From positions 22,770 to 59,147 of the forward strand of contig PGXW01000029.1 in the NCBI GenBank assembly GCA_002839355.1: a stretch of 36,378 bases of DNA, given 5' to 3'. The notes under the pieces were generated by a model. The model saw only the letters and a list, made by a program, of their open reading frames with translations. It was not told where the DNA came from and ran no database searches. Below, in pieces: positions 1-36,378 of this stretch. A program made the translations under genes and the position numbers. The DNA comes from Spirochaetae bacterium HGW-Spirochaetae-2 (GTDB taxonomy: Bacteria; Spirochaetota; Spirochaetia; Sphaerochaetales; Sphaerochaetaceae). Numbering within the stretch: the stretch's first letter is position 1; each line of letters opens with the position of its first letter.

Positions 1-20
1 TGACCGAAGGAACCTTTCAT
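1..20 (-). CDS. Possible start of a leftward gene (partial)
   Basis: The reverse strand has an ATG at position 20 that opens MKGSFG and runs off the window edge. A purine-rich AAGGAAG lies about nine bases upstream and could be its ribosome binding site. It would follow glgC on the same strand after a 75-base gap with no visible terminator, so it may belong to the glycogen operon. Six codons are too few to name a product. Confidence 0.35.
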
Positions 21-95
21 ATCTTCGCTTCCTTGTCCTTGCCCTCCGTCCGATCCGCTCCAAGCTCAGCCACAAGTTTATGCTGTTACAGATCA

Positions 96-1391
96 CTAGA
101 GGATTGTCCCGTGCGGAATTATCGCATTCTTATGGATTACGATGATTCCATCGTGGATCGAATAGTTCGAGTAGTCTCCCTCTGCCCGTTGGATATCGTC
201 GATGCCGATGCGGCATCCGTCTCCAATCCGTGCATTCTGGTCGATTATTGCCCTTCTGATAATCGTTGCCCGTCCAATACCTACATTCGGAATCTTTTTG
301 CGGGCATTCTCGGCCTTTTCCTCGGGAGTCTCATAGTAGGATGCTCCCATGCAATAGACCCCATCCAAGCTGGCTCCCGATTCGATCAATGTCCGCACAC
401 CGATGATGGAGTTCACAATATAGGCGTTGGTGATGATCGAACCTTCGCTTGTCAGCGAGCAGCTGATATTGCAGAAGTTGACCTTTGTCGCCGGAAGGTG
501 CCGCCGGTGGGTGTAGATCGGCATTTCCTCATTGTAGAAATTGAATGCCGGTGTCACCGAGGCCAAGTCAATATTCGTGTCGTAGAACGCCTTGATTGTT
601 CCGATATCTTCCCAGAATCCGTCGAACAGGTGGGTTGCGACCTTTTGTGTCTTGATGACCTCGGGAATTATCTCCTTGCCGAAATCGGTTGCTGGATTGT
701 GCTCAAGCAACTTTTCCATAGCCCTGGCATCGAAAATATAGATACCCATGGACGCGAGGTATTCATTGTTCTCGCTCGGTTTCTGGTTCAAGCTTTCCTT
801 GAGGAGTTTGGTTGGGATGCGATATTCGGAAATATCGAGATCGGGTGCCGGCTTCTCATAGAATTTCTTGACTATCCCATGGTCGTCGGCGCCGATGATT
901 CCCAAACCGGTTGCGGCTTCCCTGGAGATCGGTTTGGCTGCGATGGTCAGGACCGCGCCACTTTCCACGTGGGTCTTGAGCATTTCCCGATAATCCATGC
1001 GATACAATTGGTCGCCCGAGAGTATGATGTAGTAGTCGGCATTCTGGTCGGCGAAGTGCAATAGGTTCTTGCGTACCGCATCGGCGGTTCCCTGATACCA
1101 ATCGTTGTTGTGGTAGGTCTGTTCCGCAGCGAGGATCTCGACGAAGCCATTGGAGAACGTATCGAAGATATAGGTGTTCGCAATATGGTTGTGCAAGGAT
1201 GCCGAGTTGAACTGCGTGAGAATATAGACTTGCTTGATTTCACTATTGATACAGTTGGAAATCGGAATATCCACCAACCGGTATTTGCCTGCGAACGGGA
1301 CTGCGGGTTTCGATCTGTCCTTGGTCAAAGGATAGAGTCTCGTTCCTTTGCCTCCGCCCAATACGATTGCTATAGTCTTTTTCTTACCCAT
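96..1391 (-). CDS. glgC: Glucose-1-phosphate adenylyltransferase (ADP-glucose pyrophosphorylase)
   Basis: GlgC makes ADP-glucose from glucose-1-phosphate and ATP, the committed step of bacterial glycogen synthesis in the cytoplasm. The N-terminal nucleotidyltransferase signature GGGKGTRLYPLT is intact, followed by PISNCINSEI, YQGTADAVRKN and the ILSGDQLYRMDY substrate/metal region. The C-terminal third has the hexapeptide-like repeats of the left-handed beta-helix domain. At about 431 residues the length is normal for the family. The ATG at 1391 is preferred because AAGGGG lies eight bases upstream; an ATG at 1397 overlaps the glgA stop codon (TAATG) but is only two bases from that site. The overlap implies translational coupling to glgA. 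Confidence 0.95.
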   Translation of the reverse strand: MGKKKTIAIVLGGGKGTRLYPLTKDRSKPAVPFAGKYRLVDIPISNCINSEIKQVYILTQFNSASLHNHIANTYIFDTFSNGFVEILAAEQTYHNNDWYQGTADAVRKNLLHFADQNADYYIILSGDQLYRMDYREMLKTHVESGAVLTIAAKPISREAATGLGIIGADDHGIVKKFYEKPAPDLDISEYRIPTKLLKESLNQKPSENNEYLASMGIYIFDARAMEKLLEHNPATDFGKEIIPEVIKTQKVATHLFDGFWEDIGTIKAFYDTNIDLASVTPAFNFYNEEMPIYTHRRHLPATKVNFCNISCSLTSEGSIITNAYIVNSIIGVRTLIESGASLDGVYCMGASYYETPEEKAENARKKIPNVGIGRATIIRRAIIDQNARIGDGCRIGIDDIQRAEGDYSNYSIHDGIIVIHKNAIIPHGTIL

Positions 1392-1396
1392 TCCCA

Positions 1397-2842
1397 TTAC
1401 CCCTTGTGTGTTTTTTGATACACTTTCACGTAATCTTCAGCTGAATTGATCCATGAGAAATCAACTCCCATACCGCGCTTCCGTATGGTTGAAATATCTT
1501 GGTCTTCAGTCTTATATACATCGATTGCCCGTTTGACAGCCATATAGATGGCAGTTCCCGACATGTCGTCGAAAAGGATTCCCGTTCCGTCCGGCTGGGC
1601 GATATCGACAATGGAATCGGCCAATCCTCCCGTTTTCCGTGCGATGGGTATGGTCCCGTAACGCAAGGAGTACATCTGGTTGAGTCCACACGGTTCATAT
1701 CGGCTCGGCATGAGGAAAAAGTCGCTTCCGGCTTCCACCAGATGCGCAGCCTCGTTGCTGAAAATGAGATTTACCGAGAGATTGTCGTGCAACTCGGCCA
1801 GGGTCGTCAATTTTTCCTCAATAGCCTTGTCTCCGGTTCCCACGATCAGCATTTGTACAGGAAGGTCGGTGAGTATCTGTTCAAGTGCACAGGGAGAACC
1901 TTGGCACAATTCGACAAATCCCTTCTGGTCCGCTATCCGGCTGATCATACCTATGACCGGGGTATCCGCTTGGACAGGTAGTTTGAACCGCCTCTGCATC
2001 TTTCCTTTTAGGATATCTTTTCCACTCAAATCCTCGCTGGAAAAATGATTTTCCAGCAGACGGTCCGTTTGCGGGTTCCACTCGTCGGTATCGATTCCAT
2101 TCAGGATCCCGAACAGGTGGCTTTGCTTGGAACGGAGCAGGTCTTGGAGACCGCAACCCTGCTGCGCCTCCTGTATCTCCTTCGCATAGGTGGGACTGAC
2201 GGTGGTGATCAAATCCGAACCTTCGAGTCCGGCCTTCAGCATGTTGATCCGTCGATGGATACCTTCTCCGCTGAAGAGTGTCGGATCGACCGGTATTTCC
2301 GAAAGCAACAGGTCGAGCCGGGGGAAATCGCCCTGGTAGGCCAGATTGTGTATGGTGAAGACAACCGTTGTCTTGGCAAAGGTCTTGTCTGGATCGTGCT
2401 TGGCCAAGGTGGGGACAAGTCCCGTTGTCCAATCGTGGCAGTGGAGGATCTCGGGAATCCACTCCAATTCCCTGCACAAGGAGAGAGCAGCCTTGGACAA
2501 CAAGGTGAACCGTAGGAGGTTGTCCGCATATGGAGCGAACGAAGTGTCCCCATAGATCCCCTTTCGTTCGGTGAACCACCGGTGGTCGACCAGATAGACC
2601 GATACACCGTTGTGCTTCTTATGTCTGAATCTGACCGCCTCGAGCTTTCCTCCATTCGGTATTTCCACCAGATAGGGCAACTGGGTAAAGGAGGAATCGT
2701 CGGTCGAACCGTAGCAGGGAAGGATCAGGCGGACATCGTGATCCAGTGCCGCCAGGGCAATGGAAAGGGAAGAGGCGACATCCGCCAACCCTCCCGATTT
2801 TGAGAAAGGAACTGCTTCGCTCGAGACCATCATTATTCTCAT
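1397..2842 (-). CDS. glgA: Glycogen synthase (ADP-glucose-dependent)
   Basis: GlgA transfers glucose from ADP-glucose to the growing alpha-1,4-glucan. The N-terminal KSGGLADV motif, which binds ADP-glucose, is at residues 15-22 from the chosen start, and the C-terminal GT5 signature EPCGLNQMYSLRYGTIPI followed by TGGLADSI is present. Length is about 481 residues, normal for GlgA. The ATG at 2842 starts MRIMMVSSEAVPFSK, the usual family N-terminus; the frame is open 12 codons further upstream but that part is not family-like. No Shine-Dalgarno sequence precedes this ATG. Instead a -10 element ends six bases before it, suggesting a leaderless transcript. The gene overlaps the glgC start region and the pair is probably one operon. 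Confidence 0.95.
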   Translation of the reverse strand: MRIMMVSSEAVPFSKSGGLADVASSLSIALAALDHDVRLILPCYGSTDDSSFTQLPYLVEIPNGGKLEAVRFRHKKHNGVSVYLVDHRWFTERKGIYGDTSFAPYADNLLRFTLLSKAALSLCRELEWIPEILHCHDWTTGLVPTLAKHDPDKTFAKTTVVFTIHNLAYQGDFPRLDLLLSEIPVDPTLFSGEGIHRRINMLKAGLEGSDLITTVSPTYAKEIQEAQQGCGLQDLLRSKQSHLFGILNGIDTDEWNPQTDRLLENHFSSEDLSGKDILKGKMQRRFKLPVQADTPVIGMISRIADQKGFVELCQGSPCALEQILTDLPVQMLIVGTGDKAIEEKLTTLAELHDNLSVNLIFSNEAAHLVEAGSDFFLMPSRYEPCGLNQMYSLRYGTIPIARKTGGLADSIVDIAQPDGTGILFDDMSGTAIYMAVKRAIDVYKTEDQDISTIRKRGMGVDFSWINSAEDYVKVYQKTHKG

Positions 2843-2848
2843 ATGCCA

Positions 2849-2878
2849 ATTAGACCATTGAAGTTGGAGTGCAGTCAA
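2849..2878 (-). promoter_or_regulatory. Promoter of glgA-glgC, leaderless arrangement
   Basis: On the reverse strand TTGACT (2873-2878) and TCTAAT (2849-2854) are 18 bases apart. The -10 ends six bases before the glgA ATG at 2842, so the predicted start of transcription coincides with the start codon. There is no ribosome binding site in between. Confidence 0.65.
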
Positions 2879-2913
2879 GGGAATTCGACTGGTAAATGGG
2901 TTGGGAAATCATA

Positions 2914-2943
2914 ATAAAACCCGCCTAGGAGACGGGTTTTTGT
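2914..2943 (-). terminator. Terminator downstream of trxB (bidirectional)
   Basis: An inverted repeat AAAACCCG (2916-2923) / CGGGTTTT (2933-2940) has T-rich flanks on both strands. It ends the TPR-tsaE-tsaB-trxB transcription unit and isolates the glgA promoter just beyond it. Confidence 0.8.
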
Positions 2944-2969
2944 GGAATTTGAACTTAATTCACTTGCAC

Positions 2970-3920
2970 CTATACGTATGCCTGGCCCTTGAGTTCATCA
3001 ATATATTCTGCCGACGCATGGGCAGCGATCGCGCCGTCCGATGCAGCTGTGACGATCTGTCTGAAGGGCGTATTGCGCACATCCCCCACAGCGTAGAGAC
3101 CTGGTACATTCGTGCCCATCAGCCCGTTGGTAACCAGGTACCCGGCTTCGTCGGTCTCGGCATAGGATACCAGCTTGGTCCTTGGGTCCGCACCGATAAA
3201 CACGAATACGGCGTCGAACGGTTCCTCATAATCACGATCATGTTCGATATCATGCAACGAGACCGATGTCACCCGCTTTCCGTCACCCTTGATTTCATTC
3301 ACCGTGTGTAGGAACCGTGTGTCAATATGCTCGTCGTGCTCTACCATTCCGGCGATGCTGCGTTGTGCACGGAACCGGTCCTTCCTATGCACGATCACAA
3401 TATCCGAGCTCAACTTCGAGAGGAACAGCGACTCTCCACAAGCTGAATCCCCACCTCCGACCACCAGTATCCGTTTTCCCTTGAAGAAGGGGCCGTCGCA
3501 GGTCGCACAGTAGGAAACGCCTTTTCCCTGGTATTCCTTCTCACCCGGGACACCAAGTTCGCGTCGTTTCGCACCGGTGGACATGATGACGACAGGAACG
3601 GTGTAGGTTCCGTCTGTGGTCACAACCGTGAAGGAGCCATCCCCGTTGTGGTTGACGGCATCTACCGTGCCAAAATGTATCACGGCTCCAAACCGTTCGG
3701 CTTGTTTGGTGAATTTGTCGGCAAGATCGAAGCCGCTGATCGGTTCTTCGAATCCGGGATAATTTTCCAGTTCATCGACAACCAATACCTGGCCGCCCGG
3801 GGCCATTTCCTCAAACACATGTGCAGACAATCCTGCACGTGCCGCATACTGCGCAGCAGAGAGACCGGCCGGGCCTCCTCCGATGATTATGATATCGGGC
3901 TGCTTTTCCTGTTCACTCAT
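2970..3920 (-). CDS. trxB: Thioredoxin reductase (NADPH)
   Basis: Low-molecular-weight thioredoxin reductase, a flavoprotein that passes electrons from NADPH to thioredoxin. The FAD-binding GGGPAGLSAAQYAARAG is at residues 14-30, the redox centre CATC at 138-141 and the NADPH-binding GGGDSACGE starts near 155. The C-terminal FAD contact region is also present. Length of 316 residues fits the family. The ATG at 3920 is preceded by GAGG. It starts two bases after the tsaB stop and is the last gene of the TPR-tsaE-tsaB unit, before the terminator near 2930. Its likely partner thioredoxin is encoded separately near 12.2 kb. Confidence 0.96.
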   Translation of the reverse strand: MSEQEKQPDIIIIGGGPAGLSAAQYAARAGLSAHVFEEMAPGGQVLVVDELENYPGFEEPISGFDLADKFTKQAERFGAVIHFGTVDAVNHNGDGSFTVVTTDGTYTVPVVIMSTGAKRRELGVPGEKEYQGKGVSYCATCDGPFFKGKRILVVGGGDSACGESLFLSKLSSDIVIVHRKDRFRAQRSIAGMVEHDEHIDTRFLHTVNEIKGDGKRVTSVSLHDIEHDRDYEEPFDAVFVFIGADPRTKLVSYAETDEAGYLVTNGLMGTNVPGLYAVGDVRNTPFRQIVTAASDGAIAAHASAEYIDELKGQAYV

Positions 3921-3922
3921 TG

Positions 3923-4639
3923 TTAAACCTCTTCGGGTGGATTATTTGCGTTTCGCTCTTCCAAAGATAACTCAGCATCGCTCTTTCGGATATAGGTCGG
4001 TCCGGACCCAATATCGTCAGGACCTTCTTGATTGAGCAATTTATTACCTAAAATAATCATAGATTCGCCATAATTGCGATATATCAACGTGTCAATGTAA
4101 AGAATTGTCTTACTGCCACGTTTTGTGATTTCATCACGCAACAACACTACCAGTTTCTGTGCATCGGGTCCGGTCACCAGCAGCTCGTCATATCCATCCA
4201 CCATATCGGCTATGGAAGGAATCGAAGCATCCATATCCTTGGACTCGCGCTCGCCATTCTTGAACACCGCACAATAATACCGTTGCTTCTTGGCATCCAC
4301 TGCGCAGAGTACCGGCATTCTGGAGTGCGACAGCGGGTAGGCGATGATATCCATGGTGCCAAGACTTACCAGTGGAATACCAGCAGCCAAGGCGATTCCC
4401 TTTGCCGCTGCCATTCCGACACGCAAGCCGGTGAAGGAACCGGGCCCATTGGCACAAACTATGAGCGAGAGGTCCGCGAGTGAGAGGTTGGCTTCACCGC
4501 ATAGCGATTTCAACCGGGGTACCAATTCTTCGCTGAATTGCCTGCCTATGGTTCGGGTATGTGAAATGAAAGTGCGGTCGGTCCTCAAAGCAAGGTGCAA
4601 TACCTCCCCCGAGGTCTCCAAGGCAAGGATATTCACCAT
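3923..4639 (-). CDS. tsaB: tRNA threonylcarbamoyladenosine biosynthesis protein TsaB
   Basis: TsaB is an ASKHA-fold, YeaZ-type protein that works with TsaD and TsaE to make the t6A37 modification on ANN-decoding tRNAs. The start MVNILALETSG, the segment CANGPGSFTGLRVGMAAAKG (about residues 74-93) and the following VSLGTMD are characteristic. About 238 residues is usual. The start at 4639 overlaps the tsaE stop as ATGGTGA, with a GGGGGTGG stretch just upstream; the frame is open a further 34 codons into tsaE but that part is not family-like. Position directly after tsaE supports the call. Confidence 0.93.
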   Translation of the reverse strand: MVNILALETSGEVLHLALRTDRTFISHTRTIGRQFSEELVPRLKSLCGEANLSLADLSLIVCANGPGSFTGLRVGMAAAKGIALAAGIPLVSLGTMDIIAYPLSHSRMPVLCAVDAKKQRYYCAVFKNGERESKDMDASIPSIADMVDGYDELLVTGPDAQKLVVLLRDEITKRGSKTILYIDTLIYRNYGESMIILGNKLLNQEGPDDIGSGPTYIRKSDAELSLEERNANNPPEEV

Positions 4640-5073
4640 ACCACCCCCGAAACCATGATCTCCCTGTTCCCGTTGTCTCCGATTGCGATCTTCACCCGCA
4701 CAGTGCCGTGCGGGAGTATCTCCTCGATCTTTTCGCTCCATTCGATGAGCGTAATGCCTTCGCCATACAACAGTTCCTCACCCCCGATACTACTGAAATC
4801 ATCTATCCCATGCAATCTATAGAGATCCATATGATGTAGTGGCATGGTTCCCTCATATTCCTGTACCAAGGTGAATGTGGGGCTGACAATCGCTTCATTG
4901 ATCTGCAACGCTTCGGCGATACCTTTCGCGATCACGGTCTTACCGGCACCGAGTGGACCTTGCAGGGAGACTACGGTTCCGGCCGGGAGAGCCCTGCCGA
5001 GACGAAAGCCTAGTTCCCTCGTCTCCTGTTCGGAATCCGTGTGGAAGGTCTGGGTTCTAGGCATCGATGACAT
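4633..5073 (-). CDS. tsaE: tRNA threonylcarbamoyladenosine biosynthesis ATPase TsaE
   Basis: TsaE is the small P-loop ATPase that drives turnover of the TsaB-TsaD complex in t6A synthesis. The Walker A segment GPLGAGKT is followed by SPTFTLVQEYEG and MDLYRL, all diagnostic for the YjeE/TsaE family. Three in-frame ATGs lie at 5079, 5073 and 5064. The one at 5073 is chosen because AGAGG lies six bases upstream. The coding start overlaps the end of the TPR gene by 17 bases, and the stop overlaps tsaB, so all three are probably translationally coupled. Confidence 0.92.
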   Translation of the reverse strand: MSSMPRTQTFHTDSEQETRELGFRLGRALPAGTVVSLQGPLGAGKTVIAKGIAEALQINEAIVSPTFTLVQEYEGTMPLHHMDLYRLHGIDDFSSIGGEELLYGEGITLIEWSEKIEEILPHGTVRVKIAIGDNGNREIMVSGVVW

Positions 5074-6208
5074 TGTCATCCTCTTCGTCGACTCCAGTCC
5101 TTTTTGCCAATTCCTGTTTCAAATGCTTGACCGCAGGATCATTGGGATCGATTGTCTGGGCCTTGAGCAACAATTCGTACGCCCTGTTGTATTCTTCGTC
5201 GCGCAGGTTGAGGAACGCAAGGTTGCTCAGCAACTTCACATTATCCTCGTCAAGCTCCAACGCTATCTCCAAATAGGTCTTGGATAGTTCCTTGTCACCC
5301 AGTTCGACAGCACAGATCGAAAGCTCGTTATAGATGTCGGCATTGGTCTCACCCAACTCCAAACATTTGAGGAACGCCGTCTGTGCGGGTGCAAAGTCAC
5401 CAAGACGACGATGTGCCCAACCTTTTATGAACCAACCTGACCAGACTTTCGGATTGTTTACAATGAATGATTCGATCAGGCGCAAGGCCTGGTCCTCATT
5501 TCCCAGTTGCATCTCGTCAAAGGCTTCATGCAAGGTCCTGTCGTTTTCCAATCGGTCCGAGATTTCCTTGATCCGTGCCTCCACCAATGTCTTCTTCTCG
5601 CCTTCCGGTGCGATACGCACATACTGGTTGAGGTATTCCAGAGCCAGTTCGTCGTTACCGAGAAAGAGATTCAACATGCCGAATTCGGAGAGCAACAGTT
5701 CGGACAACGGGTTGTGTTCCAAGCCCCTACGCAAGACATTGACCTGTTTGGTCATTGCTTCGTCGTATGCCTCGTGTCTGTCCGAATCCATTGCCTTGCG
5801 TGCTTTTTGTCCATACAGGACCGACAGGTTGACGAATAGTTCGGGAATATTGTGGTTGAGGTGGCTGGCGGCCAAGAACAATTCCTCGGCAAACTCGAGA
5901 TCCCCGTTGTTCGCCTTGGCGATACCGGCCAGTTGCAGTTCTTTCACCACGTCTGGCTGCAAGGCGGTGAGCATGTTGCGGTAATATGCGGAATGTTCAT
6001 GTTCGCTTTGGTGTGCGATGACCTTCAATAGCCCTGCCGCAATCATTTCGATCCGAATACCTTCGGAAGGATCGATAGCTTCCTTGCCGTCGGGCAACTG
6101 GACGGGCAATGGGATTTCAGGGTCGAAGGTGAATCCATCCTGCTCCTGCCGAATCGAATCGGGGAGGGTAATGAAGATAACATCATTCATGGAAAATGTT
6201 TGTGTCAT
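5057..6208 (-). CDS. Tetratricopeptide repeat protein
   Basis: A soluble protein of 383 residues with no signal peptide or membrane segment. TPR-like helical pairs are clear from about residue 90 (for example NGDLEFAEELFLAASHLN) and again at about 235-375, where units such as GDFAPAQTAFLKCLELGE and DEEYNRAYELLLKAQTIDP follow the 34-residue pattern. The C-terminus is acidic. TPR proteins usually scaffold protein-protein contacts, and no specific partner can be named. It heads a unit with tsaE, tsaB and trxB and starts just 18 bases after the terminator-like tail of the 6S RNA gene. The ATG at 6208 has AGGAA nine bases upstream; an ATG at 6190 is an alternative. Confidence 0.85.
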   Translation of the reverse strand: MTQTFSMNDVIFITLPDSIRQEQDGFTFDPEIPLPVQLPDGKEAIDPSEGIRIEMIAAGLLKVIAHQSEHEHSAYYRNMLTALQPDVVKELQLAGIAKANNGDLEFAEELFLAASHLNHNIPELFVNLSVLYGQKARKAMDSDRHEAYDEAMTKQVNVLRRGLEHNPLSELLLSEFGMLNLFLGNDELALEYLNQYVRIAPEGEKKTLVEARIKEISDRLENDRTLHEAFDEMQLGNEDQALRLIESFIVNNPKVWSGWFIKGWAHRRLGDFAPAQTAFLKCLELGETNADIYNELSICAVELGDKELSKTYLEIALELDEDNVKLLSNLAFLNLRDEEYNRAYELLLKAQTIDPNDPAVKHLKQELAKRTGVDEEDDNVIDA

Positions 6209-6225
6209 GTATACTGTTTCCTACA

Positions 6226-6416
6226 TAAAAAAGGACCCGCGGCGCCGTTCGGAGGTTATCTCTTGAACCTAAGGTTCAAGGGGGAAACTAGGTGCCGAGC
6301 ATTCTGTTCCCTAAAAGGAGGCGAACCTCCCGGGATCAATTCAACTCGGCTATACCGAATCCCGTAAATGTTGTTTGAGCCAAGAGAACTGTCTCTTCAC
6401 GAACACCGCAGGCCCA
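6226..6416 (-). ncRNA. ssrS: 6S RNA
   Basis: 6S RNA binds the housekeeping RNA polymerase holoenzyme and tunes transcription in slow growth. On the reverse strand the 5' end GGGCCTGCGG (from 6415) pairs with CCGCGGGTCC (ending 6233) over ten base pairs including G-U pairs. GTTCG then pairs with CGAAC across a bulge. The 3' half carries CCTTGAACCTTAGGTTCAAG, closely matching the conserved CCTTGAACC-N-GGTTCAAG segment of proteobacterial 6S RNA. A T-run follows the closing stem and forms an intrinsic terminator. The size of about 185 bases is typical. It lies between the rplT/coiled-coil unit and the TPR gene on the same strand. The stretch has no credible ORF. Confidence 0.85.
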
Positions 6417-6449
6417 ATAATTTCAAATCAATGCTACCATAGTAAACAA

Positions 6450-6480
6450 AAAAACGGAACCATCTCTGGTTCCGTTTCAC
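6450..6480 (-). terminator. Terminator of the infC-rpmI-rplT-coiled-coil unit
   Basis: AAACGGAACC and GGTTCCGTTT form a ten-base-pair stem with a six-base loop, followed on the reverse strand by a T-rich run. It separates the ribosomal protein unit from the 6S RNA gene. Confidence 0.85.
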
Positions 6481-6501
6481 AGAATTGCAATGGTCTTCAG
6501 T

Positions 6502-6843
6502 TCATCTGACAAGGTCGTCGAGGGAAACTTCGTCTATCGAAATTCCCATACCGCCGGTAAACCGGTCAGCTGTCTCCAGGTCTCCAGAAAGGCTGTCAAT
6601 CACTTCTATATCATCAAGTCCTTGGATGGAATCGAGATGTACGAGTGCATTGTTGATGCTCTCCTCAATAAGCTTGCTGTCGGAACTGAAGTTGTCAGCG
6701 TATTTCTGCAACTCCTCGTTATGGACGGAGAGAACCTCCACCTCATCATTCAATTCCTCGATTTTCTTCTCAAGGTTCCGAATCAACACAGTGGCTTTTA
6801 CAATCCGCTGCTCCAACAATTGAACTTTATCGAGAGTCGTCAT
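6502..6843 (-). CDS. Small coiled-coil protein, ZapB-like
   Basis: A 113-residue acidic protein whose first 55 residues form an uninterrupted heptad pattern (LDKVQLLEQRIVKATVLIRN onward). A charged, less ordered C-terminus follows. ZapB-type cell-division proteins, which stimulate Z-ring assembly, have this kind of coiled coil, but the sequence is too generic for a firm name. AAGGAGG precedes two adjacent ATGs (6846 and 6843); the second has the better seven-base spacing. It lies 28 bases downstream of rplT on the same strand and is probably cotranscribed with the infC operon. Function is inference; the coiled coil is seen directly. Confidence 0.75.
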   Translation of the reverse strand: MTTLDKVQLLEQRIVKATVLIRNLEKKIEELNDEVEVLSVHNEELQKYADNFSSDSKLIEESINNALVHLDSIQGLDDIEVIDSLSGDLETADRFTGGMGISIDEVSLDDLVR

Positions 6844-6874
6844 CATGCCACCTCCTTATGGTGTCTGGCAAGAC

Positions 6875-7231
6875 TTAGTTCAATGCTGCCTTGGCCTGTA
6901 CAATCAACTGGGAGAACGCAAGCTTGTCTTCAATTGCCATATTCGACAATGCCTTACGGTTGATCTCGATGTTTGCCAGCTTCAAGCCATGCATGAACTG
7001 AGAATAGTTGAGCCCTTCCGCTTGTGCACCCGCCGATATTCTTGCGATCCACAGGCGTCTGAAATCTCGTTTTCTCCGTTTGCGGTCACGGTAGGCATAC
7101 TGTCCGGCCTTTGTGACTGCATCCTTGGCGATACGATAGTTGGTACTTCTGCGTCCCCAGTATCCTTTCGCCTGTTCGATAATCTTCTTTCTTCGGTCCT
7201 TGTGTTTGGTTCCGTCTACTGCTCGTGGCAT
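6875..7231 (-). CDS. rplT: 50S ribosomal protein L20
   Basis: L20 is a basic rRNA-binding protein needed early in 50S assembly. All 118 residues match the family, including MPRAVDGTKHKDRRKKI, AKGYWGRRSTNYRIAKDAV, YAYRDRKRRKRDFRRLWI and the C-terminal globular part with LNYSQFMHGLKLANIEINRK. GGGGAGG precedes the ATG. It sits in the universal infC-rpmI-rplT order, 15 bases after rpmI. In many bacteria L20 represses its own operon by binding the leader RNA; no clear L20 target was identified here. Confidence 0.98.
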   Translation of the reverse strand: MPRAVDGTKHKDRRKKIIEQAKGYWGRRSTNYRIAKDAVTKAGQYAYRDRKRRKRDFRRLWIARISAGAQAEGLNYSQFMHGLKLANIEINRKALSNMAIEDKLAFSQLIVQAKAALN

Positions 7232-7246
7232 TCGTCAATCCTCCCC

Positions 7247-7447
7247 TTAAAATTGATACGGCAGCAAGACTTTGACTTTCTTGACTTCCGCGTCGCTAAG
7301 AATACCGGTGTGGCGGAGTGACCGCTTGCGTTTGGTAGACTTCTTGGTGAGGATGTGCCGGAGACCCTGCTTCTTATAGCGGACCTTGCCGGTACCTGTG
7401 ACCGAGTACCGCTTTGCGGCGGACTTTCTTGTTTTCATTTTTGGCAT
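7247..7447 (-). CDS. rpmI: 50S ribosomal protein L35
   Basis: A small basic protein of 66 residues with the L35 pattern [20 protein letters not shown] and [14 protein letters not shown]. It binds 23S rRNA in the large subunit. GAGGT lies upstream of the ATG at 7447. Its place between infC and rplT is the standard arrangement. The C-terminus VKVLLPYQF is somewhat longer and more hydrophobic than in many homologues but plausible. Confidence 0.97.
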
Positions 7448-7529
7448 GAATTACCTCTTTTGCGCCCGCAAGGAACAAGAACCCCTTGGAGCTGCTGTAT
7501 ATGATCATCCCAACGGGATGTTTTTCGCG
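7448..7529 (-). other. infC-rpmI intergenic region with small hairpin
   Basis: The 82-base gap contains CATCCC-GTT-GGGATG (about 7507-7521), a stable stem with no T-run, followed by the rpmI ribosome binding site. It may act in mRNA processing or in ribosomal-protein feedback. No stronger signal is visible. Confidence 0.4.
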
Positions 7530-8060
7530 TTAGCGCTTTCCTTTCGCAGGACTGATGATTAGACTCATCATCCTTCCTTCCATCATGGCAGGACGATCAA
7601 GGTTGTAGCCGACTTCATTGTCGGTAAGAATCTGCAGGATTGCATCGAGAACGACCTTACCCAACTCGGTGTGCGCCAATTCCCTACCACGAAACCGTAC
7701 AGAAATCTTGACCTTGTTGCCTTCTCCCAGAAACTCCGCCACCGCCTTGGTCTTGAACTCCATGTCATGGCGTTCAATCTTCGGTTGCATCCGAATTTCC
7801 TTCAGCTTTACAATCGTCTGATTCTTCTTAGCTTCCCGATTGCGTTTCTCCTGTTCGTACCTGTACTTGCCATAATCGAGTATCTTGCACACCGGCGGAT
7901 TCGCATTTGGCGAAACTTCCACCAGGTCCAATCCCGACTGCTCGGCGAGGTCAATGGCTGCAAAGGCGTTCATGACGCCCTTCTGATTTCCCTCGGCATC
8001 TATGACGAATACCTCTCTAGCACGAATCTGTCGATTGATTCTCAATTCTTTCGTAGCCAA
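7530..8060 (-). CDS. infC: Translation initiation factor IF-3
   Basis: IF-3 binds the 30S subunit, blocks 50S joining and checks the initiation codon. Both domains are present: the N-terminal RINRQIRAREVFVIDAEG, the linker YRYEQEKRNREAKKNQ and the C-terminal KLKEIRMQPKIERHDMEFK. The frame is open to 8150, but the family N-terminus corresponds to a TTG at 8060, preceded by AAGGAG with five bases of spacing. That gives 176 residues, the normal size. A non-ATG start fits the known autoregulation of infC, in which IF-3 discriminates against its own weak start codon. It is transcribed from a promoter at 8128-8157. Confidence 0.95.
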   Translation of the reverse strand: MATKELRINRQIRAREVFVIDAEGNQKGVMNAFAAIDLAEQSGLDLVEVSPNANPPVCKILDYGKYRYEQEKRNREAKKNQTIVKLKEIRMQPKIERHDMEFKTKAVAEFLGEGNKVKISVRFRGRELAHTELGKVVLDAILQILTDNEVGYNLDRPAMMEGRMMSLIISPAKGKR

Positions 8061-8127
8061 TCGTTCTCCTTGTGTCTCAACGAAACCGCATTGATGGATT
8101 TGCGAGGGGAAAACCCCTACCGGAAAG

Positions 8128-8157
8128 ACTATAACACAAGGCCCCCACAAACGTCAA
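8128..8157 (-). promoter_or_regulatory. infC operon promoter
   Basis: TTGACG (8152-8157) and TATAGT (8128-8133) are 18 bases apart on the reverse strand, giving a leader of about 60 bases with an AGGGG-TTTT-CCCCT hairpin before the infC ribosome binding site. The -35 lies in the loop of a larger GC-rich inverted repeat (8138-8169). Confidence 0.75.
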
Positions 8158-8176
8158 AGGGGGGACCTTGTTTTTC
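8138..8176. terminator. GC-rich inverted repeat between fba and infC
   Basis: AAGGCCCCC (8138-8146) pairs with GGGGG-A-CCTT (about 8160-8169). On the plus strand it is followed by GTTTTTC, like an intrinsic terminator, although no plus-strand gene leads into it. On the minus strand it follows the fba stop but lacks a good T-run. It may end fba transcription or block antisense transcription into fba. Confidence 0.45.
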
Positions 8177-8190
8177 AATGCAGTCTCTGG

Positions 8191-9183
8191 TCAAGCTTTG
8201 CCGGCCGAACCCAAAACATTGATATTCTTGTCCATGTACATCTTCTTGAGCTCCGCGCGGGCTGGTCCGAGATACTTGCGGGGATCGAATTCCCCGGGAT
8301 TCTCGGCGAGTGTCTTGCGGATCATCGCAGTCATGGCAAGTCTGCCATCGCTATCGATATTGATTTTGCAGACGGCTGATTTGGATGCCAAACGCAGCTG
8401 TTCCTCGGGAATTCCAACCGAGTCCTTCAGTTTGCCGCCGAATTCAATGATCATCTTCACATATTTTTGGGGTACGGAGGATGAACCGTGCAACACGATG
8501 GGGAATCCGGGCAACTTCGTTTCGATTTCCTCAAGGATGTCGAAGCGGAGCGGGGGTGGAATCAAAATGCCGTCGGCATTGCGGGTGCACTGTTCGGGTT
8601 TGAACTTGTTGGCGCCGTGGCTGGTCCCAATGGAGATGGCCAAGGAATCGACGCCAGTCTTGCTGACAAAGTCGATGACTTCATCCGGCTGGGTATAGGT
8701 GGAATGTTCGGCGACGACATCGTCTTCGATTCCTGCCAGGACACCGAGTTCGCCTTCAACCGTGACACCGTGGGCGTGGGCATAATCCACGACTTTCTTC
8801 GTGAGTGCGACGTTTTCGTCGTAGGGGAAATGGGATCCGTCGATCATGACAGAAGAGAAGCCGTTGTCGATGCATTCCTTGCATGTCTCGAAGGAATCGC
8901 CATGGTCGAGATGCAGAACGATGGGAATTTCATATCCGAGTTCCTTCGCATACTCCGAGGCACCCTTGGCCATGTTCCGCAGGAGATTGAGGTTCGCATA
9001 GTCGCGTGCTCCCTTGGAAACCTGCAGGATCACTGGGGATTTGGTCTCTACGCAAGCCTGGATAATAGACTGCAATTGTTCCATGTTGTTGAAATTGTAA
9101 GCGGGAATCGCGTAACCGCCTTTCACAGCTTTCGCGAACATCTCTTTGGTGTTTACCAATCCGAGTTCTTTGTAAGAAGTCAT
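8191..9183 (-). CDS. fba: Class II fructose-bisphosphate aldolase
   Basis: A zinc-dependent glycolytic enzyme that interconverts fructose-1,6-bisphosphate with dihydroxyacetone phosphate and glyceraldehyde-3-phosphate. Visible motifs are HLDHGD with the first metal histidine and catalytic aspartate, EGELG, GTSHGA, LHGSSSVP and NIDSDGR at the phosphate site. About 330 residues is usual for class IIA enzymes. The ATG at 9183 follows AAAGGAG by 11 bases; an in-frame GTG at 9195 abuts the same Shine-Dalgarno sequence and is unlikely. The gene is transcribed alone, divergent from the 9321 gene. Confidence 0.95.
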   Translation of the reverse strand: MTSYKELGLVNTKEMFAKAVKGGYAIPAYNFNNMEQLQSIIQACVETKSPVILQVSKGARDYANLNLLRNMAKGASEYAKELGYEIPIVLHLDHGDSFETCKECIDNGFSSVMIDGSHFPYDENVALTKKVVDYAHAHGVTVEGELGVLAGIEDDVVAEHSTYTQPDEVIDFVSKTGVDSLAISIGTSHGANKFKPEQCTRNADGILIPPPLRFDILEEIETKLPGFPIVLHGSSSVPQKYVKMIIEFGGKLKDSVGIPEEQLRLASKSAVCKINIDSDGRLAMTAMIRKTLAENPGEFDPRKYLGPARAELKKMYMDKNINVLGSAGKA

Positions 9184-9227
9184 ACGGATTTTCACTCCTT
9201 TCTAAAGGTTGGTTTTGTATCTCCTTG

Positions 9228-9257
9228 AATCTACTTCTTTTGCTTGTTGTTGGTCAA
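9228..9257 (-). promoter_or_regulatory. fba promoter
   Basis: TTGACC (9252-9257) and TAGATT (9228-9233) are 18 bases apart on the reverse strand, leaving a leader of about 40 bases with AAAGGAG before the start codon. Confidence 0.6.
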
Positions 9258-9285
9258 CCATTGCCCGTAATCCGGGATACTTTTG

Positions 9286-9314
9286 TTGACCTGCGTTACG
9301 GGTATTGGTACAGT
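9286..9314 (+). promoter_or_regulatory. Promoter of the 9321 gene, leaderless arrangement
   Basis: TTGACC (9286-9291) and TACAGT (9309-9314) are exactly 17 bases apart. The -10 ends six bases before the ATG at 9321 and there is no ribosome binding site, so the mRNA is predicted to begin at or within a base of the start codon. Confidence 0.65.
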
Positions 9315-9320
9315 GTATCC

Positions 9321-10259
9321 ATGCGTAGACATTGGTGGACCTTCCCTCTGATACTCCTTATTGCCTCGGTCCTGTCGACGGGCATCTTCGCCATCTGGCT
9401 CTACGCACCGAACCGCCCCCATGTGCTGGTCCTCTCCGACCCGTGGTACAAACAAAAGCACCTGTCGCGACTTTCCCGTTTCCAACTGCAAGTCGGCTTT
9501 GCCCTCGAAGGGTGGACCTTGCGGGTCGAGACACTCGAATTGCCGACACTATCCGATGCCGGGCTCTTTAAGGAAACTGTGGCGGCCTTGGCCGATACGG
9601 ATACCCGTCTGGTTGTCACAACTGCGGTTGTTACCCATCAAATTACCCAGAGGGGGGACCTGGGGGTTCACTTGCGTGCGCTTTCCCCAAATCCACAGGC
9701 ATTGTTTGTCGGTATCGGAGCGGGGAGTGCCGGGGAACCCTACGATATCATCCTGGTGCGGGATCGACCCGATTATGGATGGGTCGATGCTGCATCGGAG
9801 GCTGTTCGTATCACCACAGGCAATCCGTTGCCGACTGTGATTCTCTATGATGAGCACGACGTGCAGGCCACAGCCGATGCGGCTTTGTTCGGGGACCATT
9901 TCGATGCTCCGCTACTGGAACGAGTTCCGGTGGGTTCGTTTACCGATCTGCAGATCCAGGCCACGATGGAATCCCTGGCATCCCGCGGGGCCATGTTGAT
10001 AGTGGTTCCCCATGTGAAGCGAATGGACCGTTTTTCCAACAATTCGTATTCGGGAGGCATGCGATGGATTGTGGATAGCCTGTATGCGGATTTGATTTCG
10101 CCGGAATTCCTGGAGGGCGTGGTACAGGACGATATCCTGCAGTCGTTGCTTCCCTTGCTTGGCACACAGCCAGATGATGCCGAAAGCATTCCCACCGTAC
10201 GGTTGCCTTTGGTCAGGACCTATCGGGCGAACCGAACAGGTTGGCGAAATTGGTTCTGA
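9321..10259 (+). CDS. Unrecognised exported or membrane-anchored protein
   Basis: A protein of 312 residues starting MRRHWWTFPLILLIASVLS, an N-terminal membrane anchor or uncleaved signal. The remainder looks like an alternating alpha/beta domain with beta strands such as HVLVLSD, RLVVTTAVV, QALFVGIGAG, PTVILYDE and AMLIVVPH. This resembles the two-lobed periplasmic binding-protein fold, but no family signature is visible. It is probably held on the outer face of the inner membrane. The frame is open to 9225, but the promoter lies between, so 9321 is the start. Its last 47 bases overlap the end of convergent tatD with no terminator between them. Function unknown. Confidence 0.75.
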   Translation: MRRHWWTFPLILLIASVLSTGIFAIWLYAPNRPHVLVLSDPWYKQKHLSRLSRFQLQVGFALEGWTLRVETLELPTLSDAGLFKETVAALADTDTRLVVTTAVVTHQITQRGDLGVHLRALSPNPQALFVGIGAGSAGEPYDIILVRDRPDYGWVDAASEAVRITTGNPLPTVILYDEHDVQATADAALFGDHFDAPLLERVPVGSFTDLQIQATMESLASRGAMLIVVPHVKRMDRFSNNSYSGGMRWIVDSLYADLISPEFLEGVVQDDILQSLLPLLGTQPDDAESIPTVRLPLVRTYRANRTGWRNWF

Positions 10260-11001
10260 TTCTCATGGACAAGTCTTCCATGCCAATTCCAAGGATACGT
10301 GCCGCTTCCGCATAGATCTCAACCATGGTGAATGGAGTATTGGTCTTGCCGCGGTGTGGAGCAGGAGCGAGGTATGGACTATCGGTTTCCAGCAGAAGCT
10401 TCTCGACCGGTACACGCGCCAGCATTTCCCTCAATCCCTGGTTGTTCTTATAGGTGATCGGACCTGCGAACGATATGTACAGTCCCCGGTCGAGGGCGGT
10501 TTGCGCAAGAGCCCATCCCGATGAGAAGCAATGCATGATTCCTCCGTGGGGAAAAGTCGATGTTTCCAGGATTGCGGTCATGTCCTCGTCGGCATCCCTG
10601 GAATGGATAACCACCGGAACCTCGAGTTCTCGAGCCAGGGCAAGTTGCTCCTCGAACAGGATTCTCTGCCGGCTTGGTGTTCCGTAGTTCCAATGGTAAT
10701 CAAGGCCGATCTCCCCGATGCAGTCTATCCTGAAGCCTGAGATATTGTGTCGGAAGCGGCCGGCTTTCGCGGTGACCGACTCTTCTCCGTCTGCGCCCCA
10801 TGGCCCGATACCGGCAGCTGTCCGAATATTCGTATACGGTGCGACCAACGGGGCACGGATGGCAATGTCGTTTTCCGACACGCCAATGTCTATGCCGCCG
10901 GCAAACCCCGCCTCCTGCAGATCAATAAGCATTTTTTTGGGGTCTATCCCCTTTTTCTCCATTTCGAGCAGATGGAAATGTGAATCTATCAAACCATGCA
11001 T
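10213..11001 (-). CDS. tatD: TatD-family metal-dependent hydrolase/DNase
   Basis: A TIM-barrel metallohydrolase of the TatD family, whose members have 3'-5' exonuclease or D-aminoacyl-tRNA deacylase-like activities. Metal ligand motifs are present in order: DSHFH at residues 6-10, GEIGLDYHW, PVVIHSRDA, GIMHCFSSG and LLLETDSPYLAP. Length of 262 residues is normal. The ATG at 11001 follows TAGGAT by six bases. That hexamer contains AGGA and could be a Shine-Dalgarno sequence, but it also fits a -10 element. The 3' end overlaps the convergent gene at 9321-10259 by 47 bases. Confidence 0.9.
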   Translation of the reverse strand: MHGLIDSHFHLLEMEKKGIDPKKMLIDLQEAGFAGGIDIGVSENDIAIRAPLVAPYTNIRTAAGIGPWGADGEESVTAKAGRFRHNISGFRIDCIGEIGLDYHWNYGTPSRQRILFEEQLALARELEVPVVIHSRDADEDMTAILETSTFPHGGIMHCFSSGWALAQTALDRGLYISFAGPITYKNNQGLREMLARVPVEKLLLETDSPYLAPAPHRGKTNTPFTMVEIYAEAARILGIGMEDLSMRIRTNFANLFGSPDRS

Positions 11002-11007
11002 GCCGAT

Positions 11008-11036
11008 ATCCTAGCGATGTGACTGTCTTCATGCAA
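11008..11036 (-). promoter_or_regulatory. tatD promoter, possibly leaderless
   Basis: On the reverse strand TTGCAT (11031-11036) and TAGGAT (11008-11013) are 17 bases apart, and the -10 ends six bases before ATG. The -35 is the downstream arm of a perfect palindrome ATGCAA-GTGT-TTGCAT (11031-11046), a possible operator. Confidence 0.5.
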
Positions 11037-11056
11037 GTGTTTGCATCCACAGGGCA

Positions 11057-11085
11057 TGAAAAGTCCGGCTCTCAGGAACCGGACC
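11057..11085 (-). terminator. Terminator of the peroxiredoxin gene
   Basis: GTCCGG (11063-11068) and CCGGAC (11079-11084) form a stem with a ten-base loop, followed on the reverse strand by TTTTC. It lies 24 bases past the stop of the peroxiredoxin gene. Confidence 0.75.
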
Positions 11086-11108
11086 AAGTCATGGAACAGG
11101 CGTTTGGG

Positions 11109-11792
11109 CTATGCCCGGCCCTTTTCCTTCTTGAAACACATGAACCAATCGAGACAATAGGTGTTTTCGTCCTTGCTCTCCATCCGCTCCTTGGCGGTAC
11201 CGCAAGACCCTGCGGTGGGAACGATAACATCGTCTCCCGGTCTCCAGTCGGCCGGTGTCGCGACGTGGTCGGCGTCGGCTTTTTGCAATGCGTGGACAAT
11301 ACGTTTGATTTCGTCGAAATTCCGTCCCATCGATAGCGGATAGTAGAGGATGGTCCTGATGATGCCCTTGGGATCGATAACGAATACTGCCCGGACTGCC
11401 TGGGTATTGGATGAGGAGGGTTGGATCATACCGAATTTGTTGGCGACATCCATCTTGATATCCTCGATAAGTGGGAATGTGACCTCGACATTCTTCATCC
11501 CGTTCCATTCCAACTCCTGGATTTTTCGCAGCCAGGCGATATGGGCATACAGCGAATCCACGGAAAGCCCGACGAGTTCGGTATTCAAGGCTTTGAATTC
11601 ATCGATCATCGAGGCAAAGGTCATGAATTCTGTTGTGCACACCGGCGTGAAATCGGCGGGGTGTGAAAACAGGATTACCCACTTGCCTTTGTAGTCCTGG
11701 GGAAACTTGATGGTGCCCTGGGTTGTGGTCGCAATAAATTCCGGAGAGGGGTCGCCGATCAACGGCATGGGGTGATACGTTCTTTCTTCCAT
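11109..11792 (-). CDS. Peroxiredoxin, Prx6/archaeal-type with C-terminal cysteines
   Basis: A thiol peroxidase of 227 residues that reduces peroxides. The peroxidatic cysteine is Cys52 in FTPVCTTEF, with the family's PADF just before it. The C-terminal extension carries Cys197, Cys213 and Cys219 in ...SCGTAKE... and YCLDWFMCF, the pattern of long Prx6-type bacterial and archaeal enzymes in which one of these is the resolving cysteine. The ATG at 11792 follows AAGGAG with seven bases of spacing; the frame extends 17 codons upstream but without a ribosome site. It is divergent from thioredoxin, its likely reductant, with TrxB at 2970 closing the chain. The promoter region holds a perfect 6-3-6 palindrome. 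Confidence 0.92.
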   Translation of the reverse strand: MEERTYHPMPLIGDPSPEFIATTTQGTIKFPQDYKGKWVILFSHPADFTPVCTTEFMTFASMIDEFKALNTELVGLSVDSLYAHIAWLRKIQELEWNGMKNVEVTFPLIEDIKMDVANKFGMIQPSSSNTQAVRAVFVIDPKGIIRTILYYPLSMGRNFDEIKRIVHALQKADADHVATPADWRPGDDVIVPTAGSCGTAKERMESKDENTYCLDWFMCFKKEKGRA

Positions 11793-11828
11793 GGGAAAAC
11801 TCCTTCTGATTGGGTTGAACCGATTGTC

Positions 11829-11856
11829 TGTATACGTATCCAACGGATACTTTCAA
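11829..11856 (-). promoter_or_regulatory. Peroxiredoxin promoter with palindromic spacer
   Basis: TTGAAA (11851-11856) and TATACA (11829-11834) are 16 bases apart on the reverse strand. The spacer is filled by the perfect inverted repeat GTATCC-AAC-GGATAC (11836-11850), well placed for a repressor. Further upstream, TAAT...TATTA-rich sequence (about 11862-11880) weakly resembles Fur/PerR boxes. Confidence 0.6.
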
Positions 11857-11923
11857 TAAAACAATAATAGGAATCATTACTGATTAAGTCAACAAGGGCT
11901 CCTCTCCCACCCGCCGAAAAGGG

Positions 11924-11960
11924 TGTGACATTGTCACATACAGTGTGTTACGGCTAGGAT
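11924..11960 (+). promoter_or_regulatory. trxA promoter overlapped by a Crp/Fnr-type palindrome
   Basis: TTGTCA (11931-11936) and TAGGAT (11955-11960) are 18 bases apart. A perfect palindrome TGTGA-CATTG-TCACA (11924-11938) covers the -35. The half-sites match the Crp/Fnr-superfamily consensus with a spacer of five rather than six. A Crp/Fnr-type regulator gene lies nearby at 12563-13237. Confidence 0.55.
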
Positions 11961-12000
11961 ATGATATCGATACATAAAGAGACAATAAAAGGTGTTGCCA

Positions 12001-12135
12001 CCCCAGGGCAAGCCCAGGAAAGAGGATGCTTTGCCTCCCGTTCCGCCCCAAGGGGCGAGGTGTCAAACCTTACGTTTCCTGCACTTGCTCGGGAAAGCGA
12101 CCATTCCATGGTCCTTTTCCACTCGCTTCGTTTGG
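12001..12135 (+). repeat. Hairpin-rich dispersed repeat, copy A
   Basis: This 135-base stretch matches the reverse complement of 20045-20180 with about 20 differences by hand alignment, roughly 85% identical. It folds as a string of hairpins: CCAGGGC-AA-GCCCAGG (one mismatch), GGATGC-TTT-GCCTCC (one mismatch), CGCCCC-AA-GGGGCG, and GACCAT-TCC-ATGGTC. It lies in the predicted 5' leader of trxA. Stems here are slightly more degenerate than in copy B. Confidence 0.8.
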
Positions 12136-12144
12136 AAATAAATC

Positions 12145-12161
12145 GGTCGGAAATTCCGACC
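12145..12161 (+). promoter_or_regulatory. Palindrome just upstream of the trxA ribosome site
   Basis: GGTCGGAAATTCCGACC is a perfect 17-base palindrome ending two bases before AAGGAG. As RNA it forms a GGTCGG/CCGACC hairpin that could affect translation; as DNA it could be an operator. Confidence 0.5.
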
Positions 12162-12175
12162 CCAAGGAGATACCG

Positions 12176-12493
12176 ATGATCACACACGTGACAGAACAGA
12201 CATTTGAAAAGGAAGTATTGCAGTCCGAGGTACCGGTACTGGTCGATTTCTGGGCAGCCTGGTGCGGGCCTTGCCGCATACAGGGAGAAATCCTGGATGC
12301 CTTCGACAAGGATATTGGCGATGGCAAGGCGAAGATTTGTAAAGTCGATGTCGATACCGAACAGAATTTGGCTTACGACTATCAAGTGATGAGCATTCCC
12401 ACCATGATTGCATTCAAGAATGGTAAAGTATTGACCAAACAGGTGGGAGTCCGCAATGAATCCATGCTCCGCAGCATGCTTGGAATAGCTTGA
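12176..12493 (+). CDS. trxA: Thioredoxin
   Basis: A 105-residue thioredoxin with the active site WCGPC (Cys30 and Cys33), preceded by VLVDFWAAWC, and the cis-proline loop MSIPTMI. It reduces disulfides, probably including those of the divergent peroxiredoxin, and is recycled by TrxB. The ATG at 12176 follows AAGGAG by six bases; the open frame extends 50 codons upstream through a repeat and is not thioredoxin-like. The predicted leader from the promoter near 11955 is about 210 bases and contains hairpin repeat copy A. An intrinsic terminator follows, shared in position with the convergent regulator gene. Confidence 0.95.
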   Translation: MITHVTEQTFEKEVLQSEVPVLVDFWAAWCGPCRIQGEILDAFDKDIGDGKAKICKVDVDTEQNLAYDYQVMSIPTMIAFKNGKVLTKQVGVRNESMLRSMLGIA

Positions 12494-12513
12494 CAATCCC
12501 TCTCGTTATACAT

Positions 12514-12566
12514 GGTAAGGGGCAGTGGTACTAGTCGGAAGACTGGGGCGGCTGTCCCCTTTTTAC
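12514..12566 (+). terminator. trxA terminator
   Basis: AAGGGG-CAG near 12514 pairs with CTGTCCCCTT near 12555, with an inner AGTC-GGAA-GACT hairpin, followed by a T-run. It overlaps the last codon of the convergent regulator gene. Confidence 0.7.
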
Positions 12567-13237
12567 GTCAATGCATACAACCCGTCACGGTCGGTGAGGG
12601 TGATGCCACCTCGGGATAGGCTTACCAGATGGTCATCCTGAAATCGGCTGAGCATGCGGGTGACGACCTCGCGTGCGGTCCCAAGATCCCTGGCGATCGC
12701 CTCATGGGTCGCTGCGAAGGAATCCTGGCCGGCGATTGCCGCTTGCTCGAGCAGATGCATGGCCAGACGCCTGTCGAAGCTCATGAACACCACCTGCTCG
12801 ACAACCCACATGACGTCGCTGAACCGCGAGGAGACCAACTGGTTGGTGAAATCCTGGACAAAGGGATTGGTCTTTCCCACTTGCTGGTAGGAGTCGGTTG
12901 CGATGCGCAATATGGTCGTCTCCTTCTCGGCCTGCACGTGCACATCGAATGTTATGTTTCTGATAAGGCAGGAGGCGGAAAGGACGCAGACGTCGCGCTC
13001 GAACAGTCTGTACAAGGTGATTTCCTTTCCCGTTTCACTGATTATGTACACCCGCAGTTGGCCCGAGACCACCATGAGGAGTCCTGTACAGATATTGCGA
13101 TCGTCGTGGACAATCGCTCCTTTTCCATGAGTGAAACGGATGGTTCCGTCCATGAGGACCTTCCGTTCGTCATCGCTGACTTTCTTCCAGAAGGGGAGGT
13201 TCTCTTCCAACGATTGCAAATCCGATTGTTCCAGCAT
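12563..13237 (-). CDS. Crp/Fnr-family transcriptional regulator
   Basis: A 224-residue regulator. The N-terminal cyclic-nucleotide-binding-like beta barrel covers about residues 30-115 (GLLMVVSGQLRVYIISETGK). A long dimer helix follows, then a winged helix-turn-helix at about 165-215 (THEAIARDLGTAREVVTRML). The FNR N-terminal iron-sulfur cysteine cluster is absent. Cys47, the CVLSASC pair and other features match a widespread anaerobe subgroup of unknown effector. Crp-type members bind TGTGA-N-TCACA palindromes, and such a site overlaps the nearby trxA promoter. The ATG at 13237 has TAGGAG upstream. It is convergent with trxA and divergent from the GntR gene. Confidence 0.88.
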   Translation of the reverse strand: MLEQSDLQSLEENLPFWKKVSDDERKVLMDGTIRFTHGKGAIVHDDRNICTGLLMVVSGQLRVYIISETGKEITLYRLFERDVCVLSASCLIRNITFDVHVQAEKETTILRIATDSYQQVGKTNPFVQDFTNQLVSSRFSDVMWVVEQVVFMSFDRRLAMHLLEQAAIAGQDSFAATHEAIARDLGTAREVVTRMLSRFQDDHLVSLSRGGITLTDRDGLYALT

Positions 13238-13338
13238 CTACTTACTCCTACGATGTCCCATGATAATGTAAAAAAGGAGTGCCATACAAGGCATTGTGCA
13301 ATCGATATGTCCGGGTAGGAAAAAAATGAAAAACGTAC

Positions 13339-13368
13339 TTGACACCTGTTTCCCGTATGTTATCATAC
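13339..13368 (+). promoter_or_regulatory. gntR promoter with palindromic operator
   Basis: TTGACA (13339-13344) and TATCAT (13361-13366) are 16 bases apart. The perfect palindrome-type element GTATGTTATCATAC (13355-13368) covers the -10 region. Its reverse complement occurs again at 14163-14176 upstream of tctC, implying autoregulation plus control of the operon by the GntR protein. Confidence 0.7.
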
Positions 13369-13409
13369 AAGTCGTAATGGAGAAGATGATTTCTACAAGG
13401 ACGGCTCGA

Positions 13410-14123
13410 ATGACACGTGACGGCTCCAGATTGGTGACAGTTCAGCGCAGGCGAGTTCAAGACGAGGTCTTTGACCAACTGCTTGATCAGATCAAGGGGG
13501 GGGTATGGCCGGTGGGAGAAAAGCTCCCTTCGGAGAATGAGCTTCGGATGCAACTGGGAGTGAGTAGGATCAGTGTAAGGGAATCGATCAAGAAGCTTGT
13601 GGCATTGGGAATAGTGGAGACAAGACAAGGCGAAGGTTCATTTGTGAGGAAGGTTTCTTCCAATTCTTATACAGACATGATGATGCCGATGTTTCTGCTG
13701 GAGAAACGGACACTATTGGAGATTCTCGAATACAGAAAGGTCATGGAAGTCGGCGCCACCGAAATCGCGGTCGAGCGTGCGACACAGGAAGATATCGATA
13801 TCCTTGAGGAAATCGTCGTCAGGATGGAAGGAGACGACTTGGATATGAAGGAGTTCGCAAAAGTGGACCTTGAATTCCACATGGCGATCTCGCGGTCGAC
13901 AAAGAACGACCTGATTATCAATTCGAACAACTTCGTTCGGGATATCCTCATGCGGAGCATGGAGAGCATCGTCACCAATCTTGGAAAGACAGGTGGGCGA
14001 TACTACCACAGGAAAATCCTGGAAGCCATAAAGCGACGGGATGTTACGGAGGCGACCCAGATGATGAGGGAGCACGTGGTACTCACTATCGAACAGATGC
14101 GACCGATAATCATGGGATCATAG
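13410..14123 (+). CDS. GntR-family regulator, FadR subfamily (FCD domain)
   Basis: A 237-residue DNA-binding regulator. The N-terminal winged helix-turn-helix has the GntR pattern VFDQLLDQIKGGVWPVGEKL, LPSENELRMQLGVSRISVRE and GIVETRQGEGSFV. The C-terminal FCD domain has DLEFHMAI and HRKILEAIKRRD...MMREHV, with histidines and an aspartate placed as metal/ligand-binding residues, so a small carboxylic or sugar acid is a likely effector. The ATG at 13410 follows AAGGA by eight bases; ATGs at 13377 and 13386 are in frame but less well supported. It lies directly upstream of, and in line with, the transporter operon it probably controls. Confidence 0.9.
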   Translation: MTRDGSRLVTVQRRRVQDEVFDQLLDQIKGGVWPVGEKLPSENELRMQLGVSRISVRESIKKLVALGIVETRQGEGSFVRKVSSNSYTDMMMPMFLLEKRTLLEILEYRKVMEVGATEIAVERATQEDIDILEEIVVRMEGDDLDMKEFAKVDLEFHMAISRSTKNDLIINSNNFVRDILMRSMESIVTNLGKTGGRYYHRKILEAIKRRDVTEATQMMREHVVLTIEQMRPIIMGS

Positions 14124-14162
14124 GCAAGTTGGATTGCGCGAGGTTGCCTTGCAACACAACTT

Positions 14163-14210
14163 GTATGATAACATACAGAAGGAGGTTTCTTTAGTATCGA
14201 TCGTTATAAT
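14163..14210 (+). promoter_or_regulatory. Control region of the tctCBA catabolic operon
   Basis: The operator GTATGATAACATAC (14163-14176) is the reverse complement of the element at the gntR promoter, and the shared core is 18 bases (ACTTGTATGATAACATAC here). A perfect -10 TATAAT sits at 14205-14210 without a strong -35. Alternatively TTGCCT near 14142 with GATAAC inside the operator could be the promoter. Confidence 0.6.
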
Positions 14211-14263
14211 TTGCTGCAAATATTAGGAATGTGGCAAATAGTACAAACAAAAGGAGAATAGAC

Positions 14264-15331
14264 ATGAAAAGAACTTTGATTGTAGCACTCTTGGTGCTCG
14301 TGTGTGGAGGGGCTCTGCTGTTTGCCCAGGGGCAGGCTGATGGTGCCTCAACGAAATTGTGGCCAAGGACCCAGCCGGTTGTGACCGTTGGTTTCGGTGC
14401 CGGTGGTGGAACAGATACCGCGGTACGGCCTGTTATCGCCAAGATGGAAGAATACTTGGGCGAAACCATCAACGTAGTCAATATGGAAGGTGCCTCGAGC
14501 GCAGTTGCCGCACAGCACGTGCTCAACCGTCCTGCCGATGGATACAGCATGTTCGCGACCGGTTCCGCCCCAATCTCGGGATTCCGGGTGATGGGCACCG
14601 CAAACTCAAGTTGGACCGATTGGGTCTCATGGCATCCGTTCGTGGGCCCTGCGGCACTTATTGTCAGGGCAGATTCTCCCATGAAGACTTTCGATGATGT
14701 GGTTGCTTATCTGAGAAGCAAGAAAGTCAATTTTGGAATCTCCGGATTCGGAGTTGGCCCACACGTCCTGGTTGAAGCCATACTCGGCATCGCCGGAGTA
14801 TCGTCACCAAACTATGTGACCGGTGGTTCCTGCAGGAATGCCGCTGTCGCCTTGATTGCAGGAGATGTGGATGTTGCCATGTCGACATTCTCTTCCGTGG
14901 TGGATTTCGTGAAAGCCGGCCAGTTGCGCGCAATCGCAGTGACGACTCCTTCCACCTACCAAGTCGACGAGACTCTCAAGATCGACTCCATCACAGCAGT
15001 TCTCCCAGGAAGCGAAAATATTCCACAACTATCGGAAACCTGGCCGATCTTCATGAGAAGGGATGTTCCCCAGAAGTATATCGACAAGTTGACCGAAGCG
15101 TTCTTGTGGGCAATCGAACAACCGGAAATCGTTAACTATGCCAAGAAGCAGGCACTCGACATTGCCGGATACTATGGCGAGTCGGCAGACAGGTTCCTGT
15201 CTTTCTCCGAAGCTGGATATGCATGGACTTTGTACGATGCGGGATTGGCCAGCAAATCACCGGCAGAATTCAACATTCCAAAACTCAGTAACTGGAATTG
15301 GGATGTCGAAAAGGCAAAGATTTCGAAATAG
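14264..15331 (+). CDS. Tripartite tricarboxylate transporter, substrate-binding protein (TctC/Bug family)
   Basis: The extracytoplasmic solute receptor of a TTT-family transporter, 355 residues. A signal peptide MKRTLIVALLVLVCGGALLF is followed by a cleavage region around AQGQADG. The mature part has the Bug-family VTVGFGAGGGTDTAVRPV near the N-terminus and the NYVTGGSCRNAAVALIAGDVDV segment where carboxylates are bound. AAGGAG lies seven bases before the ATG at 14264. It is first in the operon with the two membrane subunits. A strong hairpin after it likely raises its mRNA level relative to the membrane genes. Substrates of the family are di- and tricarboxylates and sugar acids; the ligand here is not deducible. 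Confidence 0.92.
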   Translation: MKRTLIVALLVLVCGGALLFAQGQADGASTKLWPRTQPVVTVGFGAGGGTDTAVRPVIAKMEEYLGETINVVNMEGASSAVAAQHVLNRPADGYSMFATGSAPISGFRVMGTANSSWTDWVSWHPFVGPAALIVRADSPMKTFDDVVAYLRSKKVNFGISGFGVGPHVLVEAILGIAGVSSPNYVTGGSCRNAAVALIAGDVDVAMSTFSSVVDFVKAGQLRAIAVTTPSTYQVDETLKIDSITAVLPGSENIPQLSETWPIFMRRDVPQKYIDKLTEAFLWAIEQPEIVNYAKKQALDIAGYYGESADRFLSFSEAGYAWTLYDAGLASKSPAEFNIPKLSNWNWDVEKAKISK

Positions 15332-15346
15332 CGGGTTTACAATCCA

Positions 15347-15371
15347 GGATGCGGGGATTCTCCCCGCATCC
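15347..15371 (+). promoter_or_regulatory. Intercistronic hairpin between tctC and tctB
   Basis: GGATGCGGGG and CCCCGCATCC form a perfect ten-base-pair stem with a five-base loop and no T-run. Such hairpins after binding-protein genes typically protect the upstream message from 3' exonucleases or cause partial termination. Confidence 0.75.
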
Positions 15372-15396
15372 ATACTATGCGTAAAGGTAGAAAGTT

Positions 15397-15882
15397 ATGG
15401 AAGACGTGAAAAAGGGTAGTGTCTCCGATTTCATCATGAGCATCCTGTTGCTGATTTTTGGAATCGCGCTGATAATCTCATCTCTTAACATGAAGGTATT
15501 CAATACATTCCTCGATGCTCCCGGGTTCTTCCCCATGCTTCTTGGAATCATATTCATATTCCTGGGACTGATGATGTTGATTTCTTCGATCCGAAGGAAA
15601 GGGCCCCAACAGATGGGACATGTGTTTGGAAAAGCCAACTTGGGTGCATTCTTCAAACACATCGAATTCAAGCGGGTCATGATTTTGATCGGCTTGATGG
15701 TAGTGTACATTTTTGGGCTGATAGGAAGAATGCATTTTGCGATTGCCACAGCAATCTATCTGTTCTGTACCATGTGGTTCCTGAAATCGACCGGCTTGGT
15801 AAAGAATATCATTATTTCTGTTGTGACTTCGATTGTGATCAGCGTGGTATTCAGATTCGTATTCAATATCCCCCTCCCATAG
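15397..15882 (+). CDS. Tripartite tricarboxylate transporter, small membrane subunit (TctB)
   Basis: A 161-residue membrane protein with four predicted transmembrane segments, at about residues 13-31, 44-64, 94-110 and 115-155 (the last perhaps split in two). The size, poor conservation and place between tctC and tctA are typical of TctB. It forms the membrane complex with TctA. A weak ribosome site AAAGGTAG precedes the ATG. It lies 65 bases after tctC, across the intercistronic hairpin, and 23 bases before tctA. Confidence 0.88.
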   Translation: MEDVKKGSVSDFIMSILLLIFGIALIISSLNMKVFNTFLDAPGFFPMLLGIIFIFLGLMMLISSIRRKGPQQMGHVFGKANLGAFFKHIEFKRVMILIGLMVVYIFGLIGRMHFAIATAIYLFCTMWFLKSTGLVKNIIISVVTSIVISVVFRFVFNIPLP

Positions 15883-15905
15883 ATGGTTGGAAAGGAACAA
15901 GCTGT

Positions 15906-17453
15906 ATGGAAGCAATTTTTCGAGAAATAGCACTATTTGGTGGTGCTTTTATGTCAGTCTTCACGCTTACCGAGCTCATGGTGGTGATGATGGCGACAAT
16001 ACTGGGAATTATCGTAGGGGCCATACCCGGACTGACCGCGACTATGGCATTGGCACTACTGATCAATCTCACCTATGGAATGAACCTGAATATTGCCTTG
16101 GCCTTCCTGTTGGGAGTGTATGTGGGTGCGGTCATGGGTGGTTGCTACTCGGCGATCATGGTGAATATTCCGGGAACACCATCCGCCGCCGCCACTGCCC
16201 TGGACGGGTTTGTGCTTGCGAAGAGAGGCGAAGGCGGTCTGGCTATCGGAACAGGAATCGTAGCATCCTTCTTTGGCATGCTGATGAGCATTCTCCTGCT
16301 GATATTCCTCACACCTTTCCTCTATAAGATCGCATTGAAATTCGGACAATGGGAGTACTTCCTGCTGTCGGTATTCGGTATCATGATCTGCGGGAATCTC
16401 TCGACAGGAAAAGATCCCATAAAGGGATGGGTAGTCGGATTCCTTGGGTTCTTCACTGCGATGATTGGACTGGACAAGATCTATGCATATCCCAGATTTA
16501 CATTCGGATCGCTTGAACTGATGGGTGGTATTGCCTTGATTCCCGCTCTTATCGGCGTATTCGGTATTTCGGAGATACTCTTTGTTCTCCAGGAGAAGAT
16601 CCCGTATAAGATCGAGGGAAATATCGGACGGGTCCTGCCTACGAAAAAGATCATGAAGAGTATCCTTCCCGCCGCCATCCGCTCAGGTATCATCGGCGTT
16701 GGAATCGGTGCCGTCCCGGGTGCGGGTGAAGATATCGGCGCATGGGTTTCGTATGATATCGGCAAACGGCGTTCGAAACATCCCGAATTGTTCGGGAAGG
16801 GAAGTTACGAGGGACTCGCCTGTGCAGAGACCGCCAACAACGCAGTTGTAGGTGGAGCCATGATACCCTTGTTGACATTGGCTATTCCAGGAAGTCCTCC
16901 GGCAGCTATGTTTTTGGCTGCGATCTGGTTGCATGGAATCAAACCGGGACCGATGTTGCCTGTGGAGCAACCGGGATTCCTCTATCGGGTGGCGATCCTT
17001 CTTTTCTTTGCTACAGTATTCATGCTCGTCTGGGGTTTGATCATGGCAAAGCCGATGGCCAAGATCCTCAAGGTCAAACGTGAGATCCTCATGCCGATCA
17101 TAGTCCCGTTGACAGTCATCGGTGCATTCGCGGGTGGCGTACGTGGGTTCGATATCGGTGTCATGTTCGTTTTCGGACTTATCGGGTATGTACTGCGCAA
17201 GCTGGATTATCCGATGGCGCCTTTGGTGTTGGGTATCATTCTTGGTCCGATGGCTGACGTGAGTTTCAGGCAAGCATTGATGCAAGGTCAGGGCAATCTG
17301 ATTCCCCTACTGGGACGGCCTGTCGGTATCGTTCTGATGTTCGCAATTGCTTTTATTGTCGTTACAGGTATCAAACGTGCGATGGACTATTCCAAGGAGC
17401 AACGGGAATTGATTCTCGCGCAACAAAATTCGGAGCAGTCAAATGGGAATTGA
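15906..17453 (+). CDS. Tripartite tricarboxylate transporter, large membrane subunit (TctA)
   Basis: A 515-residue polytopic membrane protein that forms the sodium- or proton-driven translocation channel of the TTT transporter. Family segments include GAIPGLTATMALALL near residue 38, NIPGTPSAAATALDG, GAVPGAGEDIGAWVSYD and AIPGSPPAAMFLAA; these repeated GxPG motifs are the hallmark of TctA. The ATG at 15906 follows AAAGGAA by eight bases; the frame extends upstream into tctB but without a ribosome site. The 3' end overlaps the short-chain dehydrogenase start by 11 bases, so transport and metabolism genes are coupled. Confidence 0.95.
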   Translation: MEAIFREIALFGGAFMSVFTLTELMVVMMATILGIIVGAIPGLTATMALALLINLTYGMNLNIALAFLLGVYVGAVMGGCYSAIMVNIPGTPSAAATALDGFVLAKRGEGGLAIGTGIVASFFGMLMSILLLIFLTPFLYKIALKFGQWEYFLLSVFGIMICGNLSTGKDPIKGWVVGFLGFFTAMIGLDKIYAYPRFTFGSLELMGGIALIPALIGVFGISEILFVLQEKIPYKIEGNIGRVLPTKKIMKSILPAAIRSGIIGVGIGAVPGAGEDIGAWVSYDIGKRRSKHPELFGKGSYEGLACAETANNAVVGGAMIPLLTLAIPGSPPAAMFLAAIWLHGIKPGPMLPVEQPGFLYRVAILLFFATVFMLVWGLIMAKPMAKILKVKREILMPIIVPLTVIGAFAGGVRGFDIGVMFVFGLIGYVLRKLDYPMAPLVLGIILGPMADVSFRQALMQGQGNLIPLLGRPVGIVLMFAIAFIVVTGIKRAMDYSKEQRELILAQQNSEQSNGN

Positions 17454-18195
17454 CAACAAGACCATATTGGTGACTGGAGCGGTCGGAGGCATCGGGTCGG
17501 TGGTGGCCAAACTTCTGGCGACGAAGGGAGCTTCTGTCGGACTTCTCGACTTCGACGAGAAGGGTGGGATCGCATTGGAACAGGATCTTCGAAAGGAAGG
17601 CCTCGATGTCTGGTTCCAGAAGATCGATGTGACCAAAGAGGAAGACTGGCATTCGGTTGTCGCTACGGCGCTCGAGCGGACCGGTAGAATCGATGTCGTG
17701 GTGAACAATGCAGGGATAAATATCCGCAAACCCATAGAGGAAATGGTTATGGACGAATGGGCGAAGATGATGGCGGTCAATGTCGGCAGTATCTTTTTGT
17801 CCGCGAAAGCCTCTATCCCGATCATGCGGGCACAGGGCGCCGGATTGTTCATCAACATGTCTTCGATATGTGGCTTGATTGGGCACAAGTATACGCCCGA
17901 GGCATACACCGCATCCAAGGGCGCGGTGACCCTGCTCACCAAGTCGATTTCCTCGAGGTACGCCAAAGATGGAATTCGGGCGAACTCGATCCATCCGAGC
18001 ACGGTGGATACCCCGATGGTCCAACAGATGTTCAAGGATCCGCAGAAGAAACGTGAACGGTTGGACGAAGTTCCCCTGGGAAGATTGGGAACAGTTGACG
18101 ATGTCGCGCAAGCAGTGTTGTTCCTGGCCTCGGACGAAGCATCGTTTTTGAACGGAATCGCGCTTCCTGTCGATGGGGGACTGACTGCCTGTTAA
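17443..18195 (+). CDS. Short-chain dehydrogenase/reductase
   Basis: A classical SDR of 250 residues that oxidises or reduces an alcohol or ketone using NAD(P). The cofactor motif TGAVGGIG is at residues 11-18, NNAG at 88-91, the catalytic serine at 140/141, and the YxxxK pair at Tyr155 and Lys159. Asp36/Asp38 after the second strand suggest NAD preference. The ATG lies inside the tctA stop region. With a transporter upstream and transketolase downstream, it may oxidise a hydroxyl of the imported sugar acid or make a keto group suitable for transketolase. The substrate is unknown. Confidence 0.92.
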   Translation: MGIDNKTILVTGAVGGIGSVVAKLLATKGASVGLLDFDEKGGIALEQDLRKEGLDVWFQKIDVTKEEDWHSVVATALERTGRIDVVVNNAGINIRKPIEEMVMDEWAKMMAVNVGSIFLSAKASIPIMRAQGAGLFINMSSICGLIGHKYTPEAYTASKGAVTLLTKSISSRYAKDGIRANSIHPSTVDTPMVQQMFKDPQKKRERLDEVPLGRLGTVDDVAQAVLFLASDEASFLNGIALPVDGGLTAC

Positions 18196-18260
18196 TTGGC
18201 ACAGGTTAAGTGAATGACATTGTATATCGCAGGTAAAATGAGTATGAAGGAAGGTTTCAC

Positions 18261-19109
18261 ATGGCATATGAAGAATCTGTATTGAAAAGACTGAGAAGGA
18301 TATCGGCACAACTTCGGTTGGATATACTTGAGATGATTCCACCTGGAAAGGTCGGGCATCTGGGTGGAAGCAGCTCGATTGCCGATGTGGTTGCAGCATT
18401 GTATTTCCACCACATGCGGGTGAATCCCAAGGATGTTGCCGATCCGAAGCGTGATCGTCTGGTATTCAGCAAGGGGCACGCGGTACTCGCCCAGTACGCG
18501 GCCCTGGTGGAGCTGGGGATCGTGGATCGCAGCGAGTTGCCCAAGGTGAAGACATTGGACGGTGTCCTGCAAGGACACCCCGACATGGACAAGACTCCCG
18601 GTATCGAGGCGGTGACCGGCTCGCTGGGACAAGGCCTGTCCATATCGGTTGGTATGGCTCTTGCATTGCGACTGGACGGTAGCGACTCGAGGGTCTATAC
18701 GGTATGTGGAGACGGCGAGCTCTCCGAGGGGCAGATATGGGAGGCCGCCATGGCCGCCGATGTGTTCAAGCTGGACAATATTACGGCTATAGTCGATTGG
18801 AATGGTATCCAGGCCACCGGTTGTACCGCCGAGATATTCTTAATCGGCAAACTGGCCGACAAATGGCATGCTTTCGGTTGGAATGTCATAGAAATCGATG
18901 GGCATGATATGGTTTCGATCTTGAATGGATTGGAATCCGCAAAGGCCCACAAAGGCCAACCGAGCGTGTTGTTGGCAAAGACTGTGAAAGGCAAGGGGTT
19001 CTCTTTTGCCGAGGGAAAGGCTGCCTTCCATAACGCAGGTCTAACCGAAGAACAATTCGCACTGGGGCGCGAGGAGATGCGCAAGATGCTGCAGGAGGTG
19101 GACGCATGA
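18261..19109 (+). CDS. Transketolase, N-terminal subunit
   Basis: The pyrophosphate-binding half of a split transketolase, 282 residues. The thiamine diphosphate/metal motif is GDGELSEGQIWEAAM followed by NITAIVDWNG; GHLGGSSS, SKGHAV and GSLGQGL mark the active-site loops. It transfers a two-carbon ketol unit together with the C-terminal subunit encoded next. GAAGG precedes the ATG. The stop overlaps the following gene as ATGA. Split transketolases in catabolic operons often act on unusual sugars or sugar acids rather than in the pentose phosphate pathway, so this one is probably dedicated to the imported substrate. Confidence 0.92.
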   Translation: MAYEESVLKRLRRISAQLRLDILEMIPPGKVGHLGGSSSIADVVAALYFHHMRVNPKDVADPKRDRLVFSKGHAVLAQYAALVELGIVDRSELPKVKTLDGVLQGHPDMDKTPGIEAVTGSLGQGLSISVGMALALRLDGSDSRVYTVCGDGELSEGQIWEAAMAADVFKLDNITAIVDWNGIQATGCTAEIFLIGKLADKWHAFGWNVIEIDGHDMVSILNGLESAKAHKGQPSVLLAKTVKGKGFSFAEGKAAFHNAGLTEEQFALGREEMRKMLQEVDA

Positions 19110-20041
19110 GCAGGATGGAGAGTCTGAGAAAAGCATATGGTGAGCAATTGGCTGACTCGGGGGCCAATGACCAGCGGATAGTGACGCTTGAGGCCGATCT
19201 CGGGAAATCGACCATGTCTTGCCTGTTCCAGGACAAGCAACCGGAACGGTATTTCCAAGTTGGTATAGCAGAACAGAATATGGCATCTATAGCCGCTGGG
19301 TTGGCTTTGACTGGAAAAGTGGCCTTCATCAACTCGTTCGCGGTGTTCGCAACCGGACGCGCGTATGACCAGATCCGGAGTTCGATAGCAATTCCGTGTC
19401 TCAATGTGAAGATTTGTGGTTCCAGTGCGGGACTTAGTGATTTTGGGGATGGAAAGACGCACCAGTCTATCGATGATATCGCCTTGATGCGTGTGCTTCC
19501 CAACATGACCGTACTGTCGCCTGTAGACGCTGTCGAGACAAAGAAGATGGTCGAGGCTATGGTCGACCACGACGGTCCCGCCTACATCCGGATAAACCGC
19601 AACGACCTGCCGGTACTTACCGACGGGAACGAGCCGTACTACATTGGCAAGATGAGTCGGATGCGTGACGGCAAGGATGTTGTCGTGTTCGCCTCGGGAG
19701 TAATGGTTTCGCTGGCGTTGGAAGCGGCCGAGCTGCTTGAAAGCCAGGGGATTTCCATTCGCGTGGTGAACGTGAGTACTATCAAGCCCTTGGATACGAA
19801 GGCTTTGGCAAGCTATTGCGAGGGCATGAAGGGTGTGGTGACCGCTGAGGAACACAGCATCCATTGTGGCTTGGGAAGTGCCATCGCAGAAGCCTTGGGA
19901 ACGAGCAGGCTCCCTATCACGTTCCTTGGAATCAACGATACTTTCGGAACAAGTGCCAAGAACTACGAGGAACTGATGGAGAGATATGGGCTGACAAGTG
20001 AAGGAATCGTGAAGAAGGTTCACGAAGTTCTTGAAGCCTGA
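19106..20041 (+). CDS. Transketolase, C-terminal subunit
   Basis: The pyrimidine-binding and C-terminal half of the split transketolase, 311 residues. The aminopyrimidine-binding region includes the catalytic glutamate in YFQVGIAEQNM near residue 55 and a following phenylalanine-rich loop. The conserved GLSDFGDGKTHQSIDD loop and the C-terminal domain (GVVTAEEHSIHCGLGSAIAE) are intact. It shares a four-base overlap with the N-terminal subunit, so the two are made in equal amounts. A hairpin-rich repeat separates it from the GarR-like gene. Confidence 0.92.
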   Translation: MSRMESLRKAYGEQLADSGANDQRIVTLEADLGKSTMSCLFQDKQPERYFQVGIAEQNMASIAAGLALTGKVAFINSFAVFATGRAYDQIRSSIAIPCLNVKICGSSAGLSDFGDGKTHQSIDDIALMRVLPNMTVLSPVDAVETKKMVEAMVDHDGPAYIRINRNDLPVLTDGNEPYYIGKMSRMRDGKDVVVFASGVMVSLALEAAELLESQGISIRVVNVSTIKPLDTKALASYCEGMKGVVTAEEHSIHCGLGSAIAEALGTSRLPITFLGINDTFGTSAKNYEELMERYGLTSEGIVKKVHEVLEA

Positions 20042-20044
20042 TTG

Positions 20045-20180
20045 CCAAACGAAGCGAGAGGAAAGGGACCAAGGGATGGTCACTCTCCCGAGCGAGTGCA
20101 GGCAACGTAAGGATCCATACCTCGCCCCTTGGGGCGAAAAAGGAGGCGAAGCCTCCACTTTCCAGGGCTTGCCCTGGGGG
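20045..20180 (-). repeat. Hairpin-rich dispersed repeat, copy B
   Basis: The reverse complement matches copy A at 12001-12135, about 85% by hand alignment. The hairpins are CCAGGGC-AA-GCCCTGG, GGAGGC-TTC-GCCTCC, CGCCCC-AA-GGGGCG, CACTC/GAGTG and GACCA/TGGTC, all perfect here. It sits in the 167-base gap between the transketolase C-subunit and the GarR-like gene, on the transcribed strand of the operon, and contains no plausible gene. Confidence 0.8.
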
Positions 20181-20208
20181 TATTGATCCCTTTCATTGGA
20201 GGATAACG

Positions 20209-21096
20209 ATGAAAATTGGATTTATAGGATTGGGAATCATGGGCAAGCCCATGGCCAAGAATCTGTTGAAAGCCGGATATGAATTGAACGTGTATGATGT
20301 GAACAAGACCGCGGTTGCGGAAGTTGTCGCGTCGGGGGCGAAAGAGGCCTCCAGTTCCCGGGAAGCCGCATCACATGTCGATGTGGTCATAACCATGCTG
20401 CCGAACTCCCCCCATGTGAAGGAAGTGGTGCTCGGTGCGGGGGGTGTTGTAGAAGGAATCGCAGCGGGTACCATCCTGGTCGATATGAGTTCGATCGCGC
20501 CGCTGGTGAGCAAGGAGGTTTCCGCCGAACTGGAAAAACTTGGCGTCGTCATGCTTGATGCTCCGGTGAGTGGTGGAGAACCGAAGGCTATCGAAGGGAC
20601 ACTGGCCATAATGGTGGGAGGTCCTGCGGATGCCTTCGCAAAGGTGGAATCCCTACTCGGCGTGTTGGGCGCCAGTGTCACCCATGTCGGGGATATCGGC
20701 AGCGGAAACATGGCCAAACTTGCCAACCAGATCATGGTTGCCTCGAATATAGCGGGAATGTCGGAAGCTTTGGTCCTTGCATCGAAGGCTGGAGTCGATC
20801 CTTCGGTCGTATACCAGGCGGTACGTGCGGGATTGGCGGGGAGTACGGTATTGGACGCGAAAGCTCCGATGGTCCTCGCAGGCAACTTCAAGCCGGGATT
20901 CCGAATCGAGTTGCATATCAAGGATTTGCAGAACGCATTGGACACAGCCGAGCAGCTTGAGGTTCCGACTCCCATGAGTACTGCGATTATCGGCATGATG
21001 CGCGAGTTGCAGCAGGATGGAAAGGGTGGGGACGATCATGGTGGGCTTATCCAATACTATGAGAAGGTCTCCCACATTACAGCCAGGGCAAAATAA
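20209..21096 (+). CDS. 2-hydroxy-3-oxopropionate reductase / 3-hydroxyisobutyrate dehydrogenase family
   Basis: A 295-residue beta-hydroxyacid dehydrogenase. The NAD(P)-binding GFIGLGIMGKPMAKNL is at residues 4-19, the substrate-binding DAPVSGGEPKAIEGTL at about 117-132, and the catalytic lysine is Lys170 in GSGNMAKLANQ. Closest named families are GarR/GlxR tartronate semialdehyde reductase and 3-hydroxyisobutyrate dehydrogenase; they cannot be separated by eye. TTGGAGG precedes the ATG. As last gene of the operon it may reduce a three-carbon semialdehyde formed from the imported acid to glycerate or a related hydroxy acid. Confidence 0.88.
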   Translation: MKIGFIGLGIMGKPMAKNLLKAGYELNVYDVNKTAVAEVVASGAKEASSSREAASHVDVVITMLPNSPHVKEVVLGAGGVVEGIAAGTILVDMSSIAPLVSKEVSAELEKLGVVMLDAPVSGGEPKAIEGTLAIMVGGPADAFAKVESLLGVLGASVTHVGDIGSGNMAKLANQIMVASNIAGMSEALVLASKAGVDPSVVYQAVRAGLAGSTVLDAKAPMVLAGNFKPGFRIELHIKDLQNALDTAEQLEVPTPMSTAIIGMMRELQQDGKGGDDHGGLIQYYEKVSHITARAK

Positions 21097-21141
21097 AGCC
21101 TTTGACTTTATGTACAGCTGAGACGAATTGTGTGTATGATG

Positions 21142-21170
21142 AAAAAAGGAGTGCCCGGCACTCCTTTTTT
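21142..21170. terminator. Bidirectional terminator between garR-like gene and feo operon
   Basis: GGAGTGCC-C-GGCACTCC (21148-21164) is flanked by six A and six T, a near-perfect intrinsic terminator for both converging units. Confidence 0.92.
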
Positions 21171-21187
21171 CCATCTAAGGTATCGCG

Positions 21188-21334
21188 TCAATCGTGACGT
21201 TTCTCGCAAGCGAAAGGACATGTCCCGCATCCGCTGTGGCAGGATCCGACCCCCTTGCGGCGGTCACGCACCATTTTCCATACGATCGCTCCCAAGGCTC
21301 CGAATACCACCAGTCCTACCAGTATATTCGCCAT
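21188..21334 (-). CDS. FeoB-associated Cys-rich membrane protein
   Basis: A 48-residue protein: one transmembrane helix (NILVGLVVFGALGAIVWKMV), a basic stretch and the cysteine motif CHSGCGTCPFAC. This is the pattern of the FeoB-associated Cys-rich family (FeoC/VvgX-like position, unrelated to winged-helix FeoC), thought to support FeoB ferrous iron transport. The ATG at 21334 follows the feoB stop by one base, with GGAAGGGGG as ribosome site; the frame extends upstream inside feoB but that part is not real. It is the last gene of the feo operon before the terminator. Confidence 0.88.
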   Translation of the reverse strand: MANILVGLVVFGALGAIVWKMVRDRRKGVGSCHSGCGTCPFACEKRHD

Positions 21335-21335
21335 A

Positions 21336-23366
21336 TCACAACCCCCTTCCGAAAAGCAACATGCCGACTTGATACACCACCAACGCGGCTGTATAGGCGA
21401 CTCCAGTCTGGAACAGGATGGCTGCCCATGTCCATTTCGCACTTTGCATTTCCCGTCTTGTGGCTCCTATCGCCGCGGCACAGGGTGCTGCGAACAAGGT
21501 GAAGATCATGAACGAGTATGCGCTTATCGGGTTGAAGAAGGCACCGACGGAAGCCAGGAGCGTCGGATCGCCCTCGGCGACATTTCCCAAGCCGAGCACA
21601 ATCCCAAAGGTAGCCACTATGGTCTCCTTGGCCAGCAATCCGGTAATGGTCGCAACCGCGACTTCCCAACTGCCGAATCCAAGTGGAGTGAATATCGGTG
21701 CGATGAGCCGACCTATGGATGCAAGGATACTGTCCTGTGTATCGACCAATTGGAAGCTCCAACTGGACGACTGCAATATCCATATGGCCGCTGATGCGAC
21801 CGCGATGATGGTACCGGCTTTCTTTATGAATTGTTTGCCGCGGTCCCACATGTGGATCACTACTCCTTTCATTCGGGGCATGTGGTACGAGGGCAATTCC
21901 ATGACGAACGGCGCGGGATCTCCTGCAAAAGCCTTCGTTTTCTTCAACACGATTCCGGAAACGATCACAGCCAGTATTCCAACCAGATACATCGACGATG
22001 CGATCCAAGCACTATTGGGGAAGAATGCACCCACGAGCAGGGCGAATACCGGCAATTTTGCCCCACACGGGATAAAGGGGGTCAACATGACAGTCATGCG
22101 CCGGTCCCTTTGGTTCTCTATGGTACGGCTTGCCATGATGGCGGGAACCGAACAACCTGTTCCGATCAACATGGGGATGAACGATTTGCCACTCAAGCCG
22201 AATTTCCTGAAGATGCGGTCCATGATGAACGCGACACGCGCCATGTACCCGCAGTCCTCCATGAGGGCGAGGAAGAAGAAGAGGATCATCATCTGTGGTA
22301 CGAATGTCAGCACCGAGCCGACTCCGGCTATGATCCCGTCGACTACCAGCCCGACAAGCCATGCCGATGTGCCGATCGCCTCGAGACCCAACGCGATATT
22401 CGCGCCTATCAGGTCCCCGAAGAACCATTCGATCCAGCCGATGAATAGGTCGCCGACACTTTGGATCGCTATGAAGTATACGCCCCACATGACCGCGAAG
22501 AAGATGGGGAGGGCAAGCCACCGGTTGGTGACTATCCGGTCTATCTTGTCGCTTGTCGAGAGGGTCCCCATCTTGCGTGCCTTCTTGTGGCATGCTGCGG
22601 TTATTCCGGTGAGGTACTCGTACCGATCGTTGGTGATGAGGCTCTCGGCGCTATCATCCATGCTTTTTTCAACCGATTCGATGATGGTCGCTATCTGGTG
22701 GGCCGTTTGATCCGAGAGGTTGAGTCGTTGCATCACCCTTTCGTCATGCTCGAACACCTTGATGGTGAACCAGCGGAGTGTGTCCGGAGGTACCAGCGTG
22801 TCGATAAGATGTTCTATCTGGAGAAGCGCCTTCTCTACCGGTGTGGAGAACTTGGCGACTTTTCCACTTCCCTCGGCCTTGTCGACCATGTGGACAGCGG
22901 TTTTCACCAGGTCCTTCAATCCGGCCCGCGAGACAGCTGATGTTTCTATTATCGGGCATCCCAGGGCTTCGGAGAGCAATGGTACCTGGATGGTATCGCC
23001 ATTGCGTTCCAATATATCCATCATGTTCAGGGCGATAAGCACCGGTATGCCTGTCTCCACCAGTTGGGTAGTCAGGTACAGGTTCCGTTCCAGGTTGGTC
23101 GCGTCGACCACATTGATGATCAGGTCTGGTTTGCCGTCTAGCAGGAAATCCCGTGTCACCACTTCCTCAAGTGTGTAAGGCGACAATGAATAGATTCCCG
23201 GCAAATCGACTACTACGTGACGTTTGTCGCCCTTGAGATATCCTTCCTTCTTCTCAACGGTCACTCCGGGCCAGTTTCCCACATACTGGGTACTTCCGGT
23301 GAGTTCGTTGAAGATGGAGGTCTTTCCAGAATTCGGATTACCCGCAAGGGCTATGGTGTGCGGCAT
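21336..23366 (-). CDS. feoB: Ferrous iron transport GTPase/permease FeoB
   Basis: FeoB imports Fe2+ across the inner membrane. The cytoplasmic G domain shows G1 GNPNSGKT (residues 9-16), G3 DLPG, and G4 NMMD; the helical guanine-dissociation-inhibitor-like domain follows. The membrane part has the two Gate motifs, including MLIGTGCSVPAIMASRT and TPFIPCGAKLPVFALL, with the conserved cysteines. About 676 residues is the shorter, normal form. The ATG at 23366 follows AAGGAG by six bases. A GTTAGC-N4-GCTAAC palindrome ends directly at this ribosome site, suggesting iron-responsive control inside the operon. It lies downstream of two feoA genes. Confidence 0.97.
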   Translation of the reverse strand: MPHTIALAGNPNSGKTSIFNELTGSTQYVGNWPGVTVEKKEGYLKGDKRHVVVDLPGIYSLSPYTLEEVVTRDFLLDGKPDLIINVVDATNLERNLYLTTQLVETGIPVLIALNMMDILERNGDTIQVPLLSEALGCPIIETSAVSRAGLKDLVKTAVHMVDKAEGSGKVAKFSTPVEKALLQIEHLIDTLVPPDTLRWFTIKVFEHDERVMQRLNLSDQTAHQIATIIESVEKSMDDSAESLITNDRYEYLTGITAACHKKARKMGTLSTSDKIDRIVTNRWLALPIFFAVMWGVYFIAIQSVGDLFIGWIEWFFGDLIGANIALGLEAIGTSAWLVGLVVDGIIAGVGSVLTFVPQMMILFFFLALMEDCGYMARVAFIMDRIFRKFGLSGKSFIPMLIGTGCSVPAIMASRTIENQRDRRMTVMLTPFIPCGAKLPVFALLVGAFFPNSAWIASSMYLVGILAVIVSGIVLKKTKAFAGDPAPFVMELPSYHMPRMKGVVIHMWDRGKQFIKKAGTIIAVASAAIWILQSSSWSFQLVDTQDSILASIGRLIAPIFTPLGFGSWEVAVATITGLLAKETIVATFGIVLGLGNVAEGDPTLLASVGAFFNPISAYSFMIFTLFAAPCAAAIGATRREMQSAKWTWAAILFQTGVAYTAALVVYQVGMLLFGRGL

Positions 23367-23379
23367 TCGATGCTCCTTA

Positions 23380-23395
23380 GTTAGCAAAGGCTAAC
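23380..23395 (-). promoter_or_regulatory. Palindromic box before feoB
   Basis: GTTAGC-N4-GCTAAC, the same arms as the box upstream of the first feoA. It overlaps TAAGGAG on the transcribed strand and lies in the 61-base feoA-feoB gap. The shape resembles DtxR/IdeR-type metalloregulator sites, and it could also fold as an RNA hairpin beside the ribosome site. Confidence 0.65.
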
Positions 23396-23427
23396 ATAAT
23401 TTCAAAAAGATATATCTTCCACTCCAT

Positions 23428-23649
23428 CTATGCTTCGACAAGTATGTTCGAAGCTTCCGATTTTCGTAAAGAAAGTTCATATCCCCTAACAGTAATCTCG
23501 ATAGGATCTCCCAACGGTGCTACTTTCCGAACAATCACCTTGCATCCCTTCGTGATACCCATGTCCATGATTCGGCGCATGGTGGCTCCTTCGCCGCCAA
23601 CTTTACGGACGGTAACCATTTCGCCCGGGCGTGCTTCCCCTAGATTCAT
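23428..23649 (-). CDS. feoA: FeoA family protein (second copy)
   Basis: A 73-residue SH3-like FeoA protein, thought to bind and regulate FeoB. It contains GGEGATMRRIMDMGITKGCKV and APLGDPIEITVRGYELSLRK, the classic FeoA pattern. It lies 31 bases downstream of the first FeoA gene and 61 bases upstream of feoB. The two FeoA copies are clearly diverged from each other; this one is the more canonical. Confidence 0.94.
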   Translation of the reverse strand: MNLGEARPGEMVTVRKVGGEGATMRRIMDMGITKGCKVIVRKVAPLGDPIEITVRGYELSLRKSEASNILVEA

Positions 23650-23680
23650 ACAATGTATCTCCCAATAAGTGTTAGTGGAT

Positions 23681-23890
23681 TCAAACTTGAATACGCTGTG
23701 CCATAGAGCGGTCCAACGCGATGCGCGAGTCCTTGATGGAGAGTATGAGGTTGCCGCCGTTCTCTGAGACGACGGTTACCGATTCACCGGCAGTAAAACC
23801 TAGGCTGCCCAAGAATTTACGTGTTTCATCCTTTCCCAATACCGCTTTGATCGAGGCAGATTGTCCAACTTTGATGAACGTCAATGGCAT
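23681..23890 (-). CDS. feoA: FeoA family protein (first copy)
   Basis: A 69-residue protein with the FeoA-like order: short N-terminal strand, KFLGSLGFTAGESVTVVSEN, GNLILSIKDSRIALDRSMAQRI. It is the first gene of the feo operon. Ribosome site AGGAG lies upstream of the ATG at 23890. It differs from the second copy in lacking the APLG-type loop, so it may have a distinct role such as interaction with another FeoB region. Confidence 0.9.
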   Translation of the reverse strand: MPLTFIKVGQSASIKAVLGKDETRKFLGSLGFTAGESVTVVSENGGNLILSIKDSRIALDRSMAQRIQV

Positions 23891-23925
23891 ACTTGGTTCT
23901 CCTGTTTACAATCGTAGTACGTTCA

Positions 23926-23982
23926 GTTAGCACTTGCTAACATTAACGTAATCATTAGACTACGTAAGGTTTTTTTTGTCAA
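23926..23982 (-). promoter_or_regulatory. feo operon promoter and operator
   Basis: TTGACA (23977-23982) and TCTAAT (23954-23959) are 17 bases apart on the reverse strand. The palindrome GTTAGC-ACTT-GCTAAC (23926-23941; read on plus) lies just downstream of the predicted transcription start, where a DtxR- or Fur-like repressor would block elongation or open complex formation. Confidence 0.75.
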
Positions 23983-24027
23983 GTAGGTTTTTCGCAAATT
24001 TACCTATGCAGTCCCAACATATCTCGG

Positions 24028-24056
24028 TTGACGAACAGCCCCCCTCCCTATAGTAT
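24028..24056 (+). promoter_or_regulatory. tRNA-Leu promoter
   Basis: TTGACG (24028-24033) and TAGTAT (24051-24056) are 17 bases apart, nine bases before the mature tRNA. Confidence 0.7.
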
Positions 24057-24064
24057 GTCGATGG

Positions 24065-24148
24065 GCCGAAATGGTGGAATTGGTAGACACAAGGGACTTA
24101 AAATCCCTTGCTCGTAAGGGCGTGCGGGTTCAAGTCCCGCTTTCGGCA
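24065..24148 (+). tRNA. tRNA-Leu (anticodon TAA)
   Basis: The acceptor arms GCCGAAA and TTTCGGC pair perfectly, the T arm GCGGG-TTCAAGT-CCCGC is canonical, the anticodon stem AGGGA/TCCCT encloses CTTAAAA with TAA at 24099-24101, and the long variable arm is of leucine type. The length is 84 bases with discriminator A; CCA is not encoded. It borders the AT-rich islet. Confidence 0.97.
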
Positions 24149-24423
24149 AGATGGATAAGTAATTGTTATAAATGGAAATAGATTGTAATTTAAGTGAAAT
24201 TGTATAATTAAAATGATGTGTAACGGCTATGCCTTTATCTGTACCATTTCTATGTAACCGGACCGTCCCCTCCACCCCCAAATAAACCCATTGAGCCATT
24301 CGGGTGACTTGACATGTATTGAGTTAATCAAGATTATTCTCGGTCGCCAGGGTTTCAACTTTAAGAATTATGTCGGAAGCACCTTTATGAATTCGTTATT
24401 TGTTTTGAAATTGAAAATACAAG

Positions 24424-24452
24424 TTGACAAAAGTTGACGCTGGCCATACTAT
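24424..24452 (+). promoter_or_regulatory. Promoter of the HTH-ImmA/PIN pair
   Basis: TTGACA (24424-24429) and TACTAT (24447-24452) are 17 bases apart. AAGTTGAC occurs twice in tandem (24422-24429 and 24431-24438), overlapping the -35, and may be the site bound by the HTH protein. The likely ATG at 24463 gives a leader of only a few bases. Confidence 0.65.
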
Positions 24453-24462
24453 GATACTTGCA

Positions 24463-25587
24463 ATGGAAAAAAAATTAAACGTAACAAATATACGGAAAGC
24501 AATGGAATCTCTGGGAATCAACCAAGCAGACCTAGCCAAAATGATGACAGTCTCGAGGGAGTCTGTATCTAACTGGTTAAATCAAGAAAAATTTCCTCGG
24601 GCATCCAAATTATTGATTATGTCGAAGATACTCAAATTGGGTTTTGGTGAGCTGGTGATTCAAGAGCAAGCTCCTGCACCCATCATAGCTTTTCGAACAA
24701 ACAAAAAGAAAAGGGTATCGACAGAAAAGGAACTCAATGCCAATGATACTGGGCATATGTTGAGAATGTTATTGCCATATTTGGATACGACAGTTTTTTC
24801 TGCACCTTTTACCAAAGCTCCATCCCTTGAGTATGATTATATACAAAAGGTCGCCAAAGAGGTTCGAAGAAGAGTCAATCTGAGTTCCGGTGTGATGGAA
24901 ATTTCTCACATAATGGAATTGTATGATGAATTTCATATTGTTTTAATTCCTGTGCTGTGGGGTGAAAAAGGTGATAATGGCTTATATATAAAATTGCCTG
25001 AGGATGAGATTACCTTCATCTATGCTAATCTTGAGAAATATATAGCTGATTTCAAGTTTTGGATGCTCCATGAACTTGCACATGCAATGACCATTGAACT
25101 TGATGGAGAAGATTCGGAATTATTCGCAGACTATCTTGCTGCTGCATTATTATTTCCAGGAACATCTGCGAAGGAAGTATATCATGATCTGGAAAAAATC
25201 CGGATTGTTGGTGCCAAAGTCAATAAAATTAAAGAAATAGCCATGGATTATATGATTTCACCATTCACGGTATTAAATGAAGTCAATAAATATGCCAAGT
25301 CCGTTTCTCTTCCCACAATCGTAGTTGCTATTGGAGGAGCTGTCACCAATTTCAATAAGTCAGTGGGCCTTCTGAGTAATCATCTTTTTGACGGGGTCTC
25401 GCCGAGCCCAGAAAAATATATGGAAGTCTGTCGGAAAACATTCAAGTCAAAGTTCTTCGTCGCTTTAGCTCGTTACCTGCAAGAAACAGGGGCTGACGCA
25501 GGGGTTGTACATCGGTTGATGAATATCCCAATTGCAGATGCAAAGGGAGTTCACAATATCCTTGGCAACCAAAACGATTTTACTTGA
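24463..25587 (+). CDS. XRE-type HTH protein with ImmA/IrrE-like metallopeptidase domain (probable antitoxin/regulator)
   Basis: A 374-residue protein with two parts. A Cro/C1-type helix-turn-helix occupies about residues 8-58 (INQADLAKMMTVSRESVSNWL). A zinc metallopeptidase-like domain has HELAHAM with His203, Glu204 and His207, and the following ELFADYLAAALLFP helix that supplies a third ligand in ImmA/IrrE proteins. Such fusions act as DNA-binding antitoxins or repressors next to PIN toxins, or as phage-type regulators cleaving repressors. The chosen ATG follows the promoter; in-frame starts at 24424 and 24451 lie in the promoter. It overlaps the PIN-like gene by 50 bases. The AT-rich codons suggest horizontal transfer. 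Confidence 0.85.
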   Translation: MEKKLNVTNIRKAMESLGINQADLAKMMTVSRESVSNWLNQEKFPRASKLLIMSKILKLGFGELVIQEQAPAPIIAFRTNKKKRVSTEKELNANDTGHMLRMLLPYLDTTVFSAPFTKAPSLEYDYIQKVAKEVRRRVNLSSGVMEISHIMELYDEFHIVLIPVLWGEKGDNGLYIKLPEDEITFIYANLEKYIADFKFWMLHELAHAMTIELDGEDSELFADYLAAALLFPGTSAKEVYHDLEKIRIVGAKVNKIKEIAMDYMISPFTVLNEVNKYAKSVSLPTIVVAIGGAVTNFNKSVGLLSNHLFDGVSPSPEKYMEVCRKTFKSKFFVALARYLQETGADAGVVHRLMNIPIADAKGVHNILGNQNDFT

Positions 25588-26137
25588 TTCAAATGCATAT
25601 TTTCGCTTAGCGGATAATCTTTATCCCCTTCTGACAAAAACTTTTGGGGATAAAACTTCCTATGAGTTGAGAATTCTGGGAGGGACTATTGGAGAATATA
25701 ATTTCCAGAGCAGATTGAGAACCAAATTTGATTGGGTCTCACATACAAGGCATAAGGATGATAGACGTAGGGCTGTTTTAAACCCAAAAAATGGCGTGAT
25801 AGAAGAGATCGAAATGACATATGCATTCATTCTCGAGGACTGCAGAAGTAGGGGTATTGGCTGTTCACCCTTTGACATCAAATGTTTGACAACAGCTCTA
25901 GAACTGTCGTTGATCTTGGTTACGGATGACCTCGATCTCTTCTCACTAGCAATTGAATATGAGACAGAATGTCTGTCTACATTGGAGTTGTTGGACCTGA
26001 TGTGCAAAGAACAGCGAATCGATATGAGCCAAGTCCAAGATACAGTGTATATGTGGGACTATTTGGACGATCTTCCAAGTAACTTCCATGCTGAATTCGT
26101 GAGAATTTTTCAGGCAGAACCGTCTCGATGTTCATGA
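25538..26137 (+). CDS. PIN-domain-like protein, probable toxin
   Basis: A protein of about 199 residues. The N-terminal TILLDSNAYFRLAD supplies the first acidic residue of a PIN nuclease, and later parts CLTTALELSLILVTDDLDLFSLA supply the C-terminal Asp pair on an alpha-beta unit. PIN toxins cleave RNA with Mg2+ held by such residues. The start is uncertain: ATG at 25538, or TTG at 25532 or 25562; no clear ribosome site is present, so translation is probably coupled to the overlapping HTH-ImmA gene. Together they look like a type II toxin-antitoxin pair of the ImmA-PIN (DUF4411-like) sort. The toxin role is inference. Confidence 0.7.
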   Translation: MQREFTISLATKTILLDSNAYFRLADNLYPLLTKTFGDKTSYELRILGGTIGEYNFQSRLRTKFDWVSHTRHKDDRRRAVLNPKNGVIEEIEMTYAFILEDCRSRGIGCSPFDIKCLTTALELSLILVTDDLDLFSLAIEYETECLSTLELLDLMCKEQRIDMSQVQDTVYMWDYLDDLPSNFHAEFVRIFQAEPSRCS

Positions 26138-26184
26138 AGCATAGTACCAATCCGAAGATTCAGGTTTCCGTATCTTCGAGCATC

Positions 26185-26213
26185 TTGCCAACAGCCTTGG
26201 ATTCTACGATACT
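26185..26213 (+). promoter_or_regulatory. Promoter of the nicotinamidase-like gene, leaderless arrangement
   Basis: TTGCCA (26185-26190) and GATACT (26208-26213) are 17 bases apart. The -10 ends six bases before the ATG at 26220, with no ribosome binding site. Confidence 0.55.
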
Positions 26214-26219
26214 ATACCT

Positions 26220-27092
26220 ATGAAGAAGACTTTGATTATTGTCGATGTGCAATACGATTTTCTCGAGGGAGGAGCCCTTCCTGTAGCCGGCGCGGATATG
26301 GTGTACGTGTCGGCAGTAGAGCGGATCCGTCCGTTCTTCCACCAGGAGATATTGACCGCGGACAACCATCCGCAGGAACATGTTTCCTTCGGGACCTTTC
26401 CTCCACACTGTATCGCAGGGACGCATGGTGCCGAATTGGCGATCGAACCTGGCCAAACTATTCTACTGAAGGGAGAGTCGCCGGATGCCGACGAATTCTC
26501 CGCTTTCGGCGGTGGCAAGAACTGCTCGAAGATTATTGGAGATGAAGTCTACGTCATCGGCCTTGCCGGTGACTATTGTGTGAAGCAGACGCTGTCGGAT
26601 CTGCTCGAATACCTGCCGGGAAAAAAACTCTTTGCGGTTACCGACCTGATCAAATCGGTCGATGGCTCGAGGTATGGAGAAACCGACTACTTCGAAGGGA
26701 ATGTGCAGTTTGTGACCTCAAATCAGATCCGCAAGGAGCCGGACATGCGATACACGAGGAATCAATTCGAACAATTACCCGAAGATGCCACCGATGAACA
26801 GATCCGGTTGACTGTGGAAGGGTTGGAACGCCACCATTACGAACCGTTGATGATTCTGAAGGCTCCCGGTTTCATCCAGTGGCGCAAACGGGATATCCTT
26901 TCGGAGTTCGATAGGCTCGTCGCTTTACCATCGGATCATCCGGAGCTGGTCGCAGTATCGGATATGGGAGCGGAAGAAGTCGTGGAAAAGCAGATGGGCC
27001 TGTTGCTGTACCATTACGAACTGCTCTGCCGGTTGCGGCTGGGTAATGCCGAGGCGTGGGATGTCGTGCATGAACTGTACGAGGACGACTGA
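26220..27092 (+). CDS. Isochorismatase-family amidase (nicotinamidase-like) with extra C-terminal region
   Basis: A 290-residue protein. Residues 1-175 match the nicotinamidase PncA fold: catalytic Asp9 in VDVQYDF, Lys84, and Cys120 in GLAGDYCV; metal ligands Asp48, His50 and His54 in ADNHPQEH; then FPPHCIAGTHGAEL. It probably converts nicotinamide to nicotinate for NAD recycling. Residues from about 176 to 290 are an added helical, acidic region (DEQIRLTVEGLERHHYEPLM, LLLYHYELLCRLRLG) not found in ordinary PncA of about 190-210 residues, and not recognised. The stop abuts the convergent gene (TGATCA). No ribosome site precedes the ATG. Confidence 0.85.
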   Translation: MKKTLIIVDVQYDFLEGGALPVAGADMVYVSAVERIRPFFHQEILTADNHPQEHVSFGTFPPHCIAGTHGAELAIEPGQTILLKGESPDADEFSAFGGGKNCSKIIGDEVYVIGLAGDYCVKQTLSDLLEYLPGKKLFAVTDLIKSVDGSRYGETDYFEGNVQFVTSNQIRKEPDMRYTRNQFEQLPEDATDEQIRLTVEGLERHHYEPLMILKAPGFIQWRKRDILSEFDRLVALPSDHPELVAVSDMGAEEVVEKQMGLLLYHYELLCRLRLGNAEAWDVVHELYEDD

Positions 27093-27563
27093 TCAGTCCT
27101 GGTCCTTCTCCAACCGGCCGACGACATTGGCGTCCGAAGATTTCAACGGAATCACCCGTCGGATGAATGGTTGTATGCCATAGAACGTCTTTTCGAATTC
27201 ATCCTCGCTCTCTTTCAGTGCGGCTTGCCAGGCAGCGCCGAACCCGGGACTGTTTATGGTGAGGCGGTCCGCGGCCTGCTGATACACATGCAAGCGGGAA
27301 ACTTCTTTTCGACCCGGTTTTTGCGCATAGGTTCGCAAACTGATACGGAGATTCTCGTTCTGGGCCTTCAAGTCTGCGATTTCACCTTTCAGCTTGCTCA
27401 ATCCGTCCGACTCCAAATCCATGCGATCGGTCAACATTGATCTCAATCGGGCAATTTCCTGTTTGTGTTCCTTTGCCTTGGTCGCATGCTTCGAATACTG
27501 GATGATAAGTACCACAAGCATCGGAATGAAACCGATTGCGACACCAATGATGATGTTCTCCAT
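27093..27563 (-). CDS. Membrane-anchored coiled-coil protein, unknown
   Basis: A protein of 156 residues. Residues 4-22 (IIIGVAIGFIPMLVVLIIQ) are one transmembrane segment, followed by a coiled coil to about residue 80 and a C-terminal part of mixed charge. The topology and size suggest a small cytoplasmic-facing scaffold. No family was recognised. AAGGAG precedes the ATG at 27563, and an extended -10 TGGTATACT lies about 40 bases upstream. The stop codon directly abuts that of the convergent nicotinamidase-like gene. Confidence 0.75.
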   Translation of the reverse strand: MENIIIGVAIGFIPMLVVLIIQYSKHATKAKEHKQEIARLRSMLTDRMDLESDGLSKLKGEIADLKAQNENLRISLRTYAQKPGRKEVSRLHVYQQAADRLTINSPGFGAAWQAALKESEDEFEKTFYGIQPFIRRVIPLKSSDANVVGRLEKDQD

Positions 27564-27639
27564 GGAACGCTCCTTCTACGCTAATACGCCTGTTCAGTAT
27601 ACCACGAGGGTGCAAGTGCTTCTAGAGGTCAGTTTCGGG

Positions 27640-27676
27640 GGAAAAAGGAGGGGAGGACACGTCTCCTCCCTCCTTG
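27640..27676 (-). terminator. Terminator of the threonine synthase-like gene
   Basis: On the reverse strand AAGGAGGGAGGA pairs with TCCTCCCCTCCTT (one bulge) and a T-run follows, about 17 bases after the stop codon. Confidence 0.75.
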
Positions 27677-27692
27677 TCGGATAGCTTCCGGT

Positions 27693-28916
27693 TCAGGAAA
27701 AACGGGCGATCACAGCGTCGACCGAATTCTCGATCGAAGCGGGTAGGGAAACCCTTCCCTCGAACACCGCCATGTCCTTGAATCCTGTTCCGGTCAATAG
27801 AACGCATACCGACACATCATTGCCGTACCGCTTCTTCAACAGATCGGCATCCTTGCGAATCCCGGCCCAAGCACAGGCCGCCGCAGGCTCGACAAATATT
27901 CCCGCCTGGCTCGCCAGTTCCATCTGTGCATCGAGTATCTCGGCATCGGTCACTTCGGTGGCCCACCCGTCGGTCTCGTTGATATATCGCACCGCCATGC
28001 GGCCGTTGGCAGGTGAGGAGACGCTGATGGAATCGGCACGTGTTGTTGCCGACACGTTGGTGAACGAACCGGTTTTCCAAGCTTGTGCAATGGCATTCGA
28101 CCGGGTCGACTGCACACAGACCACCTGGGGAATCCTGTCGATCAAACCGGCAACATGCAGGTCGATGAACCCCTTGCATACACCAGCGTAGATGCAGCCG
28201 TCACCGACAGGAACATATACGACTTCAGGAACCTTCCGGCCTAGTTGGAGGAACAATTCGATGGATACGCTCTTCTTTCCCTCGACTGTCATGGGGTTGT
28301 ATGCCGTGTTGCGGTTTATGCCTCCGAAGCGCTCTGTGTAGGCGATCGACAATGCGAAGGCATCGTCATAAGACCCCTTCACCGGTACCACGGTGGCTCC
28401 GTACAGCACGCTCTGCATCAATTTGTTCACCGGTGCGGTCTCGGGAACGAACAATACGATCTCCAATCCATATGCAGCTCCGGCACAACTCATTGCCGCT
28501 CCAGCATTACCGGTCGAAGCCAAGGCGATCTTGTTCTCCCCGTGCGCAATCGCCTGGGCCGCGATCAGTTGCGAAGCCCTATCCTTGAAAGACCCGGATG
28601 GCAATGCGCTGTCGAGCTTGATCGAAAGGTTCGGCAATCCATAGCGTTCACGCAACCGCTTGGGATAGGCAATGGGGGTCTCTCCGATAGGGAAACACTC
28701 CTTGTCGGGAACCTGGTACGGGAAGAAGTCGTAGAAGGAGAGGTCCTGCTTAGTGGACAATGCCTTCGCATCGTTCTCATCGAGACGTACGACAAGGTTG
28801 CCTCTGCGGAATTCATTCGCATCTGTAGCCAAGGCAGCACATTCGGGACAGGTATACATGACCTCTTCGGAAACATATTCGTTGCCACAATCGTTGCACA
28901 CATACTTGAAACGCAT
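27693..28916 (-). CDS. thrC: Threonine synthase-like PLP enzyme
   Basis: A 407-residue fold-type II PLP enzyme. The N-terminus has a zinc-ribbon-like pair CNDC and CPEC; the PLP lysine lies in SGSFKDRAS; STGNAGAA binds the phosphate, and LLTGTGFKD is near the C-terminus. These features fit threonine synthase, which converts phosphohomoserine to threonine. An alternative is a related lyase serving the adjacent purine-breakdown genes, since it lies downstream of a second PLP enzyme in the same cluster. GGAGG precedes the ATG by seven bases. A terminator after the upstream gene may lower its expression. The gene symbol rests on family only. Confidence 0.8.
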   Translation of the reverse strand: MRFKYVCNDCGNEYVSEEVMYTCPECAALATDANEFRRGNLVVRLDENDAKALSTKQDLSFYDFFPYQVPDKECFPIGETPIAYPKRLRERYGLPNLSIKLDSALPSGSFKDRASQLIAAQAIAHGENKIALASTGNAGAAMSCAGAAYGLEIVLFVPETAPVNKLMQSVLYGATVVPVKGSYDDAFALSIAYTERFGGINRNTAYNPMTVEGKKSVSIELFLQLGRKVPEVVYVPVGDGCIYAGVCKGFIDLHVAGLIDRIPQVVCVQSTRSNAIAQAWKTGSFTNVSATTRADSISVSSPANGRMAVRYINETDGWATEVTDAEILDAQMELASQAGIFVEPAAACAWAGIRKDADLLKKRYGNDVSVCVLLTGTGFKDMAVFEGRVSLPASIENSVDAVIARFS

Positions 28917-28935
28917 GTCGGATCCTCCATAAGGG

Positions 28936-28964
28936 AAAAACGCCGGACCTGTCGGCCCGGCGTC
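28936..28964 (-). terminator. Terminator or attenuator between the two PLP genes
   Basis: ACGCCGG and CCGGCGT (28940-28963) form a seven-base-pair GC-rich stem followed on the reverse strand by TTTTT. It lies 19 bases after the stop of the 490-residue PLP gene and only 20 bases before the next start codon, so read-through would be needed for an operon. Confidence 0.75.
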
Positions 28965-28982
28965 TTGAAACGGCGTCGGTTG

Positions 28983-30455
28983 CTACAGTAGCCCGACTTC
29001 CTTGTTGAATGCCTCGATCATCTCGTCGATCTTGTCGGCAAGCGCCGGAAGCTGGGACCAGTAGCTCTTGTCGTACCACTGGGCATTGATTTCCCCGTAG
29101 GTCTTGCCTTGCTGCTCTACCCACGTGTAGTACTTGAGGTTGTGGACGCGCAAGCGATCGTAGTAACCGAGCTCCTGCATATTGTCCAACCCCTGATGGA
29201 GCAGGCTTGCGGCGTGGACCTTTGCCGCATCGATGGCGGTGAAGGGACCCTGCTGTTCGGTGAGTTCGTCCAGGCGGGAGGTGTACATTTCGGAACTGTC
29301 GGTAAGGATGGTGAACACCACATCGTCCTCATCCATCTCATAGAACTTGGCCATCTTGATAGCGCTGAGCATGTTGCCCACACCGCTGATACCGAAGAGC
29401 GACAAATTCGCGATGTCGGCATCGGAGATACCGATTCCCTTGAGGTATTCGAGACCTGCCGGCTCATTGAACAAACGGTAGATGTCCATGCAATCCTGGT
29501 CGTCGATCGCAGTGATCATGTCGGTATTCTTGACATTGTGGATCCAGGGAACGTGCTTGTCGCCGATTCCCTCGATGCGGTGGCCGCCGAATCCGTTGCG
29601 GAGCAAGGTCGGGCACTGCAAGGCCTCACTGGCTGTGATCTTGATGTTCGGATAGGTGTCCTTCAACTTGTCTCCGGCTGCGAGTGTTCCGCCTGAACCG
29701 GTGGACGATGCGTACCCACGCACATTCTCGGCCTTTACGCCAAGCTTTTCGAGGACCTCGACCATGGCGGCTCCAGTGACCGTGTAGTGCCAAAGATAGT
29801 TCTCGAACTTGTCGAACTGGTTGAAGATAACGATCGACGCACCGCGTTCGGCATCGAGTTCGTGGCACTTGTCGAAAATCTCCTTGACGTTCGATTCGCA
29901 ACCGGGAGTCGCGATGATTTCGCCGGCGATCGACTTGAGCCAATTGAACCGTTCCTGGCTCATCTCCTCGGGCAGGATCGCGATCGATTTGCACCCGAGC
30001 AACGCACTGTTGTAGGCGCCGCCACGGCAATAGTTGCCGGTCGAGGGCCAAACGGCCTGTTGGTTCACGGCATCGTAGTTGCCGGAAACGAGGGCAGGGG
30101 CCAGACATGCGTAGGTGGCACCGACCTTGTGGACACCGGTTGGGAACCACTTGCCGACCAATGCGAGTACGCGGGCCTTGGTGCCGGTTATGGCTTTGGG
30201 AATCTCGATATAATTGACCTCGCCGAAGACTCCACCTTTTTCGACTGCTTCATTTTTCCAGTTGATGCGGAACAGGTTTTCGGAGTGGACGTCCCACAAT
30301 CCCATACCGCCCAGGGCCTTCTTGACCTTCCCGGGAGTTTTGGATGGGTCGACCATTTGTGCGAAAGTCGGCAACAACACGCCCTTTTCGCGGCAGAGCT
30401 TGACGTTTCTGGCACGAACCTCTTCGTTCATGTTCAGATTGATCAGATTATACAC
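28983..30455 (-). CDS. PLP-dependent fold-II enzyme of unknown specificity
   Basis: A protein of 490 residues related to the cysteine synthase/threonine dehydratase superfamily. The segment FPTGVHKVGATYACLAPALV is the likely PLP-lysine region, STGNYCRGGAYNSALLGC the phosphate/substrate loop, and GYASSTGSGGTLAAG a glycine-rich phosphate clamp. A long C-terminal part (DDQDCMDIYRLFNEPAG onward) is family-specific. The start is GTG at 30455, with GGAGG seven bases upstream; ATG at 30431 is less likely. In the related E. coli locus, a 2,3-diaminopropionate ammonia-lyase (YgeX, also fold II) sits beside ygeY. This gene may fill an equivalent role here; that is inference. Confidence 0.78.
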   Translation of the reverse strand: MYNLINLNMNEEVRARNVKLCREKGVLLPTFAQMVDPSKTPGKVKKALGGMGLWDVHSENLFRINWKNEAVEKGGVFGEVNYIEIPKAITGTKARVLALVGKWFPTGVHKVGATYACLAPALVSGNYDAVNQQAVWPSTGNYCRGGAYNSALLGCKSIAILPEEMSQERFNWLKSIAGEIIATPGCESNVKEIFDKCHELDAERGASIVIFNQFDKFENYLWHYTVTGAAMVEVLEKLGVKAENVRGYASSTGSGGTLAAGDKLKDTYPNIKITASEALQCPTLLRNGFGGHRIEGIGDKHVPWIHNVKNTDMITAIDDQDCMDIYRLFNEPAGLEYLKGIGISDADIANLSLFGISGVGNMLSAIKMAKFYEMDEDDVVFTILTDSSEMYTSRLDELTEQQGPFTAIDAAKVHAASLLHQGLDNMQELGYYDRLRVHNLKYYTWVEQQGKTYGEINAQWYDKSYWSQLPALADKIDEMIEAFNKEVGLL

Positions 30456-30766
30456 GATGATACCTCCATGGATTCACTTGATCGGAATATATGCAATTAC
30501 ACTAGCATGGGTTTCATGAAAATGTAAATATGGAAAATTTAAATTTGCCAATGACTGAAATTCGAAAGATAAATTGAGTTATCCATAATATTTTACAATT
30601 CTTGCAGGAGATGTAAACCATTGGGTTGAAATGTGTAATATATCAAAAAACGATGCTTTTCTGTTGCAAAATGTTGCAAAAATGATTGACTTCCCACGAA
30701 TCTCCTTTACAATAGGAAACGGAGCTTCCGCTCCCGCGAACCCTGTCCCAAGGAGCTGTTACTGTT
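30456..30766 (+). promoter_or_regulatory. Divergent control region of the PLP and ygfK units
   Basis: The 311-base gap has no gene. It holds a near-perfect 20-base palindrome at 30531-30550 (TGG-N-AAATTTAAATTT-N-CCA), two tandem copies of TGTTGCAAAA (30662-30681), a ygfK promoter TTGACT (30686-30691)/TACAAT (30708-30713) with 16-base spacing, and a leader hairpin GGAGC-TTCC-GCTCC (30721-30734). No convincing promoter for the leftward gene was found. Confidence 0.6.
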
Positions 30767-33700
30767 ATGGGAGACATCATGCGACCCGTTCCCTTCGAGG
30801 AACTCATCAATAGGATTTTTTCCGAATATCGCCAATCGAATACCATATTCGGAATTCACCAGGACCAATTCTGCACACCTGATCCCAGCAAGGGAATCAC
30901 CGTATTCGGCCAGAAGTGCGCGACCCCGCTCGGGCCTGCCGCAGGACCCCATACCCAGCTTGCCCAGAACATCGTCGCCAGTTATTTGGTCGGCGGTAGG
31001 TTCATGGAGCTCAAGACCGTCCAGAAGATGGATACGCTCGAAATCGACAAGCCTTGTATCGATGCCCGTGACGAAGGATACAACGTGGAGTGGTCGACGG
31101 AATATACTTTGCCGAAAGCCTACGAGGAATACGTGAAGGCCTGGGTACTGTTGCATGTGATCGAGGCATTGCTCAACGGCGGCAAATTCGAGAAACCTTC
31201 GTTCATCTTCAATATGAGCGTCGGATACGACCTCGAGGGAATCAAGACACCCAAGATGCAGACCTTCATCGATTCCATGATAGACGCATCGACCTCGGAA
31301 TCCTTCAGCAATTGCATCGAATCCCTTGCGGCGATCATTTCCGAAGGTGCCTTCCTGGAAGGAACCGCCTGGGAAGGACTGGAAAAGAAGCTTTCCGGGT
31401 TGCCTGCCAAGATTTCCAGGACTATCAGCCCGTCGGTGACCATCAGTACCATGCATGGTTGTCCTCCCCATGAGATCGAAGCCATCTGCACCTACATGCT
31501 CTCCGAGAAGAAGCTCAATACGTTCGTGAAATTGAATCCGACATTGCTTGGGTTCGACACCGTCCGTGCCATCCTGGACGACCTCGGCTACAACTATGTC
31601 GGCCTGAAGCGCGAATCCTTCGACCATGACCTGCAGTATGGCGATGCGGTCTCAATGCTGCACCGGTTGGTCGATCTCGCTGCCTCCAAGAACCTCGGAT
31701 TCGGCGTGAAGCTTACCAATACCCTTGGATCGGTGAATGACCAGGGAGTACTTCCCGGTGCCGAAATGTACATGTCCGGACGCACCTTGCTGCCGATCAG
31801 CACCGGTGTCGGCGCATTGCTTTCCAAGGAATTCGGGGGAAAACTCCCCATTTCCTACAGCGGCGGGGCGAATGCCACCACCGTGCTCGATATCTTCGAG
31901 ACAGGAATCCGTCCCATAACGGTGGCTACCGACATGTTGAAACCGGGCGGTTATGTGCGGATGAAGCAGATGGTCGGAATCCTTGAGCAGAAGGGCACGA
32001 CCTGGTCGGCCAAGCAGATCGATGTCGCCAAACTGGAGAAGTTGGCTGCCTCGGCCCGCCAGCGCGAGAGTGTGCAGAAGGATTTTCGAGGGACGGACGA
32101 AGTGACCGTACCCGGCAAATTGCCGTTGACCGACTGTTATGTCGCTCCTTGTGTACAGGCTTGCCCGATCCACCAGAATGTACCCGACTATATCTATCTG
32201 GTCGGGAAAGGCCGGTACGCCGACGCGTTGGAAGTCATCTACGATACCAATGCCTTGCCGAACCTCACCGGTTACATTTGCGACCACCAGTGCCAATACC
32301 ATTGTACCCGACTCGATTATGAAGGGACGGTGCAGATTCGCGAGATGAAGAAGATCGCCGCCGAACAGGGCTTCGCCGAATATATCAAGCGTTGGGAAAA
32401 GCCCGAGGATGCCACCGTGAAGGCTGCCGTAATCGGTGCGGGCCCCGCAGGACTTTCGGCGGCCTACTTCCTGGCACGCTCTGGCTTCGCGGTTACCGTT
32501 TTCGAACGTGAGCAGAATGCCGGGGGAGTCACCCGCAATGTCATTCCGGGATTCCGGTTCCCTGAAAGCGCCTTGCAGGCCGATATCGATTTCATTGCCG
32601 CCCATGGGGTGGCATTCAAATTCGGCGCCGAACGCAACGAAGTCACGGTCGATGCCCTGCATACCGCCGGGTACGACCACCTGTTCTATGCGATCGGTGC
32701 GGAAGTCGACAATGAGATTCCGCTCACCGGGGATCGTAGCCGTATCCGTCCTTCGCTGCATTTCCTCAATGCCTTCAGAAAGGATCCCTCCAAGCTCTCC
32801 CTGGGCAAGAAGGTTGTCGTTGTCGGTGGCGGAAATACTGCCATGGACAGTGCCCGGGCTGCGACACGGGTTCCCGGAGTCGAGGAAGTCTCGGTAGTCT
32901 ATCGGAGGACCAAGAAGGAGATGCCCGCCGATCTCGAGGAATACGACAATGCGGTCGAGGAGGGCGTCAAGTTCCTCTTCCTCACCAATCCGGAATCGTA
33001 TGGTGCCGACGGTACGCTCGTGTGCCGCACGATGGCGCTGGGCGAGCCCGATGCCTCCGGCAGACGTAGGCCGGTTGCGACCGACGAGACCGTGTCCATG
33101 CACGCCGATGCCCTGATCACTGCGATCGGCGAGAAGGTCGACGGCGAGGCGCTGTCGTGGTTCGGTGTTCCCCTCGATGCGAAGGGATGGCCAATGGTCG
33201 ATGCCAAGACGCTCGAATCTACCGAGAAGGGTGTATATGTCCTGGGTGATGCGCAGAGTGGACCGTCCACAGTGGTCAGATGCATCGCATCGGCCCGCAA
33301 GGCTGTGGAGGCTGCGATCGATTCGGTGCTGGGTTCGCTCGAGGAAGACGACCACCATGGGCATGATCATGGGTGCGGATGTGGACATGACCACGACGGC
33401 GACCATGAATGCGAATGTGGAGACGACCACGAGCACGCGGACGGGTGCTGTTGTGGCGACGATGAGGATGATGAAGAGTACACCGATGAGGAGCTCGACG
33501 AGATCGAAGCGGAGGAAAATGCCTTCTTCGGAGAAATCCGGGCAAAGAAGGGCAAGCATGTCGCTCCCGCCCCATTGGATGCCGCTGTGAAGGCTTTTGC
33601 CGAGAGGGAAGCTTCCCGATGCCTCGAGTGCAGCTATATTTGCAACAAGTGTGTTGAAGTCTGCCCGAACAGGGCCAATGTCGCGATCGATATGCGCCTG

Positions 33701-34033
33701 CGTGCAGACCTGTTCGACCACCCGTACCAGATTGTCCATTTGGATGCCTTCTGCAATGAATGTGGCAACTGCGCGACCTTCTGTCCGTGGGAAGGAGCTC
33801 CGTATCTCGACAAGTTGACGGTATTCAGTCGTCAGGACGATTTCGAGAATTCGGAGAATACCGGATTCTTGATGGATGACGATTCGGTCCTTGTCCGCAT
33901 CGATGGCGACGTTTCACGGCACACCGTGCTTTCCGACGGGACACTCGATGGGGATTTGCCCGAAGAGGTTTCGTCCATCATTGAAGAGATTATCGTAAAC
34001 CACGCCTACCTGCTGGGTTCGGTGGGTGAATAA
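30767..34033 (+). CDS. ygfK: YgfK-type iron-sulfur flavoprotein oxidoreductase
   Basis: A 1088-residue protein. N-terminus MGDIMRPVPFEELINRIF matches E. coli YgfK. Domains in order: a dihydroorotate dehydrogenase-like barrel (about 1-420), a cysteine cluster segment CYVAPCVQACP and CDHQCQYHC (about 455-515), a GltD-like FAD/NADPH region with GAGPAGLSAAYFLARSG near 555 and GGGNTAMD, and two C-terminal 4Fe-4S motifs CNKCVEVCP and CNECGNCATFCP. YgfK is linked to anaerobic purine/uric acid breakdown. Between the flavin and ferredoxin parts, residues 862-897 form a His/Cys-rich stretch, unusual for the family, followed by an acidic segment. AAGGAG lies 11 bases before the ATG. It heads ygfK-ssnA-ygeY. 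Confidence 0.93.
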   Translation: MGDIMRPVPFEELINRIFSEYRQSNTIFGIHQDQFCTPDPSKGITVFGQKCATPLGPAAGPHTQLAQNIVASYLVGGRFMELKTVQKMDTLEIDKPCIDARDEGYNVEWSTEYTLPKAYEEYVKAWVLLHVIEALLNGGKFEKPSFIFNMSVGYDLEGIKTPKMQTFIDSMIDASTSESFSNCIESLAAIISEGAFLEGTAWEGLEKKLSGLPAKISRTISPSVTISTMHGCPPHEIEAICTYMLSEKKLNTFVKLNPTLLGFDTVRAILDDLGYNYVGLKRESFDHDLQYGDAVSMLHRLVDLAASKNLGFGVKLTNTLGSVNDQGVLPGAEMYMSGRTLLPISTGVGALLSKEFGGKLPISYSGGANATTVLDIFETGIRPITVATDMLKPGGYVRMKQMVGILEQKGTTWSAKQIDVAKLEKLAASARQRESVQKDFRGTDEVTVPGKLPLTDCYVAPCVQACPIHQNVPDYIYLVGKGRYADALEVIYDTNALPNLTGYICDHQCQYHCTRLDYEGTVQIREMKKIAAEQGFAEYIKRWEKPEDATVKAAVIGAGPAGLSAAYFLARSGFAVTVFEREQNAGGVTRNVIPGFRFPESALQADIDFIAAHGVAFKFGAERNEVTVDALHTAGYDHLFYAIGAEVDNEIPLTGDRSRIRPSLHFLNAFRKDPSKLSLGKKVVVVGGGNTAMDSARAATRVPGVEEVSVVYRRTKKEMPADLEEYDNAVEEGVKFLFLTNPESYGADGTLVCRTMALGEPDASGRRRPVATDETVSMHADALITAIGEKVDGEALSWFGVPLDAKGWPMVDAKTLESTEKGVYVLGDAQSGPSTVVRCIASARKAVEAAIDSVLGSLEEDDHHGHDHGCGCGHDHDGDHECECGDDHEHADGCCCGDDEDDEEYTDEELDEIEAEENAFFGEIRAKKGKHVAPAPLDAAVKAFAEREASRCLECSYICNKCVEVCPNRANVAIDMRLRADLFDHPYQIVHLDAFCNECGNCATFCPWEGAPYLDKLTVFSRQDDFENSENTGFLMDDDSVLVRIDGDVSRHTVLSDGTLDGDLPEEVSSIIEEIIVNHAYLLGSVGE

Positions 34034-34047
34034 GGAGTAGCACGACC

Positions 34048-35385
34048 ATGTCAATCACCGTATTTGCCAATGCCCGTGTAGTGCAGACCATGCCACCGTT
34101 TTCCGTACAGGAGAAGGTGGATGTGGTAGTACAGGACGATACTATAGTTGCTGTCGGCAGGAATGCCGGTAGCGCATATCCCGGAGCCAAACAGTTCGAT
34201 GCCTCGGGCAAGACGATTATCCCCGGGATGGTTTGTTCGCACCACCATTACTATTCGGGTCTTTCCCGTGGCATGCTGGTACAGGCCGGTCCCCAAAACG
34301 ATTTCATACAAGTGCTCAAGGAGTGGTGGTGGCGGCTCGACCGCGCACTCGATGAGGAAGCGAACTATTATTCCAGCCTGATCTGCTCGATCGACGCCAT
34401 AGCGGCGGGTACGACCTCCTGCATCGACCACCATGCCAGTCCCTCGCATATCGACGGATCGTTGGAAACCATTGCGAAGGGCATGCGGGAAGTCGGAGTC
34501 AGGGGTGCGACCTGCTATGAGATCACCGATCGCAACGGTGGTATGGAAGAGGTGAAGGCCGGAGTACAGGAAAACATCGCATTCGCAAAAAGTGTCGATG
34601 CCGAGCGCAAGGATGGGAAGAAGCCCCTGGTCGAGGCAATGATCGGCGGACACGCGCCCTTCACCATTCCCGACGAGGGTCTGGCAATGATGAAGGATGC
34701 TTGCGACAGCACCGGAAGGGGAATCCACCTGCATGTCGCGGAGGACAAGTACGATACTGTCCATTCGCACCACATGTACCACAAGGATATCATGGACCGT
34801 CTCGACAGTTTCGGTCTGCTTGCCGACAATACGCTGCTGGTGCACGGATTGTGGCTGAACGACAGCGAGATTGAGCTGCTCAACGAGCGCAAGAGCTTTT
34901 TGGCACACAATCCCCGCAGCAACATGAACAACCATGTCGGGTATTGCAAGCGATTGCGCCAGGTCGACCGGTTGGTCCTGGGCACCGACGGATGCGGCGG
35001 AAACATGTTCGAGGAGATCAAACTGGCGTTCTTCAAGCACAAGGACAACGGAGGTCCCTGGTGGCCAGGCGATTTCGCCACTGTGCTCACCCGTGGAAAC
35101 AAGATACTGGAGCGGTATTTCGGTGAACAGTTCGGCCGGGTCGAACCTGGATACAAGGCGGATTTGACCATACTCGACTACCAGAGCCCCACTCCGTGGG
35201 TCGACGGGAATGCCGCTACCCACCTTGTGTGGGGAACCAGCAGCAATTGTGTCGATTCGGTCATGGTCGAGGGAAACATGGTCATGGAGCACCGTTCCTT
35301 CGGGTTCGATGTAGAGGAAATATATGCGAAGGCGGCCGAGGTCGCCCAACGGGTCTGGAAGAAGGTCGATACCATCGCCCCCTGA
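34048..35385 (+). CDS. ssnA: SsnA-type amidohydrolase (putative aminohydrolase)
   Basis: A 445-residue amidohydrolase-superfamily protein of the SsnA subgroup. Metal ligands appear as SHHHY near residue 65, HLHVAED (about 231), LLVHGLWL (about 270), and GTDGCGGNMFEE (about 313). The superfamily hydrolyses C-N bonds in purine- and pyrimidine-like rings. SsnA is genetically tied to ygfK and ygeY in purine catabolic clusters. AAGGAG precedes the ATG; the gap from ygfK is 14 bases, so the two are one operon. It does not match the guanine deaminase pattern closely enough to assign that activity. Confidence 0.92.
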   Translation: MSITVFANARVVQTMPPFSVQEKVDVVVQDDTIVAVGRNAGSAYPGAKQFDASGKTIIPGMVCSHHHYYSGLSRGMLVQAGPQNDFIQVLKEWWWRLDRALDEEANYYSSLICSIDAIAAGTTSCIDHHASPSHIDGSLETIAKGMREVGVRGATCYEITDRNGGMEEVKAGVQENIAFAKSVDAERKDGKKPLVEAMIGGHAPFTIPDEGLAMMKDACDSTGRGIHLHVAEDKYDTVHSHHMYHKDIMDRLDSFGLLADNTLLVHGLWLNDSEIELLNERKSFLAHNPRSNMNNHVGYCKRLRQVDRLVLGTDGCGGNMFEEIKLAFFKHKDNGGPWWPGDFATVLTRGNKILERYFGEQFGRVEPGYKADLTILDYQSPTPWVDGNAATHLVWGTSSNCVDSVMVEGNMVMEHRSFGFDVEEIYAKAAEVAQRVWKKVDTIAP

Positions 35386-35449
35386 ACCGGACGGGAAACA
35401 AGGAAACAACTCCCAAGAATGGGAATTAGGAAAAGCCAAGGAGCAAACA

Positions 35450-36378
35450 ATGGGAATCCAAGAAGACATCAGATTGAAATCGGCGGAATATCGCCAGTAC
35501 ACGGCAGAGAACCTTTCCAAGATGGTGAAGGTCAAGTCCTACAGCAGCAAGGAAGAGGACGTATGTCGTTTGATCGTTGAATTGTGCAAGGAAGCGGGGT
35601 TCGACGAAGTTCGAATCGACGGATTGGGGAGCGTGATCGGTCGTGTCGGATTCGGCCCGAAGCAACTCGCGTTCGATGCCCATATAGATACTGTCGAAGT
35701 CGGGAATCTCGACAACTGGGATTTCGATCCGTTCAGTGGCGAGATCAAGGACGGCAAGGTCTTCGGTCGCGGAACATCGGACCAGAAGGGCGGGGCCGCA
35801 TCCATGATCACAGCTGGCCGCATCCTCAAGGAACTCGGATACGGTGGTGAATACAGTGTCTATTTCACCTTCACGGTCATGGAAGAGGACTGTGACGGCA
35901 TGTGCTGGAAATATTTGATCGAGGAAGAAAAGTTCAAGCCCGACTTGATCGTCTCCACCGAACCCACCAGCTGCCGCCTATATCGCGGTCACCGTGGACG
36001 CATGGAGATCAGGGTCTTCCTCAAGGGTGTCTCCTGCCATGGAAGCGCTCCGGAACGTGGTGTCAGCGCAGCCTACAAGGCAGCCCGAGCGGCATTGGCG
36101 ATCGAACAATTGAACAAGGACCTCCAGCCCGATGAGGACAAATTCCTCGGGAAAGGTACGATCACTGTTTCCCAGATCGACGTTCGCGGACCTTCGCAGT
36201 GCGCTGTCGCAGACTATGCGATGCTCTATTGCGACCGCCGCTTGACCTGGGGTGAGGATGCCGACCTTGCCATCGGCCAAGTCCGCGAGTATATCGCCAA
36301 GGCAACCGGCGACGACCCGAAGGATATCAAGGTCGAGATGCCCATGTACGAGAAACTCGGATGGACCAACAAGGACTA
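35450..36378 (+). CDS. ygeY: YgeY-type M20 metallohydrolase (partial, runs off window)
   Basis: The frame opens at ATG 35450, after AAGGAG with six bases of spacing, and stays open to the window edge, so at least 309 residues are present. M20 peptidase metal motifs are visible: FDAHIDTVEVGNLDNW, GRGTSDQKGG, FTVMEEDCDG and a dimerisation domain with GVSCHGSAPERGVSA. YgeY is the M20 member of the ygeW-ygeX-ygeY purine cluster; related enzymes cleave carbamoyl- or acyl-amino acid bonds. It follows ssnA by 64 bases, which include a small TCCCA-AGAA-TGGGA hairpin. The C-terminus is missing only because the window ends. Confidence 0.93.
   Translation, partial: MGIQEDIRLKSAEYRQYTAENLSKMVKVKSYSSKEEDVCRLIVELCKEAGFDEVRIDGLGSVIGRVGFGPKQLAFDAHIDTVEVGNLDNWDFDPFSGEIKDGKVFGRGTSDQKGGAASMITAGRILKELGYGGEYSVYFTFTVMEEDCDGMCWKYLIEEEKFKPDLIVSTEPTSCRLYRGHRGRMEIRVFLKGVSCHGSAPERGVSAAYKAARAALAIEQLNKDLQPDEDKFLGKGTITVSQIDVRGPSQCAVADYAMLYCDRRLTWGEDADLAIGQVREYIAKATGDDPKDIKVEMPMYEKLGWTNKD

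Follow-up and report, generated by a model that had tools for sequence, protein, structure and literature searches.

Is the repeat that occurs twice, in inverted orientation, in the window (i.e., the whole 36,378-nt stretch of spirochaete DNA that was analysed) a mobile element or a structured RNA module? An earlier note, made from the sequence alone, had named both readings for a 136-base segment at 20045-20180. A repeat search of the window confirmed the second inverted copy, for which the earlier note had given about 85% similarity: 12001-12139 and 20041-20179 form an inverted pair of 139 nt that is 86% complementary, the second-best inverted pair of the window being 31 nt long. While the repeat is real, the lengths of complete copies showed that the segment first described is 16 nt too short; the element is 154 nt long, with its true end ...GATACCTTTCAT at 20196 (CTTTCAT). 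The two copies are referred to here as copy A (about 11985-12137, minus strand) and copy B (Table 1). For the window, the earlier remark that neither a transposase nor terminal repeats are visible is right.

Copy B spans the gap between the TGA of the transketolase gene, which is itself part of the target TGAT, and the GGAGG of the dehydrogenase gene, which stands directly 3' of the element. Copy A lies in the divergent gap between a peroxiredoxin gene (minus strand) and a thioredoxin gene (plus strand), in the 5' region of the latter and antisense to trxA. Frames +1 and -3 of the element (window 20041-20196) are without a stop codon, and the same holds for a copy in the genome G120. An Rfam search of the window at the gathering threshold matched only a 6S RNA (6230-6417, minus strand, above the gathering score) and a tRNA gene (24065-24148, plus strand), with no match at the element.

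Table 1. Features of the two copies and of their surroundings in the window
Feature	Position	Strand	Evidence or remark
Copy A	11985-12139	-	covariance model match G000:C80:34754-34908; 12139 to 12138 = target AT
Thioredoxin gene adjoining copy A	12176-12493	+	Pfam PF00085
Transketolase C-terminal half, upstream of copy B	19106-20041	+	Pfam PF02779, PF02780
TGAT target-site sequence 5' of copy B	20039-20042	+	sequence; target consensus TT(C/G)AT^T, 73 copies
Copy B, inserted element, 154 nt	20043-20196	+	covariance model match E 1.2e-44; empty orthologous site in G001 (L224); between transketolase C-terminal subunit gene and 2-hydroxy-3-oxopropionate-reductase-like dehydrogenase gene
Left domain, long imperfect hairpin H1 (TTGCC...GGCAA)	20042-20105	+	helices 1-3: 12/17 pairs two-sided
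Right domain	20109-20192	+	closed by AAGG 20109-20112 / CCTT 20189-20192 and ATACC 20117-20121 / GGTAT 20179-20183; helices 4, 5
Hairpin H2 (CGCCCC/GGGGCG)	20123-20136	+	helix 6: 5/7 pairs two-sided
Hairpin H3 (GGAGGC/GCCTCC)	20142-20156	+	helix 7: 4/5 pairs two-sided
Hairpin H4 (CCAGGGC/GCCCTGG)	20162-20177	+	helix 8: 1/5 pairs two-sided, least variable
3' terminus TTTCAT, presumed right cleavage site	20191-20196	+	same motif as target; invariant in selected complete copies
3-Hydroxyisobutyrate / 2-hydroxy-3-oxopropionate dehydrogenase family gene, downstream of copy B	20209-21096	+	Pfam PF03446, PF14833

Copies, empty sites and target

The search for further copies that the earlier note had proposed was carried out in the genome to which the window belongs (G000, 3.6 Mb, 86 contigs). 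BLAST found 44 places, and a covariance model built from 35 copies of three genomes found 78 matches at E<=0.01, showing that the repeat belongs to a large dispersed family. The element is present in 24 of 297 Spirochaetia genomes and reaches 83 copies in G082 (Sphaerochaeta); a search of the literature on repeats in Sphaerochaeta found no paper. Complete, identical copies stand at unrelated sites in G120, which indicates recent movement there. There is also a short form of ~90 nt, in which the left hairpin and the 3' end are retained but the middle hairpins are missing; tandem copies follow one another directly, TTTCAT being joined to GCCAAACG (TTTCAT^GCC).

Three copies in G000 (L022:1418-1729, L071 in reverse and L012) lie inside one other repeated sequence, which is 83-98% alike outside the element; at the point that they share, one has the long form and another the short form, reflecting either repeated insertion at one target or recombination that exchanges forms. 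A tandem of a short and a long form in G000 (L005, G000:C60) corresponds to a single long copy at the same site in G001 (L055, G001:C28). A recent copy in G120 (L167, G120:C52) seems to break a frame that is continuous in G118 (L190, G118:C254), the net insert shifting the frame; judging from this pair, the element appears able to insert into genes. Divergent families in other spirochaete families (L325-L327 in G207, L321-L324 in G139) keep the architecture with changed stem sequences. A pattern scan of genome contigs for the H2-H3 pair gave no match.

Empty sites, which the earlier note had also suggested looking for, were found with clean junctions for both window copies and in several relatives. 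In G001, the site of copy B reads GAAGCCTAAT^TGGAGG and is 95% identical across the junction, the net insert being 154 nt; GAAGCCTAAT^TGGAGGACGACGATG in G001 corresponds to ...CCTGAT(TGCC...TTTCAT)TGGAGGATAACGATG in the window. Copy A is missing at the orthologous place in the same genome (L226, 83% identity). More empty sites, all with exact junctions and 74-97% identity, came from comparing other G000 copies with G001 and G002, and copies of G120 and G082 with Sphaerochaeta relatives. Across 73 copies, the five bases 5' of the element are T (52/73), T (66/73), C or G (61/73), A and T, and a T follows its 3' end in 63 of the 73. Flanks and empty sites together place the insertion 3' of TT(C/G)AT, a short fixed motif of the IS200/IS605 type. 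Some other copies, copy A among them, end in TTTTAT. Its dozens of copies, the empty sites, the target motif and the identical copies of recent origin mark the repeat as a mobile element and bear out the small non-autonomous element suggested earlier.

Such an element could be a MITE of a double-strand (DDE) transposon, i.e., an internal-deletion relic moved by a cut-and-paste transposase with duplication of an AT target. Its multi-copy, intergenic and non-coding character and its empty sites would suit such a relic, as would the AT that stands on both sides of filled sites, an AT duplication being indistinguishable from the shared TTSAT motif. However, terminal inverted repeats were sought at the element ends and are absent (5' TGCCAAACG vs. 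3' complement ATGAAAGGT), and the target motif is the element's own 3' end. Moreover, the replication-strand bias and the covarying single-strand fold over the whole length, both described below, would be unexpected for a plain MITE. We consider this origin very unlikely.

Fold and replication strand

In a class-wide alignment of 28 copies from the Spirochaetia, the structure given by RNAalifold contains 43 pairs, 25 of them with two-sided changes, so that covarying stems, the test proposed in the earlier note, are found across copies. Two-sided cells number 118, compared with 28.0 in shuffles, and 0 of 500 shuffles were as high. Sliding the partners lowered the pairing from 95% to 36-51%, a percentage that leans towards the fold because RNAalifold used this same alignment; the covariation result, with its shuffle control, is not tied to the RNAalifold prediction alone. 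For the 35 copies from Sphaerochaetaceae, pairing reaches 95.7% of cells, and 28 cells are two-sided, compared with 7.3 in shuffles; the copies from further families of the class strengthen the covariation much beyond this set.

The repeat is thus structured, as had been suggested, though the strong covariation lies elsewhere than in the CACTC/GAGTG stem singled out at first: those columns pair in 87% of cells in the 35 Sphaerochaetaceae copies and in 67% class-wide, vs. 95-96% for the covarying fold. Nor does the fold consist of five equal successive hairpins; instead, the long imperfect hairpin H1 is followed by a domain that is closed by AAGG/CCTT and ATACC/GGTAT and holds three hairpins. 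The same two domains, with the right domain closed alike, appear when the short form and one G120 copy are folded by minimum energy. The idea that the middle hairpins are a passenger, drawn from the short form without them, was weakened, as these hairpins covary across the class. On the top strand, G.T cells outnumber A.C cells (36 vs. 15), which fits selection on that strand. The covariation fits a folded DNA or a folded RNA, and we infer that the molecule acts as DNA.

An expectation had been set beforehand that the top strand, if the element is IS200/IS605-like, should lie on the strand of positive GC skew (the lagging-strand template), the strands being assigned by local GC skew rather than by mapped origins. 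The copies in G082 are one-sided per contig (68/81 concordant vs. 54.6 expected, 0/20000 shuffles), and their orientation follows GC skew (21/6 vs. 6/26, p=6.6e-6); where the skew is beyond 0.02, the positive-GC-skew strand carries 43 of 48 copies (p=1.4e-8). The corresponding count for the own genome is 27/39 (p=0.024), and only this GC-skew test is significant there, the per-contig strand concordance alone (45/59 vs. 42.7 expected) being not significant. Gene direction is a possible confounder; the bias persists in both genomes together where the nearest gene is on the other strand (24 vs. 8, p=0.007), with nearest genes called crudely as 150-aa open frames. The orientation of the element thus follows the lagging-strand template, as judged by GC skew.

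Under the other reading in the earlier note, a structured RNA module, the repeat would have spread by its usefulness at the RNA level, as an mRNA stabiliser, attenuator or sRNA. This would account for the strong covariation, for the excess of G.T over A.C on one strand and for the place of copy B in a probably transcribed operon gap. However, a substrate of single-stranded DNA would explain the fold equally well, own-genome copies are co-oriented with the nearest gene in 25 cases and opposed in 23, copy A is antisense to trxA, and the bias that exists follows the replication strand. Copies within open frames, short deletion forms and the empty Rfam result at the element in the window also speak against it. 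We regard an RNA module as highly improbable; the same orientation counts, antisense copy and strand bias leave the suggested effects on mRNA stability without support.

Candidate transposase

The element is probably non-autonomous and transposes as a folded DNA single strand, most likely via a RAYT-type Y1 transposase acting in trans. In the proposed mechanism, the top strand (5'-H1-[H2,H3,H4]-TTTCAT-3') would be exposed in the lagging-strand template, where a Y1 (HUH) transposase, most likely a RAYT-type protein encoded elsewhere in the genome, would recognise the left hairpin in its folded form together with the closed domain on the right. Cleavage by this enzyme would occur at two places, a TTSAT-like site on the 5' side of the element and the TTTCAT with which the element ends; the element would then be joined to the 3' side of another TT(C/G)AT in single-stranded DNA, in most cases in the lagging-strand template. 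Inspection by eye only revealed no convincing guide tetranucleotide 5' of the hairpins and complementary to the cleavage sites.

Only two Y1_Tnp (PF01797) genes are present in the own genome, both RAYT-type. Their proteins are 33% identical to each other and RAYT-like by NCBIfam (REP_Tyr_transpos), yet below the model cut-off; in the C4 RAYT, the Y1_Tnp core scores above the Pfam cut-off, whereas HTH_23 at the C-terminus matches weakly and stays below it (E 0.002). No PDB sequence relatives of the RAYT were found at E<=0.01. Directly next to the C4 RAYT stop codon lies an element copy (E 4e-19), which may have been inserted there by chance. It is the only copy found by BLAST and the covariance model in flanks of up to ~1.5 kb at 22 RAYT loci, and no full copy lies in the examined flanks at the RAYTs of Sphaerochaeta, G001 and G007 or at the second G000 RAYT; the arrangement therefore does not look like a typical REPtron.

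RAYT and element co-occur in 118 Sphaerochaetaceae genomes (both, RAYT only, element only, neither: 13/4/2/99, p=3e-12) and in 26 Sphaerochaeta genomes (9/4/1/12, p=0.004), in tests that ignore phylogeny; four RAYT-bearing Sphaerochaeta genomes are without any copy. The link is weaker class-wide than within the Sphaerochaetaceae, only 10 of the 24 genomes that carry the element having a RAYT match at E<=1e-10. G139 and G207 (at least 10 copies among those listed, 97-99% complete) gave no RAYT match at E<=1e-10 in a search that covered RAYT matches only. The only RAYT relative of G001 (L093, G001:C124:208-1008) has an in-frame TAG, although G001 has many copies, and may be a mobiliser that was lost recently.

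The element could also be moved by an ordinary TnpA of the IS200 type instead of a RAYT and would then be a non-autonomous IS200/IS605 derivative. The signatures of the mechanism would be identical, and IS200-type Y1 genes are present in G001, G082, G120 and others; however, all Y1 matches listed for the own genome, G104, G107, G078 and G130 are of the RAYT type, and the element is present in only one (G118) of the 61 family genomes with a Y1 gene but without a RAYT relative. This alternative appears unlikely. Because RAYT loci other than C4 are without copies and RAYT matches reach only 10 of 24 genomes class-wide, the two parts of the preferred reading are graded separately: single-strand movement of the Y1 type is held with high confidence, whereas the RAYT as the moving enzyme is favoured with moderate confidence. 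Tentatively, and at somewhat less than even expectation, folded single-stranded DNA elements throughout the Spirochaetia may serve RAYTs of the subclass 2.1 type as a substrate mobilised in trans; these enzymes would read the two-domain fold and not a short palindrome.

Relation to known systems

The element resembles REP, BIME and REPIN sequences with their TnpAREP (RAYT) in being non-coding, hairpin-forming, multi-copy and mostly intergenic, in its tie to a Y1 RAYT in trans and in its tandem arrays. While similar in these respects, we note differences. First, REP is a palindrome of 20-40 nt, whereas the element has 154 nt (short form ~90 nt) and a two-domain multi-hairpin fold. Second, REP has GT[AG]G at its 5' foot, whereas the element alignments contain no conserved GTAG or GTGG foot. 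Third, REP tandems alternate, whereas the element tandems are in direct orientation. Fourth, the RAYT of a REPtron is flanked by copies, whereas here the RAYT is mostly unflanked.

IS200/IS605 elements (IS608, ISDra2) share with the element subterminal hairpins without terminal inverted repeats, insertion 3' of a short motif, an element end that resembles the target and a lagging-strand-template bias. ISDra2 inserts 3' of TTGAT (PMC2806898), and a preference for the lagging-strand template was reported for IS608 and ISDra2 (PMC5371812). However, the element has neither tnpA nor tnpB and carries extra hairpins between its end structures; with 154 nt and no gene, it works like, rather than is, an IS200/IS605 element. 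MITEs and PATEs (palindrome-associated transposable elements) are likewise short non-autonomous mobile DNA, MITEs differing by their terminal inverted repeats. The closest precedent is the TIRYT genes described with inverted-repeat families (PMC3733652), whose partners, unlike the element, are inverted repeats around the gene.

With its HUH/Y1 core and weak C-terminal HTH-like stretch, the own-genome RAYT may resemble TnpAY1 subclass 2.1 (RAYT group 1). RAYTs of this subclass occur in ~15% of surveyed strains, and automatic and manual searches found no REP-like partners for them (PMC6006769). The element suggests a concrete substrate for them, one whose ends, target and fold are known. It also clearly exemplifies class-wide bacterial covariation that points to a folded DNA strand, and it should be useful as a marker of recent genome change in environmental spirochaetes. 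Since it has neither the length and GTAG foot of REP nor the coding content of IS200/IS605, we class it as a variant among RAYT-associated non-autonomous elements, best read as REP/MITE-like but long and with several hairpins, and as mobilised in trans by a RAYT that may resemble subclass 2.1.

Follow-up and report, generated by a model that had tools for sequence, protein, structure and literature searches.

A variable, putatively metal-binding His/Cys-rich insert in the YgfK flavoprotein of Sphaerochaetaceae

In the anaerobic breakdown of uric acid by Escherichia coli, the reduction of yanthine is carried out by the NAD(P)H-dependent flavoprotein YgfK; its assignment to this ring-reducing step is recent, and in vitro the reduction product is reported to form only when YgfK and SsnA are present together, in an assay containing ZnCl2 (PMC12507026). 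In the spirochaete Spirochaetae bacterium HGW-Spirochaetae-2, a window of 36,378 nucleotides, the whole stretch of DNA analysed here, includes a ygfK gene whose product contains a short segment crowded with histidine and cysteine. What is this segment, how widely does it occur, and what might it do? The initial annotation regarded it as foreign to the usual YgfK, likened it to metal-storage or metallochaperone tails and proposed that it either supplies nickel, zinc or iron or serves as a flexible linker. The literature searched on YgfK/ssnA and on His-rich inserts yielded nothing on such an insert. The features discussed are collected in Table 1.

Table 1 Features of the ygfK region, with positions counted from the first nucleotide of the window
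Feature	YgfK residues	Position	Strand	Remarks
ygfK		30767..34033	+	1088 aa; TIGR03315 1430 bits (cut-off 835.3)
Helix preceding the insert	836-863	33272..33355	+	AlphaFold2 model
Predicted disordered segment	860-902	33344..33472	+	Sole stretch of at least 3 residues with pLDDT < 50
His/Cys-rich insert	862-897	33350..33457	+	9 His and 7 Cys in 36 residues; pLDDT < 50
Three units of 36 bp (12 residues), each starting CxCG		33374..33481	+	CGCGHDHDGDHE, CECGDDHEHADG, CCCGDDEDDEEY
Helix past the insert	907-928	33485..33550	+	AlphaFold2 model; ends near a KKG motif common to other YgfKs (alignment)
C-terminal [4Fe-4S] ferredoxin-like part	951-1007	33617..33787	+	Weak Fer4-type matches and invariant cysteines
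ssnA, amidohydrolase partner		34048..35385	+	14 bases past ygfK; TIGR03314 570.9 bits (cut-off 455.5)
ygeY, M20-type hydrolase		35444..36376	+	Gene cut by the window end; NF009555 360.7 bits (cut-off 321)

In the profile search, TIGR03315 aligned to the protein over model positions 1-1012 of 1012, and Pfam matches to Pyr_redox_2 and Fer4_20 were found. The cluster cysteines are invariant in an alignment of 60 homologues, those of the ferredoxin-like part being C952, C955, C959, C962, C966, C996, C999, C1002, and C1006. E. coli YgfK (b2878, TIGR03315) is alike in the whole protein, in its domains, in the cluster cysteines and in having ssnA adjacent (NC_000913), whereas its linker comprises 54 residues with a single His and no Cys, compared with 105 residues, 10 His, and 7 Cys in the YgfK of the window. 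Adjacency of ssnA was seen in 23 of 23 named Sphaerochaetaceae loci versus 20 of 35 outside this clade, counting only loci with a long enough C-terminal YgfK match (enough sequence). The genome itself (G000, 3.6 Mb) encodes selD, which is in keeping with the selenium-linked name of the gene cluster; no finding links the insert to selenium. Divergent from ygfK, on the minus strand, lie two genes for PLP-dependent enzymes (27693-28916 and 28983-30455; threonine-synthase-like and cysteine-synthase-like), a pair that is kept beside ygfK in many Sphaerochaetaceae loci. Within about 6 kb, no match to ygeX, ygeW, or hyuA was found in the loci bearing this pair, which may take the place of the diaminopropionate steps in the known pathway. 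Farther off, the window carries TctA and TctC, parts of a tripartite tricarboxylate transporter (15774-17453 and 14231-15331).

Read in the YgfK frame, the insert is DHHGHDHGCGCGHDHDGDHECECGDDHEHADGCCCG; it holds 8 Asp, 3 Glu, and 8 Gly besides the His and Cys residues, whose number is exactly that counted in the initial annotation, and the acidic tract described behind it is present as well. The remaining 1052 residues of the protein contain only 20 His and 23 Cys. At least 16 His+Cys in 36 residues has a binomial probability of 2e-13, or 2e-10 over all windows of this size, and in 2000 shuffles of YgfK the 36-residue maximum never rose above 10; in the window's stop-free frames of 60 or more codons, the runner-up 36-residue stretch reaches 11. 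The insert is not an assembly slip, since it also occurs in an independently titled assembly, HGW-Spirochaetae-4 (L166), whose YgfK is 99% identical. Its three CxCG units start at positions 33374, 33410, and 33446 and agree pairwise in 24, 20, and 20 of 36 bases; Tandem Repeats Finder reported no repeat over them, so the units are degenerate. The same period recurs among the distinct linkers, 26 of 88 intervals from one CxC unit to the next being of 12 residues, the most frequent value. CxC is found in 63 of 84 inserts, HxH in 62, and the longer motif CxCGHHH in 21.

An AlphaFold2 model of YgfK built from 60 aligned sequences (mean pLDDT 90.2, pTM 0.86) predicts the insert to be a disordered loop lying where the FAD/NAD(P)H part meets the C-terminal Fe-S part. 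Together with the domain matches, this model upholds its earlier placement between the flavin/NADPH part and the C-terminal ferredoxin domain, where it is tethered about 50 residues ahead of the C-terminal cluster cysteines. The location of CxC and CCC motifs between two redox domains could be read as an additional redox site, that is, an extra Fe-S or thiolate cluster passing electrons, but the Cys spacing is not fixed, the segment is predicted to be disordered, and several members have His without any Cys (L010, L026, L031), so that we regard such a site as highly improbable. Of the two roles proposed initially, the flexible linker agrees with the predicted disorder; the framing of linker and metal supply as alternatives does not hold, because an insert that is predicted to be disordered and is also conserved in its ligands can be both.

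The distribution of the insert was followed in sequences from the genomes of the family, a sample of the phylum, and named genomes scanned from a wide range of phyla. A TIGR03315 score above the cut-off was obtained for 123 of the 139 family genomes, the deficit being due in part to gene pieces on broken contigs, and 96 of 392 genomes drawn from the phylum matched at E <= 1e-100. Removal of sequences with a thin core reduced the 195 aligned sequences to 189, and removal of duplicates to 170, 87 of which belong to the Sphaerochaetaceae clade; this clade sample consists of the sequences fetched and is no random draw. Exclusion of one linker cut by a contig end (L070) left 86 clade linkers. At least 8 His+Cys are present in 56 of these 86 distinct linkers and in none of the 83 outside the clade. 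The homologue alignment thus bears out the view that the insert is not usual in YgfK and, where its occurrence across all YgfK proteins had been named as the contrary finding, restricts it to one clade. A general feature of YgfK is ruled out by these counts, as is an oddity of one protein, the insert being found family-wide in Sphaerochaetaceae. By sequence comparison, the insert is a lineage trait of this family, fast-changing and hypervariable in length: the median linker length is 90.5 residues in the clade versus 53 outside, with a range of 55-127 within the clade, and clade linkers run from no Cys to 22. In 18 of the 86, the whole linker has fewer than five His+Cys, i.e., the insert is weak or absent.

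In a midpoint-rooted tree, the linkers are short in the sequences that branch first within the clade (L058, L067, L076), and the expansion of the linker is therefore probably later than this split. Two spirochaetes outside the clade (L216, L224) have His-rich acidic linkers that lack Cys units and are nearly free of Cys; the genes around their ygfK are similar, and with a third sequence they form a separate branch of the tree. These linkers may reflect an early gain that was later lost in other lineages, or the trait may have arisen twice. The enterobacterial and Photobacterium YgfKs (L190-L205 and E. coli) are nested inside the spirochaete sequences, which suggests transfer between groups. 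Two further peculiarities concern the gene as a whole. One ygfK in a genome of three contigs (L047, G080:C1:938308-941505) is interrupted about halfway along its otherwise open frame by a single in-frame TGA, for which decay, a sequencing error, or recoding are possible explanations. In four genomes (G450, G436, G201, and G482; L128, L129, L138, and L126, respectively) the ygfK open frames comprise 1279-1543 codons compared with the normal 1000-1100, the excess likely being open upstream sequence, with a fusion as the other possibility.

Conservation of the His and Cys residues was examined in 37 sister pairs, 36 of which entered the identity test (L058/L067, without an insert, was omitted). 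When these pairs were aligned by identity alone, His/Cys columns were identical in 251 of 350 cases (0.72), compared with 421 of 769 for Asp/Glu (0.55) and 190 of 469 for other residues (0.41); the bootstrap 95% interval for the difference between His/Cys and Asp/Glu is 0.10-0.24. In 20 pairs, pN/pS was lowest at His/Cys (0.062), compared with 0.097 over the remainder of YgfK and 0.206 at Asp/Glu. These values were obtained on a BLOSUM62 alignment that favours His/Cys matches, though the identity-only test, free of this bias, agrees with them. When Asp and Glu are lumped as one class, this class is as well kept (0.75) as His/Cys (0.73), so part of the selection acts on charge. A loop produced by slippage that expanded Asp and His codons, its product being unselected, might be suspected from the long HD run in one linker (L027), from the span of clade lengths, and from the duplicated look of the units; in the window's insert, however, synonymous codons are mixed (CAT 5, CAC 4; TGT 4, TGC 3), there is no simple tandem repeat, and the insert as a whole has a pN/pS of 0.19 in the 20 pairs, all of which makes pure low-complexity drift scarcely credible.

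More weight has to be given to a plain flexible acidic spacer between the redox domains, in which His and Cys would be passengers without a metal role. Acidity is the most constant trait of the clade linkers, 83 of 86 having at least 18 Asp+Glu versus 3 of 83 outside, and acidic linkers with hardly any His/Cys do exist (L030, L044, L037). Passenger residues, however, would not be expected to be the slowest-changing ones, as His and Cys are, and the composition of the 84 inserts also speaks against this reading, with 12.9% His and 12.1% Cys but only 0.9% each of Asn and Tyr, so that His is 14 times commoner than either. A single base change turns Asp codons into those of His, Asn, or Tyr, and two are required for Cys; mutation alone therefore does not give the excess of His, and Cys reaches its share despite the greater distance. 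We consider the spacer unlikely as the whole explanation, and the ligand conservation and the excess of His, both read from sequence, argue for selected metal binding. A universal role is counted against by the 18 members with few His+Cys and by one pair with a core identity of 0.79 whose inserts hold 0 and 27 His+Cys (L051 and L069, respectively). The ligands are thus not needed by YgfK everywhere in the clade, and E. coli YgfK works without them.

Among known systems, the closest parallel is the C-terminal tail of SlyD from E. coli and Helicobacter pylori, described as a variable, unstructured, and metal-binding segment in which His, Cys, Asp, and Glu abound (PMC7055735). The insert resembles this tail in its richness in the same four residues and in its predicted disorder, and the likeness to metal-storage or metallochaperone tails noted initially is to this extent sustained. 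It differs in its place, as a loop inside a catalytic flavoprotein rather than a tail at the C-terminus of a prolyl isomerase, and its metal binding is putative; no FKBP-type prolyl isomerase domain is among the Pfam matches listed for YgfK. The insert is therefore not a SlyD, but by analogy it may work in a SlyD-like manner. With the metal-binding N-terminus of HypB (CXXCGC) and the His-rich regions of HypB and UreE, described in the same source (PMC7055735), it shares CxCG-like thiol units and runs of His; unlike in HypB, no GTPase domain is among the Pfam matches listed for the window's YgfK. Zinc transporters and heavy-metal ATPases likewise carry His-rich loops beside a folded body, but they are membrane transport proteins, unlike the soluble reductase YgfK. 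Dihydropyrimidine dehydrogenase and NfnA-type flavoproteins (1h7x, 8oh5, 9n5u) have the FAD/NAD(P)H part and the N-terminal Fe-S part in common with YgfK, and the sequence match to the solved relatives (NfnA, StnABC-type chains, dihydropyrimidine dehydrogenase) stops by residue 859, ahead of the insert. Metallothioneins are small free-standing Cys-rich proteins, and a segment inside a protein of 1088 residues is not one of them.

The same parallels raise the question of nickel, since storage or delivery of this metal in the manner of SlyD, HypB, or UreE tails would suit a composition like that of the SlyD tail (PMC7055735). The nickel enzyme systems searched for are, however, scarce: the own genome has no HypB above the cut-off and no urease alpha subunit, the latter is absent from all 138 family genomes searched, and HypB exceeds the cut-off in 17 of 138, none of them in the genus of the window. 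For 79 distinct genomes out of the family's 139, linkers could be set against HypB; the 12 genomes with HypB and the 67 without it showed no difference in linker His+Cys (P = 0.39), and at least four His were found in 4 of the 12 compared with 46 of the 67, the wrong direction for nickel. The supply of nickel suggested at the outset is accordingly disfavoured, and we rate it as very unlikely.

Similar stretches were also sought in other proteins. Around ygfK, among 1310 stop-free frames of at least 150 codons from 80 named loci, the filter for similar frames was passed by 19 YgfKs and one antisense frame. A proteome-wide habit of the own genome was rejected, as matches to HDHD, HxHxHxH, and CxCG mostly look non-coding when read in frame; these searches covered loci for 15 of 27 and 30 of 40 matches plus five regions and, in a third set, seven chosen regions. 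The exceptions are an amidohydrolase with a brief run of HxH (L268) and a His-rich linker (HTHTDHGHSHDH) past an N-terminal CxxC domain (L276, G000:C68:84900-86900) in a putative heavy-metal P1B-type ATPase, which provides an own-genome example of a His-rich loop beside a folded body. The paralogous flavoproteins L002-L004 of the own genome have no such loop in their reading frames; a further paralogue (L005) stands outside this comparison, its longest frame being the neighbouring glutamate-synthase-like one.

Taken together, free length, kept ligand chemistry, and predicted disorder match the pattern of SlyD tails, and on these grounds we consider it probable that the insert, acidic, disordered, and rich in His and Cys, binds metal, originated in the YgfK of Sphaerochaetaceae, and serves there as a local metal buffer on a tether. 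Its length would rise and fall by duplication and loss of units of about 12 residues, CxCG(x)HxH, and selection would hold the His and Cys ligands while leaving the length free. By analogy with SlyD-type tails, the segment would bind several soft or borderline divalent ions. Zinc appears the most likely of these because the products of the neighbouring genes, ssnA and ygeY, are members of hydrolase families that depend on metal, often zinc. The buffer would be placed where the FAD/NAD(P)H and ferredoxin-like parts meet.

Where such a buffer would be used is a more tentative matter. The likeliest use, which we put forward as a possibility rather than an expectation, is beside SsnA, the amidohydrolase that YgfK requires for turnover and that is encoded directly downstream. 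The data do not compel delivery to SsnA, as ssnA also adjoins ygfK in lineages without the insert, and we are more doubtful still of the bolder version, an enzyme with a built-in metallochaperone. In that version the loop would take up zinc and pass it on to SsnA, reductase and hydrolase thereby receiving their metal together. The main alternative use would be to keep stray thiophilic metal off the [4Fe-4S] clusters of YgfK itself. A loop confined to this task, scavenging Zn, Cd, or Cu without delivery to any partner, would profit from its tether close ahead of the cluster cysteines and from Cys-rich units (CCC, CxC) suited to soft metals, and the putative ATPase with its His-rich linker in the own genome fits such a setting; yet the cluster cysteines occur in the YgfK of all aligned lineages and the loop in one only, and the related flavoproteins L002-L004 do without it, which leaves a mere shield with a low probability.

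For a tethered metal-binding segment, the 86 natural linkers of the clade constitute a ready series for studying the evolution and action of disordered metal-binding segments. If the built-in metallochaperone were true, the repeated duplication of a 12-residue unit would have produced a natural series of metal capacities, and if metal handling were tied to the yanthine step, the use of urate by gut and sediment spirochaetes would depend on their metal supply.
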